Source: Allorhodopirellula solitaria (GTDB lineage: Bacteria; Planctomycetota; Planctomycetia; Pirellulales; Pirellulaceae). Taken from it: 64,000 nucleotides of DNA. Shown here in pieces: positions 1 through 64,000 of the stretch. Where the stretch lies: positions 124,001 through 188,000 of the forward strand of contig NZ_SJPK01000002.1 of the NCBI RefSeq assembly GCF_007859855.1, in the 5' to 3' direction. The notes under the pieces are model-generated. The model made no database searches. It was not told where the DNA came from and was given only the letters and a program-made list of their open reading frames with translations. Position 1 is the stretch's first letter. Each line of letters begins with the position of its first letter. The translations under genes were made by a program, and so were the position numbers.

Positions 1-65
1 ATTTGGCTCGCAAACTTGTAGGGATTTGCGGCCGCTTGCAGCCTCACTGCTAAAAAGCCATTTCA

Positions 66-1256
66 ATGAAAACCAATTCAGAACAATCAATCGGCATCTC
101 CACTCGCAGCGTCCACGGTGACGAGCGACATCAAAACTCCGAAGGTGCCCTGGCCAGCCCGATCTATGGGGCGTCCACCTTTGCTTTCGACTGCACCGAT
201 GACCTCATCGAGTTCGTCGAAGGCCGCAGCGACCGGGTCGAGTACGCCCGCTACGGCAACCCCAACGAACGGGTCGTCGAAGCCAAATTGGCGGCCCTCG
301 ATGGCGCCGAGGATGCAATCCTCTATTCCAGCGGCATGGCGGCCGTCGTCGGCGTGCTACTGAGCCAATTGTCCTCCGGTGACGAAGTCATCTTCTTCGA
401 TGAGTGCTACCACCGCAGCCGCGAGTTCTGCATCGATCACCTCTCCCGCTACGGGATTGTCACCCGCGAAGTTCGCACCGGCGATATCGCTGCCATGGAG
501 GCCGCGATCAATCCCAAGACGAAAATGCTGGTGTCTGAATCGCCCACCAACCCGCACCTGACCTGCGTCGATCTCGAAAAGTTCGCCGCCGTCGGCAAGG
601 CCCATGGCATCGAAACACTCATCGATGCGACCTTGGCCACCCCCTACAACGTCAAGCCGATTGAGTATGGCGTCGATTACGTCCTGCACTCGGCCACCAA
701 GTATTTCGGCGGGCACAACGATTTGCTCGCCGGCGCCATCTGCGGCAGCGGTGAACGGCTCAAGCCTCTTCGAGAGTTTCGTGGCTACCTCGGCAGCGTC
801 TGCTCACCGCACAGTCTCTATCTGCTCGAACGGGGACTCAAGACCTTTGCGTTGCGGATGGCGCGGCACAACGAAAATGGCATGGCCGTGGCCGCGTTCC
901 TGGACAATCACCCCCGCGTCGGCCGCGTCTACTATCCCGGCATCCCATCGCATCCCACCCACGCCGTCGCCAGCGACCAGATGAACGGTTTCGGCGGTCT
1001 GATGACGTTCACGATTAAAGACGCCAGCGGCAAGGAGACGTCCCAGGTTGTCGATGCCGTGAAAATTCCTCGGATCGCAGCGAGCCTCGGCGGCGTTGAG
1101 TCCCTGATCGAACAACCTCTCGTGATGAGCTACCTGCACTACACGCCCGAACAGCGGCAAGCCGTCGGCATTGACGACAACATGATCCGGCTCTCCTGCG
1201 GCATCGAGGATTCCGCAGACCTGATCGCCGATCTCGACCAGGCGCTCAACCGATAA
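66..1256 (+). CDS. Cys/Met metabolism PLP-dependent enzyme (cystathionine gamma-synthase/lyase-like)
   Basis: This 396-residue protein belongs to the trans-sulfuration family of PLP enzymes, which make or cleave cystathionine and related thioethers in the cytoplasm. The PLP lysine is Lys212 in the SATKYFGGH motif. The YARYGNPN motif at about 60-67 and the SSGMAA phosphate-binding loop at 88-93 are intact, as is the C-terminal SLGGVESLIEQP segment that shapes the substrate pocket. Length is normal for the family (380-430). The ATG at 66 has no strong ribosome-binding site, which is common in planctomycetes. A second, divergent family member follows 112 bases downstream on the same strand, so the two probably catalyse different steps (for example gamma-synthase and gamma- or beta-lyase). 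Sequence alone does not settle which is which. Confidence 0.9.
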   Translation: MKTNSEQSIGISTRSVHGDERHQNSEGALASPIYGASTFAFDCTDDLIEFVEGRSDRVEYARYGNPNERVVEAKLAALDGAEDAILYSSGMAAVVGVLLSQLSSGDEVIFFDECYHRSREFCIDHLSRYGIVTREVRTGDIAAMEAAINPKTKMLVSESPTNPHLTCVDLEKFAAVGKAHGIETLIDATLATPYNVKPIEYGVDYVLHSATKYFGGHNDLLAGAICGSGERLKPLREFRGYLGSVCSPHSLYLLERGLKTFALRMARHNENGMAVAAFLDNHPRVGRVYYPGIPSHPTHAVASDQMNGFGGLMTFTIKDASGKETSQVVDAVKIPRIAASLGGVESLIEQPLVMSYLHYTPEQRQAVGIDDNMIRLSCGIEDSADLIADLDQALNR

Positions 1257-1274
1257 ACAGAAGTTGGCTTGGCA

Positions 1275-1296
1275 GTCTCTCCCCTAGCGGAGAGAC
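1275..1296. other. Intergenic hairpin between the two PLP genes
   Basis: A perfect inverted repeat with 8-bp arms (GTCTCTCC and GGAGAGAC) around a 6-base loop lies 18 bases after the stop of the first PLP gene. It has no T tract, so it is not a textbook intrinsic terminator. It could attenuate transcription, stabilise the upstream transcript or be a dispersed repeat. Confidence 0.45.
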
Positions 1297-1368
1297 AGGT
1301 AGCAAACGCCCTGCATCTCGAATCGCTGAGACGATCGCTGACCGCAAACCCTAGAAGGCCAAACCACG

Positions 1369-2592
1369 ATGTACGACTCTCAATCCAACACACCTCCCAA
1401 CAGCGAATCGCTCGCTGGATTCCGCACCCGTGCGATTCATGTCGGTGGTGAAGTCGATCCAGCGACGGGAGCGGTTGTTCCGCCAGTTCATTTTGCCAGT
1501 ACTTTCCGTCAACCCGGTGCGGGGCAGTGGGGACAGTACGATTACTCACGCAGCGGCAACCCGACCCGCTCGGCGCTGCAGAGTACCCTCGCGTCGCTCG
1601 AGAGTTCAGCGACCACTCCCTGCGCCGGAGCACTTGCGTTTTCCTCTGGGATGGCGGCCATCCACGCCGTGACGATGCTGCTGCGAACGGGCGACCATGT
1701 GCTCGCGGGAACGGATATTTATGGCGGTGCCTACCGATTGCTGCATCAAATCTGCGACGCCAACGGGATCTCCGTATCGCTCGTTGACATGACCGACACC
1801 GCCGCCGTCGAGGCCGCGATCACGGATCAAACCGCGTTGATTTGGGCCGAGACGATTGGCAACCCACGGATGACGATTCCGGACCTACCGGCGATCACCC
1901 GGCTCGCCAAGAAACGGGGTGTGCTCATCGGCGTCGACAATACCTTCGGCACGCCCGTACTCATCCGCCCACTCGACCTGGGCGTTGACATCGTGATGCA
2001 TTCGGCGACCAAGTACCTCGGCGGGCACAGCGATTGCCTGGGCGGTACCCTCGCCGTCGCCGATCAAGATCTCCACGACCGGCTGTACTTCATTCAAAAT
2101 GCCACCGGCGCGGTCCTCGATCCGATGACGTGCTTTCTGATCTCACGAGGGCTCAAAACTCTCGACTTGAGAGTCCGCGAGCAGTCCGCCACCGCGATGA
2201 AGCTAGCCGAGTGGCTGGAGTCCCACGACCGGGTTCGCTCGGTGCTTTATCCGGGCCTGGCGTCGCATCCCCAAATTTCGCGAGCGCGCGAACTGTTTGA
2301 TCCCGGCGCCACCACCGATGCCAAGCGATTTGGTGCCATGATCACTTTCGAGCTCGATGGCGATCTCGAAACAGTTCAGAGATTCTGCAGCAACACACGA
2401 CTGTTTCACCTCGCCGTGAGTCTCGGGGCAGTCGAGTCGCTGATCGAACAACCCGCGACAATGTCCCACGCCTCCTACGCTCCGGAAGCGCGTGCAAAGT
2501 ATGGCATCACCGACTCGTTAATCCGTTTGTCGGTGGGGCTGGAAAACTTCGACGACTTGCGGGCCGATCTCGAGCAAGCCTTCAAGGCATGA
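1369..2592 (+). CDS. Cys/Met metabolism PLP-dependent enzyme (second trans-sulfuration paralogue)
   Basis: This 407-residue enzyme is a second member of the cystathionine gamma-synthase/lyase family. The PLP lysine is Lys215 in HSATKYLGGHSD. The YDYSRSGNPTR motif (about 57-67), the FSSGMAA loop (91-97) and the SLGAVESLIEQPATMSH segment near the C-terminus are present. It has the longer hydrophobic-residue-rich N-terminal part (GAVVPPVHFASTF) usual for cystathionine lyases and synthases. The divergence from the upstream paralogue is high, so this is an old pair rather than a recent tandem duplication. Together they suggest a route between cysteine and homocysteine. Assignment to metB, metC or a gamma-lyase is left open. 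Confidence 0.9.
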   Translation: MYDSQSNTPPNSESLAGFRTRAIHVGGEVDPATGAVVPPVHFASTFRQPGAGQWGQYDYSRSGNPTRSALQSTLASLESSATTPCAGALAFSSGMAAIHAVTMLLRTGDHVLAGTDIYGGAYRLLHQICDANGISVSLVDMTDTAAVEAAITDQTALIWAETIGNPRMTIPDLPAITRLAKKRGVLIGVDNTFGTPVLIRPLDLGVDIVMHSATKYLGGHSDCLGGTLAVADQDLHDRLYFIQNATGAVLDPMTCFLISRGLKTLDLRVREQSATAMKLAEWLESHDRVRSVLYPGLASHPQISRARELFDPGATTDAKRFGAMITFELDGDLETVQRFCSNTRLFHLAVSLGAVESLIEQPATMSHASYAPEARAKYGITDSLIRLSVGLENFDDLRADLEQAFKA

Positions 2593-2755
2593 CCTCGAGC
2601 CACTGGCTGGGGACGTCGATTTTGTTTCGGACGTTTTTCATTGGGGTGTCATGGATCGAGCTCGTTGGGGCTTGATGCGTTCGACTACCTCCAACCTGGG
2701 GCTGACGCGCCAGCTACACGCTGCAGTGCCTCCGAAACTCACTCCCGGCCGCTCA

Positions 2756-3664
2756 TCATGACGCGAACTCGCTCGTTGACGATGGCTCGCGTGACGTCGG
2801 TTGACTCTCGCCTTTGAATCGCTTCACGTATTTTCTCGAGCTTGGTTTGGAGCTGCCATCGACATCATCAAATGGACTGGAGTTGCGCTGCGTAGCAGAA
2901 TCAGATTCATTGTCCCTCGCAAACGGATCAACGACGTTCAGTGGCACTCGCTTGACTGATTCATCGGATGCCGTTGGTGTTTGGCCGAATGGGTTGCCTG
3001 GGTCATTTGAAGTGTACGGTGAAGCCACATAGTTACTGAATGGATCGCCGTCAGCTGATGGAAGTTCGTAGATATCAATGCGAGCTTGGTGGGTGGAGCT
3101 TTCAGCCGAATCGGCGAGAGCGACCGCAATTTTAGCGTATTTGGCTAGGTGTACTTTCATTTCGTCGGTCTTCATGAAGGGAAGTCGCAGCCAAACCGCT
3201 GCTTCGGTAGTTCCGTCGCTGGATGACGGTTCACCAGAAATCACCTCCACATGATTGATTCCGTATCGCAGCGAAATCAGTTGGATTTTTTTCTTGAACT
3301 TCTCACGCTCCGCCTCATCCATCTCAGGCGGGACTGCCGCGATGACTGTGACGTGATGCTCGTGAGGGAGGGGTGTTTCAACATCCAACTCCACATTCTC
3401 AAATCGGGGTGGCGTGAAGGCACCATCCTCCAGTTTGCTGAGATACTCCAGTACGGTGTTCGCATTTAGAAATGGCGGCGTGGAAAAGTCATAGTCTGAG
3501 CCCAACATGATCACGACCTTGAGTTGACGGTCGTTGGGTTGAGCAAACGGATCAACTCGTTTCATGTCTTGCTGTGCAGACGTCATTGATATCGGCAAGG
3601 CCGCCAAGAGGAGCATGGCCAGGCCAATACGCCTCACAGATTTCCAGACAGATAAATCGATCAT
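2756..3664 (-). CDS. Secreted protein of unknown function, coupled to truncated kinase gene
   Basis: This 302-residue protein starts with a positively charged stretch and a hydrophobic segment (about 13-29, ending near SAQQ) that reads as a Sec signal peptide. The middle (about 45-210) looks like a folded alpha/beta region. The last 90 residues are low in complexity and rich in Ser, Pro, Asp and Lys. A short motif of the type DPFA recurs (VDPFAQPN, GDPFSN, GNPFGQ, VDPFARDN), which may be a repeated docking or sorting element. I do not recognise a family. The start overlaps the stop of the upstream kinase-like gene in an ATGA arrangement, implying translational coupling. Confidence 0.75.
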   Translation of the reverse strand: MIDLSVWKSVRRIGLAMLLLAALPISMTSAQQDMKRVDPFAQPNDRQLKVVIMLGSDYDFSTPPFLNANTVLEYLSKLEDGAFTPPRFENVELDVETPLPHEHHVTVIAAVPPEMDEAEREKFKKKIQLISLRYGINHVEVISGEPSSSDGTTEAAVWLRLPFMKTDEMKVHLAKYAKIAVALADSAESSTHQARIDIYELPSADGDPFSNYVASPYTSNDPGNPFGQTPTASDESVKRVPLNVVDPFARDNESDSATQRNSSPFDDVDGSSKPSSRKYVKRFKGESQPTSREPSSTSEFAS

Positions 3665-4443
3665 CTCGATTCTCCTTCGACTTCAGGAACAGAAAAGGGG
3701 ACTTCCTCACTCGGTGACGACACCCGCTGCGACAAAGCATCGATCTCGTCGCGGAGAGGCTGCAGCTCGGGCGGCACATTCATTCCAGGTTGTTGAACAT
3801 GCACGAGACACGACTCCAGGAGAGATTGAACTTGATCGGCATCCGTAAATCGATCGCTGGCCTTCTTGCTGAGCAGCCTATCCACGAGTGTCTCGTACCA
3901 TGCTGGGATCGACGGCTCAGCCATCCGCAGCGGCCGGTGCGGGTGGTCGGTGATCTTTCGCAGAATTCCATAGCTGGTTTCGCGCCGAAACGGTGCCACG
4001 CCGCTCGCCATGGTGTAGAGCACAGTGCCGAGTGAAAACAGATCGCTGCGGACATCGATGGGCTCGCCTCTGGCCTGCTCCGGCGACATGTAGCCGGGTG
4101 TGCCTGCGATCACGCCCGATCGTGTGACGGTGACATCATCGGCTGCGCGAGCTAATCCAAAGTCCGTCAGCATGGCGCGTTCGGTCCCGCGTTCGAGCAG
4201 ACTGTTGGCTGGCTTGACGTCGCGATGAACGAGCCCTTGTTTATGCGCCGCGGCGAGCGCCGAACTGACCTGCAAACCAATTCGCAGACACTCCTCCATC
4301 GGCAATCGACCGTCGGCATCGAGTCGTTGCTGCAGCGAGTGACAGGCGACAAACGGCATCACTAGGAACGGCAACCGCGCCGACTGGTCACCGGGATCGC
4401 GCAGCCGTACGATCAAACTCGGTCGTGTCTCAGGATCCAGCAC
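3661..4443 (-). CDS. Ser/Thr protein kinase-like protein lacking the N-terminal lobe
   Basis: The 260-residue frame keeps the C-terminal lobe of a Hanks-type kinase: HRDVKPAN catalytic loop at 73-80, DFGLA at 94-98, GTPGYMSPEQ at 114-123 and the DLFSLG segment after it. It lacks the glycine-rich loop and the VAxK lysine of subdomains I-II, so it should not bind ATP normally. Translation starts at a GTG at 4443; a TAG stop lies in frame 42 bases upstream, and the DNA up to the ankyrin gene contains no kinase-like sequence in the frames I read. It is therefore a truncated gene, or a pseudokinase used as a scaffold. It overlaps the downstream secreted-protein gene by 4 bases (ATGA). Without a membrane segment it would be cytoplasmic. 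Confidence 0.75.
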   Translation of the reverse strand: MLDPETRPSLIVRLRDPGDQSARLPFLVMPFVACHSLQQRLDADGRLPMEECLRIGLQVSSALAAAHKQGLVHRDVKPANSLLERGTERAMLTDFGLARAADDVTVTRSGVIAGTPGYMSPEQARGEPIDVRSDLFSLGTVLYTMASGVAPFRRETSYGILRKITDHPHRPLRMAEPSIPAWYETLVDRLLSKKASDRFTDADQVQSLLESCLVHVQQPGMNVPPELQPLRDEIDALSQRVSSPSEEVPFSVPEVEGESR

Positions 4444-4570
4444 GGGTCGAAAAGCACTCGTTCGCGAAAAAAGAGAAGTGTCCTACTCTTTGTAGTCCCT
4501 CGCGATCGCCGCTTCTCACGGCCAGGGGCAAAAAAACATCGATTTTTCCACCTGCCCGCTCAACGAGCCG

Positions 4571-5320
4571 CTACTCCGAGAGCACTTCGACGACTTCGGC
4601 GTGGCCATTCTGCTCCGCAAAATTCTTGGCATTGTCCCCGTCGATATCGCGGCGAGTCTTATCGGCATCGTGCTTGAGAAGTTCCTTGACCACCGCGAGT
4701 TGCCCCTCAGCGGCGGCGTGCATCAATGCGGTGAACCCTTCACCGGTGTCGGTCGCGTTGACCTCCGCTCCCGCGTCGAGCAACGTCTTGACGGCTTCGG
4801 CGTTGTCGCCCGTGGCAGCGAACATCAATGCCGTCCGGCCCATCGTATCTCGCAAGCCGAGCTCAGCACCGTGATCGAGCAGTACCTTCACCGTGCCGCT
4901 GTGGCCGTTGAACCCCGCCAGCATCAACGCGGTGCGCTGCCCCTCGTCGATCGCATTGACATCCGCTCCAGCCTCGATGCTTTGCTCGATCGCCTCGGTA
5001 TTCCCGTTGAGAGCATTGTCCATCCATTGGGCGAGATCGGCAGGTGACTGAGCCGCGGGTGACTCGGTGGCTGGTGACTCTGCAGCGGGCGACTCGGTGC
5101 GAGGCTCATCTTCAGCAGCCGAGACTGTCTCCTCGACGATGTTCGCCTGTTCATCGTCTGGTTCATCGACTGACTGCTGAGAATGCTCGGCCCCCAAAGG
5201 GTCGGCGGACTCAGCGGTCGAATCGGGAGATTTTCCGCAACCGACCAGGAGCAAGAGAGCGATACAGGGCAGCGCGCGTGACAACGATGTAGCTATTCTG
5301 AGCAGGTGTGTTTTGTTCAT
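4571..5320 (-). CDS. Ankyrin-repeat lipoprotein
   Basis: This 249-residue protein begins with a lipoprotein signal peptide (hydrophobic core ALPCIALLLLVGC; lipobox LVGC with the modified Cys at about 28), so it should be anchored in a membrane facing the periplasm. A linker rich in Glu, Ser, Pro and Ala follows, including tandem copies of a short SPA(A/T)E-type motif. From about residue 110 to the end there are about four ankyrin repeats with the usual G-x-TALMxAAxxG consensus, a protein-binding fold. It lies on the same strand as, and upstream of, the truncated kinase gene, with 127 bases between them. The partner is unknown. Confidence 0.85.
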   Translation of the reverse strand: MNKTHLLRIATSLSRALPCIALLLLVGCGKSPDSTAESADPLGAEHSQQSVDEPDDEQANIVEETVSAAEDEPRTESPAAESPATESPAAQSPADLAQWMDNALNGNTEAIEQSIEAGADVNAIDEGQRTALMLAGFNGHSGTVKVLLDHGAELGLRDTMGRTALMFAATGDNAEAVKTLLDAGAEVNATDTGEGFTALMHAAAEGQLAVVKELLKHDADKTRRDIDGDNAKNFAEQNGHAEVVEVLSE

Positions 5321-5517
5321 CGACGCATCGTAACACGGAATTCCCCTCGCCGCCTCACCCCTCCAAAGCCCCCGCTGCGGCGGAAGCGATCCGTCTCCGG
5401 ACCGCAGGGGACGGGCGAAACCCCCAATCTTGAATTGCCCAAGACAGGATCCCTCGGTAAACTTCTGCCAGTTCTTGTCTCCATCCCGTTTCTCTTCTTA
5501 CTTGGGCAGGGATTCCC

Positions 5518-6519
5518 GTGACCAACCACGTCGATCATTCTTGCTCGTCGCAGCCCGAAACGCCGCCAGTGCTCGTGGCGGCGCTGTACCGCTTCACACC
5601 GCTGGCCGACCATCCTTCGCTGCAGCAACCTTTGTTCGACCGGATGCAGCGGGACGCAATCTTCGGGACCCTGCTGCTCGCTGGCGAGGGCATCAACGGC
5701 ACGATCGCCGGCGAACCCACCGAGCTACGGGCATTCGTCGATTGGCTGCGCAACCTCGAACACGACGACCACTTCCCATTCGCAGCGACAGACGTGAAAT
5801 GGTCCGAATGCGCGCAGATCCCTTTTCGCCGCGCCCGGGTACGATTGAAGAAGGAGATCGTGACCATGGGTGTTGATGGTATCGACCCGCTCGAGAGCGT
5901 CGGCACTTACGTCGACCCCGAGGATTGGAACTCGCTCGTCGACGATCCCAGTGTGATCGTGATTGACACCCGCAACGACTACGAAGTCGAGATCGGCACG
6001 TTTGCTGGCGCGGTGAACCCCAACACAGATACCTTTCGTGAATTCCCCCGCTACGTCGCTGAGAACCTCGATCCCGAACAGCATCCCAAGGTCGCCATGT
6101 TCTGCACCGGCGGGATTCGCTGTGAAAAATCGACCGCGTACTTGAAGGAATGCGGTTTCACAGAGGTCTATCACCTACGCGGCGGCATTCTGAATTATCT
6201 CGAACGGGTCTCACCGGAACAGTCTCGCTGGCAGGGTGAGTGCTTTGTCTTCGACAGCCGAGTATCGGTCGACCATCACCTGCAGGCGGGCGAGCATTCG
6301 CTGTGTCATGGCTGTGGGTGGCCAGTGACCCGGGAGATGAAAGCGGACGATCGCTATGAACACGGCGTAGCCTGCCCACGCTGCGCCGCCGACATCACCG
6401 AAGAACAGCGCCGTCGTCGTCGAGAGCGTCAGCGTCAAATTGACCTCCAGCAATCCGACCGGCAGCCGAACTCGATGCTGGCCCCATGCTCGACACCACC
6501 CTCGCAAACCACCCGATGA
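5518..6519 (+). CDS. trhO: tRNA uridine(34) hydroxylase, rhodanese family (TrhO/YceA)
   Basis: This is a 333-residue rhodanese-domain protein of the TrhO (YceA) family, which hydroxylates uridine 34 of certain tRNAs in the oxygen-dependent route to ho5U. The N-terminal half has the family acylphosphatase-like region with [14 protein letters not shown] (about 53-66). The rhodanese domain spans about 130-235, with the conserved [10 protein letters not shown] motif carrying Cys196 and Cys202. The C-terminal part has two CxxC pairs (CHGC about 263-266, CPRC about 286-289), probably a zinc site. Translation starts at a GTG at 5518, with a GGCAGGGA stretch just upstream as a possible ribosome-binding site. 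Its stop overlaps the start of the permease gene (ATGA). Confidence 0.92.
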
Positions 6520-8756
6520 GCAGTGACGACTCACTCGACAGCGATCAGCCGGTAACCCGGCACTTGGGCTTGATCGGCGCCACCGGCGTGGGTGTTGGCG
6601 GGATCGTCGGCGGTGGAATCCTGGCCCTGGCGGGAGTGGCTTTCGCAACCACAGGTCCAGGAGCGATCGTCGCGTTTGCCCTCAATGGCGTCATCGCAAT
6701 CTTGACGGCAATGAGCTTTGCCGAGATGTCGTCCAAGTTCCCGGAATCGGGTGGCACCTATCTATTCAGCCGCAAGGTGCTCTCGGTCGAAGCGGCCTTC
6801 ACCGTCGGCTGGGTCGTCTGGTTCGCATCCATCGTCGCTGCCGTACTCTACGCAATTGGCTTCGGCAGCTTTGCCGTGCTGATGACCGAGGAGATTCTGG
6901 AGCTCTACGGGGGCGCACCCGCTTGGCTGGGTGACGAACGCCTCGTTCCGGCCACCGCACTGGTAACGACGCTGCTACTGGGCCTGATCATGATGCTCCG
7001 CAGCGGAGGCGGCGGCCCTTGGATCAACATCACCAAGGTGGCTGTATTCTGCATCGTGATTGTTGGCGGATTGTGGGCCGTGGGCGGACAACCGGCAGCC
7101 GAAACTCAACGGGCCTTGCACCCATTCCTGATTGCAGGGGTGGGTGGTCTCATCCAGGCCATGGGGTACAGCTTCATCGCCATGCAGGGATTCGATTTGA
7201 TCGCAGCTGTCGGCGGCGAGGTCCGCAACCCGGCCAAGAACATCCCCCGGGCGATGATCCTATCGCTAGTCATCGCGTTACTGATCTACATGCCTCTGCT
7301 GTTCGTGATCGTCGTCGTCGGCACGCCGTCGGGCACCACGATCGCCCAACTCGCAGCGGAGGATCCCGAAGCGGTAGTGGCCGTTGCCGCCGAGCAGTTC
7401 CTCGGCCCGACCGGCTATTGGTTGGTGATCATCGCTGCGGTGTTGTCGATGTTCACCGCCTTGCAGGCCAACCTGTTTGCTGCCTCCCGCATCGCCTTGG
7501 CGATGTCGCGCGATCACACGTTGCCATCCTGGATGTCACGGGTGGGCACGCACAGCCAAACCCCTTGGGTCGCGGTATTGGTCACGATGCTGCTGATCGG
7601 CGGCCTGATTATCGCCTTGCCCGACGTCGCAGCAGCGGGTGCGGCATCGAGCTTGATTTTCCTCGTCACGTTCGCGATTGCCCATGGGCTCGCGATGCTG
7701 GTCCGTCGCCGCAGTCTCTCGCGACCGCCGTTCCAATCTCCGGCGTATCCACTGGTCCCGATCGTCGGTGGGCTGGCGTGCTTGGCCTTGGCCACGTTTC
7801 AAGGGATCGCCGTCCCGGCAGCGGGATACATCACCGTGACCTGGCTGACGGTCGGTGGGGTGCTGTTTCTTACGCTCTTTGCCCGCCGCGCCCGATTGAC
7901 CGACGTGTCCAATCTCGCCGCCAACCCGGAACTGGCGAGGCTGCGTGGCCGCACACCGTTGATGCTCGTGCCGATTGCCAATCCACACAACGCTGGCCCG
8001 ATGGTGGCGCTCGCCGAAACGCTCGTCCCCTGGAATGTGGGACGGGTCTTGGTCCAGACCGTCGTGGAGGCCCCGGTGGACTGGGACCCGGTTGCCGACC
8101 CGCGACCACTGCAACGTTTATCTCATGTGCAATCGCGGATCCTGCAAGCATCCGTGCGGCTGGGCATCCGCTGCGAGACGCTCACCACCGTCTCCGCCAA
8201 ACCGCTGGAGGAGATTTCACGTGTAGCCCAGCTACACCGCTGCGAATCGGTACTGCTGGGATTGAATGAGATCACGCTGGACAGCACCGGCTCGCCGCTG
8301 GAGAAACTGCTCGGCGAGCTCTCCTGTGATGTCGTCGTACTGCGTGCTCCCAAGGACTGGGAACTCGCTCATGCCGAACGCATTCTCGTTCCCGTCGGCG
8401 GTGACGGCGGGCATGATTACCTACTGACTCGACTGCTCAGCAGCCTTTCTCGCGATCAAAAGAGACAGGTACAGTTCCTGCGGGTTGTTTCCCCGTACAT
8501 GCCCGAGCAAGACCGCGAGCGGGTTGCCCGTGATCTCCAGCGCACTGCGGACGAAAACTTCAATCGCGGCGGTGACGTCGAGGTGATCGAGCACGGCGAC
8601 CCCGTCGGCACCATTGTCGACCAAGCCGGTGAAAATGGACTGATCGTGCTCGGCGTGCAGCGGATCGGCCCGCGAGAGAAACTCTTCGGGGACTTCACCC
8701 GGCAGATCGCACAGCGAACTCAATGTCCGATCATCATCATCAGCCGCCGTGGCTAG
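6516..8756 (+). CDS. APC-superfamily amino acid permease fused to universal-stress-protein domains
   Basis: This protein of about 746 residues is an inner-membrane amino acid/polyamine/cation transporter. The N-terminal 450 residues contain about 12 hydrophobic segments and the first-helix motif [15 protein letters not shown] of the family. The remaining 280 residues hold two UspA-like regions, the second with VPVGG at its start and a GxxGxx..G-type ATP loop near [17 protein letters not shown]. Such fusions are known among bacterial permeases, where Usp domains are thought to sense nucleotides. I chose the ATG at 6516, which overlaps the trhO stop as ATGA, rather than an ATG 30 bases upstream inside trhO. 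Substrate is unknown. Confidence 0.88.
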
Positions 8757-9043
8757 CTGTCTATCTGGCCCGCCCCCCGCACCTCGATATTCGGCACAGC
8801 CGTTTCAAACGGAATCTGGTTTATAGGAACTCTTCCCAAGATCTTGAATTAAACTCAAGAACCATTGACCGAGACGGTCCTACGGCGTTCACTGAGAACG
8901 GAACTTCATCGCAAGCGTCTGAATTTGGTGACGCTGCGCCCGTGTTTCATACCGATCGCTGATGCACCGATCGTTTTCGCACCGACCGATATTGCTTTGT
9001 ACGCTAACCGCTGGAATGGCCCATGCCTGCCCGCCTCTCTCGA
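8757..9043. other. Intergenic region before the secreted Pro/Ser/Tyr-rich protein
   Basis: There is no convincing gene in these 287 bases. A small inverted repeat (TCTTGA and TCAAGA around ATTAAAC) occurs near 8839-8857. The stretch is locally AT-rich and could carry the promoter for the following gene, but no clear -35/-10 pair stands out. Confidence 0.3.
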
Positions 9044-10888
9044 ATGACACCTGCTCGCCACGCACTCTATGCGTTGGTGGCCTGCGCGACGTCGGCTGCC
9101 CCTGCATCGGCGTGTTGCTTGACCGATTGGTTGTACGGTCGCCCTGCAGCCTACGCGGTGGCCCCCGCAGCTCCCGTCACCCCCGGCTATGCGGCAGCAT
9201 GCCCCACCACACCGTACGCTGCGGGATACACGCCTTATACAGCCGGCTACACGCCCATCGTGACGGCGGGGTCCAATACCACCACGATGCCCCTGGCCGG
9301 TACGAGCATCTATTCGCAACAGCAAAACTACGCAGCACAGCAGCCCGCCTATGGTGCGGTACCACTGAACAACCCATCGGTCTATTCGGATCTACCGGTC
9401 ACCTCGGGGTACCGAGGCGCCGTGCCTGCGGGCGGCTCACCCTACGGGACTGGCAATGTCTACCCCAATAGCTATACCGGGGCAACAACAACTGCGGCTT
9501 CGCCCGTCTATCAAGCCAACTACAGTTCCTCGGTGCAACTACCGGTCACGCCAACCAACGTGGCGCCCCAGCAAGGTGGATTGTCGCGCTTCTTCAATTC
9601 GATGCTCGGAACGGGATACCGGACATCGTATTACACCGCGCCGATCACTTACTATCGACCTGCAACGACAGTCGATCCGGTTACCGGCACCACCGTGACG
9701 GTCCAACAGTCCTGTGCATCGACCGTCCAACAGGTCCAGCGTACACCCTACACAACCTTCGCCCCCTCACCGTCGGCGACCCCCTCGCTGCCACCGAATG
9801 CATCCTGCGGCGTCGCCCCGAGCGGAGGGATTGCACCCTGCAACGCCACCTCGCCCTATGCTCCGTCGGTCGGCTCAACGTATGGCTCGACCAGCCCCAG
9901 CACGGTCTCCCCCTATGCCAGCCCAGGCAGCTCAGTGAGCAACGGTGACCTGCAACCACTTTCCCCCCCCACACTGCCTCCGCCTCCAACTTCCGGATCG
10001 AACTACTCCAGTCGCTTGAGCTATCCCGAACCGGATACCGTTGACACCTATTCGAACCTGGCTCCCCTGACCCGCAGTTCGTTCGATAGCGTCCCCAGCT
10101 ACCAACGAGAGATGAGCTCGGATCTCGAACCGCTAACCGCACCGAGTTTGAACTCGGCTCAGCCTGCCTACTCCAGTCAACAAGAGGCCTCGAAAGCGGC
10201 CGACGATGCTTACCGACAAGGCTACGAAGCTGGCCGGGCTGCGCTGCAAAAGCAAGCCGATGAGGAATCATCGGCCGCATCGCAACCACCGAGCACGGCG
10301 GAAAAACCCACAACGGATCCATACGGCAGCAATCGTCCTACCGAACCAACATCGCCTCCGAATCAGTCCCACTACCAACTCAATCCTCCCGAATCCAATC
10401 CACCATCGAGCGATGCATCACGGCCTCGCACGCAGTCAGAGGTGCAGCGTGATGAGCGCGACCTCCAGGAGCTGACCACCGGACTACCGAGCACGCAGGG
10501 GACCAACCAGCTGGCATATGGATCTTCCGATTCGGCACCGCGTGTCCGCCCGATCCCTGCGCCCGAGGACTACCGCAACCCGTTTGACACGACCGAGCAG
10601 TCGCGAGCACCGAATCCGCTGCCAGCCTTGCCGCCACCAGCGGCGCCCTACTATCGCCCACTCCCGCAAACGTCGAGTCATTCGCAACCTCCGCAGCGGG
10701 TCAGTGTCCCCGTTCGGGAAGCCTCGATCCAGGGTTCACGCGGTCGCATAGCAGCCCGCCCTCGACAAGAAACGTCGTCCCAGCGAACGACCGGTCAGCC
10801 ACAATCGCCCGCACCCCGGGCCAACGCCTGGCAAACCGAGGTTCGCCAACCGCCTCAAGAGAGCGGCTGGTACGCGACGGACCGGTAG
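9044..10888 (+). CDS. Large secreted Pro/Ser/Thr/Tyr-rich protein, function unknown
   Basis: About 614 residues. The N-terminus (MTPARHALYALVACATSAAP) is a short signal peptide ending near ASACC. Nearly all of the mature protein is low-complexity, rich in Pro, Ser, Thr, Tyr and Gln, with repeated YxPxTAGYTP-like stretches near the start. A helical patch with KAADDAYRQGYEAGRAAL lies around residues 383-400. Such composition suggests an extended, surface-exposed or cell-envelope protein. An upstream ATG at 9023 is possible but places extra charged residues before the signal peptide. Planctomycetes encode many such poorly conserved wall-associated proteins. No catalytic domain was recognised, and neighbours give no clue. 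Confidence 0.75.
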   Translation: MTPARHALYALVACATSAAPASACCLTDWLYGRPAAYAVAPAAPVTPGYAAACPTTPYAAGYTPYTAGYTPIVTAGSNTTTMPLAGTSIYSQQQNYAAQQPAYGAVPLNNPSVYSDLPVTSGYRGAVPAGGSPYGTGNVYPNSYTGATTTAASPVYQANYSSSVQLPVTPTNVAPQQGGLSRFFNSMLGTGYRTSYYTAPITYYRPATTVDPVTGTTVTVQQSCASTVQQVQRTPYTTFAPSPSATPSLPPNASCGVAPSGGIAPCNATSPYAPSVGSTYGSTSPSTVSPYASPGSSVSNGDLQPLSPPTLPPPPTSGSNYSSRLSYPEPDTVDTYSNLAPLTRSSFDSVPSYQREMSSDLEPLTAPSLNSAQPAYSSQQEASKAADDAYRQGYEAGRAALQKQADEESSAASQPPSTAEKPTTDPYGSNRPTEPTSPPNQSHYQLNPPESNPPSSDASRPRTQSEVQRDERDLQELTTGLPSTQGTNQLAYGSSDSAPRVRPIPAPEDYRNPFDTTEQSRAPNPLPALPPPAAPYYRPLPQTSSHSQPPQRVSVPVREASIQGSRGRIAARPRQETSSQRTTGQPQSPAPRANAWQTEVRQPPQESGWYATDR

Positions 10889-10934
10889 GAACGGCCCTGT
10901 CGTGGACGGGACGACGAATCTGCCAGTTACCCAC

Positions 10935-11030
10935 GAGTGTCGCTACGCCGATGGCGTTGTCGGAAATAGGGTTCATCCGACGGAAATAGCCGGTCGCTTG
11001 AGCGCAAGGGATCACCACCGGATACGTTGC
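10935..11030. repeat. Dispersed composite palindromic repeat, copy 1
   Basis: A stretch with CTACGCCGATGGCGTTG followed by an ATAGCCGGT...ACCACCGGATAC hairpin (about 10986-11025). The same two modules recur in the same order at about 40683-40745, and the second alone at 16899-16938. The arms CCGGTGGT/ACCACCGG pair around a GAGCG-containing loop; in this copy the left arm is degenerate. It is noncoding and belongs to a REP-like family. Confidence 0.7.
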
Positions 11031-11135
11031 GAAACGCAAATGCCAACCTCAAATGGGATGGAAGATCACTCATGACGGGATCTGCGACCCACTTCGGGAT
11101 ACCTGTGGGCAATCAGCAGGAGGCAACGGCTTTTG

Positions 11136-12560
11136 TCATTCCCGCGTCCCTTCCCCCAGCGACCGGAATGGACGAGCAGCTTCTAACTGCAACGCCAACT
11201 CCAACAGCAATCGCTCCTGCTGTAAATTGGCACTGAACATGATCCCAATGGGTAGGTTGGTCTCGACGTCAAAGCCGAGCGGGAGACTGATCGCGGGTGC
11301 CCCGGTGGCGTTTGCAATCGGAGTGAAGCATGCCCATTGCCTCATCCGCTGCATCAGGACATCCATCGACAGGTCCATCCCGAGATGCCCGATCTGTGGC
11401 GGTCGCTGACCCACGGTGGGACTGACGAGAACATCGCACTGTGCATATAAACGAGCGCACCGCCGCGACGATCGCCGCAGCCGAATGAGGGCTCCCGGCA
11501 ACTTGTGAAGCCGACTGGGAATCTGACTTGCCAGCCCTTTGACAAAATCGCTCAAGCGATCTCGATCGAAACTCGAGTCGATCCGCCCCTTGGACGTCGA
11601 CGCAGCAGTCCACGCCAACAAAAACCAGAAATTGCGAAAGTCCTCAGCAAACTGCTCCGTACTGGGCAACTCGATCGGCTCGACGCGATGGCCGAGCGAC
11701 TCGAGTAGCTGCAATGTGGACTCAAACTCTCGCTTGACCGCCGGGTCGACCGAGCCATCGAGCAGTTCCCCCGAGACCGAAGCGATCCGCAGTGGGCGAT
11801 CGAGCGGCCGCTCCGCGTGGCCGATGGGTGTGAACCCAGGCCGCGGGGCGAGCCGCTCCGCGGCGGCCATGAACTGCGCCGTGTCCCGGACACTCCGAGT
11901 GAGCACGCCGTCGGTCACGATCCCTAGGAAGGGCTCACCTCCCTGCGAGGCGGGCAAACGACCGCGCGTCGGCTTCAGACCCACGAGACCACAGCACGCC
12001 GCCGGGATCCGAATCGAACCGCCACCGTCACTGCCATGAGCGATGGGGATCACACCGGCAGCAACCAAAGCGGCCGAACCACCGGACGACCCGCCCGGCG
12101 TGTGATCGAGATTCCAAGGATTTCGCGTGGGCGGATGGTCGGGAAACTCAGTCGATGCAGTGAACCCAAATTCAGGCATCGCACTCTTACCCAAGCAAAT
12201 CATCCCCATGTCGAACAGCTGTTGGGCAGTCGGATGGTTGCGCTGGACCGAGGCGGAATTCGCTAGAGCTGCCGACCCGTATCGCGTCGGCAGACCAGCG
12301 ACGTCGGTCATGTCCTTGATCACCGTCGGGACACCAGAAAACACGCCTGGCCGAGCACCACTCGCGCGCTGGCGGGCTGCGTCAAAACATTCGGCTACGA
12401 TCGCAACGAGGGAGGGATCGACGCGTTTCGCCCGCTCAATCGACGCATCGATTACCTCGCTGGCCGATACCTCGCCCTCACGCACCCTACTCGCGATCGC
12501 CACCCCATCGTGGCGAGCCAGCACATCATCGGTGAATGCGGAAGCAGTGGGAATGGTCAT
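11136..12560 (-). CDS. Amidase signature family enzyme
   Basis: This 474-residue enzyme (from the ATG at 12560) belongs to the amidase-signature family, which hydrolyses carboxamides with a Ser-cisSer-Lys triad. The triad is visible: Lys82 in TVIKDMTD, the cis-Ser in TPGGSSGGSAAL (about 158-159) and the nucleophile Ser182 in HGSDGGGSIRIPA. Length is typical. A longer frame beginning at 12650 adds 30 residues without family support, and the start at 12560 matches the family N-terminus (LARHDGVAIASRVREGEVSA). No gatB or gatC lies beside it, and the GatA-specific tail is not evident, so I read it as a stand-alone amidase rather than the tRNA amidotransferase subunit. Substrate is unknown. Confidence 0.9.
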   Translation of the reverse strand: MTIPTASAFTDDVLARHDGVAIASRVREGEVSASEVIDASIERAKRVDPSLVAIVAECFDAARQRASGARPGVFSGVPTVIKDMTDVAGLPTRYGSAALANSASVQRNHPTAQQLFDMGMICLGKSAMPEFGFTASTEFPDHPPTRNPWNLDHTPGGSSGGSAALVAAGVIPIAHGSDGGGSIRIPAACCGLVGLKPTRGRLPASQGGEPFLGIVTDGVLTRSVRDTAQFMAAAERLAPRPGFTPIGHAERPLDRPLRIASVSGELLDGSVDPAVKREFESTLQLLESLGHRVEPIELPSTEQFAEDFRNFWFLLAWTAASTSKGRIDSSFDRDRLSDFVKGLASQIPSRLHKLPGALIRLRRSSRRCARLYAQCDVLVSPTVGQRPPQIGHLGMDLSMDVLMQRMRQWACFTPIANATGAPAISLPLGFDVETNLPIGIMFSANLQQERLLLELALQLEAARPFRSLGEGTRE

Positions 12561-13051
12561 CAGCAGAAGTGGTATTACCGCCTTGCTCGGCGTGGGAAGT
12601 CCCGGACACGAGAACGCGTCGCAGAATAGATCAAACCGACAACATTGCAACCTCCGTCACGCCGACGGTACACTCCGTGACAGCCTAGCTTGGACAATGC
12701 TTCCATGGAGCATACCTTAACAACTCATCCCAGACGCTAGGTTCCGAGCAAATGACGCCGCGACAGTGCGAATTCTTCGGACATGAGCGGGGGACCGAAC
12801 CGCATTGCCGCTCGCCTTACGGGACGTGCCCCCCCATTGAGATACATGCTTTTCCCATGGAGCCCGAATGGGGCAATCGGCGGGTTACAATCACGAACCA
12901 GTTCAGACGGTCGGAGCCGTCTGACTACACTGATAATCCGATACGGGCGGAGCCGTCTGGCTACACTGAGACGCTCGGACGGGCGGAGCCGTCTGACTAC
13001 AATGCGGCAGGTCGAAACTACTCTCTTTCCTTGTTGAACTGATTCAGCGCC
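12561..13051. other. Intergenic region upstream of amidase and antiporter genes
   Basis: These 491 bases lie between divergent genes and so should contain both promoters. The left part has no recognisable gene. The right part contains three repeat units described separately. Open frames crossing it translate the repeats into periodic RAEPSxY-like peptides and are not credible genes. Confidence 0.5.
12904..13003. repeat. Three GGAGCCGTCT palindromic units at 36-bp spacing
   Basis: The core GGAGCCGTCTGRCTACA starts at 12913, 12949 and 12985, giving an exact 36-bp period. Units 2 and 3 carry the fuller ACGGGCGGAGCCGTCT core; in unit 1 the arms AGACGG/CCGTCT form a small stem. About 15-18 bases per unit differ. 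The same core in reverse orientation occurs three times at 39.55-39.78 kb, so this is a dispersed REP-like family rather than a CRISPR array. Confidence 0.75.
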
Positions 13052-14968
13052 ATGGACTTTCTGCTTTACCTGGCCTTGGTGCCCGCCCTGGGTGTGACGG
13101 CTCAGTGGCTGGCTTGGCGAACCGGGGCCCCGAGCATTCTGGTGCTTCTGCTCTTCGGCATCCTGCTGGGGTGGTTCGTTCAGCCTGACGCGTTCCTGGC
13201 CGACTTGACTGACGGCAACCAAGCCGCAGGGCCCAACCTGCTCTTTCCCCTGGTCGCCCTTTCGGTGGGCGTGGTCATGTTCGAAGGTGGGTTGACGCTC
13301 AAACTCGGCGAACTCGGTGAATCGGGTTCCTCATCGCTGCGATTGGTGACCATCGGCGCGCTGCTGTCCTTCATCGGCAATTCCGTCGCGGCGCACCTCC
13401 TCCTGGATTGGGGCTGGCAACTCAGCGCCTTGCTCGGCGCGATCTTGGTGGTCACCGGACCGACAGTGATTGGGCCGCTGCTGCGCCAGGTCCGGCCGAG
13501 CCGACGTGTCGCGTCCACGTTGAAATGGGAGGGGATCGTCATCGACCCGATCGGAGCGGTGCTCGCCGTACTGGTTTACGAAGAGGTCCTCCTGCAGCAT
13601 TCCTCGCCTGAATGGACGAGCGTGATCCGGTCACTGACCTGGACACTCTCGGTCGGCCTCATACTCGGCTGCGTCGGTGGCGCGGTGTTGACCCAGGCGC
13701 TGCGGCGGTTTTGGGTCCCCGATCACTTGCAAGGCGTGGCGGCATTGACCCTCGCCCTGCTGCTCTTTGCGATCAGCAACGAACTCGCCCACGAGTCCGG
13801 ATTGATCACCGTCACCGTCCTCGGTATCTGGTTAACGAACCAGAAGCATTTCGATATCGAACATATCGTTGAACTCAAAGAGAACCTGCGCACACTCCTG
13901 ATCGGGTGCCTTTTCATTGTGCTCGGTTCTCGTGTTAATTTAGCCGACATCGGTGCGGTGGGACTGCCGGGCCTGGCTCTGCTCGCGGCCCTCGTCTTGA
14001 TTGTCCGCCCGGTCTCGGTCTACCTCTCGCTGCTGGGCAGCCCGCTGAATTATCGCGAACGGACCTTCATCGCGGGACTGGCCCCACGCGGGATTGTCGC
14101 CGCGGCGGTCAGCAGCGTGTTTGCCCTGGGAATGGAAAGCCACAGCGACTTGGACATCCCCGGCTCCGATCAACTCGCCACGGTCACCTTTCTCGTCATC
14201 ATCGGGACGGTCTCTATCTACGGAATCGCTGCGGGGCCGTTGGCGAGGTTCTTGAAGCTCGCGGAGGAAGTATCCAGTGGCATCCTGATCGTCGGTGCCG
14301 ACCCCTGGGTGCGGGAATTCGCCGAAGAACTCAGCCAAGCGAAGGTCCCCTTGCTGTTAGTCGACACGAACTACAACAAGGTCACCCAAGCCCGCATGGC
14401 TGGGATTCGCGCCGAATGTGCCAACATTCTCAACGAACACGTTCGCGACGACCTGGACCTTACCGGAATCAGTCGGTTCATGGCCGTCACGCCCAACGAT
14501 GAAGTCAACTCGCTGGCCCTGCGGGAGTGCCGCACCCGTTTTGATTCGTCGCAGCAGTATCAGTTGACCTACAAAAGCAAAACCATGCCTGGCAGGCGGG
14601 AACTCACCAAGAGCCTGTTGGGCCGGGAACTCTTTGGCGAGGGTGTCACGTACAGCCGACTGCGCGATATGCATGACGCCGGTGCCATGATGAAGTCCAC
14701 CAAACTGTCGGCCGAGTTCACCTACGAAGACTTCACGGCCAAATATGGTGAACAGGCGATCGTGATGTGCTCGATCGATCACGAGGGCGTGCTGAAGATC
14801 AATACGATCGACGATCCACTCGTCCCGGTTCCAGGGCAAACCATTGTCGCGTTTGTCACCGTCACGCCCGTCCCTACTCAGCATGCAGCGCGGGACAACG
14901 GCAACTCCGAACGCAGCGTCCCAGAAAGCGACGCGTCCCACACCGGAGACAAATCCCACCATGTTTGA
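13052..14968 (+). CDS. CPA-type cation:proton antiporter with C-terminal RCK/TrkA-N domain
   Basis: This 638-residue membrane protein has about 12-13 hydrophobic segments over residues 1-395, matching the Na+(K+)/H+ exchanger fold. It includes the VTGPTVIGPLLRQVR region at about 134-148 and an APRGIVAAAV motif near 350, both typical of CPA1-like exchangers. From about residue 408 there is a Rossmann-type RCK_N (TrkA-N) domain (GILIVGADPWVREFAEEL, then DTNYNKVTQA), which usually senses NAD(H) or cations and gates transport. The last 40 residues are polar and variable. The gene starts an overlapping membrane operon: its stop overlaps the start of the next gene by 8 bases. Confidence 0.9.
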   Translation: MDFLLYLALVPALGVTAQWLAWRTGAPSILVLLLFGILLGWFVQPDAFLADLTDGNQAAGPNLLFPLVALSVGVVMFEGGLTLKLGELGESGSSSLRLVTIGALLSFIGNSVAAHLLLDWGWQLSALLGAILVVTGPTVIGPLLRQVRPSRRVASTLKWEGIVIDPIGAVLAVLVYEEVLLQHSSPEWTSVIRSLTWTLSVGLILGCVGGAVLTQALRRFWVPDHLQGVAALTLALLLFAISNELAHESGLITVTVLGIWLTNQKHFDIEHIVELKENLRTLLIGCLFIVLGSRVNLADIGAVGLPGLALLAALVLIVRPVSVYLSLLGSPLNYRERTFIAGLAPRGIVAAAVSSVFALGMESHSDLDIPGSDQLATVTFLVIIGTVSIYGIAAGPLARFLKLAEEVSSGILIVGADPWVREFAEELSQAKVPLLLVDTNYNKVTQARMAGIRAECANILNEHVRDDLDLTGISRFMAVTPNDEVNSLALRECRTRFDSSQQYQLTYKSKTMPGRRELTKSLLGRELFGEGVTYSRLRDMHDAGAMMKSTKLSAEFTYEDFTAKYGEQAIVMCSIDHEGVLKINTIDDPLVPVPGQTIVAFVTVTPVPTQHAARDNGNSERSVPESDASHTGDKSHHV

Positions 14969-15620
14969 TCCGTTCCCAGCGACGATCGCTTTAGCGCCCT
15001 TGATCGTCTATCTGATTGCCTTGTCAGCGATTCGGTTAAGTGGTTCCGCCTGCGTTGTCTCAGGCGCCAGTGACCTCGCGGCCGTGCTGGTCGCGGTCTC
15101 GGGACTGATCGTGATCGGCCCCATGGAACTGTTCTTTCCCAACGCCACAGCCTCCCTGCTCGGCGTTTGGGTGTGGCTACCCCTGCTACTGCTGTATTTT
15201 CTGTTCGCCTGCCTATTAGTACTCAACGGCCGGCCGCGGTTGGTCGTTTATGGCCGGATGGTGGAAGAGGTCTACCCCGCTTTGATCCGGGCGGCGCAAA
15301 CCCTCGACTCGGGTGCGACTGAAAACGAAGAGCAGCTGCAGGTCTATCTGCCGTCTGCCTCCGCTCACCTGCGGATCGATCTGGTCCGCGGCAATGATTG
15401 CTGCAGCGTGATGGCGTTCGAGCCCGCCCTGCCGCCGGACTTCTGGAACGCCTTCGCCAAACAGTTCCGCGAGGAGCTGCGTCAAACCGCGCCGCCATAT
15501 CCCCGCCGCGGCTGGGCGATGCTGATCGTCGCCTCGATGATGGCATTCCTGCTGATCCGCTACGTTGCGGCTCAGCCCGCCGTGCTCGTCGAAGGATTTC
15601 GTGAGTGGTTGATTCGGTGA
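14961..15620 (+). CDS. Small membrane protein of unknown function in antiporter operon
   Basis: A 219-residue protein from the ATG at 14961, which overlaps the end of the antiporter gene. A longer frame from 14844 lies inside the antiporter and is less likely. It has three hydrophobic segments near the N-terminus (about 5-25, 32-52, 62-88), a soluble middle (about 95-185, with acidic and polar residues) and a final transmembrane helix (about 188-207). I do not recognise the family. The overlaps on both sides (8 bases upstream, 16 bases downstream) show it is translated with the antiporter and the flippase-like gene. Confidence 0.75.
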   Translation: MFDPFPATIALAPLIVYLIALSAIRLSGSACVVSGASDLAAVLVAVSGLIVIGPMELFFPNATASLLGVWVWLPLLLLYFLFACLLVLNGRPRLVVYGRMVEEVYPALIRAAQTLDSGATENEEQLQVYLPSASAHLRIDLVRGNDCCSVMAFEPALPPDFWNAFAKQFREELRQTAPPYPRRGWAMLIVASMMAFLLIRYVAAQPAVLVEGFREWLIR

Positions 15621-16699
15621 ACTCGGAGACAACGCAGCGTCCAGGGCGAACCTCGCGAGAGATCGCCACGACAATCCTCAAGCTGGTTGCGCCGGTACTG
15701 ATCATTGGTTTCCTGCTGTGGCGGATGCCTGCGTCGGCATGGCAGCAACTCTCCGAGCGGGCCATTAACTTTCCCCTGCTCGCCGCCGCCTTAGGCGTCG
15801 CCATGACGGCCCTGATCGTATCGTTCGTGCGTTGGTGGGTGCTCGTCCGGTGCCAGGGCATTCCGCTGCGATTGCTCGAATCACTGCGCCTGAGCTCGAT
15901 TTGCTTTCTCCTGAGCTTCGTCTCCGCGGGCAGCGTCGGAGGGGACCTCTTCAAAGCCGTCTTTCTCGCCCGCCGCAGCCCCGGAAAACGAGTCGCCGCT
16001 GTCGCCTCCGTCTTCGTCGATCGAGGATCTGGGATGTACGGGCTGCTCCTGCTCGTCTCCTTCGGGCTCCTGATTCGCAACGCCAACGACCCGTTCGTGT
16101 TCAACGGGATCAGCGTTGAGAACATCAAGTGGATTGTCGGCGGGATGCTGGCCACCGGTACCGCCATCCTGCTGGTACTTGTCTTGGGTGGCAAGTTCGT
16201 CGATCGTGTGATCCGGAAACTCTCCGGCATCGCCGTCATCGGGCCCGCGATCGCAAAAATTGGCCCACCCCTGCGAGCGTTCCACGATCACCCCTGGGCA
16301 TTTGCCCTCTCACTCCTGATGAGCGTCTGCGTCCAAGGCTTGTTTGTTCTCAGCATGTACTTGATCGCGACATCGATGTATGCCTCTCCGCCCACCCTGG
16401 CCGAACATTTTGTCATCGTTCCGATCGGCATGCTCGCCTCGGCACTGCCGATCACGCCAGCGGGGATTGGTGTGCTCGAAGTGACTATCGAGACGCTCTA
16501 CCACCTCGTCCCCGCACGAGCGACGGACGCGTCGGGCACCCTCGTGGCACTCGTGTTCGAACTCGTCAAACTCGTCATCGCTGGATTCGGTATGATCTTC
16601 TACTGGACCGCCGGTAAAGATGTCCAAGAAAGTCTCGAATACGTCGAAGAACACCCCGACGAATTCGACACAGAGTCACTCGGTGAAGTTCATCAGTGA
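15605..16699 (+). CDS. YbhN/UPF0104-type integral membrane protein (LPG synthase TM-domain family)
   Basis: This 364-residue protein has about 8-9 transmembrane segments and matches the flippase-like family that includes YbhN and the membrane domain of lysylphosphatidylglycerol synthase (MprF). Family landmarks are the SFVSAGSVGGDLFKAVFLARR loop near 100-120 and the P-(I)-G-MLASALPITPAGIGVLE segment near 275-295. It lacks the cytosolic aminoacyl-transfer domain of MprF, so it would move or bind a lipid rather than modify one. Translation begins at a GTG at 15605, inside the preceding gene. Grouping with an antiporter hints at envelope or ion homeostasis, which is inference. Confidence 0.87.
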   Translation: MVDSVNSETTQRPGRTSREIATTILKLVAPVLIIGFLLWRMPASAWQQLSERAINFPLLAAALGVAMTALIVSFVRWWVLVRCQGIPLRLLESLRLSSICFLLSFVSAGSVGGDLFKAVFLARRSPGKRVAAVASVFVDRGSGMYGLLLLVSFGLLIRNANDPFVFNGISVENIKWIVGGMLATGTAILLVLVLGGKFVDRVIRKLSGIAVIGPAIAKIGPPLRAFHDHPWAFALSLLMSVCVQGLFVLSMYLIATSMYASPPTLAEHFVIVPIGMLASALPITPAGIGVLEVTIETLYHLVPARATDASGTLVALVFELVKLVIAGFGMIFYWTAGKDVQESLEYVEEHPDEFDTESLGEVHQ

Positions 16700-16898
16700 A
16701 TCCCAGGGATTAGAAATGGTCCGACCACGGAGCAAGTAGGACCGCATACGTTGGGCAACGCTGTGAAGCATTTTCAGTGATTTTCAGGTGTATGCGGGCG
16801 GGGACGCCCACTTAGGAACGGGGGAGGAATAAGTGTCGTGTTGGACGAACCAACGAGCCGCTCAATATCCAGAAGTATCCCGTCAGGGATGACAGAAA

Positions 16899-16938
16899 AT
16901 AGCCGGTGGTTTGAGCGCAAGCGAACACCAACGGATAC
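16899..16938. repeat. Dispersed ATAGCCGGTGGT hairpin repeat, copy 2
   Basis: A near-perfect copy of the ATAGCCGGTGGTTTGAGCG...ACACCAACGGATAC unit, also at 10.99 and 40.71 kb. The arms form a GC-rich stem with one mismatch. It sits between the convergent stops of the flippase-like gene and the BNR protein gene, where it could act as a transcription boundary. The rest of the 272-base gap shows no gene. Confidence 0.7.
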
Positions 16939-16971
16939 GACTAAAACCGACACTTATTCATCGTGTGTTGC

Positions 16972-19176
16972 TTAGGGACGGTAGACTGTCTCGGTTCTCG
17001 CCTGGTTACCGAACATATGATAGATGACGCTTCCTGGCTTGCCCCCGTAGGTAAATCCACGTGCTGTATAGCTAGGCGCATCAGCGTGAAAGTCGTGCCA
17101 AGTTTGACCTGCGTCGGTACTACGTAGGATGCCTCTGCCACCGTGCAATGTGCTCATCAACATAACACTCGGTTTCACTGGGTCAACGTATAACGGGCCG
17201 CTGTCGAGCGCAGCCAGCTCGCTCCAGCTTTTTCCCGCATCGGTGCTCTTAAGAAGCTTGGCGGGTCGGGTTCCCTTGTAGCTCCAGTAGTTCGTGTGCT
17301 GGCCATCAGATACATAGAGGGTATTTTCTTCATGAGGGTGATGAGCGATGCCGTCTACACCATCAGCGGCATGAGCAATCTCCCACGATTCACCTCGGTC
17401 GTGGCTCGCGTAGAGACCGGTTCGTTTAAGGCACTGCACATAGACATGTTGTCCACTAGGACTTGTCATTAGGTTGAGAGCGTTTTTCGTTTGAAGCGTG
17501 TGCTTCCAGCTGGCACCACCATCCGCACTCTTGAAGACACCAAGCTGGTAGTTGCTTAAATGCATGACATTCGGGTTGGATGGATCAAAGCAGAGATCCG
17601 TCATCTCGTTGTCATCGAGCCATCTGCCCCACTGGCCACCGAACTCCTGTTTCAAATCGAGCAAAAGCACCCAGCTTTCGCCTCCGTCGTCGCTACGGTG
17701 CAGACGTGGGTGCCGCGTTCCTCCGTAACCATGAATGACGGCAAACCAAGTCCCAGGCTTGGTGGGATGGGCTTTGACGACGCTGCCGTCATGGTTCCGC
17801 CAGTCATCGTTCCACCATTCGGATTGAATACGCATCGGCCTCCACGTCCCACCACCATCGTCGGTCTTGAAGACGCCTTGATCGAGCGCAGCCACCATCG
17901 CTTGTTTCGGATCGTGCGGGCTGACGGCCGGCCCCTGGAAGTAACACAGCACCTGCAGCCCCGTTGTGCAGCCGGTCCAAGTCATCCCATCGTCCGTGCT
18001 TCGGCACATCAGTGAGCTATCACACTTCAGCCATGTCTTTCCATCGGAAGTGACCGTCAGCGCGCTGCATTTTCCTTCGGGTGAAGCGTAACGATTCATG
18101 CCTGGATAGGAGCCGCGATCCCAATTTTCTTCGATGGAGCGATGTGTCCAGTTTTCACCCCAGTCTGAACTCACGCTCAGCTCACCCAACGCCCAGAGCA
18201 TGACGTTGCCTTTGCCGGTGACCGCAATGCCGCCCGCAAATCGCTGCCCCGGCTTCCAGCTGTGTGGAGATGACTTGATGATCTCGAACGTGGCTGCACT
18301 ATCTGTGCTGCGATGCAGATTCCCGTTCGAGTCGAAAGCAAACAGACCGCTGCCGCTCGAAGTGTTTACTGACGTTGCCTCCCGCAATGTTGCCTTGGCA
18401 CTGAGTATGACACTGTCCTTCAGAGCCAGGTTCCATGTCAAACCGCCATCTCGCGACACGGCAAGCCCTTTTGATGGCCGGCAGGCAACACACAGAGTTC
18501 CATCAGAAAGCGTGATCGGAAACGCAGGCGTGTCGGAGGAATTTTTCGCAATCGGAGGCGAAGTCAGCTCGTCCCAGGATGCCCCATGATCGTGCGAGAC
18601 ACGCAGGACATTCATGGAATCCAACGCGTACACACTACCGTCGGGAGCAACGTCGATGGCGTGCCCAATGCCCGGCGTTCTGTCATCGCCTACCGACGGT
18701 GGTTGCCCAAGGACTGGCACCCATTTGACGCCGCCATCATGACTGCCCCAAATCATGCCACAGGTTCCCCAGTACATCCGTTGAGGTTCCTTGGGGTCAA
18801 TTGCAAACTGACGATTGTGTGAAACAATTTGTTTCCTCGCCATCACGCCGCGTTCGACATCAGCGGACATCTTACGCCAAGTGATCCCAGCATCCTGCGA
18901 GCGGAACAGACCCGACAAATCGGTCATTGCCCAGACTTCGTTAGGATTGGTCGGATGCGCGACAACATCTTCGATCCACCCACCACCGCCAGGACCAAAA
19001 GGAGTCCAGACTGAATCTGCGAAGGCATCTGTTGAAACGCAAGCACTTGATGAAACAATGCTCATCACCAATAAGACAAGAGAGGGCAGGGTTGCTTGCA
19101 CGATGACGAATTCCAGTTTGCTAGAGGATCCCCAGCCAATGCCTGGGGCTGTCATAGAATTGCCCCGTTGAGACAA
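16972..19176 (-). CDS. Secreted BNR/sortilin-type beta-propeller protein
   Basis: This 734-residue protein carries an N-terminal hydrophobic segment (about 30-46, ending in a Ser/Ala/Cys-rich stretch) that should export it. The rest is built from repeated BNR/Asp-box motifs (S-x-D-x-G-x-(T/S)W), for example SQDAGITW, SRDGGLTW, SSDWGENW, STDDGMTW, TDDGGGTW, SHDRGESW and STDAGKSW. These form one or two beta-propellers of the sialidase/VPS10 type. I see no sialidase catalytic set (Arg triad, Tyr/Glu pair), so it is more likely a binding protein, an endoglucanase-like glycosidase or a structural propeller. Codon use is slightly more AT-rich than in neighbours. It appears to stand alone. Confidence 0.85.
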   Translation of the reverse strand: MSQRGNSMTAPGIGWGSSSKLEFVIVQATLPSLVLLVMSIVSSSACVSTDAFADSVWTPFGPGGGGWIEDVVAHPTNPNEVWAMTDLSGLFRSQDAGITWRKMSADVERGVMARKQIVSHNRQFAIDPKEPQRMYWGTCGMIWGSHDGGVKWVPVLGQPPSVGDDRTPGIGHAIDVAPDGSVYALDSMNVLRVSHDHGASWDELTSPPIAKNSSDTPAFPITLSDGTLCVACRPSKGLAVSRDGGLTWNLALKDSVILSAKATLREATSVNTSSGSGLFAFDSNGNLHRSTDSAATFEIIKSSPHSWKPGQRFAGGIAVTGKGNVMLWALGELSVSSDWGENWTHRSIEENWDRGSYPGMNRYASPEGKCSALTVTSDGKTWLKCDSSLMCRSTDDGMTWTGCTTGLQVLCYFQGPAVSPHDPKQAMVAALDQGVFKTDDGGGTWRPMRIQSEWWNDDWRNHDGSVVKAHPTKPGTWFAVIHGYGGTRHPRLHRSDDGGESWVLLLDLKQEFGGQWGRWLDDNEMTDLCFDPSNPNVMHLSNYQLGVFKSADGGASWKHTLQTKNALNLMTSPSGQHVYVQCLKRTGLYASHDRGESWEIAHAADGVDGIAHHPHEENTLYVSDGQHTNYWSYKGTRPAKLLKSTDAGKSWSELAALDSGPLYVDPVKPSVMLMSTLHGGRGILRSTDAGQTWHDFHADAPSYTARGFTYGGKPGSVIYHMFGNQARTETVYRP

Positions 19177-19356
19177 TAACGATCCTAGCGGGGATCGATC
19201 AAACGGGGAGGACTGATCAAACGCGGCGACGGGGGTGCTATCGCAGTCCAGCGGTAAATCAAGCGAGCACGCCTTTTGATTGGTCAGGGCGGTGAAGAGA
19301 ACTCCACCGCCTCGCTCGACTCTCTGGGTCGTTGCTCGGCAGATACCCGGGCATGC

Positions 19357-20349
19357 TCAGGCGAGTGCGCGTTGGAGTGCTTCGCGGACGACGGGCAATA
19401 CTTTGTCCTGAACATCAGCCAGCGCTCCTTCTTGGAAGGCGCCTGCAGCGGCCTTGTGGCCACCCCCATTGAACTGCCTTGCGATCTCGTTGCAATCCAT
19501 CGCACATCGGCTGCGGAAGGATAGCTTGAATCCGCCGCGGAGCTGTTCAACGAAGATCACAGCCGCCTGGGTCCCCCGCACAGACAATGTCAAATTGATG
19601 GCGTCTTCGGTATCACTGGCTTCTGCTCCGCAGGCTGCAAAGTCTTCCTTCTTGACATACGTATAGACCAGCGCGCCGTCCAATTCCGCTGTCGTGCGAG
19701 AGAGAATCAAGCCACGGAGTTTCAAGCGGCCGAGCGTGTCACGTTCGTACAGGTCGCCATACACTTCGCTGGGCACGACACCGACTTCCATCAACCGCGC
19801 GATCACCTGGTAGGTTTCCGGCGTGACTGAGGGGAAACGGAACCAACCGGTGTCCGTGGCGATCGCAGCGAAAACAGGAACCGCCATGGCGCGAGTGAGC
19901 GGCACGCCGAACGCATCAGCGGCCTGGACGACGAGCTGCCCAGTGGCTTCCGCCTGGTAGTCCTTGTACATCGTCGCACCGAGTTCATCTTCGCCCACAT
20001 GGTGATCGAGCACCATCTTGTCGGCGCGCGAGGCCCGGATGACGTCGCCCATGTCGCCGAGCTGCGCCCAGGCACTCGTGTCGAGAATCATGATGCAGTC
20101 GGCCTTCACGTCCTCCGCTTCGACGCTGTCACCGAGCACATCGATATTGCCTGCGGGATCGAGAAACGAGAGTGCGGGCGGGGTGCGGTGCGCATTGATG
20201 ATCCGGACGTCCTTGCCGATCGCTCGGAGCACTTCGGCCATGCCGAGTTCGCTGCCCAACGCATCACAGTCCGGACGGATGTGACTGACCAATACGAAGG
20301 ACTGGTAATGACTAACCTGATCGACGAAGGCTTTCCAATTGACTCCCAC
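19357..20349 (-). CDS. nrnA: DHH/DHHA1 phosphoesterase, NrnA-type nanoRNase/pAp phosphatase
   Basis: This 330-residue enzyme is of the NrnA family, which degrades short RNA oligonucleotides and, in several bacteria, dephosphorylates pAp or cleaves pGpG and pApA. Motifs: HIRPDCDALGSE at 23-34 (metal-binding Asp residues), ILDTS near 90, DHHVGED at 115-121 and ATDTGWF at 164-170. The C-terminal DHHA1 domain ends with FNGGGHKAAAGA, which binds the nucleotide. Length is typical. It lies 50 bases downstream of the GGDEF-RibF fusion gene on the same strand. nrnA next to ribF is a known arrangement in other phyla, but here the partner also has a GGDEF domain. Cytoplasmic. Confidence 0.92.
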   Translation of the reverse strand: MGVNWKAFVDQVSHYQSFVLVSHIRPDCDALGSELGMAEVLRAIGKDVRIINAHRTPPALSFLDPAGNIDVLGDSVEAEDVKADCIMILDTSAWAQLGDMGDVIRASRADKMVLDHHVGEDELGATMYKDYQAEATGQLVVQAADAFGVPLTRAMAVPVFAAIATDTGWFRFPSVTPETYQVIARLMEVGVVPSEVYGDLYERDTLGRLKLRGLILSRTTAELDGALVYTYVKKEDFAACGAEASDTEDAINLTLSVRGTQAAVIFVEQLRGGFKLSFRSRCAMDCNEIARQFNGGGHKAAAGAFQEGALADVQDKVLPVVREALQRALA

Positions 20350-20399
20350 GGAGACTCTTTCTTTTTAAAGATGAACAAACGGTAATAAAAATCGGGTGG

Positions 20400-22106
20400 C
20401 TACGGGGTGAATTGGCGAACCGCGGCGACGTCGCGACGAATCTGCTCCGCGAGGGCGTCGGCACTGTCGAATTTCTCAACACCGCGGATCTGCTCGAGCC
20501 AATGGACAGTGACCATCTGATCATACAGGTCGCCATCATAGTCCAAACAGTGGACTTCGACCTTGGTGCGTTGATCATCGTCGAAGGTGGGATTGGGACC
20601 GACGTGCACCGCAGCGAGCAGTGGTGAGCCGTCCTCGCCTGACCCCACTGCCCCAGCCCCGGCGCTGCTCTCTGCCGTAACGACTTCACCTGTAGCGTCT
20701 CGCGTAACGAGCGCGGCGTAGACGCCATGGCCGGGAACGAGTGTCGCGATATCAACGAGATTGGCGGTCGGGAAGCCCAGAGTGCGGCCGCGACCTTCGC
20801 CCCGAGCGACCTGCCCTCGAACTTGATAGACCGATTGCAACATCGCGTTGGCTGACGCGATCTCGCCCGCCGCAATCGCTTCGCGGATGCGAGAACTGCT
20901 GACCATTCGCTGCCCCTTGAGTCTCGGCTCGACCACCTCGAGCGATTTTCCCGTCTGTTGACACAGAGTCCGTAATCGGTTGACGTCGCCGCCGCGGTCC
21001 CGGCCAAAAAAGAAGTTCGGCCCCTCGACGATCGCCTCCGCCTGCAACCGATCGGAGATCAACAAATCAAAAAAGTCGTCAGCGGTGCGATTGAGGAACT
21101 CCTGCGTGGCCGGACAGACGACGAGCGCGTCAATTCCGAGTCCGCCCATCAGTTCCGCACGCCGAGCGATCGTGGTCAGACGGGCCGGTGCACTGTGCGG
21201 CCGCAGCACCGTGGCCGGATGTGGGTCGAGCACCACCACGACGGCCGGGCCGCCGACTCGCTCGGCCGCCGCCGCGACGCGGCCGAGCAGTTCTCGATGC
21301 CCCACGTGCACCCCGTCAAAATTACCGATGCTGACCGCCCCCTGCTTGACCCGATCTCGCACCGCCGCGTTGGTTTCCAACTCGTCGAGCGTGCAGGTCA
21401 GAATGGGGGCAGGGCAGGGTGATGTCATTTCCAGGTGGGTATCGTTCTCGAAATCGGAGCGGATGAGCCCGCCAGTATGCCTGATCGATCCCGATTCTGT
21501 TAGGGCAGCGTCGAAACAGACGCGATTTCTCCCCTCATTCTTGGCTCGGTAGAGTCTTTCGTCAGCCCGCCGAACAAGGGCGCCGCCCTCCTCGTCGCCC
21601 CGGAATTCGCTCACTCCCACGCTGATCGAAACCTCGATCTGAACGGGGCCCACCTCGACCGAGGTCGCGGCAACACGGCGGCGCAGTTGATCGATGGGAC
21701 CGGCAACCTCCTGCGTGGGGGCCGGCATCACCACGGCAAACTCATCACCGCCGAATCGAGCCACAACAGTCGCCCCCGGCAAACCGCTCGCCAATATGGC
21801 GGCGACTCGCTGCAACACGACGTCGCCCGCAGGATGACCATGGGTGTCGTTGATCGCCTTGAAATGATCAATATCGATCAGAGCCAGCGTAAACCACGAT
21901 CCCCGATCACCACCGGGCCGGCACATCGAGTCGAGCTGTTTGTCGAAGGCGCGGCGGTTGGCCAGGCCCGTCATGGCATCCGTATGCGCCTCGACGCGAT
22001 AGGATTCGAGCCGCCGATTCCGCCGGCCAGCCCAATATCCAACGCCCAGAAGCGCGCATCCCAGCAACACGCCAGCGATCAGCAAAACGAAATCGGGAGG
22101 CGACAT
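20400..22106 (-). CDS. ribF: Fusion: membrane-anchored GGDEF domain + bifunctional riboflavin kinase/FAD synthetase (RibF)
   Basis: One uninterrupted 568-codon frame (ATG at 22106; a TTG at 22115 is also possible) encodes two enzymes. Residues 6-25 form one transmembrane helix. Residues about 40-200 are a diguanylate cyclase domain with D(A)MTGLANRRAF, DIDHFKAINDTHGH and an intact GGDEF at 119-123; no RxxD inhibitory site precedes it. A linker of about 30 residues follows. From about residue 230 to the end is a complete RibF: SIGNFDGVHVGH (259-270) and SSSRIREAI of the FMN adenylyltransferase half, then GRTLGFPTANL and KVEVHCLDYDGDLYD of the riboflavin kinase half. A Met at residue 227 (21428) could start a separate RibF by internal initiation. 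Downstream is nrnA and upstream is glgC, all on one strand with short gaps. Confidence 0.92.
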   Translation of the reverse strand: MSPPDFVLLIAGVLLGCALLGVGYWAGRRNRRLESYRVEAHTDAMTGLANRRAFDKQLDSMCRPGGDRGSWFTLALIDIDHFKAINDTHGHPAGDVVLQRVAAILASGLPGATVVARFGGDEFAVVMPAPTQEVAGPIDQLRRRVAATSVEVGPVQIEVSISVGVSEFRGDEEGGALVRRADERLYRAKNEGRNRVCFDAALTESGSIRHTGGLIRSDFENDTHLEMTSPCPAPILTCTLDELETNAAVRDRVKQGAVSIGNFDGVHVGHRELLGRVAAAAERVGGPAVVVVLDPHPATVLRPHSAPARLTTIARRAELMGGLGIDALVVCPATQEFLNRTADDFFDLLISDRLQAEAIVEGPNFFFGRDRGGDVNRLRTLCQQTGKSLEVVEPRLKGQRMVSSSRIREAIAAGEIASANAMLQSVYQVRGQVARGEGRGRTLGFPTANLVDIATLVPGHGVYAALVTRDATGEVVTAESSAGAGAVGSGEDGSPLLAAVHVGPNPTFDDDQRTKVEVHCLDYDGDLYDQMVTVHWLEQIRGVEKFDSADALAEQIRRDVAAVRQFTP

Positions 22107-22138
22107 AAGCAGCAAGGATTGGGGCCGACCCGACTCGA

Positions 22139-23407
22139 TCAGGCCAACGATGAAGCGGAATCTTGAGTGGGGATCAGCTCACCGCGTGCGATAACGACCA
22201 ACCCCGTCTCGGTCACCCGCAACCCACGCTCAGCATCCGCGACCGGATCGTAGCCGATCTCCATCTCCGGTGGGATCCGAACACCCTTATCGATGATCGC
22301 CCGGCGAATGCGACTGTGCCGCCCCACCTCGACATCATCGAACAGGATACTGTCTTCGATCTGGGAGTAACTACGAATCCGGCAGCCTGCTCCGATGATC
22401 GATCGCATCACACTGCCACCGCTGATGATCGCACCCTGGCAGATGATCGAATCCATCGCCACGCCTTGACGCGTTGATCCTCCATCACTGCCAAAGACGA
22501 ACTTGGGCGGTGGCAACTGGGGACGAAACGAGCGAATCGGCCACTGGGAATCATACAGGTTGAGTTGTGGGTCGACGCGAACGAGATCCATGTTGGCTTC
22601 GTAGTAAGCCTCGATCGTCCCCACGTCACGCCAATACGCATCCGACTTGCGATTCTCGTCCGTGAAGGGAAATGCGAAGACATTGCTGTCGGTGATCGCT
22701 GCGGGAATGATGTCTTTGCCAAAGTCATGGCTGCTGTTGGGGTCGGTAGCGTCGTCGCACAAGCGTTCGAACAGGTACCGCGTGCTGAAGACGTAAATTC
22801 CCATCGATGCCAAACAGACATCGGGATTGCCCAACGTCCCCTGGGGGTCCTCCGGCTTCTCTTGAAACTCGACCAACCGATCGTTCTCGTCGACCTGCAT
22901 CACACCGAACTGATGCGCTTCCCTGCGGTCCACCGACAAGGCGCCCACGGTAATATCGGCCCCTTTGCAACGGTGAAAGTCGACCATCGATCGATAGTTC
23001 ATCTTGTACAGATGGTCGCCGGCGAGCACGACCACGTACTCGGGCAGTTCTCGCTCGATGGCATAAATATTCTGGTACACCGCGTCGGCGGTACCCTGGT
23101 ACCAGTTGTCATCGATCCGCTGCTGAGGGGGGACGACATCGATGAATTCGCCGAGTTCGCGGCAAAAGTAGTTCGTCCATGCAAGCTGGATATGCCGATC
23201 GAGCGACTGGGCTTTGTACTGCGTCAACATCAGCACCCGGCGCATCCCGCTGTTGAGACAATTGCTCAACACGAAGTCGATAATCCGGTAGCAGCCACCG
23301 ATGGGCACGGCGGGTTTCGCCCGATCCCGCGTCAGCGGCTCGAGCCGCGAGCCACGACCTCCCGCCAAAATGACCGTCAGGGTTTGTTGCATCATGTTCA
23401 GATCCAT
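22139..23407 (-). CDS. glgC: Glucose-1-phosphate adenylyltransferase
   Basis: About 422 residues from the ATG at 23407; the frame extends to 23470 without family support, and another start is possible at 23395. The enzyme makes ADP-glucose from glucose-1-phosphate and ATP, the first committed step of bacterial glycogen synthesis, in the cytoplasm. The nucleotide-binding motif is GGRGSRLEPLTRDRAKPAVPIGG near the N-terminus. YRIIDFVLSNC and the WYQGTADAV(Y)QN region follow, and a left-handed beta-helix C-terminal domain has hexapeptide-like repeats (IICQGAIISGGSVMRSIIG). No other glycogen gene is adjacent. It is the first gene of the leftward trio with the GGDEF-RibF fusion and nrnA, with a 32-base gap to the fusion. 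Confidence 0.93.
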   Translation of the reverse strand: MDLNMMQQTLTVILAGGRGSRLEPLTRDRAKPAVPIGGCYRIIDFVLSNCLNSGMRRVLMLTQYKAQSLDRHIQLAWTNYFCRELGEFIDVVPPQQRIDDNWYQGTADAVYQNIYAIERELPEYVVVLAGDHLYKMNYRSMVDFHRCKGADITVGALSVDRREAHQFGVMQVDENDRLVEFQEKPEDPQGTLGNPDVCLASMGIYVFSTRYLFERLCDDATDPNSSHDFGKDIIPAAITDSNVFAFPFTDENRKSDAYWRDVGTIEAYYEANMDLVRVDPQLNLYDSQWPIRSFRPQLPPPKFVFGSDGGSTRQGVAMDSIICQGAIISGGSVMRSIIGAGCRIRSYSQIEDSILFDDVEVGRHSRIRRAIIDKGVRIPPEMEIGYDPVADAERGLRVTETGLVVIARGELIPTQDSASSLA

Positions 23408-23799
23408 CGTTTCCCAAGGCGCACTGCGAACCAGCTCCACGGCAAAAGTTCGACTCCGCTGGACTGCCAACGTCGGCTAATCAGGAGCATTGCCCCCTTC
23501 CTACAGCGAATAAGGGTGTTCGTCGACACGGCGATTCCGAAACCCAGGCAATAATCTAGCAAATGGGTGCGCTGTTTGCTTCGGCAATTTTGTCGCAGTC
23601 GAGCGATCTGCCAAATTTGACGCGCGGGCATCGGGCGTCGATGATCAACCAAAATGGATTTGGCCGCGTAGGAGGTTCACGTGCATTCGTCACAGAAACT
23701 TCACTGCAATCCAAATACCCGCGAACCGCAGGCGTGACCCGCAGTTTTTCACAGGTTTGCGACTATCCCTCCCCTTTCCCCGTCACGGAGAATCCAATC
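23408..23799. other. Divergent intergenic region between glgC and htrA
   Basis: These 392 bases separate two divergently transcribed genes and should hold both promoters. The reading frame of htrA is open through most of it, but the encoded residues before the Met at 23800 are not signal-like, and a GGAG ribosome-binding site lies directly before that Met. No RNA gene or repeat was recognised. Confidence 0.4.
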
Positions 23800-25293
23800 A
23801 TGCAACTGCCTTGGAAGCGAATCAGTATCGTCTTGGCGTCCGCCTGGGCCGCCACCCTTCTCTTCGGCTTGATGATGAGCCTACCGCGTGCGGCGAACTC
23901 AGAGGCCCACGCTGATCAGCAAATCCGCGACCGGACCTCCGCCGAAAGCCTCAATACCGCCCAAGACATCTCGTCGGCATTTCGTAGCGTCTCCGAAGTC
24001 ATGCGTCCAAGCGTCGTGAGCATCAGCACGCAAACCGATCTCAATGCCCGTGTGCGTCAATTGCCGCCGAACCTCCGCCAGCAATTGCCACGCGGCTTTG
24101 AACAGTACTTTGGCAACGGAAACCGTCGTGGCGGAGCCGAGCCACAACCGCAACAACAAGGCCAGGGCAGCGGAGTGATCGTTCGCCAAGACGGTTATAT
24201 CCTGACAAACAATCACGTCGTCGCGGGTGCAGATATCGTCACCGTCGAACTCAATAGCGGTACCAAACTGGAGGCCGAAGTCGTGGGCACCGACCCCGAA
24301 ACGGATCTCGCGGTCCTGAAGATTGACCGCACCGATCTACAACCTGTGCCCTTTGGCGACAGTGAAGCGATCGGCGTCGGCGACTGGGTGCTCGCCATCG
24401 GCAGCCCCTTCGGCCTCGACCAAACCGTCACCGCGGGCATCATCAGCGGTAAAAACCGCGTCCAAGGCATCGTCGATGGCGGACAAGGATTCGAAGACTT
24501 TCTGCAAACCGATGCCGCGATCAATCCCGGAAACTCGGGCGGCCCGTTGGTCAACCTGCACGGTGAACTCGTCGGCATCAATACCGCGATCCTCTCCCGC
24601 TCAGGCACCAGCGCTGGCATCGGCTTTGCCATCCCCGTCGCATTGGCCCGGCCTGTCCTGGATTCCATTATTGAAAACGGTGAGGTTCGGCGCGGTTTCC
24701 TCGGCGCTCAAGTCGCTGATGTGACCCCGGAAGTCGTCACGGAATTCGGACTGAAAGTCAACAAGGGAGCCCTCATCCGCGGCGTCCTCGAAGGTCAACC
24801 CGCAGCCAATGCCGACCTGCAGCCGGGCGACGTGGTCCTGGAAACCGATGGACGCCCCGTCACCACCAGCGCTCGATTGGTGAACTACATCGCCAGCCGC
24901 TCGCCAGGTGAAAGTGTGCAGATGAAAATCAACCGTCACGGCCAGGAAATGGAAGTGACCGTGAACCTGCAATTGCGCACCGACAAAGCGATGGCGATGT
25001 TCAACATGGGGTCGCCCTGGGGCGCCGAGCTCGAACCCGTCACCCCAGACTCGGCTCGCCAGTACGGCTACTCGGATCTCGAAAGCGGCTTGATCGTGAC
25101 CAGCGTGAGCGACCAAGGGATCGCAGCCCAAGCGGGACTGCAGGCCGGTGACGTGATCGAGACCGCCGGCGGACGCCCGGTGAAATCAGTCCAACAGCTG
25201 ACCAAAGCCCTGGCGACGGCGAAACAACAGGAAGTGCCCCTGCAAGTTGTCGTCCGCCGGGGCAACACGAAGATGCTCCTGGTTATCCGTTAA
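23800..25293 (+). CDS. htrA: Periplasmic serine protease of the HtrA/DegP (Do) family
   Basis: The start at 23800 gives a 497-residue protein with a good signal peptide (MQLPWKR then hydrophobic IVLASAWAATLLFGLMMS) and a GGAG ribosome-binding site 10 bases upstream; the longer frame from 23563 buries the signal. The trypsin-like domain has the triad His139 (TNNHVVAG), Asp169 (ETDLAVL) and Ser246 (NPGNSGGP). Two PDZ domains follow: one with RRGFLGAQV and GVLEGQPAANADLQPGDVVL, the other with LIVTSVSDQGIAAQAGLQAGD. The protein should degrade or refold misfolded periplasmic proteins. A Gln/Gly-rich linker (QPQQQGQG) lies before the protease domain, as in the LA loop of DegP. Confidence 0.93.
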   Translation: MQLPWKRISIVLASAWAATLLFGLMMSLPRAANSEAHADQQIRDRTSAESLNTAQDISSAFRSVSEVMRPSVVSISTQTDLNARVRQLPPNLRQQLPRGFEQYFGNGNRRGGAEPQPQQQGQGSGVIVRQDGYILTNNHVVAGADIVTVELNSGTKLEAEVVGTDPETDLAVLKIDRTDLQPVPFGDSEAIGVGDWVLAIGSPFGLDQTVTAGIISGKNRVQGIVDGGQGFEDFLQTDAAINPGNSGGPLVNLHGELVGINTAILSRSGTSAGIGFAIPVALARPVLDSIIENGEVRRGFLGAQVADVTPEVVTEFGLKVNKGALIRGVLEGQPAANADLQPGDVVLETDGRPVTTSARLVNYIASRSPGESVQMKINRHGQEMEVTVNLQLRTDKAMAMFNMGSPWGAELEPVTPDSARQYGYSDLESGLIVTSVSDQGIAAQAGLQAGDVIETAGGRPVKSVQQLTKALATAKQQEVPLQVVVRRGNTKMLLVIR

Positions 25294-25337
25294 GCGATGC
25301 AGGAACGCTGAGTGGTGCACTCGGCGAATTTTGCTGT

Positions 25338-25560
25338 TCTGTAGTGGACGAGGCGACGAGTCCGTCATTACTCGCAAAACCGGATCCCCTGTCAGCTTGT
25401 CTGACAGGAATCTCCGTTTTGTGATTAGATCAAGATGGAGCATTCACCCCGCTCCCGTGCGGGATTGCCCCGCCTGACAGCAAAGTTGATCGACATGGTT
25501 TCCTGTCAGACAAGCTGACCGGGGAACGCGTGTCGATACCGCGGTTCTCTAATTGGAAAA
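25338..25560. repeat. Composite palindromic element, copy A
   Basis: A noncoding element of about 200 bp whose two ends carry inverted copies of CCCTGTCAGCTTGTCTGACAGG (left copy near 25388, right copy near 25500-25521). The centre contains a CCCGCTCCCGTGCGGG hairpin. Its left flank GTAGTGGACGAGGCGACGAG is shared with copy B, which lies in opposite orientation at about 34.19-34.44 kb. Both copies lie just downstream of a gene's 3' end. It looks like a nonautonomous element (MITE or REPIN). Confidence 0.75.
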
Positions 25561-25561
25561 C

Positions 25562-25598
25562 GTCGCTTCGGCGTGTGACAAGCACACGCCGAAGCGAC
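25562..25598. terminator. Strong 16-bp hairpin, possible bidirectional terminator
   Basis: Perfect inverted repeat: arms GTCGCTTCGGCGTGTG and CACACGCCGAAGCGAC around ACAAG. It sits between the convergent htrA and small secreted-protein genes, 22 bases from the latter's stop. Flanks are A/T-rich (GGAAAAC before, AATGTGCAAATT after) but without a long T run. A shorter version (CCCGTGTG/CACACGGG, same loop region inverted) occurs at 34186-34206. Confidence 0.55.
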
Positions 25599-25620
25599 AA
25601 TGTGCAAATTAGAAAACTGC

Positions 25621-26181
25621 TCAATCTCCTTGCGTTTCCGCAGCTTCTTGAGGTTCGTCGAGCAGCAGCACGCCCTCGTCAATCCGCATGATGGCGACGG
25701 CGCGTTTACCGTCATCGGCATCAATCGCTTGTCCCGCTCGCGAGTCTGCACTGCCGACCAAGAACCAACGGCCCTTGGGAACCCGCGCGGTGGTCTCGAG
25801 GCTCGTCGGCGACCGATCCTTCGTCAGCATGTTGATCTTGATTTCGAATTGGTTGCGATCGCTTGTGTTGAGCAGTGAGAGGGTCGTCGTCATCTGGCCA
25901 TAGCGGGACGTGCCCATCACGCTGCTCCGCTGCCCCACGGCGACCATCGCCGTCGCCGACCCCGCCACGACCAGCCGCCCATAACCTGCCGAGGACAGAC
26001 CCTCGCGAGCGGGCCCCTGGTAGGACCGCCGGTTCTCATCGTCGGACTCGATCAACCATAACAGCCGATAGGTCACATCCTTGTTCGGCCCCGAAAACTT
26101 CGTTTCATCCGAAGACTTCTGAGCCATCGCGCCGCTGGCGACGAGCACCGACACGACAAGGGGCAGTACCAAGCGTTTCAT
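25621..26181 (-). CDS. Small secreted protein, function unknown
   Basis: This 186-residue protein begins with a clear signal peptide (MKRLVLPLVVSVLVASGAMA, cleavage before QKSS). The mature part has alternating hydrophobic residues and motifs that read as a beta-sandwich (RLVVAGSATAMVAVGQ, TTTLSLLNTSDRNQFEIKINMLT, TARVPKGRWFLVGSADSR). The RVPKGRWFLVG pattern recalls periplasmic beta-rich domains of secretin-associated proteins, but the match is weak. The last residues are acidic. No close neighbour shares its strand except recG, 246 bases upstream. Function unknown. Confidence 0.7.
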   Translation of the reverse strand: MKRLVLPLVVSVLVASGAMAQKSSDETKFSGPNKDVTYRLLWLIESDDENRRSYQGPAREGLSSAGYGRLVVAGSATAMVAVGQRSSVMGTSRYGQMTTTLSLLNTSDRNQFEIKINMLTKDRSPTSLETTARVPKGRWFLVGSADSRAGQAIDADDGKRAVAIMRIDEGVLLLDEPQEAAETQGD

Positions 26182-26427
26182 TATTCAATCCTCATGAAGT
26201 TTCGCATCACAGACCCGCGGTCCCTCCGCAATCTGCCTGGGACGGACAATATTCTACCATCGCCCAACAACTTTTGACGCCCTAACACCGGCTTTGGTTC
26301 CGACCTCCATCCCAACTCGCCACTCACCCCCACCCGCCGAAACGCCTAGCCCGTAGCGCAGATACGAGAAATCGCGTCGGTGAATCCGCCATGCAGTCGG
26401 CGTATCCACCGTGAGATCGGAAACCCA

Positions 26428-28680
26428 TCACGCCCCGTCGCCCAGATCGAGCCTCTCTCCGTAGCGTCTCAAGACCTGATCACGCAGCGCCGCCGATTCC
26501 GGCTCCTCCATCGCCGGGTCTTCATCGATCAGGTCCTGGGCCATCGCCCGGGCAACCTGCAGCGTCTCGACGTCGCGGTTCAAGTCCGCGATCCGCAGCG
26601 GGGCGAGGCCACTCTGTTTTTTCCCCAGCAGGTCACCGGGGCCGCGGAGTCGAAAGTCTGCTTCGGCGATCTCAAAGCCGTCCGACGTCTGCTCGAACAC
26701 CTGCAAACGTTCGCTCTCCTCAGGCGACCGCTCGCCGTCGGTAAACACGCACACGTGCGCCGCGTGCCTGCCTCGCGAAATCCGGCCGCGGAGCTGGTGC
26801 AACTGGGCCAGACCGAAGCGATTGGCCCCCAGGATCGTCATCACGGTCGCGTTGGCCACGTCCACGCCCACTTCGATCACGGTCGTGCTGACGAGAACAT
26901 CGATCTCCCCGCCCGCGAACCGCAACATGACAGCCTGCTTGGCCTCCGGCTTCATCCGCCCATGCAGCAATTCAACGCGATGCTCAGGGAAAACGTCGTC
27001 GCGTAAACGCTCAAACGTGCGGCTGACCGAGGTCACGTCTTCAGTCTCCTCCTCCGGCCCGTTCTCTCCGCCGAGCGAATCAGCGTCGCCGGTCGCGTCC
27101 TCTCCGACACGGGGCGCCACCACGTAGGCTTGGCGGCCTTCGGCGAGCCGCTGCCGCACGAAATCCCACCAGCGATCGCGCCATTTGTCGCCCGCAAGAT
27201 AAGTGTGCACTTCCCCCCGCCCAGCAGGCTTCTCGCGCAGCGTGCTGAGGTCGACATCCCCGAACTGCGTCATCGCCACACTTCGCGGGATCGGCGTGGC
27301 CGACATGACGAGGTAGTGCGGATCGATGCCTCCCGAACGCAGCTGCACTCGCTGCCGCACGCCGAATTTGTGCTGTTCATCGATCACGCACAAACCGAGT
27401 GAGTGAAACTCGATGTCATAGACGAGCGCCTGCGTGCCGACGATCAAATCGAGTTCTCCCGCTGCGATCTGGGCGAGGGTTTGACGCCGCTCAGCCGCCG
27501 TCAACGAACCGCACAACAATCCGATTCGCACCCGGCTATCGGCGAGTATTTTGGTGAGGGTTTGGTAGTGCTGACGGGCCAGCACTTCGGTGGGTGCCAT
27601 CAGCGTGGCTTGATGGCCATTGGCAACGGCCAACATCATGGCAAAGATCGCCACCACGGTTTTGCCGCTGCCCACATCGCCCTGCAGCAACCGATTCATG
27701 GGAAACTGCCGTCCCATCTCGCGAGCAATCTCGCTGATCACCCGGTCTTGGTCGGCGGTCAGCTCGAAGGGAAATCGTCGCAGGATGCGCTGCCGAATCT
27801 GGGCCGTGCAGGGCATCTCCGGAGCTTGCAATCGCCCTGTCAACGAGGTGCGCCGCATTGCCAGAGCCAACTGCATCACCAAGAGTTCCTGAAAGACCAA
27901 TCGGGAGCGCGCGGCATTCAATTTTTCCGCTGACGGTGGCGCATGGATATCTCGCAACGTCGTGCCGATATCCGGCAGGTCGCCGACTAGATCGATGCCC
28001 GCTTCCCGTAACCGCGTAGCAGCCTGGCGGCGCAGCGAACCCGGCATCACCTCGGTAATTTCCTCAGCGAGCACGTCGGCCACCCGCCGCGTTAGCCGCC
28101 GCAGCTCGTAATCCTTGATCCCCTCGGTGAGCGGATAGACCGGCAGAATCTCGCCATTCTGCGGAGCCGTTTCCTGCCCCTCGTCACCGCCCAGCTCAGC
28201 CTCGTCGAGCAAGTCGTACTTGGGATGCGAGAACTCCCACCGCAAACCGACGAGTTTCGGTGTGCCGCTGATCCTGACATGGCGATAGAACGTCAGCTGC
28301 TCGGCGCGAAAAGGTTGGTTAAAAAAGACGATCCGGACCGCCCCCGAGTCATTTTCCACGATGGCCGCAAACAGCGATTTGCCGGGCGTCCGCGAGACCA
28401 ATTCGGCATCGGTAATCTTCCCCACAAAAGTTGCTGCGACGCCTTCACGCAGGTCATCCACTCGGGTCGGCGGTGGCGGAAACTGATGCTCTCGCGGGAA
28501 AAAGAACAGCACATCCTGAGCCTTGCGAAGCCCGAGTTTTCGCAACCGATCAGCCCGCGCGGGCCCCATTCCAGGGAGATACTGCAGCGGCGTGCTGAGC
28601 TCAAATTCAGCCGTCCGAGCCGTCGCTGACTGCGATGGCGGCACGGCAATCGGCGGCGTGGGGTTCGCTGGATCGGTCAC
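26428..28680 (-). CDS. recG: ATP-dependent DNA helicase RecG
   Basis: A 750-residue protein, slightly longer than E. coli RecG (693) because of a Pro/Ala-rich N-terminus and an insertion rich in acidic residues (about 530-550). RecG remodels stalled forks and Holliday junctions. The OB-fold wedge lies around 60-170 (FVGKITDAELVSRTPGK). Helicase motifs: Walker A GDVGSGKT near 335, LMAPTEVLARQHY, DEQH motif VIDEQHKFGVRQR near 433, SATPIPRS, and C-terminal VSTTVIEVGVDVANATVM, followed by HQLRGRISRGRHAAHV. All residues needed for activity appear present. It precedes the tRNA-Leu gene, which is on the other strand. Confidence 0.95.
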   Translation of the reverse strand: MTDPANPTPPIAVPPSQSATARTAEFELSTPLQYLPGMGPARADRLRKLGLRKAQDVLFFFPREHQFPPPPTRVDDLREGVAATFVGKITDAELVSRTPGKSLFAAIVENDSGAVRIVFFNQPFRAEQLTFYRHVRISGTPKLVGLRWEFSHPKYDLLDEAELGGDEGQETAPQNGEILPVYPLTEGIKDYELRRLTRRVADVLAEEITEVMPGSLRRQAATRLREAGIDLVGDLPDIGTTLRDIHAPPSAEKLNAARSRLVFQELLVMQLALAMRRTSLTGRLQAPEMPCTAQIRQRILRRFPFELTADQDRVISEIAREMGRQFPMNRLLQGDVGSGKTVVAIFAMMLAVANGHQATLMAPTEVLARQHYQTLTKILADSRVRIGLLCGSLTAAERRQTLAQIAAGELDLIVGTQALVYDIEFHSLGLCVIDEQHKFGVRQRVQLRSGGIDPHYLVMSATPIPRSVAMTQFGDVDLSTLREKPAGRGEVHTYLAGDKWRDRWWDFVRQRLAEGRQAYVVAPRVGEDATGDADSLGGENGPEEETEDVTSVSRTFERLRDDVFPEHRVELLHGRMKPEAKQAVMLRFAGGEIDVLVSTTVIEVGVDVANATVMTILGANRFGLAQLHQLRGRISRGRHAAHVCVFTDGERSPEESERLQVFEQTSDGFEIAEADFRLRGPGDLLGKKQSGLAPLRIADLNRDVETLQVARAMAQDLIDEDPAMEEPESAALRDQVLRRYGERLDLGDGA

Positions 28681-28838
28681 AACAGCAGGCTTCGGGATGA
28701 AACGGCACGGGTAGTCGGTATTCTACCACCTTATCCTAACGCTCGGCCGTGGGCGGCCAAAGACCGAAAGAGCTCGCAGCTTCGCAAAGCAATGGCTTGC
28801 CGAAAATCCTGCGAGACGATATTCTGGGCCGCTCACAT

Positions 28839-28923
28839 GCGGATGTGGCGGAATTGGCAGACGCGCTAGACTCAGGATCTAGTGTCCGATAAGGACGTGG
28901 AGGTTCGAATCCTCTCATCCGTA
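28839..28923 (+). tRNA. tRNA-Leu (anticodon CAG)
   Basis: An 85-base class II tRNA. The acceptor stem pairs GCGGATG with CATCCGT (one G-U pair) plus discriminator A. The D arm includes TGGCGGAATTGGCAGACGC. The anticodon stem CTAGA/TCTAG encloses CTCAGGA, giving anticodon CAG (leucine, codon CUG). The variable arm TGTCCGATAAGGACG is long, as in tRNA-Leu. The T arm GAGGTTCGAATCCTC is canonical. CCA is not encoded. Confidence 0.95.
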
Positions 28924-29100
28924 CTGGTGGAGACGGCAGTGCTTTTGCATCGCGAGCCGGCGCGTTCTTCTGGGATCCGCTCGGCTCAGGCAGTCGCCGA
29001 TCCACCCGCCCATGGCGATCGTCCTACGGGCCTTTCTTCGAAATGGTTTCGCCGACATCGTGCGTTCGTCCAGCAACGAAAAATCGCTTTTTCTACCGTG

Positions 29101-29778
29101 ATGGATCTGCATCGCGCACGGCTGACCAGGGCGGTTTCCATTGGGTTGCAGGGGCTGATTATCGCCTCCTTGCTCGCCTTCGCCCTCGAGACGTTGCCCG
29201 ATCTCTCAGAGAAACAGAGACGGTGGCTGCGATGGTTCGAGGTGTTCACCGTTGCTGTTTTTACCGTCGAATACGTGGCTCGGATTGCGATGGCTGAGAA
29301 ACCGCTGCGATTTGCCTTCAGTTTCTTTGGCATCGTCGACCTATTGGCCATTCTGCCCTTCTACTTGCAGCTCGGCTTTGACCTCCGCTCACTACGGGCT
29401 CTGCGATTGTTACGGCTCTTTCGGATACTCAAGCTGGGAAGATACAACAAGGCAATCCAGCGATTTCACCGCGCAGCGGTGATTGCTCATGAGGAATTGG
29501 TGTTGTTTTTGAGCGCTGCTGGCATCGTGTTGTATTTGGCCGCCGTGGGAATTTACCAGTTCGAGAACGAAGCGCAGCCCGAGGCATTTGCATCTGTATT
29601 CCACAGCTTGTGGTGGGCAGTCTGCACCCTCACCACGGTGGGCTATGGCGACGTGTACCCGGTAACCAACGGCGGCAAGTGTTTCACCTTTGTGATCCTA
29701 TTGGTTGGCTTGGGGATCGTGGCAGTTCCAGCCGGGTTGGTCGCCTCGGCGCTCTCGCAGGCCCGCGACATGGAATAG
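29101..29778 (+). CDS. Voltage-gated potassium channel subunit (six-transmembrane)
   Basis: A 225-residue inner-membrane protein starting at the ATG at 29101. The frame is open further upstream but runs back into the tRNA-Leu gene, so that part is not coding. Six hydrophobic segments are visible. The fourth has the voltage-sensor pattern of Arg every third residue (LRALRLLRLFRILKLGR, about 96-113). The pore helix and selectivity filter TTVGYGD lie near 180-186 between the last two helices. This matches the compact bacterial Kv (KvAP-like) family, and no cytoplasmic RCK or cyclic-nucleotide domain follows. It should form a tetramer and conduct K+. No functional partner is adjacent. Confidence 0.9.
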   Translation: MDLHRARLTRAVSIGLQGLIIASLLAFALETLPDLSEKQRRWLRWFEVFTVAVFTVEYVARIAMAEKPLRFAFSFFGIVDLLAILPFYLQLGFDLRSLRALRLLRLFRILKLGRYNKAIQRFHRAAVIAHEELVLFLSAAGIVLYLAAVGIYQFENEAQPEAFASVFHSLWWAVCTLTTVGYGDVYPVTNGGKCFTFVILLVGLGIVAVPAGLVASALSQARDME

Positions 29779-29876
29779 CTGGGGGCTTCTTGCGTTTCAG
29801 GCAAATTCGGGGCAAGCTACGTCAGCGAGTCACCTGCCGGCCGCAACCGTAAGCAATCACACCGAGATCAAGCGTC

Positions 29877-32800
29877 ATGCCCGCTACCGCGAAACCTCTT
29901 GCCTCCCAATCGCTCACACGGACTCAAACCTGCATCTGCCAAATTCTGGCGATCGCCGGCGAGGCGATCGATCGATCCAACCTAAACAAACTGCTCAAAT
30001 CGATCGATTGGCCAGGGCGGGCTCCCAAGGTCACAACCATCGCGGCGTTAGGTCCCGGCCTCGATAAACTCATGAAAGCAGGTCAAATCGAGAAGGGGTC
30101 TTACCAAAGCGTCATCATGCATCCTGCCAACCGATCGCGTTGGATCATGGCAGCCTGGAAGGACGGCAGCTTTGATGGGATCAGCGAAACGATTCAGAAA
30201 AAATGGCCTCTGGAGAGTGAAAGCTACCGCCGCCTCAACCCCAAACACATCGCTCGCGACTTAAAGATCGCATTCTTCCGGGGTGATCGAGAATCACTCG
30301 ATACGCTCGCTGAGCAAGTCCACCCACCGACTAATTTCAGCACCTTCGTCAATCCCTTTGACGCCACGTTTTTCGCCAAGCTACCGCTCGTTTCCCAACA
30401 GCGATACCTCGCCGATGCGATACCCCAGTCGATCATGAGCGGTAAAGGCAGTGCCGATCTCGCGTCGCTCGCAGCCGACGTGCTGGCTGAATCGGAACAG
30501 CTTGATGAAGACTTTGTGATGGCGATCGCCGACGCGTACCTCGCTGCGGGCAACTTCGCCGCCTTGCAGGAACTCGACGATCGTCTCGGCAATTTAGTGC
30601 CTTCGATCTCCGGCTACGGAGAGCTCCTGCGAGGAAACTTCGATGAGGCCCGCAAGGCCTTCCAAAACGTCATCCTGAAATACAAAGATGCCGGTCGGAT
30701 ATCTGACGCCGCTGTCAACTCACTAGCGGGTGTCTACTTCCTCCTGTTGTCGATCGGATCGGACGCCTCGGCATCAAAATCGCAAATCAGCTCCACGATC
30801 AAACGCATCCGCGCTAGCGGGGATCACTATGCGTCCCTGGTGCCCCTCTTCGAGTGCGCGAAAAAATTCCACGACAATCCCCATTCGCCCCCTCAGTTTG
30901 TCGAGGATCTCGGCACGCTAGCCCAAGCACCGCTGGGTCGATTGGTTGCGGGGTACCTCTGGGTTTGGAAGGTCGCCCCGGCCGATGCACCGCTGGCGTT
31001 GCCCGGTTTCCCCAACGGCTGTCTCGACTACGCGCCCCTCGGGTATCGATACTTGGCGGCGGAACTGGCCGCCTTGGCGGGCGAAACACCTCTCGATCTT
31101 CACGCCGAACTCAGCGATGTCGCTGAGCAACTGCATCAACACGTAGGATCGCGTAGCCTCGTCAACTGGCAGCGTCCGATTCCGCAGTGGCAGACAGCAC
31201 TCGATGCGATCCGCGGTTTGACCACGACCCAGACCAGCAGTGGCGAGGTGGGTACCGAAGAGGTCTTCACCGACGAGCGCATGATCTGGGAACTGAATTG
31301 TCGAAAAGGGGAGTCCTGGGTCGATGTTCGCCCGTTCATTCAAAAACGATCCGGCAAGGCGTGGACCAAGGGCAGACCCGTGGCGCTGGAGCGAATCTAT
31401 ACCAAGCACCAGGATGCCGAGTTCCATTTCCTTACGGACCAGGACCAATTGATCTGCAAATCGTTGGATAGCGAATCCTATCGAGGCCATTACGGATACC
31501 TGGAAACGTCGTACAACTTTGACGACGCGAAACTGGCCGCTGCCCTCGTTAACCATCCCCGTTTGTTCGCCGTCGGTGAGCGGCAACGAACGGTGGAAGT
31601 GAGCGAGTCCAGTCCTGAACTGAAGATCGACCGCTCCGAAGCGGGCAGGATCTCCATTTCGCTCCAACCACCGCCGACACGGGCCGCGATCGAGAATGGG
31701 TTTCAGTTTGCCAAGGTCGACTCGCACCACTATGCCGTCGTACGATACACGCCCCAGCAATTGAAATTGCACAAGGTTCTCGATGGCACGCTGTCGCTGC
31801 CTGCTGCCGCGGAATCGGCCGCCATGGCAGCGATCAGCCCGCTAGCTTCCATGGTCACGATCCACTCGGAAGTGGAACTCGAAATGCAGGCAGACCAAAA
31901 CGTCGCTCCCCACTCCGATTCGCATCTCCACGCCATCCCCTATGAAGCTGGCCTGCAGCTCGATTTTCGCGTTCGCCCCTTCGGCGACGACGGGCCTTTC
32001 TTCGCACCCGGCGTCGGTCCCGAAACCGTAGTTGCCAAAATCGGCAACGAAACATTTGCCACCAAGCGGCAAATCCATACCGAACGTGAACAGCTGGCCT
32101 CGGTCTTGATGGACTGCCCCTCCCTGTTAGCCGAACTCGGCCGCAAGCCGGGGGATTCGGCAGAGGATCTCGGTGCCGAAACGATCTACCTGTCCACGTC
32201 CACCCAAGCTCTCGAGGCGCTGTTGGAACTCGAAGCCGCTGTGTCGCGTGGGCAGTTAACAATGCACTGGCCGCGTGGCCAGTCGCTGCAATTGATAGCC
32301 GAATCATCGGGCCGCGACTTCCGGGTCGACATTCGCCGCGACCGTGATTGGTTCGCCGCATCGGGAACACTCCAAGTCAACGATTCTCTCTCCTTGGACA
32401 TGATGCAGTTGCTCGACATGGTCGACGCCAGCCCCAACCGTTTTGTGCAGCTCGATGACGGTCGCTTCTTGGCCTTGACCAACCAGTTTCGCCAACATCT
32501 CGAAGCGATGTCCGCTTATGGCGACCACAATCAAGACCGGCTTCGCATCCCACCTATCCGCGCCCTCGCGATCCAAGACGTCGATGAGACCTGCCAAGTC
32601 AAATCGGATAAGCATTGGAAAGATTGTCTGCGACGGATTCGTGACGCCGATGAGATCGATTACACCATCCCCTCAACACTGACCACCGACCTGCGCGACT
32701 ACCAACGCGAAGGCTTTGAATGGATGGCGAGACTATCCCAGTGGGGAGCCGGCGCGTGCCTGGCCGATGACATGGGGTTGGGCAAGACGATCCAAACACT

Positions 32801-34118
32801 CGCTTTGCTACTGCACCGCGCCAACGGACCGACCGGTTCGAGCAAAACACGCGGCCGCAAATCCAACCGTGCGGCCACCCATTCCATCGGCCCCGCGCTC
32901 GTGGTCGCACCGACATCGGTCGGGTTCAACTGGGCCAGCGAAATCAACCGCTACGCACCGACCCTGACCCCGCACCTGTTCGGCCCCGGCGATCGCGCCG
33001 AGATGCTCCACGGTCTCGGACCTCGCGACGTGGTGATCTGCAGCTACGGGCTGCTTCACCAAGAAGCTGAAAAACTGCATGCTCAAAACTGGCATACGAT
33101 CGTGCTCGACGAAGCACAAGCGATCAAGAACGCCGACACCCGGCGGTCCGAAGCCGCGATGAAGCTGACCAGTGACTTCCGGCTGATCCTGACCGGAACG
33201 CCGATGGAAAACCATCTCGGCGAGCTCTGGAATCTATTCCAATTCATCAACCCTGGCTTGCTGGGTTCACGCGACAGCTTCAATCAGAAGTTTGCCATCC
33301 CAATCGAACGCGACAACGATAACGAGGCCCGGCGTTACCTCAAGAAGTTGATCCAACCCTTCATCTTGCGACGCACCAAGTCGCAGGTTCTCGATGAACT
33401 TCCCTCACGCACTGAGATCACACTGCAGGTCGAACTGAGCGACGAAGAAACGGCGATGTACGAAGCTCTTCGGCGAAAAGCGGTCAAGAATCTCGAGGAC
33501 ACCAACGACGACGATCGCCCCACCCACATCAAAATCCTCGCCGAACTGATGCGACTGCGGCGGTTCTGCTGCCACCCCGATCTGGTCACGCCCAATGCAG
33601 GGATCCCCGCGACCAAACTCGCGTTGTTCAACGAAACCATTTCCGAACTGCTGGAAGGTAATCACAAAGTGCTGGTCTTCAGCCAGTTCGTCGATCATCT
33701 TTCGATCCTGAAAGCGGAACTTGATCAGCGCGGGATCTCGTATCAGTACCTCGACGGCTCGACACCGGCCGCCCAACGCAAGAAACGCGTCGAAGCGTTT
33801 CAAGCTGGCGAGGGAGATGTGTTCTTGATCAGCCTCAAGGCCGGGGGTGTTGGTTTGAACCTGACCGCCGCCGACTACGTCATGCACATGGACCCATGGT
33901 GGAATCCTGCGGTCGAGGACCAAGCCAGCGACCGGGCCCACCGCCTCGGCCAACAACGCCCCGTCACGATCTACCGCTTCATCACCACGGATACGGTCGA
34001 GGAGCGCATCCTCCAACTGCACTCGCAAAAACGAGACCTCGCCGACAGCCTCCTGGAAGGCACCGACCGCCCAGGCAAGTTGTCGACCGAAGAGCTCCTC
34101 AAACTCATCCAAAGCTAA
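29877..34118 (+). CDS. SNF2-family DEAD-like helicase (RapA/HepA-like) with long unique N-terminus
   Basis: A 1413-residue protein. The SNF2 ATPase core occupies about residues 935-1413: LRDYQREGFEWMARL, Walker A DDMGLGKT near 962-969, PTSVGFNW, DEAQAIKN near 1078, LTGTPMENHLGELW, then the second lobe with VFSQFVDHLSIL, LDGSTPAAQRKK, SLKAGGVGLNLTAADYV and DQASDRAHRLGQ. Such enzymes translocate on duplex DNA to remodel DNA-bound proteins. The first 930 residues have no domain I recognise; they look helical at first (about 1-420, TPR-like spacing in places), then mixed. It starts 98 bases after the potassium channel gene. The same architecture is common in planctomycetes, with an unknown role. 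Confidence 0.9.
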   Translation: MPATAKPLASQSLTRTQTCICQILAIAGEAIDRSNLNKLLKSIDWPGRAPKVTTIAALGPGLDKLMKAGQIEKGSYQSVIMHPANRSRWIMAAWKDGSFDGISETIQKKWPLESESYRRLNPKHIARDLKIAFFRGDRESLDTLAEQVHPPTNFSTFVNPFDATFFAKLPLVSQQRYLADAIPQSIMSGKGSADLASLAADVLAESEQLDEDFVMAIADAYLAAGNFAALQELDDRLGNLVPSISGYGELLRGNFDEARKAFQNVILKYKDAGRISDAAVNSLAGVYFLLLSIGSDASASKSQISSTIKRIRASGDHYASLVPLFECAKKFHDNPHSPPQFVEDLGTLAQAPLGRLVAGYLWVWKVAPADAPLALPGFPNGCLDYAPLGYRYLAAELAALAGETPLDLHAELSDVAEQLHQHVGSRSLVNWQRPIPQWQTALDAIRGLTTTQTSSGEVGTEEVFTDERMIWELNCRKGESWVDVRPFIQKRSGKAWTKGRPVALERIYTKHQDAEFHFLTDQDQLICKSLDSESYRGHYGYLETSYNFDDAKLAAALVNHPRLFAVGERQRTVEVSESSPELKIDRSEAGRISISLQPPPTRAAIENGFQFAKVDSHHYAVVRYTPQQLKLHKVLDGTLSLPAAAESAAMAAISPLASMVTIHSEVELEMQADQNVAPHSDSHLHAIPYEAGLQLDFRVRPFGDDGPFFAPGVGPETVVAKIGNETFATKRQIHTEREQLASVLMDCPSLLAELGRKPGDSAEDLGAETIYLSTSTQALEALLELEAAVSRGQLTMHWPRGQSLQLIAESSGRDFRVDIRRDRDWFAASGTLQVNDSLSLDMMQLLDMVDASPNRFVQLDDGRFLALTNQFRQHLEAMSAYGDHNQDRLRIPPIRALAIQDVDETCQVKSDKHWKDCLRRIRDADEIDYTIPSTLTTDLRDYQREGFEWMARLSQWGAGACLADDMGLGKTIQTLALLLHRANGPTGSSKTRGRKSNRAATHSIGPALVVAPTSVGFNWASEINRYAPTLTPHLFGPGDRAEMLHGLGPRDVVICSYGLLHQEAEKLHAQNWHTIVLDEAQAIKNADTRRSEAAMKLTSDFRLILTGTPMENHLGELWNLFQFINPGLLGSRDSFNQKFAIPIERDNDNEARRYLKKLIQPFILRRTKSQVLDELPSRTEITLQVELSDEETAMYEALRRKAVKNLEDTNDDDRPTHIKILAELMRLRRFCCHPDLVTPNAGIPATKLALFNETISELLEGNHKVLVFSQFVDHLSILKAELDQRGISYQYLDGSTPAAQRKKRVEAFQAGEGDVFLISLKAGGVGLNLTAADYVMHMDPWWNPAVEDQASDRAHRLGQQRPVTIYRFITTDTVEERILQLHSQKRDLADSLLEGTDRPGKLSTEELLKLIQS

Positions 34119-34185
34119 GGAACGCGGGCGGAATCAATATCGTCGTGGACGAAGCAAGGCGTTCCGCGTTGCCCACAAGTTTGCT

Positions 34186-34437
34186 CCCCCGTGTGCTTGT
34201 CACACGGGAAGCTAAGTTTTGCAATCAGAAAACCGCAGCATCGACACGCGTTCCCCTGTCAGCTTGTCTGACAGGAAACCGAGCCGACAAACGTTGCTGT
34301 CATGCGGGGCAAGCCCACATGGGGGCGGAGCGAACCCTCCATTTTTCTAATCACAAAACGGAGATTCCTGTCAGACAAGCTGACAGGGGATCTGATATGT
34401 GTGGATGATGACAGACTCGTCGCCTCGTCCACTACCG
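34186..34437. repeat. Composite palindromic element, copy B (inverse of copy A)
   Basis: Within the 385-base gap after the SNF2 gene. It contains a CCCGTGTG/CACACGGG hairpin (34186-34206), CCCTGTCAGCTTGTCTGACAGG near 34254 and its reverse complement near 34368, then CTCGTCGCCTCGTCCACTAC near 34410-34430. These modules match copy A (25.34-25.56 kb) in reverse orientation, including the shared CATCGACACGCGTTCC and TCTAATCACAAAACGGAGAT stretches. Central sequence differs (GCGGGGCAAGCCC here). Confidence 0.75.
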
Positions 34438-34503
34438 AAAGGGTTTCGCAGAACACGCTATTGATTGATCACGTGATGCTGGCAGCTAGCTCCTGCCGAC
34501 GGT

Positions 34504-35052
34504 TCAACCGATCCTGCCGAGCCAAGTCCCCTGGTCGATGACATCGCTGATAAACATCTGCTGAGCAACCAGGATCGACTCTTGGAGCTGTTCCGCGGTG
34601 ACTGACCCAGCCTTGTTCTCAACATCCAGCGTTCCCGTTGCATCTCGCAGGAACTCAACCTGGTATCCGCGATGAAAGGCTTGACGGGCCGTCGTATCGC
34701 AGCACACCTGAGTCATGTAACCCGCGATGCAAACCGTGTCGATGTTTCTCTCCTTCAGAAAACCATCCAAGGGTGTATCGGTGAAAGACCCCGGCAATTG
34801 CTTGTCGACCAACAGATCACGTGGTCGGGAGTCGACTTCGTCGAGCAACTGCCACATGTCGCTGCCCTTGCGAAAGACAGGCGACTCGGGGTCCGCTTGA
34901 TGATGGCGTATCACCACCGTGGGAATCTTCGCTTGCTCGGCGGCGTCCATTGATTCCAAAATCGCCTCGAGATGACCGACCGGATATCGAATGGGAAACG
35001 CGCCGTCGAAATACTCACGCTGCACGTCAATCACTAAGAGGGCTCTGTTCAT
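34504..35052 (-). CDS. Isochorismatase-family cysteine hydrolase
   Basis: A 182-residue cytoplasmic hydrolase from the ATG at 35052. It has the conserved catalytic triad of the family: Asp in LLVIDVQREYF (about residue 9), Lys in LLVDKQLPGSF (about 96) and Cys in AGYMTQVCCDTTARQA (about 131). Family members cleave isochorismate, nicotinamide or related amides. Substrate cannot be read from the sequence. The frame is open for 20 more residues upstream, but that part overlaps a composite low-conservation region. The gene is flanked by repeats (copy B) and the sulfatase gene on the same strand. Confidence 0.88.
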   Translation of the reverse strand: MNRALLVIDVQREYFDGAFPIRYPVGHLEAILESMDAAEQAKIPTVVIRHHQADPESPVFRKGSDMWQLLDEVDSRPRDLLVDKQLPGSFTDTPLDGFLKERNIDTVCIAGYMTQVCCDTTARQAFHRGYQVEFLRDATGTLDVENKAGSVTAEQLQESILVAQQMFISDVIDQGTWLGRIG

Positions 35053-35391
35053 CTGAAAACCTGGCGATGTCGGGGATACGAATCGAAGGATGAGTATAAA
35101 CCCAGGCTCCACATTTCGTGTAGGTCGTGCAGTTTTTTGGGTTCATCCGACGGAGGCGTGGGCTGGAGATCTTGGAGACATGGCTCCAGTATCCAATGAT
35201 TGATTTGTCGGAGATGAGAGTGAATTTTAGCCTGGATCTGCCGAGAGAAACGCAGCCGAACTCGAATGGCGTGGACTCAGTGAGCCGACGGCGCGTAAGC
35301 GGACGGGTGGGCGGCGTTACCCGGGTCCTCACGGCACTCGGGTCAACACTGCGAGGCCAACGTCGATTCAATCGACAGCTCGTTGCGGCAC
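35053..35391. other. Gap with no supported gene between hydrolase and sulfatase
   Basis: I see no gene in these 339 bases. A short TGGGTTCATCCGACGG stretch near 35139 also occurs at about 10971 next to a repeat, so this may include repeat remnants. An open frame runs across it but has no codon bias or homology. Confidence 0.35.
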
Positions 35392-36891
35392 CTAATTCGC
35401 ATGCATTGCCCGGTCGCCGATCTCGTCCATTCGGATCAACATCCGCTGGTGCATATCCTCGATCACTTGCCGGAGCACGGGATCATCAGTCTCAATCAGG
35501 TTCTCGTTCTCTTCGGGATCGTTGCGGAGATCATAAAACTCATCTCGCTGATCATTCTGAAAATCACGAATCAGCTTGTACTCGGGCGTGCGTAGACAGC
35601 GCATCGTTGCCTCGGCGTAGTGAATCATGCTGTATTGGCCGAAGTACTCTTCGTTCCAACTATCGGCCGCCTCTCCCTGCAGCAGTGGCATGAGGCTGCG
35701 TCCGCGCAGAGGCAAGTCAACCGGTGCGTCAACGTCCGCCATCGCCAGTAACGTGGGGAAGAGATCGAGATGTGTCGCCGTCTCGTCAATCACTTGTCCC
35801 GACTGGATCTCGCCCGGCCACCGGACGATAGCAGGCACGCGGAGCGATAAATCGTATAGGTTTGGCCGGTACTTATCCGAGATCACTCGCGTGCCACGAT
35901 GAAACTCCCCCGGCGGACGCTTGTTCGTTGCCCAAATCCCGTTGCCCTTATGCACGATCCCATTGTGCCCCATGTTGTAGCCATGATCGGAAGTGAAAAT
36001 CACGACTGTGTTGTCACTCAGGTCGAGCCGGTCGAGTTCAGCGAGCAGGCGTCCCAAATTGCGGTCCACCCCCGATGTGCTGGCGAGGTACTCACGCATG
36101 CTCTTTTTGACCTTGGCAATATTCAACCCCGGATAGCTGGGAACGGCCGGATCCATTTCTGCATAGGGCTGCCAGTCCTCCGGTGCAACGGGAAGCCATT
36201 TTCCGTGGGGGGCACGGGTATGGAAGCTTAATAGAAACGGCTCCTCCCGAGCGGCGGCAGTCTGGAGAAATCCTAAGGCATCGTCGGTGAGCAGATCTGT
36301 GGTCAAGCCGCTGCGTTCTTGCTCGACACCGTCCTTTTCGAGCATCGGATCGGAAGGCGACGTGCCACCGGAGGTGAGCCCCATGAAGTAATCATACCCT
36401 TGATTGGTCGGATGATACTTCTCCTGGCCGGGGAGTGTCCAATCGCCCAAATGCCACTTGCCGACCAACCCGGTGTAGTAGCCCGCGTCATGCAGCAGCT
36501 CGGCAAACGTCACACTGGCTTCGGGATCGAGCGAACTTTGTTCATCGGGGTCAAACAGTTTATGGCCGGGACTGGGAATGAAGTCCTTGATGCCAAACTC
36601 GCTGGCGTACCGCCCAGTCGCAAGTGCAACCCGGGCGGGGCTGCAAACCGGGGTGGCGCAAAGGAAATTGCGAAAACGAGCCCCCTCCCGAGCCAAGCGA
36701 TCCATATTGGGTGTCGCTGGCATCGGCACCGAATCGTGACCACGGTCACCGGCCGCACACCCCATCGCCCAGGGAGCCTGATCGTCAGTGACGACATACA
36801 GGATATTGGGGCGTTCATCGGCCTCGGCAGCGGTCGATAAAATCACACCGCCGAGCAGCATGATGGCGACGTGTAAGTAGAAAGCATTCAT
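35392..36891 (-). CDS. Secreted sulfatase (formylglycine-type)
   Basis: A 499-residue sulfatase from the ATG at 36891 (a TTG at 36897 is also in frame). The signal peptide is MNAFYLHVAIMLLGGVILSTAA. The DERPNILYVVTDDQ motif provides metal-binding Asp residues. The active-site Cys, which an FGE enzyme turns into formylglycine, is in CSPAR at about 83-87 (TPVCSPARVALATGRY). GKWHLGDW and FTSDHGYNMG are also present. It probably cleaves sulfate esters from polysaccharides in the periplasm or outside. No formylglycine-generating enzyme or glycan-uptake gene is adjacent. Planctomycetes carry many such genes. Confidence 0.93.
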   Translation of the reverse strand: MNAFYLHVAIMLLGGVILSTAAEADERPNILYVVTDDQAPWAMGCAAGDRGHDSVPMPATPNMDRLAREGARFRNFLCATPVCSPARVALATGRYASEFGIKDFIPSPGHKLFDPDEQSSLDPEASVTFAELLHDAGYYTGLVGKWHLGDWTLPGQEKYHPTNQGYDYFMGLTSGGTSPSDPMLEKDGVEQERSGLTTDLLTDDALGFLQTAAAREEPFLLSFHTRAPHGKWLPVAPEDWQPYAEMDPAVPSYPGLNIAKVKKSMREYLASTSGVDRNLGRLLAELDRLDLSDNTVVIFTSDHGYNMGHNGIVHKGNGIWATNKRPPGEFHRGTRVISDKYRPNLYDLSLRVPAIVRWPGEIQSGQVIDETATHLDLFPTLLAMADVDAPVDLPLRGRSLMPLLQGEAADSWNEEYFGQYSMIHYAEATMRCLRTPEYKLIRDFQNDQRDEFYDLRNDPEENENLIETDDPVLRQVIEDMHQRMLIRMDEIGDRAMHAN

Positions 36892-37040
36892 AATCAATCA
36901 ACTGCAACAAATTTTCGAGAATGCAGTGGCGCGGACGCCCGCTGCGGTAGTAAACGTCGGCTCAATCGCCAACAGCATAAAGCGTGACGCGTGCTCTGCG
37001 CAAGCGAAAGTGGGAAAGCGAAGTTTGAATGGCACTTCAT

Positions 37041-38528
37041 TCATTCGCCCGATTCTTCTACGCCCTCTTGGCTTTGTCGAATCGCTTCGAGACTGAACAG
37101 TCCCACGGGTTGACCATCGTCAAAGTAACACCAATCCCAAACATCTTCGATCGGGAACTCCACCTGGCTGCCAAGTTTAAGGTCCCCCAAATCGACAGGA
37201 TCATTGGCGAGGTTGCCGTGGACATAGCGCGGTTCCAGTCCGATCACGTCGACCCAGATGTACTCAGTTGAATCGCCCGCAGTGATCCGTGCTTTGACCA
37301 CAAATCCGGAGTCTTCATCGGGACTGGGCGATCCTTCTCTTTGCTCAAAAGCGGCGACGAACTCGGGCCACCGCTCCCGAGCGGTGGCCACGGCGGCTTG
37401 CATCGCTGGATCGTCGTCGGCAATGGGGATCACGGGAGCATCGTCGAACTGCGCCAGCTCTTTATACGCACCTGGCGTCAGCAATTGCTCAGCCACCTCA
37501 TCGGACCAAACATGGATATCCATCGATTCCGGCCGGACGACGGCCAAGGTGTCTTCGTCAGCTAGCGCCACAAGCAACTGAGCCACCTTCCAATACGCTT
37601 CCTGCATGTCAGGGCGTTCCTCGTCCGGGGTGAGCATATCGACGGCTAACCAGGCGTGGTGATCCTCTACTGCTTTTCGCAGTCGTAGCTCCCCGATCGC
37701 ATCGACGACCTCTGCTTTGTCCTCCCAGTATTCGGTATCCATGTTGTGAACCAGATACATACCCGCCGGGGACTTGATGACGAACAATGGGCTTTCACCA
37801 ACCACAAACCCATCACCGGTTGGCGTTCCCTCGTCGTCGGCCTCCTCGGATTCACCCTCGTTTCCCTCCGCATCAGAGGTACTGGAGTAATCACCTCCCC
37901 AGGAAGCTTCCACAAGCTTGGTCACGATAAAGTCTTCCAGGTACTTTTGCTTTCGCTGCAAGAGCACGAGCGAGATCATCGGTCGATCGCCATCAGCCTC
38001 GTCGCCAGCAGCGCCGCTGGCACTCGAGTCTTTGGCACGATCGCCCGCGTTGGGCGAATTCAGTTGCATACTCCTGTTCAATGGCTGATTGAACATTTCA
38101 GCATCATCGAGCTGCCTGAGCCCTTGAAAACACTCGTAGCAAAGCTGAGCGAAGGCGATGCAGTAAATCAGGTAGCGCCAGTGAAAATCGCCCACCATGC
38201 GGACGGTATGCAGTACGGTCATCGCTCCAAAGGCGAACACACCCACCCACAAACCAGCTCGCGATTCCTGCCAAATTAGGATCCCAATCAGCAGGAAGAC
38301 ACTACCAAAGACCACAATCGTCGGGTTGGGCCAGTTCATCAGCCCTACCGCAAGCAGCAGCCCTCCGATTACTGCGGCCCAGATGCTGGTCCAAGCCAGT
38401 CCAAACCGAGGTTTTTGTAGTAGAGGCTTCAATGATCCAACCTTCTTGAGAACTGGCCCTGTTTCGTTCGCCAGAGCCACCTGGACAGACAGACGAATAG
38501 CGAGAAAAACGCTACGCGAATTGTACAC
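37041..38528 (-). CDS. Membrane protein with C-terminal DUF2314-like domain
   Basis: A 495-residue protein. Residues about 45-135 hold three to four hydrophobic segments (IWAAVIGGLLLAVGLMNW, IVVFGSVFLLIGILIW, AGLWVGVFAFGAMTVLHTVRM). A long acidic, Ser-rich linker (EGNEGESEEADDEGTPTGD) and a soluble middle follow. The last 75 residues (FVVKARITAGDSTEYIWVDVIGL..., GSQVEFPIEDVWDWCYF, GLFSLEAI) match DUF2314 (YegJ-like), a small domain of unknown function. The start might be a later Met. It lies 57 bases downstream of the DUF58 gene on the other side, but on the same strand. Function unknown. Confidence 0.75.
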   Translation of the reverse strand: MYNSRSVFLAIRLSVQVALANETGPVLKKVGSLKPLLQKPRFGLAWTSIWAAVIGGLLLAVGLMNWPNPTIVVFGSVFLLIGILIWQESRAGLWVGVFAFGAMTVLHTVRMVGDFHWRYLIYCIAFAQLCYECFQGLRQLDDAEMFNQPLNRSMQLNSPNAGDRAKDSSASGAAGDEADGDRPMISLVLLQRKQKYLEDFIVTKLVEASWGGDYSSTSDAEGNEGESEEADDEGTPTGDGFVVGESPLFVIKSPAGMYLVHNMDTEYWEDKAEVVDAIGELRLRKAVEDHHAWLAVDMLTPDEERPDMQEAYWKVAQLLVALADEDTLAVVRPESMDIHVWSDEVAEQLLTPGAYKELAQFDDAPVIPIADDDPAMQAAVATARERWPEFVAAFEQREGSPSPDEDSGFVVKARITAGDSTEYIWVDVIGLEPRYVHGNLANDPVDLGDLKLGSQVEFPIEDVWDWCYFDDGQPVGLFSLEAIRQSQEGVEESGE

Positions 38529-38585
38529 CAGCAGACAGGCGATCGTGACACGCAGTTGGGGTTGCCAAGATCGAAACCGCCCTGC

Positions 38586-39473
38586 TTAAAACCGAGCCTG
38601 TCGCTGTTGCAAGTACTCAGTGAGGGCTTTGTCAAAGGGCATACTCGTGTCCAACGGGACATAGTCGATCCGCAGCTTGCTACAGCCCTCCCGGTACGTT
38701 TCACGGAAGCTCTCGAGACCGCTGAGGTATTCCTCACGGAAGCCGGTGGCATCGACGGTCACCACTTCGCCGGTTTCCGGGTCCTCGAACTCGACGGGAC
38801 CTTCGTATGGGAAATGCACTTCGGCTTCGTCCATGACATGGAAGACGATCACATCATGCCCACTGTGCCGGATCTTTCCCAAGGCCGATAACACTTCGGC
38901 CGGATCACCGAGCAGGTCGGAGAACAACATCACGAGACTATGCTGCCGCAACATCGCGGCTACCTGCACGAGGCTGGCCGAAAGATCCGTGGTGCCGTCG
39001 GGCGTCATCGCGGACAGAGCAGCCATCACATCAGCGAGATGCCCCCGGCGACTGCGGGCCGGTAGCACGGCTCGCAATTTATCGCGAAAGGTCAGCAAGC
39101 CCACTGGGTCCTTCTGCATCGTCATCAGGTAGGTCAGCGAGGCGGCCAAGCAAGTCGCGTATTCAAACTTCGTCATCGATTGACGTTCGCTGAATCCCAT
39201 CGACTTCGAAAGATCCATGACGAGATAGCCCGTCAGGTTCGTTTCGGCCTCAAACCGCTTGATGTAGTGCTTGTCCGTCTTCGCATAGACCAACCAATCG
39301 ATGAGCTTGGGATCGTCGCCGCGATTGTACCGCCGGTGCTCACTAAACTGAACGGAAAAACCTTGCAGCGGGCTCGTGTGCAACCCCTGGAGAAACCCGC
39401 GCACGACCATCCTCGCCCGCAAATCGAGCCGTTTGATGTTCTGCAGCGCTTCGGGAGAGAGAGTTTTAGACAT
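38586..39473 (-). CDS. DUF58 (von Willebrand A-like) protein
   Basis: A 295-residue cytoplasmic protein from the ATG at 39473; the frame extends to 39611 through dispersed repeats, which is not coding. It belongs to the DUF58 family, which works with MoxR-type AAA+ ATPases, often in maturation of other proteins. Landmarks: FSVQFSEHRRYNRGDDPKLIDWLVYAKTD near 45-75 and a vWA-like metal site VMDLSKSMG near 90. SLVMLFSDLLGD lies later. Usually a moxR gene sits next to it; none is found here, the neighbours being a DUF2314 membrane protein and a LolD-like ATPase. The unusual neighbourhood suggests relocation or loss of partners. Confidence 0.87.
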   Translation of the reverse strand: MSKTLSPEALQNIKRLDLRARMVVRGFLQGLHTSPLQGFSVQFSEHRRYNRGDDPKLIDWLVYAKTDKHYIKRFEAETNLTGYLVMDLSKSMGFSERQSMTKFEYATCLAASLTYLMTMQKDPVGLLTFRDKLRAVLPARSRRGHLADVMAALSAMTPDGTTDLSASLVQVAAMLRQHSLVMLFSDLLGDPAEVLSALGKIRHSGHDVIVFHVMDEAEVHFPYEGPVEFEDPETGEVVTVDATGFREEYLSGLESFRETYREGCSKLRIDYVPLDTSMPFDKALTEYLQQRQARF

Positions 39474-39506
39474 AAGCGTGAGTAAGAGCAAATTGCTTGA
39501 AGCATG

Positions 39507-39785
39507 AGCCGCCAAAACGCTTCGCGTTTGACATGTTAAAGTCATTGTAGCCAGACGGCTCCGCCCGTCTGAGCTGAACCTACTGCATGAGCCGGCAGAC
39601 GCTAGCCCCAATTACCAAAACGCTTCCCGTTTAACGTGCCAAAGTCAATGTAGCCAGACGGCTCCGCCCGTCTGAGCTGAACCTACTGCATGAGCCGGCA
39701 GACGCTAGCCCCAGTTACCAAAACGCTTCCCGTTTAACGTGCCAAAGTCATTGTAGCCAGACGGCTCCGCCCGTCTGTGCTGAAC
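39507..39785. repeat. 103-bp tandem repeat carrying the AGACGGCTCCGCCCGTCT palindrome
   Basis: Nearly three units with an exact period of 103 bases; the TGTAGCCAGACGG mark starts at 39546, 39649 and 39752. Units 2 and 3 are almost identical (GGCAGACGCTAGCCCCA...AAAACGCTTCCCGTTTAACGTGCC); unit 1 is shorter and more diverged. Each has an AGACGG/CCGTCT palindrome identical to the core of the 36-bp-spaced set at 12.9 kb but inverted. It fills the space between the DUF58 gene and the ATPase gene. Confidence 0.85.
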
Positions 39786-39819
39786 CGCGTCCACCCCAGC
39801 GGCCTCGAAAAATCGACAA

Positions 39820-40497
39820 TCACACAGCTGCACGTTCGACGAGCTGCCCTTCGACGAGTTCAAATTGACTTTGCATCGCCTCAGCGAGCGACTCCGAATG
39901 GGTGACCGCGACCAACACCGCATTCTCATCGGCTTGCAATCGCAACAGGACCTCGGTGATCCCCGCAGCTGTTTTCGCGTCGAGATTCCCCGTCGGTTCG
40001 TCGGCGAGAATCAGCGTCGGACGCATTAGCAGCGATCGCGCGATCGCCACCCGCTCACGCTCCCCGCCGGACAACTCTCCCGGCAAGTGGGTACTGCGAT
40101 CCTTCAGCCCAACTGCCTCGATCAGCGTCTCGGCTCGTTCTAGATGTGCGTCCGTGGCTGTCCCGACGGCTAAGGCAGGGATCAATACGTTTTCCACCAC
40201 CGACAATTGCGGCAGCAGATGATGGTCTTGAAAAACAAATCCGATCGTTTGATTGCGAAACACCGCGCGTTGCTTTTCATCCATCGCAAACGGATCGGTA
40301 TCGTTGATCTGAACACTGCCGCTATCGGGCGAATCCAGCGTGCCGAGAATCTGCAGCAAGGTAGTCTTGCCACTACCACTCGGCCCGACGATCGCCGCCG
40401 ACTGGCCCGGTTGCAACGTAAGCGACAGACCGTCGAGAACTCGCAGAGGTTGCCCGCCGCTCTGATAGGTTTTGCTCAGATCTTGGACTTCTAGCAT
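39820..40497 (-). CDS. ABC transporter ATP-binding protein of the LolD/MacB type
   Basis: A 225-residue ATPase with Walker A GPSGSGKTT (38-46), signature LSGGE at 142-146, Walker B LILADEPTGNLD (about 162-173) and a switch His in VAVTHSESLAE. This matches the LolD/MacB/FtsE subfamily, which powers extraction of lipoproteins or membrane-to-periplasm transfer rather than bulk transport. The permease that would pair with it is not next to the gene: upstream is 600 bases of repeats and downstream is the 103-bp tandem repeat. It may act with a permease encoded elsewhere. Confidence 0.9.
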   Translation of the reverse strand: MLEVQDLSKTYQSGGQPLRVLDGLSLTLQPGQSAAIVGPSGSGKTTLLQILGTLDSPDSGSVQINDTDPFAMDEKQRAVFRNQTIGFVFQDHHLLPQLSVVENVLIPALAVGTATDAHLERAETLIEAVGLKDRSTHLPGELSGGERERVAIARSLLMRPTLILADEPTGNLDAKTAAGITEVLLRLQADENAVLVAVTHSESLAEAMQSQFELVEGQLVERAAV

Positions 40498-41110
40498 GGC
40501 TTGTTTCTCGGGGGATCGTAGTCAGCGTCGCGACACGCTGTCAGTTGCTCACAAAATCGGATTCCATGCCAGCTTGCCCGACGCCGGCGCCGACAGACAT
40601 GAAATGACGAATCGGTAATGATACGCCGAAAAAGGTAAATCACCAAACGAGGCGACGAGCTGCTAATCACCCACAAATGTTCCTACGCCGAAGGCGTTGA
40701 AGAGAATAGCCGGTGGTTTGAGCGGAGCGAACACCACCGGAAACGTCATTGCATGTCGGCATGGTCTCGCCAGCAATGATGCAAAGTCCCGACAGGGACG
40801 GCAGCCCAATGCCGGTGACGCCAGTCACCGGTCCAGCCTGCAACCTCTGCTCCAGCCCCGGCAGGGGCGTCAGCAGAGACCAGTTAACGCGCCCGTCTGC
40901 GCCGCTGTCGTCCCTTTCGGGACTTTGCCTCGTGGTTCCCGTTTTTCCGGGGACTTTCGTCCCCGGCAGAGAGCTTACGTCCCTTGCGGGACTCGGGACA
41001 TCCGGCACGGTCCTGAGGAACTGACAATAAATCATCAGCAATAGAATCGGCGTCCCTTGGAAAACTTGTCTAACAGGAACCCCCGTTTTGTGACTAGAAA
41101 AATGGGGCGT
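40498..41110. repeat. Repeat-dense intergenic region with hairpin cluster and dispersed repeats
   Basis: 613 bases without a gene. It starts with a degenerate GCCAGCTTGCCCGACGC stretch related to the composite element. At 40683-40745 lies copy 3 of the ATAGCCGGTGGT repeat. From 40786 to 40993 there are several short palindromes: GTCCC-GACA-GGGAC (40786-40799), CCGGTGACGCCAGTCACCGG (40812-40831), GTCCC-TTTC-GGGAC (40910-40923), GGGGAC-TTTC-GTCCCC (40949-40964) and GTCCC-TTGC-GGGAC (about 40980). Between 41057 and 41115 is a remnant of composite element ends (TTGTCTAACAGGAACCCCCG). Confidence 0.8.
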
Positions 41111-42649
41111 TCACCCCGCTGCCTCCTCGATGAAATCGGTTGACATGCCGAGGTCTTGTAGCAGCAGACGCGAACTGATTCGGCTGGATTCGTAGATCAC
41201 CGGCAATCCGCTACCGGGGTGCGTCCCGCCGCCTACCAAGTACACTCCGTCGAGCTCGTCGAATCGGTTCTGCGGACGCTGATGCAGCATCTGGCCCAGG
41301 TTATGTGCCAGGTTGAAGGTGGCGCCGCGGTGAATGGCGTAGTCGCTGACCCAATCGTCGGGGGTGATGCGGTGCTCGACGCGAATACGGTCGCGAATGT
41401 CATCCAGCCCCATGGCGGCGAGCTGGTCGAGTGCCTTTTCACGAAATCCATCAGCCTGGGTCGACCAATCAATGTTCTCGGTTTGGTGCGAGACGGGGAC
41501 CAATACATACAAAGTCGAGCATCCCTCGGGCGCCAAACTGGGATCGGTCACACACGCGTTCTGCAAATAGATCGAAGGATCCTCGCTGAGCACATGATCC
41601 AGCTCAATCTCGCGGAGATTGCGGTCGTAGGTTTCGCTGATGTGAATGTTGTGGTGCGGAAGATCGTCGTATCGGCCTTCGATACCGAGATACAGCATGA
41701 ACGTGCTGCAGGAGAATTTCTTTTTCTCGATCTTCTCATCCGTCCACCGCCGACGCAGCTCATTGGGGACGGTCTTGGTCATCCAATCAGCGAAATCAGC
41801 GTTGACGACGAAGGCATCGGCTTCGTAGCGGTTCTCCCCGCAGCGCAGGGCCGTCACACGTTTCCCCTCCAACTCGATCGACTCGACGGGCTCATTCAAG
41901 CGAATATCGACACCCATCTGACGAGCGATTTCAGCCATCCGCTCGCTCACGCGGGCGCAGCCACCGATCGGATGCCAGACGCCGTATTCGTATTCGAGAA
42001 ACGAAAGAATGCTGAAGAGGCTCGGGCAATTGAAGGGCGACATTCCTAGATACTTCGCCTGAAACGCAAAGGCGACGACCAAGCGAGGATCGCTGAAGTA
42101 TCGCCCGAGTTCCTTGCCGAGACTGCGCAGCGGGTGCAGCTTAGACGCCGCCGCGAGTAGCGAAGGACGCAACAAATCCAGTGGAGAGCTGAACGGGGAT
42201 TCGAGGATCGGCCGGAACTTGGCGAGTTTGACTCGATTGTCATCCATGTAGCGTTGCAGTTGCCCGACATCACGCGGAGCAAACTCCGCGATCTGGCGAT
42301 CCATTTCAGCCATGTCGGCGGTGCAGTCGAGCACGCCACCGGCGGGACCGCCAAAGGTCAACCGGTACTGGGGTTCGAGGCGTTTCATCGGCACCTCCTC
42401 CATCAGATCCCGCCCAGTCGACTGGAAAATCTCCGCGAGCACGCGGGGATACAGAAAGAACGTGGGGCCACAATCGAAGCGAAATCCGTCGATCTCGATG
42501 GCCGACGTCCGTCCGCCCACACGATCACGCCGCTCGAGCACCGTCACGTCGCAACCGGCTTGAGCGAGCTGCATGGCAGCGGCCAGCCCGCCAGGCCCCG
42601 CACCAACAATGACGACTTTCCTCGGGGGCACGGATTCTGTACTTGGCAT
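41111..42649 (-). CDS. Phytoene-desaturase/CrtI-family carotenoid oxidoreductase
   Basis: A 512-residue FAD enzyme of the CrtI/CrtN family. The dinucleotide-binding motif is [21 protein letters not shown] (about 12-32), followed by [13 protein letters not shown]. The C-terminal family signature is [30 protein letters not shown]. The enzyme should desaturate or isomerise a carotenoid or diapocarotenoid precursor, probably at the membrane; pink planctomycetes make such pigments. Whether it acts on phytoene (C40), dehydrosqualene (C30) or hydroxysqualene cannot be told from sequence. Other carotenoid genes are not adjacent. The next gene upstream is the S46 peptidase on the same strand, at a 186-base gap. 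Confidence 0.9.
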
Positions 42650-42835
42650 CGATTCCCATCTCAGGCCATTTCGGAGGCCCAGTATTGCTTAACCAGCTAT
42701 CGAATTTCTCATGTCGACCCGGCGAGCATTTCTCAGGCCGCAAGAAAACTGCGAGGATTATTGCCGTGCGTTCGCTTCAGCGACACCCCATATTCTGGAC
42801 CGCCTCAACGCTGCCACTCCAATCCCGGAAGAACG

Positions 42836-44914
42836 CTACCGGCCCAGCTGATCAGCGAGATCCTTGGCATTGTAAATCGCCCGCAGGGCTTCCTGGATAC
42901 CGACTCCCGAAACACTCACAGCCCGGGCCTGCTGATCGGTGTAGAGATAATCGCTGGTGAGACTTTGGATGTTGCCGTCGAAAATCAATCCGACCAATGC
43001 CCCATCACGATTGACGACCGGCGAGCCGCTGTTGCCGCCGATGATGTCTGCCGTGCAGACGAAGTTGAGTTGGGTCGAGAGATCGATCTTGTTTTCCTCT
43101 TTCGCCTCCATCCAGCTGGCCGGTAGATCAAAATCCTCTTGCCCGGCATGCTCGGCCGCGTGCTGGAACGCGCCCGCAAAATCGGTGGTCGGCTCGATAT
43201 CCGAACCGTTTTCGCGGTACCCTTTGACAGCGCCGAAGGCCAGCCTCAAGGTGAACGTGGCGTCGGGGTATCCCGTTGTCCCTTCCACCGCCGTTGTCAC
43301 GCGGGCAACCTCTGCATAGGCCTGCTTCTCGCGTTCGCTGAGTTGATCGTCGATCGAACGCAAGCGTCGGTATTCCGGCTCGATGATCCGCGCCAGCTTG
43401 ATGGCGGGATCGTCGCTGCTGAGCACGGCATCCAACCCGCCTTCGATCAGTTCCCGACGCGTCTCGGAATCGTCCAGGCGGGTGCCGTCAATGATTTCAG
43501 CGGCGACTTCATGTGGCGAACGGCCGGCCAAAATTTCGACCACGAGTGGATCGCTCATTCCTCGGTGTTCGAGTAACAATGCAATCTCGTCTGCCAACTT
43601 CACACGCTGCACATCGTCGTAAAGCGGTGCGGTACTCGTCAAACGCGTCAGCAACGAATCGCGGCCGGCGTCGGAGTACTCCGCCAACCGATCGGCATTA
43701 GGCTTTTGATCCTCTTGGGCGAGCAGCAGAATGGACAATGCGTATTGAAACACGTCACTGCGGAGTGAAACCGATCTCGGCAACTGCTCCGCCTTTTCGC
43801 TCTGTATTTCCGCGATCTCATCCCATGCCTTCACCAGTGGTTTGAGGTCCGGATTGGCTGATGCCTCGGCCGTCAGGCGATCCTGTTGTTCACGCCGTCC
43901 TGCGATCGTTTGCGGATCCTGGAGCCCCGCCAGCATCCCCGTGTAGGCTTTGCGAGCGTTTTGAAGACCAAACAACTCGTCTCGCCCTCGCCGTGCCGCC
44001 TCTTCACTTTCGAGCCGGTATTGCTGAAAGAGAATTTCTTTGCGTCGCAAGAAATCCAACACGAAGGGCAAGCGGTGATCGCGTAAGTACTCGAGTGCCT
44101 CGACGGTGAAAATTCGTTGTGTGCGGCCCGGGTGTCCACTGACGAAAACCAAATCGCCGGCAGCGACCGGGGTCGGACTCCAACGCAAGAAATGATCGAT
44201 CTTGGCAGGCTCACCGTCTTCGTAGACCCGCATCAAAGTGGCGTCCAAGTTGTAGCGGGGGTACTCGAAATTATCCGCGTCACCGCCGAAGAAGGCCGCC
44301 GCGGTTTCCGGTGCCCAAACTAAGCGCACATCGGTGTACTTTTTATAGCGATAGAGGTGATAGCGGGCTCCGCCAAACAACGTCACCACATCACTGCGGA
44401 GTCCTGTGGCATCGAACGATTGACTTTCAATCGCATTGAACTCCGCCTGACGCTGCTTCGCGGCCGCCTCAGCGTCATCGGGGGTCGTCACGGCCTTCTC
44501 GACACGCTCGGTGACGTCAACGATCTCGATCAAAACGTTGAGCTCGAGATCGGGCGCCTTGATCTCATCATCGATCGACTCCGCAAGAAACCCATCCTCG
44601 ATCAGGTTCTGCTCCTTGGAACTGATCTTCTGCAACGTGTCACTGGCCACGTGATGATTGGTCAATACCAATCCGTTGGAGGAGACGAACGAGCCCGATC
44701 CACCTGAATTGAATCGCACCGAGGAGAGCTGCAGGTCATGAGCCCATTGCTGGGACGGTTCGAAGTCGTAGCGTTCCTTGAGCACCTCCCGCGGCAAGTC
44801 GTTGAACAGGTACATGCCTTCATCGCCTCGGACGTGGGAGACGGATGAGTTGAGAAAGGTAGGTGCCATCACTGTAAACGCCAGGGACAGGGTTGCGAAC
44901 AAGCGGCTGCGCAT
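42836..44914 (-). CDS. S46-family dipeptidyl-peptidase (DPP7/DPP11-like), secreted
   Basis: About 692 residues from the Met at 44914; the longer frame from 44968 adds a non-signal prefix. The signal peptide is MRSRLFATLSLAFTVMAP. S46 peptidases are chymotrypsin-fold serine exopeptidases that remove dipeptides in the periplasm. The catalytic His is in GLVLTNHHVASD, the Asp region is DVRLVWAPETAAAFFGGDADNFEYPRYNLD, and the catalytic Ser is in GGNSGSPVVNRDGALVGLIFDG (about 628). The ARAVSVSGVGIQEALRAIY end is family-typical. Domain length matches Porphyromonas and Pseudoxanthomonas enzymes (about 700). Specificity (hydrophobic versus acidic) is unresolved. Planctomycetes may use such enzymes for external peptide uptake. 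Confidence 0.92.
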   Translation of the reverse strand: MRSRLFATLSLAFTVMAPTFLNSSVSHVRGDEGMYLFNDLPREVLKERYDFEPSQQWAHDLQLSSVRFNSGGSGSFVSSNGLVLTNHHVASDTLQKISSKEQNLIEDGFLAESIDDEIKAPDLELNVLIEIVDVTERVEKAVTTPDDAEAAAKQRQAEFNAIESQSFDATGLRSDVVTLFGGARYHLYRYKKYTDVRLVWAPETAAAFFGGDADNFEYPRYNLDATLMRVYEDGEPAKIDHFLRWSPTPVAAGDLVFVSGHPGRTQRIFTVEALEYLRDHRLPFVLDFLRRKEILFQQYRLESEEAARRGRDELFGLQNARKAYTGMLAGLQDPQTIAGRREQQDRLTAEASANPDLKPLVKAWDEIAEIQSEKAEQLPRSVSLRSDVFQYALSILLLAQEDQKPNADRLAEYSDAGRDSLLTRLTSTAPLYDDVQRVKLADEIALLLEHRGMSDPLVVEILAGRSPHEVAAEIIDGTRLDDSETRRELIEGGLDAVLSSDDPAIKLARIIEPEYRRLRSIDDQLSEREKQAYAEVARVTTAVEGTTGYPDATFTLRLAFGAVKGYRENGSDIEPTTDFAGAFQHAAEHAGQEDFDLPASWMEAKEENKIDLSTQLNFVCTADIIGGNSGSPVVNRDGALVGLIFDGNIQSLTSDYLYTDQQARAVSVSGVGIQEALRAIYNAKDLADQLGR

Positions 44915-45007
44915 TTCGAACGACTCACTCTTTGGGATCAAGACATCATCATCAAACCAACGTCCCAAAATACCGCTTCGTTCTCGACCTTGAACAGCCC
45001 CAAGAAG

Positions 45008-47440
45008 CTAATAGCTAATCCGATCATTCAGCCTTGACTGTATCGGTCCGTGAAAGACGAGGTACCAGAACCCGGCTTCCCCCGGCCCTGGATGTTCGAC
45101 TTGCCCGATCGCGTGCAGTCGCAGAACGCCTTGTTTCCAGTGTTCATTGTCAACGAGTCCTGCCAAGGCGTCACGTTCCGCTGGCGTGAGCGACTGGAAA
45201 CTCTCGCGCAATCGGCTGAGTGTGTCGACGTTGATCTTACGCGTGAGGATTTCAATATCGGCGGCGAACGCTTCGGGCGTCAGTCGACTCAGTGCCCGCT
45301 GGGATACTGCCTCCACTCTCTCGGGCGGCGAGTTGCCGAATTCTAACAGCAGCGCAATCGCCGTCAGACCAATCGGACCGGTATCCTCGTCATTGACGAG
45401 CTGTTGCAAAACCTTGCCCGACTGCTTCGTCCCGCCAATGACCAGCAAGGCGACTTCCCGCGTCAAGATCAGCGGCCATGTTTCTTCCTCGAAGAACTGG
45501 TGAGCGTGCTTCAACGTGAGCCGCGCAGCGATCTCTCGCATGATTCCGTTGGACGATTTCGCCTTCAGCCCTCCGCTCGGGATCTGGAACGTCTCCGTAC
45601 CATCATCTTCGACGGCCCAGTCGCGGACGACATCGAGGGGTGAGAACAATCCACCACTGGCAAGCTTGCGGAGGGCGGACGCCGTGGGCTTATCGAGCGG
45701 TTGAGCTGAATCGGCTTCGGACGCCTTGCCCCACTGCGTGGCTGAGTCAAGCACCGGTTCGGTGAGCAGATACTGAACGAGCGATGAGAGCGGTTCCCCC
45801 TTCCCATCAACGACGGGCTTCTCGGCGATCTTGGCACTCAGTGAGCCCCGCGCTGCGGCCAGCAATCCAGTTCCGAAACGATTCGTGCCATCCTCGGTCA
45901 CCCACTCGTCGATCCGTCCCGTGTTGGCATCGACGTGAATATGCTCCTGATCATGCGTGACGATCAATTCGTCGCCACTGCGAGTGAAATAGACGTTGTC
46001 CTGGTACGCCAGCGGAATCCAGTCGCTCGGAGTCGACAGGAATTGGAACTCCAGCGGAGTTCTCCCGCGTTTGAGCGGCACGTTTCCATGGAAGTTGAAC
46101 CGCGACGCCAAAAACTTATCCGGTTTCGGGGAAGCCGAAATGCGATGACTGAATAGGATCTGCCCCTCGTCGTGCAATTCGACCCGAAGTTTCTCGTCGA
46201 GCCGAGAGTGATCGACCATCACTTGACGGCGATCGATCATCGCGGCCAAGTCGCCATGGACGCCGGGCGTATCGGCCGCTTCGGCGATTTCAAAGAACAC
46301 GCCTCGGGCGCTGAAGATCGTTCGCATCCGCATACCATCGCGAATCGATTCGCTTTCGAAATCATCACCCCGGGATCCAATACCACTCAACCAGCGACTC
46401 ACCTTGAGAAGTATTTTCGCGTTCTCATTGAGCGGCTCATCGAGACGGGGCAATCCACCGATCTCATCCAACACGATCTGCAATGTTTGAGACTTGGCAT
46501 CGAACTTCACCGTTTGCTTTTCAAAACGCCCGCTCTCGAACAATCGCTGCGAGATATCCTGCACGCTCCTGCGGTCCACCGGGTCGCCGGTCGCGATGCC
46601 GAGATACGCGAGCACCTGTTGCCGTCGATTGATTTTTAGGCCCGTGATCTCGATCGATTCAGCCCGGTCATGTTCACCCAGTTCGATCACATCGATGACG
46701 AGATCACCGCGCCGTCCCGATTCATCGATCTGATAGCCCTCGACCACCAGCGGGTTGGAGTACCCCAGATCCGATAGGGCTTCGCCGACCGCCCCATGCA
46801 TGGCGGTGGGGTTATCGAAAGGTACGCCCTTCTCAACATCCCAGACGGGTTTCTCCCATTTGGCCTGCTTCCCTTTCTCGTCCACCCACTTAGTGATGAC
46901 CTCATCATTGACATAGACCGACGTGGCAATCGCGTCGCTCGGTGGAAAACGTTTGGTCAACCGCTCGGTCAACCGATCGGTATCGATTTCGGTCGTCCCG
47001 AGCAGACGCACGCCTCCCCGCAAAACACGCGGTCCCTCCACGATCTGAATCAACCACTTTGCGGGCGATGGCGGGTGGGGGGCTGCTGTTTGCGTCACTT
47101 CGATTTGAACTTCGCGAAAGCCTTCATGCTGGTACCCCGTGACCAACCGATCTTGCACGACCTCGTCAAAGTCCTCGTGGTTTTCGAAGGGATGGTTAGC
47201 GCCGAGGAACTCCGGATCCGCAAACAGCTCGTTCTTGATCCTTTCATCGGTGAAAGTCTCGTTGCCGGTGATCTCGATCCCGTCCCATCGTGCCGCGGCA
47301 ACCGGCCGCCGCTCAGCTGCGCCGCCTGGATCCTCGGCCCTGGCCATCGCGACGAAAACCAGGCTCAGCAGCACGACTCCACCGCGTACCAAAACCGAAG
47401 GAAAACCTGGAAAGAGGGAGAGCGGCGGTAAGTGGAGCAT
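45008..47440 (-). CDS. Large secreted protein with N-terminal POTRA-like domains, no visible barrel
   Basis: An 810-residue protein with a signal peptide (LPPLSLFPGFPSVLVRGGVVLLSLVFVAMARA). The next 280 residues contain POTRA-like stretches (ARWDGIEITGNETFTDERIKNELF, EGPRVLRGGVRLLGTTEIDTDRL, GEHDRAESIEITGLKINRRQQVLAYLGIATGDPVD), the domains that guide outer-membrane proteins to BamA-type barrels. The remaining 500 residues lack the alternating strands and closing motif of an Omp85 barrel and look soluble and mixed. A TPR- or HEAT-like helical tail follows. It may be a periplasmic partner of a Bam-type complex or a divergent relative. Function is unknown. Downstream neighbour is the S46 peptidase, 93 bases away on the same strand. 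Confidence 0.7.
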   Translation of the reverse strand: MLHLPPLSLFPGFPSVLVRGGVVLLSLVFVAMARAEDPGGAAERRPVAAARWDGIEITGNETFTDERIKNELFADPEFLGANHPFENHEDFDEVVQDRLVTGYQHEGFREVQIEVTQTAAPHPPSPAKWLIQIVEGPRVLRGGVRLLGTTEIDTDRLTERLTKRFPPSDAIATSVYVNDEVITKWVDEKGKQAKWEKPVWDVEKGVPFDNPTAMHGAVGEALSDLGYSNPLVVEGYQIDESGRRGDLVIDVIELGEHDRAESIEITGLKINRRQQVLAYLGIATGDPVDRRSVQDISQRLFESGRFEKQTVKFDAKSQTLQIVLDEIGGLPRLDEPLNENAKILLKVSRWLSGIGSRGDDFESESIRDGMRMRTIFSARGVFFEIAEAADTPGVHGDLAAMIDRRQVMVDHSRLDEKLRVELHDEGQILFSHRISASPKPDKFLASRFNFHGNVPLKRGRTPLEFQFLSTPSDWIPLAYQDNVYFTRSGDELIVTHDQEHIHVDANTGRIDEWVTEDGTNRFGTGLLAAARGSLSAKIAEKPVVDGKGEPLSSLVQYLLTEPVLDSATQWGKASEADSAQPLDKPTASALRKLASGGLFSPLDVVRDWAVEDDGTETFQIPSGGLKAKSSNGIMREIAARLTLKHAHQFFEEETWPLILTREVALLVIGGTKQSGKVLQQLVNDEDTGPIGLTAIALLLEFGNSPPERVEAVSQRALSRLTPEAFAADIEILTRKINVDTLSRLRESFQSLTPAERDALAGLVDNEHWKQGVLRLHAIGQVEHPGPGEAGFWYLVFHGPIQSRLNDRISY

Positions 47441-47626
47441 CCAAGCAATTCCATTAATGGGGGGTGAGCAATTCAGCCTTGGACGCGAATATTAGCAGAG
47501 TCTGGCCAGAGAGAGCCATTTGGAAACAGCCCATATGTGACAGATATCCAGCGTTTTTTGGGAGCTCGAAGCGATGGCTTGCAATTTGGCCATTCCAATC
47601 CTAACGAGATGACTTGCTCGGCCTAA

Positions 47627-48289
47627 TCAATCTTGCTCGTCAGGGACTTCTGTTTCAAGCAATCCGTTCGCTCGAGCACGCGCGATGGATTCGTGAAGCT
47701 TCTGTTGCAGAAGTTCGCGACTGGGTAACTGGGTCATGTATTCGGCGACCCGAATGTTGGCGTCGTTTAAACGCAACAACTCAACGTGTTCTTCGTTCTT
47801 ACCCGTGCACAAGATCAAACCGACAGGAAGGTTCTCGCCTTGAACCATCTCGTGCTTCTCCAGATAGCGGAGATTGTCTGGTCCGGCTTCTTCGAGATCG
47901 CAGTTCGTTCAAATAGCATGGAGCGGATTCTCGATGAAAATCAATGCACGAAAATGGGTCCAACTCAAATGTGTACGCAGTGCGTACACAATCTCTCGAT
48001 CAGGAAATGCCTCGACGGTCCGCAGGCAGTGCCGCAGTTGTGTCTGGGTCCAGCCTTTGCCGTAGAGTTTGGTAAGCCGCTCGGCGAGTCTTTCGATTAC
48101 CCGCTTTCCATATTTTGCTCGTTTACCCGCCATCACCACGTCCCGCACAGTCGCTCCGACGTCCCAATAGAGCATGGTGAGTTCGGCGTTGACCACCACC
48201 GCCGCCCTCCTTCGCGACTCGTCGATCAGTCTTCGGACTTCGGGAAGCAAGTCACTGTCAATGATTGCTAATTCTGATTCGTCTTTCAT
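47627..48289 (-). pseudogene. Broken DUF1016/YhcG PD-(D/E)XK nuclease gene
   Basis: Two pieces of one family remain. The first, 48289-47909, encodes the N-terminal DUF1016_N part (LLPEVRRLIDESRRRAAVVVN..., YGKRVIERLAERLTKLYGKGWT, LSWTHFRALIFIENPL) and then hits a TGA. In another frame the sequence continues RSMLFERTAISKKP and jumps straight to LEKHEMVQGENLPVGLILCTGKNEEHVELLRLNDANIRVAEYMTQLP, the C-terminal part (73 residues; Met at 47848). The PD-(D/E)XK nuclease core (about 100 residues) is missing, and part of the stretch between ENPL and MLFERTA is also deleted with a frame change. Full family length is about 330-370 residues. The gene therefore cannot encode an active nuclease. Confidence 0.85.
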
Positions 48290-48615
48290 CTCGTTCGCGT
48301 CTATCCGGTACTGAGTTTCAGCTTCACGCTGTGAGTGACGCCAGTCACAGTGTAACCAATAGTCACTGCTGAGAGAGCAATCTGGTATGTGAGCAAGTAC
48401 CAGACCTGACGATCTAAAACGCTGAGGAACAACCGACGAGACACCCCCCCCGTGTGCCTATCGCGGCATATTCCGGCGAGAACGCCAGGGTTTCACGTCG
48501 CTTTGAAATTTCTGCGGCCCTGCCTCTGAACAGACTTCGGCCGAGGCGTTAGGTTGGATGAGCTGACCCCGACGCGATTCGCTTCGGCGAGATCCCCCCA
48601 GAAAAACACTCTGCC
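48290..48615. other. Region upstream of dnaE
   Basis: 326 bases without a gene; a short GTGACGCCAGTCAC palindrome lies near 48340-48353. The dnaE promoter must be here, but no consensus is recognisable. Confidence 0.3.
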
Positions 48616-51600
48616 ATGAACGCCATCATTCCCGCTGCTGCATCCGATTTGGCGGCCGATGGGACGATCAAACCGCCCCGTCCGTTCGTCCACCTACACT
48701 GTCACAGCCACTACAGCCTGCTCGATGGGGCGGGCGATATCGGCAAACTGGTCAATCGCGCCGTCGATCACGGCATGAACTCGCTCGCCCTGACCGATCA
48801 CGGCAACTTGCACGGGGCTCTCGAATTCTACCGCAAAGCCAAAGATGCCGGCATCAATCCGATCATCGGCTACGAGGCCTACATCGCCCCGGGCAGCCGG
48901 TTCGACAAGGGCGGCGCCAGCAGCAGCAAGGCGGCGAGCTACCACCTGACCCTGCTCGCTCAGAACCGCACGGGCTTCAAAAACCTGATCAAACTGGCCT
49001 CGGCCGCATCGCTCGAAGGTTTTTACTTCAAACCGCGGATCGACAAGGAGATCCTCGAAAAGCACAGCGAGGGCATCATCTGTCTGTCAGGTTGCGTCAG
49101 CAGTGAGTTCAGCCGCGCGATCCTCAAAGGCATCGCGACGGAAGAACACGAACGGGAAGCGAAGAAAATCGCGGGCTGGTTCCACAACGTCTTCGATGAT
49201 CGGTACTTCATCGAAATCATGAACAACGAAGTCGACATCCAACGGCAACAACTCGAAGGCGCTGTCACGATCGCCAATCAAATGGGATTGCCACTCGTCG
49301 CGACCAGCGATTGCCACTATGTCGATCCCGAAGACGCCGAGGCACAGGACATCATGCTGTGCATCAATACGGGGCGGTTTCGTACCGATCAAACGCGAAT
49401 GAAGATGGAGAACGACCAGTTCTTCCTGCGCAGCCCCGAGCAGATGTATGAAAAATTCCCGGGACTCGATGATGCGGTCGCCCGCAGCCAACAGATCGCC
49501 GACACCGTCGATATCGAGATCGAATTCAACAAGTACTTCTTCCCCGGCTTCGAATGCCCCGACGAGAAAACACCGCTGCAATATCTCCGTGACCTGTGCG
49601 AACAGGGATTGATGGAGCGGTATGAAGGTGATGACGAACGGATCGTCGATGGCAAGCTGTCCGACGAGGTGATGGCGAGGCTCGACCGGGAACTCGACGT
49701 GATCGAGAAACTCGGCTACCCGACTTACTTCCTGATCGTCTGGGACTTTGTCAATCACGCCCGCAGCGTCGGTATTTCGGCAACGGCTCGGGGCAGCGGC
49801 GTGGGCGCGATCGTGTGCTACGCCCTGTACATGTCCCACGTCTGCCCGCTGCGATATGACTTGCTCTTCGAGCGGTTTCTCGACGAAAGCCGGACCGAGC
49901 CGCCTGATATCGATATCGACTTTGAAAAAGAACGTCGGATCGAAGTCATCGACTACGTCAAAGAACGCTACGGCAACGAAATGGTGTGCCAGATCGGCAC
50001 GTTCGGTACGCTCGCGGCCAAGGCAGCGATCAAGGACACCGGTCGCGCGCTCGGGATCCCGCTCTCACGCGTCAATCAGATCACCGAGATGGTGCCCGAT
50101 GAGCTGAAGATCACGATCAGCAAAGCGCTCGATAAAAGCGCCGATTTGAAGATGGTCTACGACGGGGACCCCGAAATCCGCGAGCTGCTCAATCTCGCGA
50201 TGAAGATCGAAGGCTTGGCAAGGAACGTGGGCACTCACGCCGCCGCCGTCGTGATCGCGGACAAACCGCTGACCGAGTACGTGCCGCTCGGCCGCGTCCC
50301 CGGCAAGCAGGACGTCATCACGCAGTGGGCGATGGTCGACGTGGAAGCCTCCGGGCTGCTGAAGATGGATTTTCTCGGCCTGCGGAACCTGACCATCCTC
50401 AGCCGCACGGTCAAGCTGGTCGAAGAAACGACGGGCCAAACGATTGATCCTTTGAAATTCCCGCTCGATGACAAACCCAGCTACGCGCTGCTGCAACGCG
50501 GCGAGACCAAGGGTGTCTTCCAGCTCGAATCGGGCGGTATCCGCGACCTGCTGCAGCGGATGAAACCCGACACGTTCAACGACATCATCGCCACCGCGGC
50601 ACTCTATCGCCCCGGGCCGCTCGAAGGCGGGATGGTCGACGATTACGTCAATATTAAACACGGTCGGCAACAACCCGAATACAAACACCCTGTGCTCAAG
50701 GAGATCCTGGAAGAGACCAACTCGATCATGGTCTACCAAGAGCAGGTGATGCGGATTCTCAATCGGCTCGGTGACGTGCCGTTGGCCAAAGCGTACACGT
50801 GCATTAAGGCAATCTCGAAAAAGAAACAAGCCTTGATCGATGCCAATCACGACGTCTTCATCGCCGGGAGCGTTAGGAATGGACTCGCCGAAAAAGATGC
50901 CGAAGACATCTGGAATCTCATCGTCAAGTTCGCAGGCTATGGCTTTAACAAGAGTCACAGTACCGCCTACGCGCTCGTCGCCTACCAAACCGCGTACCTC
51001 AAGGCGCACTACCCGACCGAGTTCATGGCCGCGCTGCTCTCGAGCGATATTTCGGGGCGAAACTTCAAACGCAAGGATGCCCTCGTCGAGCACATGGAGG
51101 ACTGCGATCGAATGGAGATCGAAGTCATCCCGCCCGACGTCAATAGCTCCGCTGCTGACTTCAGCGTCACCGACAACAAGATCCCCTTCGCCCTCTCGGC
51201 GATCAAAGCCTGTGGCGGTTCGACGGCGGTTTCCATCGAAGCCGAACGGGTAAAGAACGGACCGTTCCGCGACATCTTTGACTTCTGCGAACGCGTCGAT
51301 CCTCACGACTGCAACCGCAGTGCGATCGAAACGCTGATCAAAGCCGGAGCCATGGACAGCTTCGGTGCCAAACGCAGCCAGCTCGCCGCCGTCGTCGAGC
51401 GAGCACTGCAAGCCGGTGCGGCCGTCCAAGCGGACAAAAAACACGGTCAAGCGAGTTTGTTCGGTGCCTTTGATGAGGAAGAGGAATCTTCCGAAGACGA
51501 CGCGACCGCTGGCGTGCCGCTGCCCGATATCGAAGAATGGCCCGACCGCGAAAAACTGCTCGCCGAAAAAGAGGTGCTCGGGTACTACCTGCACAGCCAC

Positions 51601-52212
51601 CCGCTGGCGGAGTTCGAACCCAAACTCGCAACCTTCCGCACGCACACCACCGAAGCACTGGTCCAGTGCGGTGATCGCGATGAAGTCATCCTCGGCGGCA
51701 TGCTCAGTTCGATCAAAATCGCCCACACAAAGAACCCCAAACCGGGCCAACCGAGTAAGTACGCGAACTTTGATCTCGAAGACATGCAGGGCAATGTACG
51801 CTGCATCCTCTGGCCACGCGGCTTCGCGGTGTGTGGCGAGCGGGTCCAGCCCGATGCGGTCGTGCTGCTCAAAGGCAAAGTCGATCGGCGCGGCGGCGGT
51901 GACGAAGTCAACTTGATCGTCGACGAAATCACACCGCTGGAGGAACTCGATAACAAGTTCACCCACGGCATGCGAATCCGGCTCGACGAAGCCGACCACG
52001 ATGAGACCACGGTCTCGAAAGTCCGCGAGATTATTCGCGGCTATCCCGGACCGAAAGAGCTGCATCTCTCGATGGCGTTGCAAGAAGGCGAGACAGTGCA
52101 CTTCCGCGCCGACAAGTTCAAAGTCGACATCTCCCCCCAGCTCCGCGAGCGACTCGATGACCTCCTCGGCCACGGCCACTACAAACTTCTAATGAGCAAA
52201 CCGCAGAGGTAA
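48616..52212 (+). CDS. dnaE: DNA polymerase III alpha subunit (DnaE)
   Basis: A 1198-residue replicative polymerase. The N-terminal PHP domain has HLHCHSHYSLLDG (26-38). The palm contains PPDIDIDFEKERR near 430-440 with catalytic Asp residues, and the partner Asp lies in VSGLLKMDFLGLRNL-like segment near 590. The finger region (GGMVDDYVNIKHGRQQPEYKHP) and the tandem HhH region (IKACGGSTAVSIEAER) follow. A C-terminal OB-fold domain (VILGGMLSSIKIA...YANFDLEDMQGNVRCILWP) spans about 1010-1090. It is of the DnaE1 type (no internal proofreading exonuclease inserted) and is about 30 residues longer than E. coli DnaE. No intein is visible. It is expected to be the main replicase. Confidence 0.96.
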   Translation: MNAIIPAAASDLAADGTIKPPRPFVHLHCHSHYSLLDGAGDIGKLVNRAVDHGMNSLALTDHGNLHGALEFYRKAKDAGINPIIGYEAYIAPGSRFDKGGASSSKAASYHLTLLAQNRTGFKNLIKLASAASLEGFYFKPRIDKEILEKHSEGIICLSGCVSSEFSRAILKGIATEEHEREAKKIAGWFHNVFDDRYFIEIMNNEVDIQRQQLEGAVTIANQMGLPLVATSDCHYVDPEDAEAQDIMLCINTGRFRTDQTRMKMENDQFFLRSPEQMYEKFPGLDDAVARSQQIADTVDIEIEFNKYFFPGFECPDEKTPLQYLRDLCEQGLMERYEGDDERIVDGKLSDEVMARLDRELDVIEKLGYPTYFLIVWDFVNHARSVGISATARGSGVGAIVCYALYMSHVCPLRYDLLFERFLDESRTEPPDIDIDFEKERRIEVIDYVKERYGNEMVCQIGTFGTLAAKAAIKDTGRALGIPLSRVNQITEMVPDELKITISKALDKSADLKMVYDGDPEIRELLNLAMKIEGLARNVGTHAAAVVIADKPLTEYVPLGRVPGKQDVITQWAMVDVEASGLLKMDFLGLRNLTILSRTVKLVEETTGQTIDPLKFPLDDKPSYALLQRGETKGVFQLESGGIRDLLQRMKPDTFNDIIATAALYRPGPLEGGMVDDYVNIKHGRQQPEYKHPVLKEILEETNSIMVYQEQVMRILNRLGDVPLAKAYTCIKAISKKKQALIDANHDVFIAGSVRNGLAEKDAEDIWNLIVKFAGYGFNKSHSTAYALVAYQTAYLKAHYPTEFMAALLSSDISGRNFKRKDALVEHMEDCDRMEIEVIPPDVNSSAADFSVTDNKIPFALSAIKACGGSTAVSIEAERVKNGPFRDIFDFCERVDPHDCNRSAIETLIKAGAMDSFGAKRSQLAAVVERALQAGAAVQADKKHGQASLFGAFDEEEESSEDDATAGVPLPDIEEWPDREKLLAEKEVLGYYLHSHPLAEFEPKLATFRTHTTEALVQCGDRDEVILGGMLSSIKIAHTKNPKPGQPSKYANFDLEDMQGNVRCILWPRGFAVCGERVQPDAVVLLKGKVDRRGGGDEVNLIVDEITPLEELDNKFTHGMRIRLDEADHDETTVSKVREIIRGYPGPKELHLSMALQEGETVHFRADKFKVDISPQLRERLDDLLGHGHYKLLMSKPQR

Positions 52213-52505
52213 GCTAGCGTGAAGTCGTTGATTCCGCCGGGACAAGCCCGGAGCGGAGATCGGAGAATGAAAGAATGGAGGATTGATCTTCATTCTAGCG
52301 ATAGTAGCTGGCAGTTGGTGCTCCGCCGGGACAAGCCCGGACGGAAGCAATGATGCTCGTCATTCGCGTCTGCTGGGCTGGCCCCGGTCGGAACGCACAA
52401 ATAGCAGCTACCAAGTGATTTTTCGTTGTGCGGGATCCTGCGTTTGTTTCTTGATATAATGGAGAGTCCAACTCGGTCCCTTCCAACTGCGTGGCCGGAT
52501 TCTTG
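52213..52505. repeat. Intergenic region with paired GCCGGGACAAGCCCGG hairpins
   Basis: Two copies of a CCGCCGGGACAAGCCCGG palindrome, at about 52234-52251 and 52323-52340, lie 89 bases apart after dnaE. Each can form a stem of GCCGGG-type bases around ACAAG. A TATAAT hexamer at 52455-52460 is a possible -10 box for the next gene, although no good -35 is placed 17 bases away. Confidence 0.5.
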
Positions 52506-53501
52506 ATGGCTGCTGATTTTGACATGCCCCCAAAACACGAGACGTCAGTGCACGAGACGCCAGAACACGAGAGCCCTGACTACCTCGCTCAGCGAAATGC
52601 GGCGATGGCTGCCGTGACGGCTGGGTTTGTGGGCGTCGACCAAAGCGATCCCAAGGGACCCTCGGGGCACGCCTACGGGCTGCGGACCAGCACTCGGCTG
52701 ACGTCCGACTACCGACAGCGAACAGGGAGAGGATGCGTGGATGTTACCCCCCGAGAAGTCGTCGATTGCCTGCGTGGCGCCGGCGTCAAGAAATGGATGT
52801 TGATGGGACTGCATGGCTTGGTCGGCTACTTGCCGATGCCTCGCGCCACCCAAGACGTTAATGTCATGGTGCCCGACAGCGAAAAGGCGAAAGCCGCCAA
52901 AGCGATCGCCTCAGCCTGGCCGATGTTGACTCGTGTCGAGCTCTCTCAAGTCATCCGGTTTCTCGATCCCGCCGATCTCGATCCGCAAGGCAACCCGAAA
53001 CCCGTCATCGATCTGATGCTGCCTTGGGGTGAGTTTCAACGCATGATTTTGGATCAGCACGTCATCATCGATGCGGAAACCGGCAACCGATTGCCAACAT
53101 TGGAAGCCGTGCTCGCGTCCAAGTACGCCGCCCTGGTGTCGCCCCATCGCTCGCGAGATAAAAAGGAGCAGGACGTGGTTGATTTTCGCCGGGTGATCTT
53201 GGCAAACTCAGCGGACATTGACAGCGAAGCGCTGAGCGGAAAAGAAAAGGTGACGGAGGTAATAATTGGAAAAGAAAAGGTGACGGAGGTAATAATTGGG
53301 CGATGTTGCTCATTTCGATTGCGTGAGCTTCTTCCGAGGACGTCCGACCGACCGCATGGTGTACCACAGCCCGTGCCTTTCCGCAATTTCGTCAGTCCAG
53401 GTCTCGTCACCAAAGGGCCGACCGCGATTGACCGACGTGCGCATTGCTTCGAGTTCCGTTTTCGTGAGCGCTGCATTAACACGCTTGAGCCAGTCTCGTA
53501 A
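52506..53501 (+). CDS. Nucleotidyltransferase-like protein with its tail encoded by mobile-element repeats
   Basis: The ATG at 52506 (GTG at 52491 also possible) starts a protein whose first 244 residues fit a nucleotidyltransferase-fold protein (AbiEii/DUF6036-like): a helix VTPREVVDCLRGAGVKKWMLMGLHGLV, a strand-loop with ATQDVNVMVPDSEKAKAA, and a later VIDLMLPWGEF. A catalytic GSxxxxD motif is not clear; MLMGLHGLV...ATQDVNVMV may be the divergent equivalent. After residue about 244 the frame reads two identical 10-residue units GKEKVTEVII translated from a 30-bp tandem repeat, then antisense sequence of the transposase gene up to 53501. The true C-terminus was probably near 53238. Similar genes are known as toxin or sugar-modifying components. 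Confidence 0.6.
   Translation: MAADFDMPPKHETSVHETPEHESPDYLAQRNAAMAAVTAGFVGVDQSDPKGPSGHAYGLRTSTRLTSDYRQRTGRGCVDVTPREVVDCLRGAGVKKWMLMGLHGLVGYLPMPRATQDVNVMVPDSEKAKAAKAIASAWPMLTRVELSQVIRFLDPADLDPQGNPKPVIDLMLPWGEFQRMILDQHVIIDAETGNRLPTLEAVLASKYAALVSPHRSRDKKEQDVVDFRRVILANSADIDSEALSGKEKVTEVIIGKEKVTEVIIGRCCSFRLRELLPRTSDRPHGVPQPVPFRNFVSPGLVTKGPTAIDRRAHCFEFRFRERCINTLEPVS
53238..53297. repeat. Two exact 30-bp tandem copies at the left end of the RAYT unit
   Basis: The units at 53238-53267 and 53268-53297 are identical and begin GGAAAAGAAAAGGTGACGG and end GGTAATAATT. They read in phase with the upstream ORF as 10-codon repeats. An inverted, degenerate pair (GGAAGAAAAAGGTGACGGGGGTAG on the minus strand) lies at the other end of the transposase gene. 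They look like the REP sites recognised by the encoded enzyme. Confidence 0.85.
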
Positions 53502-53996
53502 ACGCGGAATCGGCCACGGCGAGAGGATCTTAGGAGTTGGCTCAGGACGTGTGCACCAACGGTGGAGTGATCCATGTCGCCAGTCCTCTGCTTTATCGAC
53601 CAGACACGCACGTAGAGGGTTTCGCTCGACGTACCGGCAGACCACGTAAAAATGCTCATCGCTCTGAACTGGGAAGCTCTTGAACCTCGACTGGTAAAGG
53701 TGGCCGTATCCGTGACGGTGGTAATGTCCATGATAACGCAAAGTGTGAGTCGCTGAGACCCAACGCAGCAATCGTCCTATTTGTCCGTCTTTCCTTGGTC
53801 GCAGAACAAGGTGCCAATGATTGGGCATCAGACTGAATGAGAACAATTCGACGGGGTACTTCTGCAATCCTTCATCGACGATGCGAATGAACGCATCGTA
53901 GTCCTCAGGCTTCTTGAAAATTTCATTCCGATCATTTCCACGATTCAGGGCATGATAAATGATCCCCGCTTCGTCAGATCGCTTTTGCCGGGGCAT
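53310..53996 (-). CDS. REP-associated tyrosine transposase (RAYT, Y1_Tnp family)
   Basis: A 228-residue protein from the ATG at 53996 (the frame is open to 54032). It belongs to the IS200/IS605-related REP-associated transposases. The HUH motif is NHWHLVLR (about 57-64), and the catalytic Tyr lies in EHFYVVCRYVERNPLRA. MPRQKRSDEAGIIYHALNRGNDRNEIF and the following helix are typical of the N-terminus. These enzymes cut single-stranded REP hairpins and are usually single-copy, domesticated elements. Here inverted repeats flank the gene on both sides. All catalytic residues appear present, so it may be functional. Confidence 0.9.
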   Translation of the reverse strand: MPRQKRSDEAGIIYHALNRGNDRNEIFKKPEDYDAFIRIVDEGLQKYPVELFSFSLMPNHWHLVLRPRKDGQIGRLLRWVSATHTLRYHGHYHRHGYGHLYQSRFKSFPVQSDEHFYVVCRYVERNPLRACLVDKAEDWRHGSLHRWCTRPEPTPKILSPWPIPRLRDWLKRVNAALTKTELEAMRTSVNRGRPFGDETWTDEIAERHGLWYTMRSVGRPRKKLTQSK

Positions 53997-54039
53997 GGCT
54001 CGCCTCAAGGATGATTGCGTAGAAAGGCTCATTCTGAAC

Positions 54040-54096
54040 GGCTGAATCAGCCAAAACTACCCCCGTCACCTTTTTCTTCCCCACCTTTTTCTTCCC
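54040..54096. repeat. Right-end REP-like pair and small palindrome beside the RAYT gene
   Basis: On the minus strand the sequence reads two copies of GGAAGAAAAAGGTG, the second continuing ACGGGGGTAGTTTTGG, which matches the left-end units in inverted orientation. A GGCTGAATCAGCC palindrome (54040-54052) lies between it and the transposase start. This pair replaces the expected C-terminus of the ISL3 transposase. Confidence 0.7.
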
Positions 54097-54100
54097 TGTT

Positions 54101-55225
54101 GTTCATGCCCTCCACGCTGCCGTTTGAGATCTCTCCCCGGGCCCGAAACCAATTCAACATTTGCTCACGGTGGCGACGCAGTGTGCCTGCCATCTCTTTC
54201 ATCGGCTCAATCTTCGACCGCATGGCCCGAGTACACCATTGGTCCAAAAACTTTCCCGCCCACGTCGCACTCTCGTAAGTCCAGAATCGTTAGAAGTCTT
54301 CTCGCATCAGATAGGCTTTCACACTGCGAAGATTGTACTGAAGCAGTTCATTGAGCTTCACTGTCTGTTTGGCTGTTAAGTTCTCAGGACGTTTCAGCAG
54401 GCATCATCGTGAGTTCTTGAGCACCGGCTCGTAGCCATCGGCTTTCATCTGCCGAGCCTCTTCGGCGCGAACTTGATTTAACTTGTCACCGAACTTCTTC
54501 ATCACGTGGTAACGATCGAGGATATGAACGGCGCCGGATGCTTGCTCCGCGATCACATTCATGTACTGCTTCCACATGTCCGTGCAAACGAAACGCAGGC
54601 TCTCAATCGAGGAGGCTGAAACTGCGCTGAAGAAGCCACGCAGACTTTGTTCGGTTCGATCTCGGGCGACATAGAGCAGACGGCGACAATCGGAGTCGAT
54701 TTGGTAAACCAAAGTGATGTACTTGTGCCCGCGTCGATACGCGATCTCGTCGACTCCGATTGCTTCGATTCCCCCAATTTCACGGTGAACCAAGCCCCAG
54801 CGTACCACCCAGTCTACGGCTCGATAAACCGTGTCCCAGCTCGTCCCAAAGATCGCGGCGGTTTCTTTCCAGTTGAGCCGCTTAGCCCATGATGCCAGGA
54901 AGATTCGGTAGCTGTGTGTGGATTGATGTTTGCCGTCAGCCCAGGGAAGCCATTCGACCTTCACGCCGCAATCAGGACAGTTCACCCGACGCATCGTGTA
55001 GAGAAAGATCACTGGGATGGCCCAGAGCGGAACAAACTCGAAGCGTCGTACTGGGCGAGTATCGTAACCGGGGCGTTTCTTGCGACAGCCGCTGCAAACA
55101 GGACGACTGCGGGCATGTGGTTTCAGCGTGACCAGGATCAGGGACTGGTCGTCGCTGAAACGTGCATCGGTGTAGACGAAGCCCTTTTGCTTTTCGACGT
55201 GGTTCAGGATAGTCTTTAGCTGCAT
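54101..55225 (-). pseudogene. ISL3-family transposase, inactivated and truncated
   Basis: From the Met at 55225 (MQLKTILNHVEKQK) this frame gives an ISL3 DDE transposase: N-terminal zinc-finger Cys pairs (CSGC and CPDC), first catalytic Asp in AIGVDEIAYRRGHKY, second in FVCTDMWKQY, HRYHVMKKFGDKLN-type helix, and the catalytic Glu in ISNGSVEGMN. Two in-frame stop codons interrupt it: TGA at 54404-54406 in place of a Trp (SRWCLLKRPENL expected) and TAA at 54290-54292 in place of a Gln (DFQRFWTY expected). Both fall before the catalytic Glu. Homology ends at about 54101, where the RAYT repeats begin, so the tail is lost. The element is dead. Confidence 0.9.
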
Positions 55226-55333
55226 CGAGTCGGTGTGTTGGTTGCGTTCGTGTTCGATTTCAGACTCAACACTAACACTACCTTCCCCGGCGCGGTGCTT
55301 TTCATTTTCTTCGAGAGAGAGAGAGTTTTTTTG

Positions 55334-55386
55334 CCTCGCAATCTGATCGGCCTGCGCAAGCAGTTGAGGCCGATCAGATTGCGAGG
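55334..55386. repeat. Perfect 20-bp inverted repeat upstream of ISL3 gene
   Basis: Arms CCTCGCAATCTGATCGGCCT (55334-55353) and its exact reverse complement (55367-55386) enclose a 13-base loop. A T run lies just before and an A run just after, so the stem could end transcription on either strand; it could also mark the edge of the insertion. Confidence 0.8.
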
Positions 55387-55545
55387 TAAAAAAACGGCCC
55401 GTTTGTGAGCGTGTGCTTTCTCCGCCCTCCCGAGTCGCCGTCAACCGCTCGTTTCTATCGATTTTCACCCACCGATTTGGCTGAAGAGCCATCTAATGAC
55501 GCAAACGACGAAGAGCGTTTTTGACGCTGAAAAACAACGATCACT

Positions 55546-56469
55546 TCAAAAATCTGGTGACATTGTCGGATAGACTACGCGCTCAGTTATCACCGGCGAC
55601 GTAGACAAAAGTGGATCACCGTCAGGGTTGACATTAACCGTACGCTCCCGACCACTTGAGCGAACGGTGAGTTCGATACCTAGAGACTGTGAGTTGGCGA
55701 TAAGCCAAGCAAAAGAGTTTTCGCACTCTCGCAAACTGATGTTATCCACATGGGTCACGACATCTCCAGGCTGCAAGCCTGCCTTCTGTGCGGGACCACC
55801 TCCATCAACCTCTGTCAGCCTGACGCCGCTTGAGTTGCTTTCATAGGTCGCCCTCATCCTTCTTGGTGGTGCAAGTAGTGAGTCAATTCTAGAAACGAAG
55901 AATTTCCGGTAGCGTGCATCACGAGCTCGTATCCAATCCTCTTGGTTGGGCAGAGGCTGGGTTGCTTCGATGATTTCTCGTCGCAATGACTGCACGAACT
56001 CACGCGTTTTAGCATTCATGAGTCTGCCGCCTGCTCTGTTCTCAATATCAATCAAAATACCCTTTATGCTATCCAATTCTCCGGCGCTGGTCGATGCGGG
56101 ATAAAACGCCTGATCGCGCGTACGTCTCTTGTCGTCGATATAGGAGGTGTTCTGCGAAATCCTACCTGACAAAGGTTGCAATCGAACACTTTGCGTGGTT
56201 TTTCCCACCCGGAAAACTACGGACTCAGTCGGCTCGAATTCGAACTCGATTTTCCCGTTTATATTTGTGTACCCTGACATTACACCTTGATCCTTGGGGA
56301 TAATTATTACCATCTTGCCAACAGCCGGCCGCTCACCATTTTCATCAATCTCAACGACACTAAGGTTGATGGCAATATGCTCCTGAGCGATCGTTTGAGA
56401 TATCAGACCAATGGCCGCCAAAGCGAACACGCAAAACTGTTCAATGGCTCGTAACATCGATGTCCTCAA
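55546..56469 (-). CDS. Secreted PDZ-domain protein
   Basis: A 307-residue protein with a signal peptide (MLRAIEQFCVFALAAIGLIS, cleaved near IAQEHI). Residues about 30-110 form a beta-rich region (NLSVVEIDENGERPAVGK, YTNINGKIEFEFEPTESVVFRVGK) resembling a carboxypeptidase-regulatory-like or Ig-like domain. Residues about 210-285 are a PDZ domain (GVRLTEVDGGGPAQKAGLQPGDVVTHVDNISL). There is no protease domain, so it would bind a protein end rather than cut it. It begins 29 bases inside the end of the patatin gene on the same strand. Composition is AT-richer than typical neighbours. Its function is unknown. Confidence 0.8.
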   Translation of the reverse strand: MRTSMLRAIEQFCVFALAAIGLISQTIAQEHIAINLSVVEIDENGERPAVGKMVIIIPKDQGVMSGYTNINGKIEFEFEPTESVVFRVGKTTQSVRLQPLSGRISQNTSYIDDKRRTRDQAFYPASTSAGELDSIKGILIDIENRAGGRLMNAKTREFVQSLRREIIEATQPLPNQEDWIRARDARYRKFFVSRIDSLLAPPRRMRATYESNSSGVRLTEVDGGGPAQKAGLQPGDVVTHVDNISLRECENSFAWLIANSQSLGIELTVRSSGRERTVNVNPDGDPLLSTSPVITERVVYPTMSPDF

Positions 56470-58420
56470 TTTTAAGTAAAAGGTCAGAAGTAGTCAGCTC
56501 TCTCGCCTGCTTGGCGTCAGAAATAACACCTAGAAGCACAAGCAACCTTGCTTCGCCTGTCGCTTCGTCCACTTCAAACCGAGCCGGCTTCCTGCTCTGC
56601 TCGATTAGCGACCGAACGGACTTTGTCCGCTCAAAATAGAGGAATGCTGCCTGATAAAAAATCTCGTCCGTCGTTTTGAGGTCTAGTTGGAAACCAAAGC
56701 GTGAAGGAGTGAGCGAGAAGCATGAATCCTCCAATTCCGCGCTGGTAACAAAATAGAAGTTTAAGGGTTTATTTGGTGGAACTTGTTGTGTCATGCCTTC
56801 TTGAGCGAAGGCAATGAGCATCTCAAACTCTGATGGAATCTCATCAGAAAGCGATAGTATCTGTTCGACCTTCAAGTTAGTCGGTCGAATCGACAGCTTG
56901 CGAATAAGCGAAATCGATAGTGGATTTAGCATTAACACTCCAGCAGCTAGTGCGAACACAACCCATGTTCCTGCAGACTTTAGATTCCATTGGTTGCCCC
57001 AGCTAGTGCGTTCACCCACCTCCAAAAGCGCCGCTGTTTCATCTTCGTCATACGCTTGCAGCTTCTTAATAGGAAGCCATCTGGTTTTCGCATGTCCGCT
57101 CGGTATTCCCCCCGTGGCTGTCATTCCATCTCCAAGATCAGGAATTCCGTCGAGAACGGCCCTGGCGGCCAATAGTCCTGCACAATAAAGCAACTGCACT
57201 TCTACGGGAGAAAATGCATCGAGGTCCGTCCTAATCCTCCTAACGCGGCGATACAGGTCGGGCGACAAAGAAATGTTTTTGCTGGAATCGTCACTTCTAA
57301 TGTCATTCTGCAGACGGACAAAATCGATCGGTCGCGCTGAAAGTGAATTTCGAATTGAGCTATCTGATTGGCAACGGAGCAAATCGAATTCAAGACCGTT
57401 GACGCGATGCATGAGAATGTCGGTCGCGCGAGATGCTCGCCTCGTCAGAAACCTAAAAGAAGATCCTACAACCTTGTCAAATTTTCTCTCTGCGTCGCTA
57501 ACTAAAACGGCACCGCCGCCACTAGACAACTGGTGGCAAGCATGTACGGCTAAATTGTCAAAGACGCCACCATCTGCCAGGAACTGAGTGTGGCTAAATA
57601 CCGATCCGTCGACTTTTAGTCGTCGCGGACTTAAACGGTAAGGAGAGAATAGGGGAGGAAAAGCAGACGATGCAGCGACGCATTCACTCAACCGCAAGGA
57701 ATCCGACGGTATAAACGTCGATTCTGCAAGGGGGGTTTCTTCTTGAATGTCTGGGTAGACCCCTTTATTAGTAAAGCAGCAAACCGTTCCGTTTGTAAGA
57801 TTTGTTGAAAGGAAATGAAACTGCGGAGCACTACTGTCAATGTCACTCAGTGTATTGCGTCCAAGGATCTTTCTATACCCTGTCTCTAGAAACGAAATTG
57901 GACGTAGCCTTCTTTCTAAACACAGAACGAATGGCACAAATATGCAAGCGGCAAACACGACTCCGATCGCTGCTGTGGAGAACTCGAATTGATGCCACAG
58001 AAATGTTATTGTGACGACGAGAGTCGCGAGTGCGGAAAGCCAAAACAAGACAGCCTTGTATACTATCTGCTCACGCAATCCGATCTGTGTGAAAGCGACG
58101 AGTTCCGAAGCGGCGCGGTCAAACTGCGTTTCGCTGCCGGTGTAGTCCGACCAGTGCAGGGCCATGTGTGCCGCAATGATGCTGCCTCCAGATACCGAAT
58201 AGACAGCGCTGACACTACTTAGCTTCCCACTTTCCCTTAAATAGCGAATAACTCCAAGGTGAAATAATGTCGCCCTAAATCCGCCGCCCGAAAGCAGAAG
58301 CGTGAATTTCGTATCAGTACTGTCGGAATGCTGCTCAGTGTCGGCTTCTTTGAAGGGCAGTTCGCCAGTCTCGCTCTGACTTAAATTTCCTTGCAGTTGT
58401 TTTTCCGCATCATCTGGCAT
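56441..58420 (-). CDS. Patatin-like phospholipase with inserted transmembrane hairpin
   Basis: A 659-residue protein. The patatin fold is indicated by the oxyanion stretch LSGGGFRATLFHLGVIRYL (43-61), the nucleophile Ser77 in SVSGG (G-x-S-x-G with Ser in the first position) and the catalytic Asp283 in LADGGVFDNL. Two strong hydrophobic segments (about 122-142 and 148-168) lie between nucleophile and Asp, so the lipase domain is split by a membrane hairpin. Another hydrophobic segment lies near 480-500 (WVVFALAAGVLMLNPLSI). A C-terminal soluble region follows. It should be a membrane-bound acyl hydrolase acting on lipids. The gene is AT-richer than neighbours and overlaps the PDZ gene. Confidence 0.88.
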   Translation of the reverse strand: MPDDAEKQLQGNLSQSETGELPFKEADTEQHSDSTDTKFTLLLSGGGFRATLFHLGVIRYLRESGKLSSVSAVYSVSGGSIIAAHMALHWSDYTGSETQFDRAASELVAFTQIGLREQIVYKAVLFWLSALATLVVTITFLWHQFEFSTAAIGVVFAACIFVPFVLCLERRLRPISFLETGYRKILGRNTLSDIDSSAPQFHFLSTNLTNGTVCCFTNKGVYPDIQEETPLAESTFIPSDSLRLSECVAASSAFPPLFSPYRLSPRRLKVDGSVFSHTQFLADGGVFDNLAVHACHQLSSGGGAVLVSDAERKFDKVVGSSFRFLTRRASRATDILMHRVNGLEFDLLRCQSDSSIRNSLSARPIDFVRLQNDIRSDDSSKNISLSPDLYRRVRRIRTDLDAFSPVEVQLLYCAGLLAARAVLDGIPDLGDGMTATGGIPSGHAKTRWLPIKKLQAYDEDETAALLEVGERTSWGNQWNLKSAGTWVVFALAAGVLMLNPLSISLIRKLSIRPTNLKVEQILSLSDEIPSEFEMLIAFAQEGMTQQVPPNKPLNFYFVTSAELEDSCFSLTPSRFGFQLDLKTTDEIFYQAAFLYFERTKSVRSLIEQSRKPARFEVDEATGEARLLVLLGVISDAKQARELTTSDLLLKIEDIDVTSH

Positions 58421-58499
58421 CAGCTTGTCCTTCGGCGAAATCTTAACTCTATCTTACTAAAGCACGGAATGAAGTGCCGGGTGAATCTTTGGCATGTTA

Positions 58500-58614
58500 C
58501 TAGTGGTTTGTCAGCGTTAAAGATTAGGGTTGGCACTGTGAGCCGTTTGGGCGCTAGCCCCGGTTATTACGACAGAACGGCTCACCCTAAAGGTCAAGAC
58601 TGTCAAACCACTAG
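58500..58614. repeat. Nested palindromic MITE-like element
   Basis: Outer arms CTAGTGGTTTG (58500-58510) and CAAACCACTAG (58604-58614). Inside are GTGAGCCGTT (58538-58547) and AACGGCTCAC (58576-58585), and TTAGGGT with ACCCTAA. The centre is GGCGCTAGCCCCGGTTATTACG. The element spans 115 bp and could fold into one long hairpin. It lies upstream of the patatin gene. Confidence 0.75.
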
Positions 58615-58760
58615 CTTGCTCGAGACCAGAAGTATCGCTCTTAACCGACTCGCTGAGAATCGCATTCGGGTGGGCGTATTCTGGCCATTCAGAATCGAAT
58701 AAAGATTTATAGGATAAATTGTCACGGAGCTATCTTACCAAACTGCGGGGGCCGCCGCAA

Positions 58761-58848
58761 CCCCCCCCCCCCCTCAGAATCATCGACGGCATCCTTGCTT
58801 GTGTTGAGATTTTTGTGAAGAAAAACCACGATGCAACAAGGATGCCGT
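58761..58848. repeat. Poly-C run and 12-bp inverted repeat
   Basis: Thirteen consecutive C bases (58761-58773) are followed by ACGGCATCCTTG (58786-58797) and its reverse complement (58837-58848) around 39 bases. A homopolymer of this length is unusual in this window and could vary in length. Confidence 0.7.
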
Positions 58849-59229
58849 TCTTCGCTAGCTCAAAATTGTTTCACGCCAGATTCGCCCTAAGTCCACGCCA
58901 TTCGAGCCGAGCTCTGCAGAGGTGCTGGCTTGGCAAGGGATATCTCGGTCGCCAGCGTTTCCCTGCAAAAGCGGTACGCCCATGGTGTTGTCGGTCCCTG
59001 GCGAGCGTTTGTTCGTCAGGGACGCATTTTTGAACGATCATTGGATACGAGAGCCATGCCTCAAAAAAACTTCCGCTGTGCTCTGCGCACGCTTCCGTCG
59101 GATGAACCTGTTTTAACGGCCTCGCCGGAGAGCGGCAGACCCCTTTTCGCTTGAACCCCGAGCAGACTGCTGGCAATGGCAGCGGTCTCGGCGTCGGGAC
59201 AACCATGTTTGGCTGACCCTCCGCTGGGT

Positions 59230-60327
59230 TCAGCCTTCCTCTTGCGAACCGTGCAGTTGCCGGGGGATGTAGCGTCCGGGACGGTCTTCCGCGTAGTGCG
59301 TCGCCAATGCGCTCTCAAAATCCTCGCGGGTCTTGAGTTTCGGAAACGCCAGCCTCACGTTTTCATAGTCGGGGTGGTTTTGCGAGTACTTAATGCAAAA
59401 CTTCCTCATCAATAGCGGGGCTCGCTCGACCGTGTAGGTCTGCTCACAGAGTTTGAAATGTTCTCGCATCACAGCAGCTTGCTCGGCCAAAGTTGGTGGG
59501 GGTGGTAAAGATTCACCCTTTGCCAACCGACGAGCTTGCTCGAAGATCCATGGGTTGCCGATCGCACCCCGCGCCACCGTCACGCCATCGACCCCGGTTT
59601 GGCGAATCATCGCCAGGCAATCCTCGGCACTGAAGAGATCCCCACTACCGAGGATTTTAAAACCGCTGTGAACGTGCTGCGTGACCTCTCGCAGAAACTC
59701 CCATCGGCTGGGGCCGATGTAACGTTGGGCCACCGTCCGGCCATGTACGGTTGCCGCCGAGAGACCGGCGGCCATCGCACCATCAAGAATTTCAAAGAAC
59801 TGATCGCGCGCCTCGGGGCTGTCGTCGATCCCACGCCGCATCTTGACCGTGACAGGAATCTCCGGCGGTACGATGTCACGGGTTCGTTTCAAAATATCGA
59901 TTGCCACGGACGGTTGAGACAAGTGAAACCCGCCGCGGCAGCGTCCCAGCACCTTCTTCACCGGGCAACCAAAATTCACATCGATGATGTCGAATCCAGC
60001 TTCAACGAGCTTCATCGCGCCGAGTGAAAACTGCTCCGGTTCGGCTCCCATTAACTGACCACCGACCGGGTGCTCCTCGTCAGCAATGTCGAGGAAATGC
60101 TTCGTTTTTTGGCGTTTGGTTAGCGACAGCAGGAACTGGTCGAGCATCACCTCGCAGACGCTGTAGGTAGCACCGTGTCGCCGCGCGATCACACGCATCG
60201 GCAAGTCGCTGTAGCCAGACAACGCCGCTTGCACGACGGGAAATCCGATCTCCACATTGCCAATCTTCAGCGGCTTGCAGTCGGTTTGCTGTTCGCAGTC
60301 GGTATCGAGCGGGGGTGCTTGGTTCAT
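59230..60327 (-). CDS. dusB: tRNA-dihydrouridine synthase, DusB-like
   Basis: A 365-residue FMN enzyme that reduces uridines in the D loop of tRNAs. Landmarks: PVVQAALSGYSDLPMRVIARRHGATYSVCEVM (FMN site), VGGQLMGAEPEQFS, catalytic Cys in VNFGCPVKKVLGRCRGG (about 119-123), VTVKMRRG, ATVHGRT, and GSGDLFSAEDC...VTVARGAIGNPWIF. Length is slightly above E. coli DusB (321), with an N-terminal extension. Its ATG overlaps the stop of the ASPIC/UnbV gene (ATGA), so it is translated after it. No fis gene, the usual partner in gammaproteobacteria, is adjacent. Confidence 0.92.
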   Translation of the reverse strand: MNQAPPLDTDCEQQTDCKPLKIGNVEIGFPVVQAALSGYSDLPMRVIARRHGATYSVCEVMLDQFLLSLTKRQKTKHFLDIADEEHPVGGQLMGAEPEQFSLGAMKLVEAGFDIIDVNFGCPVKKVLGRCRGGFHLSQPSVAIDILKRTRDIVPPEIPVTVKMRRGIDDSPEARDQFFEILDGAMAAGLSAATVHGRTVAQRYIGPSRWEFLREVTQHVHSGFKILGSGDLFSAEDCLAMIRQTGVDGVTVARGAIGNPWIFEQARRLAKGESLPPPPTLAEQAAVMREHFKLCEQTYTVERAPLLMRKFCIKYSQNHPDYENVRLAFPKLKTREDFESALATHYAEDRPGRYIPRQLHGSQEEG

Positions 60328-63300
60328 GAACCTGGTGTGGATGACTGAAAGCGAAACGGAGCGTCATCGCCCTCGACGAGCAAGTATTCCTCGCTGCCCG
60401 AGAGCGGCTGGTCGGGATCCAAAGTGAAGGTTTGCGTGTCTCCCGAGGGCCAGCGTACACGCAAGGCGTCGATTTTTTCACCAGGGGCAATTCCGAATGA
60501 CACGCACCTCTGTGACGCCGCCTGATACCCGCTGCCGGTGGTCAACTGCTGCGACCGCTCCCGCCCGCCCGATTCGATCGTAACCATCGCCCCAATGGCG
60601 CTGGCGTGACCCCGGGTTCCCACGAGGAAAAATGTGATCGCGCGGGCCTCCGTTTTGCTGCGGTTGAGCAGCAGCGATACCGGGTCGAAGAGGTGCGTTA
60701 CCAAGGCGTCGACACGACCATCGCGATTCGCATCCAGCGTAATCAAGCTGCGTCCGAGTCTTGCGGTTTCAAAGTATTCACCGACCGACGCGGGATCGGG
60801 TGAGAACCAAGTCCCGTCCGGGTGACGGCTGAATAGCTGCATCGGCATGCGGTAGGGACGCTCGGGCTCTGGATTGTCGTTGAGGTGTCCGTTGGCGACT
60901 AACAACTCGGGGCTGCCATCGTTGTCTGCGTCCAGCCAAGCCGTCCCGAACGCCAATAGATCGTTGGTCGGCGCCGCCAACTGAACCTGGGAGGTGAGGT
61001 CAGCCCACATCCCCGGGCGGATCTGTTCGTAATACGTGTTGTACTCGCCTTCGAAATGCGTCAGATAGAAGTCGGTGTCGCCATCGGCATCCGGGTCACC
61101 CACAGCAATCCCCATCGACGCTTGCGGTAGCGAGCGATTGTCCACAGAGAGCCCCCGCATCTTCGCTTGCTCGTCGAACTGGAAATCGCCCTCTGCGTCT
61201 TGGCTGCCCGACCAGAAGTGGTTGCCCGACATATCGTTGGCAACATACAGATCGAGCCCGTCGTTCTGGTCGAAGTAGCCCGCCACGATTCCCAGGCCGT
61301 GGGCGATCGAATGCGATCCCAACCAGGCATCGGTTTGCTCGGTGAAACGTCCGTCGGGCAACCCCTGCCAAACCTGATCCGGTTGCGCTGCGAAGGATTT
61401 CGGCAGGCAGGCCATCGCCTCACCATCCTTCTCGCATAGCATCGTGAGCACGCGATCTCCGGCGCAGTACCCCACATCGAACAGATCGAGGACGCCGTCT
61501 TGGTTCATGTCCACCATCGCGACCGAGCTCGTCCAGCCATCAGCCTGGATCCCCACAGCATCCGTGACATCGGTGAAGGTGCCATCGCCGTTGTTGCGAT
61601 AGAGACGATTGCCACCGATGTTGGCGATATAGAGATCGTCAAAGCCGTCGCTGTTGAAATCTCCGACAGCGAGTCCTTGGGAGAACCCGGTTTCGCCCAC
61701 TCCCGACAGCGCCGTGACATCGTGGAACTTCCCGGCATGATTCTGAAATAGCGCGTTGGGTGCCGAATCTCGTTTCTTGGGCATGCCATCGAGCACGGTC
61801 AAATAGACATCCGGCCAACCATCGTGATCGTAATCCAGTGTGGCCGCGCCACCAGCGCCAGATTGATAGATCCACAACCCCGACTCCCCACCGCCCACGG
61901 GAGGCTGGACTCGGCAGACATGATTCAACCCGCGATCAGCGGCTTCATCGACAAAGTGAATCGTTTGCGTTTGATCGGCCATGGATGCAGGCGTTGGTGT
62001 GGTCGACCTCGGCTCAGCGGATGGGCGTGTCCAATCGAAACCAGGTAGATCGGTGAAATCCATCGACGCAGTCAGTAGATCTGTCTGCACCTGCCACGGC
62101 GTGCTCGCGGAAAGTTCATCGCGAATCGCCAAGTAGAGATCCTTCAGCCCGGGGTCTTTGTTCTCCGGCATTGTCGCACCCACACGCAACCACGAAGCCG
62201 CTTCCCATAGTCGACCGAGACCGCGGAGGGTTTGGGCTACACGGACGGCATCGCGTTGGGACCGGTTGTGGTTGGTCCGCAGTTGGTCGACACGTTCGAT
62301 CAATTGCCCCACCTTCCCCGCTTGAACCGTCACGACCCGCGACTGGTCAACGTAGCCAGCCTGGATCAGACTCGTGGCGAGTTTGCCGAGCACTTCCCCA
62401 TCATTCGGGTCAATTTGATAAGCCTGCCAATAGGCCGCGACAGCCTGCTCGTGCTGCCGCTTGCGACTGGCCATTGCCGCTGTCGCGAGCCAGTACTGAG
62501 GTTGCTGCTCAATGTTGTCGGGCAATTGACTCGCCCAATCCGTAGCGGCATCGACCTCCCCCAGTTCCACCAGCGCGCGACCGTAGTAGGCGGACGCAGG
62601 TACAAATGCAGGGTACTTCGCGACGACGGGACCGAGCGTCTCAGCCACAGATTCCCAGAGTCCCTTGTAGGCGGCCTCACGGGCCGATGGAAAATGTGAC
62701 CGTAGATCCTCAGGTGCGTGCTTGATCGCATAGTCAGCAATCGCGCGGTCGTTCTGCGGACGTGTCAAATCCGACAACATCACCAATTCGTTCAAACCAC
62801 CCAATCCACGCATCACCAACCAACGCAGATGCGTACCCGCTTCCTGTTCAAGACCCAACGCCGCCAACAGTCCGGCCACGTCGGTGCGAATTTTGCGGTC
62901 GTCGGGATACTGCTCCACGGCAGTCCGCAATACCGCCACGGCCTCAAAGGGACGCCCGATCCGCATCCATGCTTGCCCTGCCTTATTGAACAACGCCACC
63001 GAGGGAGGTGACGAATGCTCGATCGCAGATTCGTACAGCTCGATCATCTGCTGCGGTCGGTTCAAAGCCGCCTCCACGTCGCCAGCCAATTCCAGCGTGG
63101 CTGGGTCCTCGGGGGTAGCGATCAAGGCCTGTTGGATCAACGTCGATGCGGCCGCGGGATCGCCCCGTCGAAGCAGACGTTCGGCTGCGGCAAATTCATC
63201 AATGTTGCCACCGCCGGCAGTGTCAACTGAATCAGAAGAGGCAGCGGAACGCGGGGTTGGCTTGGTGAAATCACAACCCACCCCAAAAATCACCAGCATC

Positions 63301-63341
63301 GCGATCCACATCAATCTCAGTGCACGAGGACGGAGAGGCAT
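60324..63341 (-). CDS. TPR plus FG-GAP/ASPIC-UnbV lipoprotein
   Basis: A 1005-residue protein from the Met at 63341 (an earlier Met at 63383 would overlap the upstream gene). The N-terminus is lipoprotein-like (MPLRPRALRLMWIAMLVIFGVGC, lipobox FGVGC). Residues about 40-420 are TPR-like helices (FEAVAVLRTAVEQYPDD, AEAAIEHSSPPSVALFNKAGQA). Residues about 500-880 contain FG-GAP/VCBS repeats with Asp-rich loops (DYDHDGWPDVYL, DFNSDGFDDLYI, DMNQDGVLDLFD, DPDADGDTDFYL) forming a beta-propeller. The final 110 residues are the ASPIC/UnbV domain (VRWPSGDTQTFTL). Such proteins are abundant in planctomycetes and acidobacteria, probably bind metals or glycans outside, and are of unknown function. Confidence 0.9.
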   Translation of the reverse strand: MPLRPRALRLMWIAMLVIFGVGCDFTKPTPRSAASSDSVDTAGGGNIDEFAAAERLLRRGDPAAASTLIQQALIATPEDPATLELAGDVEAALNRPQQMIELYESAIEHSSPPSVALFNKAGQAWMRIGRPFEAVAVLRTAVEQYPDDRKIRTDVAGLLAALGLEQEAGTHLRWLVMRGLGGLNELVMLSDLTRPQNDRAIADYAIKHAPEDLRSHFPSAREAAYKGLWESVAETLGPVVAKYPAFVPASAYYGRALVELGEVDAATDWASQLPDNIEQQPQYWLATAAMASRKRQHEQAVAAYWQAYQIDPNDGEVLGKLATSLIQAGYVDQSRVVTVQAGKVGQLIERVDQLRTNHNRSQRDAVRVAQTLRGLGRLWEAASWLRVGATMPENKDPGLKDLYLAIRDELSASTPWQVQTDLLTASMDFTDLPGFDWTRPSAEPRSTTPTPASMADQTQTIHFVDEAADRGLNHVCRVQPPVGGGESGLWIYQSGAGGAATLDYDHDGWPDVYLTVLDGMPKKRDSAPNALFQNHAGKFHDVTALSGVGETGFSQGLAVGDFNSDGFDDLYIANIGGNRLYRNNGDGTFTDVTDAVGIQADGWTSSVAMVDMNQDGVLDLFDVGYCAGDRVLTMLCEKDGEAMACLPKSFAAQPDQVWQGLPDGRFTEQTDAWLGSHSIAHGLGIVAGYFDQNDGLDLYVANDMSGNHFWSGSQDAEGDFQFDEQAKMRGLSVDNRSLPQASMGIAVGDPDADGDTDFYLTHFEGEYNTYYEQIRPGMWADLTSQVQLAAPTNDLLAFGTAWLDADNDGSPELLVANGHLNDNPEPERPYRMPMQLFSRHPDGTWFSPDPASVGEYFETARLGRSLITLDANRDGRVDALVTHLFDPVSLLLNRSKTEARAITFFLVGTRGHASAIGAMVTIESGGRERSQQLTTGSGYQAASQRCVSFGIAPGEKIDALRVRWPSGDTQTFTLDPDQPLSGSEEYLLVEGDDAPFRFQSSTPGS

Positions 63342-63354
63342 CGTTTCCTCAAGT

Positions 63355-64000
63355 TCATTTCGGAACATGCAAACGCTCGTCATTTTCTATCACCAAATAA
63401 TGCATGTCCGCTGCCACATCCGCGAACGATTGTATGTTACCCGAAGGCCAATGAATTTCCATGTTATCAACTCGGTCAGACGCGCCCAAGCCGATGTCGA
63501 TGACCGGATCATTGGCACCCATGTACCCACCGGCCAACCGCCATTGGTGAAACGTTTGATCGCCGCACGTGACGACGACCTCGGCGCCCACCGCATCGCG
63601 TTCACTCGCGGTACCGACGAGTTCGAGCCTCAGCCAATGTCCCGTATCGGTGAGATTCGCCAGTACCGCGACGGATGAATCGAGCGAATTGGCTACCAAA
63701 TCTGGTTTGCCGTCTCGGTTGAAATCCGTGCGTACCAAAGTCCGACCAAGCGTCGGGGTCGTCCAAAAAGATGCTGTCGGATCGTCGGATTCGTGGTCTG
63801 GCTCGACCAGGGTGAAACCACGGGGGCCTCCCTGGAAGAGTTGCGGCAGCATGCGAAAAGGCACTTCGGGCGTCCCATTCTCCGCAGGATCGAAAACGTG
63901 TCCGTTTAAAACGCTCAGGTCGAGCCAGCCATCGCGGTCGAGATCAACCGCTTGAATCCCAAATCCCACCGTCTCCCGACTTGGCGCGGCGATGCCGAAC
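63355..64000 (-). CDS. ASPIC/UnbV-domain protein, 3' part (continues past window edge)
   Basis: The frame is open from the window edge to the stop at 63355, so the N-terminus lies outside. Visible are FG-GAP repeats (DLDRDGWLDLSV, DFNRDGKPDLVA) and an ASPIC/UnbV C-terminus (VGAEVVVTCGDQTFHQW, GGYMGANDPVIDIGLG, MEIHWPSGNIQSF). It is a tandem relative of the next gene, which begins 13 bases after its stop. The two together probably make surface or periplasmic propeller proteins and are likely transcribed together with dusB. Confidence 0.9.
   Translation of the reverse strand, partial: FGIAAPSRETVGFGIQAVDLDRDGWLDLSVLNGHVFDPAENGTPEVPFRMLPQLFQGGPRGFTLVEPDHESDDPTASFWTTPTLGRTLVRTDFNRDGKPDLVANSLDSSVAVLANLTDTGHWLRLELVGTASERDAVGAEVVVTCGDQTFHQWRLAGGYMGANDPVIDIGLGASDRVDNMEIHWPSGNIQSFADVAADMHYLVIENDERLHVPK

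Follow-up and report, generated by a model that had tools for sequence, protein, structure and literature searches.

The gene studied here lies at positions 20400..22106 on the minus strand of the window, which is the whole stretch of 64,000 nucleotides of Allorhodopirellula solitaria DNA that was analyzed. Its open reading frame (20400-22115, minus strand) is uninterrupted, and translation from the ATG at 22106 gives 568 amino acids before the stop codon, arranged as a transmembrane (TM) helix, a GGDEF domain, a linker, an FAD synthetase, and a riboflavin kinase. On the same strand, the N-terminal TM helix, which was read from the sequence by eye, covers approximately residues 7-27 (22026..22088) and is followed by RRNRR. 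The GGDEF domain delimited by Pfam spans residues 40-195 (21522..21989), with the GGDEF motif itself at residues 119-123 (21738..21752), as placed from the sequence and from an alignment of the fusions described below. The linker, marked by low synonymous change and low model confidence (pLDDT), extends over residues 197-226 (21429..21518) and leads to Met227 (21426..21428), which is in frame and matches the ribF start of unfused genus mates. The FAD_syn (FMN adenylyltransferase) domain, residues 255-406 (20889..21344), and the riboflavin kinase domain, residues 424-566 (20409..20837), were both located with Pfam. The upstream neighbor is a glgC-like nucleotidyltransferase gene (22139..23401, minus strand; start codon provisional), and the downstream neighbor encodes a DHH/DHHA1 protein (19357..20349, minus strand) that we take to be NrnA-like; both were assigned from their open reading frames and Pfam matches.

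The Pfam scores of all three domains are far above the cut-offs (GGDEF, 138.8 bits; FAD_syn, 135 bits; Flavokinase, 118.8 bits). The RibF part was also matched by NF004160 and TIGR00083 of NCBIfam above their cut-offs, with the remaining RibF models listed matching below theirs. With FAD_syn and Flavokinase in one chain, both above curated cut-offs, the protein is by sequence a sound member of the RibF family, whose enzymes produce FMN and FAD, the cofactors derived from vitamin B2, and both catalytic activities are predicted. The GGDEF part, with PF00990 above its cut-off and GG[DE]EF intact, is likewise a sound member of its family, which synthesizes the signal molecule c-di-GMP as dimers, as far as its residues can tell. 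These ORF, Pfam, and NCBIfam results confirm the single frame with a TM helix, a GGDEF motif at 119-123, and a full RibF that had been described by an earlier, sequence-only reading of this DNA, and a complete RibF does appear to be placed behind a membrane helix and a catalytic-looking GGDEF domain. The genome that holds the window (G000) comprises 6.8 Mb in 62 contigs, with a completeness of 99.92%. FAD_syn and GGDEF were each matched once in it, in both cases by the fused frame. A second ribF and a second GGDEF were looked for in the genome search of G000, and none was found. Since this is the only RibF of the genome, the fused protein must supply the RibF function.

As in RibF proteins of solved structure (for example, 2x0k), both catalytic domains are complete in the fusion, and the nearest solved sequences are RibF chains. 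The unfused RibF proteins listed in the protein search measure 312 to 392 amino acids, whereas the fusion adds a 226-residue N-terminal TM-GGDEF part plus linker. In the AlphaFold2 model (mean pLDDT, 83.3; pTM, 0.60), both domains are mostly confident and the tether is loose. Residues 3-62 form a single continuous helix with the predicted TM segment at its start, and the linker is modeled as disordered, with pLDDT values below 50 at residues 200-228. The loose tether indicates that a fixed contact between GGDEF and RibF is not supported by the model.

A search of approximately 5.8 billion proteins, in which the best 7994 candidates were scored, returned six further fused clusters with 66 to 69% identity over 98 to 100% of the length; unfused RibF proteins come after them. 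When the query was confined to the junction (P0002 residues 150-262), 22 matches were obtained, and the 7 that were covered over 100% of the query are the fused clusters P0001-P0007. An uninterrupted fused frame is also present in G007, a genome of the same genus. Because G007 and P0003 are near-identical (identities of the two parts, 96% and 99%), the eight fused sequences amount to seven distinct ones. An assembly or frameshift artifact joining two genes might be suspected from the draft state of the genome, with its 62 contigs, and from the two genes found at this place in five genus mates; it was rejected as extremely improbable, since the same fusion occurs in other contigs from several sources with matching junctions. 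In particular, a sequencing error hiding a stop between the domains is contradicted by the same fusion in the other clusters and in G007. The separate genes that the sequence-only reading had envisaged in close relatives do exist in the five genus mates, but the chance join that it associated with them does not hold, since the fusion is kept in eight sequences. Judged from these comparisons, the fusion is real and evolutionarily kept in a planctomycete group, and the view that it is nonstandard yet genuine is upheld by the six further clusters and G007.

The distribution of the fusion appears narrow in the genomes sampled. Among the matches listed for 241 family genomes, an uninterrupted match across both parts was observed in G000 and G007 only, and among those listed for 392 sampled phylum genomes (389 with a match; G007 lies outside this sample), a match to both parts was observed in G000 only. 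In named genome contigs, the best 80 of 586 loci matched either RibF or GGDEF and never both, in a set from which relatives close to G000 are possibly excluded. A motif check for GG[DE]EF, as distinct from a domain search, revealed none in the long RibF frames of L029 and L155-L158, and the same check revealed none in the nine of the ten loci L160-L169 for which a RibF frame was read by pattern, L163 having yielded no RibF frame. The longest of these frames, that of L160, is antisense to a TPR-like ORF and seems spurious.

A RibF tree with 45 rows places all eight fusions in a single clade (support, 100/99), which they share with two plain-RibF predictions, P0008 and P0009, whose predicted starts are at the Met227 position. 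Because these two nest within the fused clade, three changes of the fusion label are required; the starred branches force two changes, and none of the bootstrap trees has one change. P0008 and P0009 fit either one gain followed by two losses or gene calls made from the internal Met. Among 120 listed GGDEF proteins, none is on a contig of the same length as theirs.

The gene order in G001, G003, G008, G010, and G012 is glgC, GGDEF gene, ribF, and DHH gene, with GGDEF and ribF separate. For G002, G004, G005, G006, G009, and G011, a GGDEF neighbor was not seen in the stretch fetched around ribF. The DHH/DHHA1 gene adjoins ribF in most RibF loci compared, whether or not a GGDEF gene is present, and this linkage therefore looks older than the fusion. 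In the separate GGDEF proteins of the genus mates, a stalk connects a membrane helix to a GGEEF domain. Their genes in the five mates occupy the same locus (glgC-GGDEF-ribF-DHH) and encode homologous domains, but they have their own C-terminal tail and stop, and they carry GGEEF where the fusion has GGDEF. They also encode approximately 110 extra residues between the membrane helix and the GGDEF domain, which are absent from the fusions: the residues before EA[HR]TD number 156 to 171 in the unfused frames when counted from the stop and 148 to 151 from the first plausible Met, versus 37 to 42 in the fused proteins.

The linker overlaps a promoter-like element of ribF, CTRAC-N13-ATCRGGCATACTG, at 21473..21503 (minus strand), with the core ATCRGGCATACTG at 21473-21485. 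This element is found before ribF in the unfused genomes G002, G003, G004, G005, G006, G008, G009, G011, and G012 and inside the linker in the fused genomes G000 and G007. In G003, G008, and G012, it follows the GGDEF stop, precedes the ribF start, and is not in frame with ribF. Six of its carriers show no GGDEF gene beside ribF, so that ribF is the gene to which the element belongs. A search for the 13-base core in 13 genus genomes gave 12 occurrences, 11 at ribF and 1 elsewhere in G007, and 0 for the reversed control; the core was absent in this search from G001 and G010. The extra copy, ATCGGGCATACTG, is located at G007:C1:286084-286096 (minus strand), away from ribF.

Distances to the element indicate how the two genes were joined. 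Between GRNxV, where the GGDEF domain ends, and the element there are 15 nt in G000 and G007, 67 in G003, 67 in G008, and 118 in G012. From CATACT to the ribF ATG there are 51 nt in G000 and G007, 53, 53, and 52 in G003, G008, and G012, respectively, and 58 to 59 in G002, G004, G005, G006, G009, and G011, where the start codon was assumed by pattern. Relative to G003 and G008, the fusion is thus shorter by a net 52 nt in the region of the GGDEF stop and by 2 nt closer to ribF. It follows from these distances that the GGDEF tail and its stop were deleted and that the former ribF leader turned into a coding linker. Simple loss of the stop codon is ruled out by the two net losses and by the frame change across the element. 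The gene is best explained as a clade-specific fusion of ribF with a neighboring gene for a membrane-bound diguanylate cyclase.

A sigma-70 consensus scan of 21200-22300 found no promoter, a terminator scan of the same region found none, and known RNA families gave no match at the gathering score in 19000-24000. Given the negative sigma-70 scan, the promoter label is owed to the conservation of the element. This conservation was explored in synonymous comparisons, which use the DNA of the two fused genes of G000 and G007. In the linker (197-227), 17/21 degenerate codons for the same amino acid are identical, compared with 154/335 in the other parts taken together (TM, GGDEF, FAD_syn, and kinase). 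This contrast, which leaves out residues 228-250, has a Fisher p of 0.0026. Residues 228-250 have 11/15 identical codons, and adding them to the linker side gives 28/36 (p = 0.0003). The NG86 dS values are 0.37 for the linker, 0.66 for the TM part, 2.12 for GGDEF, and 1.37 for RibF, and the third-position identity of the linker is equaled by other windows of 12 codons, within FAD_syn (346-362) and at 412-423. The fold does not account for the conservation of the linker, because the model is of very low confidence over these residues (pLDDT below 50 at 200-228). Together with Met227, which is invariant in 8/8 fusions, the conserved DNA suggests that the linker holds an embedded ribF promoter and start. 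The best supported part of the sequence-only reading is now its suggestion that free RibF might be produced from the internal Met at 21428, given that Met227 matches the unfused ribF start and has CATACT 51 nt upstream.

The same reading had also proposed, as possibilities, a tie between flavin synthesis and c-di-GMP signaling, a placement of flavin synthesis at the membrane, or sensing of the FAD level by the cyclase. If only the full-length protein were made, the product would be a trifunctional membrane enzyme coupling flavin and c-di-GMP synthesis. This would agree with the one frame kept open in eight fusions, with the presence in it of the genome's sole RibF and sole GGDEF, and with the partial conservation of the linker as protein, where A201, L202, T203, S205, I208, H210, and T211 are invariant in the fusions. 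We nevertheless regard it as unlikely, because the bases of the linker match an element that, in G003, G008, and G012, occupies the gap separating the GGDEF gene from ribF and is in another frame, because synonymous change in the linker is low, and because Met227 is invariant.

For the function of the fusion as such, we infer that two products are made, and we consider it moderately probable that the gene gives rise both to a long protein at the membrane, in which RibF is tethered to a working cyclase, and to a free RibF made from the embedded start. The short product would depend on the former promoter and start codon of ribF retained in the linker and would cover cellular FMN/FAD synthesis. 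The long product would be membrane anchored, with a working GGDEF domain and with RibF on a flexible linker; its RibF end may serve as a tether, an oligomerizer, or a local flavin maker. The cyclase would still be active in a lineage where little other c-di-GMP machinery was found. Fusion of neighboring genes can in this way keep the apparent control DNA of the second gene within a new coding sequence, and such embedded control DNA means that a basic enzyme may exist both free and fused.

The c-di-GMP machinery was compared between fused and unfused genomes. EAL, HD-GYP (PF13487), PilZ, and the c-di-GMP-I riboswitch gave 0 matches each in G000 and G007, the riboswitch search having scored 150 first-look candidates per genome (150 of 457 in G000), and GGDEF gave 1 match in G000 and 2 in G007. 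Six unfused mates (G001, G002, G003, G008, G010, and G012) have 7 to 14 GGDEF, 1 to 5 EAL, 7 to 11 HD-GYP, and 2 to 3 PilZ matches, as match counts in which a split domain may count twice, and 1 to 2 c-di-GMP-I riboswitches each. In unfused G002, a c-di-GMP-I riboswitch is located near ORF 137-694 (minus strand) of L171, which is prepilin-peptidase-like by eye. By these counts, the thinning of the c-di-GMP system is not unique to the fused genomes: G021, from another genus, has 1 GGDEF match and no EAL, HD-GYP, PilZ, or riboswitch, and G016 is without EAL and riboswitch. Since G000 and G007 share ancestry, their loss of the system counts as one case.

A complete c-di-GMP system, comprising phosphodiesterases and PilZ or riboswitch receptors, was not found in G000, and the missing EAL, HD-GYP, PilZ, and riboswitch matches speak against a simple c-di-GMP link of flavin synthesis. 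MshEN, a family with c-di-GMP-binding members, has matches in 10/10 genomes, 3 of them in G000. Two patterns for what we take to be its c-di-GMP motif gave no match in the three G000 MshEN loci. Locus L152 is close to the motif by eye and was not counted. A lineage with little c-di-GMP system left has kept one cyclase domain, joined to the genome's only RibF, and could show what use a cyclase has where no phosphodiesterases are known.

The absence of EAL, HD-GYP, PilZ, and c-di-GMP-I riboswitch matches from both fused genomes would suit a GGDEF domain that is a leftover, making no c-di-GMP and acting at most as an anchor or dimerizer for RibF after the network was lost. The loss of the stretch ahead of GGDEF and the prediction of P0008 and P0009 without GGDEF inside the fused clade point the same way, as does the fast evolution of the domain. 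In 21 of 28 fused pairs, GGDEF identity is 53 to 65% versus 76 to 84% for RibF, whereas 9/10 pairs of unfused mates show higher conservation in GGDEF than in RibF. This fast change in the fused clade suggests that the role of GGDEF may be weakening. However, the eight fusions show no variation at 21/21 positions presumed to serve the fold and the binding of metal and GTP, versus 52/157 columns invariant overall, even though most pairs share so little of the domain. The dN/dS of GGDEF between G000 and G007 is approximately 0.17, with dS near saturation, and MshEN domains remain in G000. A leftover domain is on this balance rather unlikely, and we think that the GGDEF domain probably still makes c-di-GMP, as the reading with two products would have it.

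Compared with known GGDEF cyclases (DgcB, 6tts; PleD, 1w25; WspR, 3bre), the fusion shares the full domain and the active-site motifs, but it is without the RxxD inhibitory site, has almost no spacer between TM helix and GGDEF, and carries RibF at its C terminus. The inhibitory site RxxD before the GGDEF motif is common, not universal. At its usual place the sequence, read by eye, is PGAT here, RDAS in P0004-P0007, and SDA(K/S/E) in five unfused mates. A precedent for GGDEF combined with a nonsignaling function in one chain is an ammonium transporter with GGDEF (PDB 8qj3); there, GGDEF is joined to a transporter and is matched at the C-terminal end (456-630 of 644).

The missing stalk also allows a flavin-gated diguanylate cyclase to be considered, which we hold to be quite improbable. 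RibF would have replaced the lost stalk, flavin binding or the oligomer state of RibF would set the pairing of the GGDEF domains, and the second start would provide the housekeeping RibF. The cyclase may be coupled to the flavin level, and if flavin level does control it, cofactor supply would be linked directly to second-messenger signaling. Both families are known, and the GGDEF-RibF combination was not found in the accessible parts of the open-licence literature searched.

A second conserved DNA motif, CCCTGCCCTGCCCC, given also as CCCTGCCCTGCCC(C), is located near the ribF start at 21406..21419 (minus strand). The CCCTGCCCTGCCC(C) form was also observed near the ribF start in L033, L034, L036, L039, L040, L042, L046, and L145, of which L046 and L145 are from other genera. 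It is coding (PCPAP) in some relatives and lies upstream of the presumed start codon in others.
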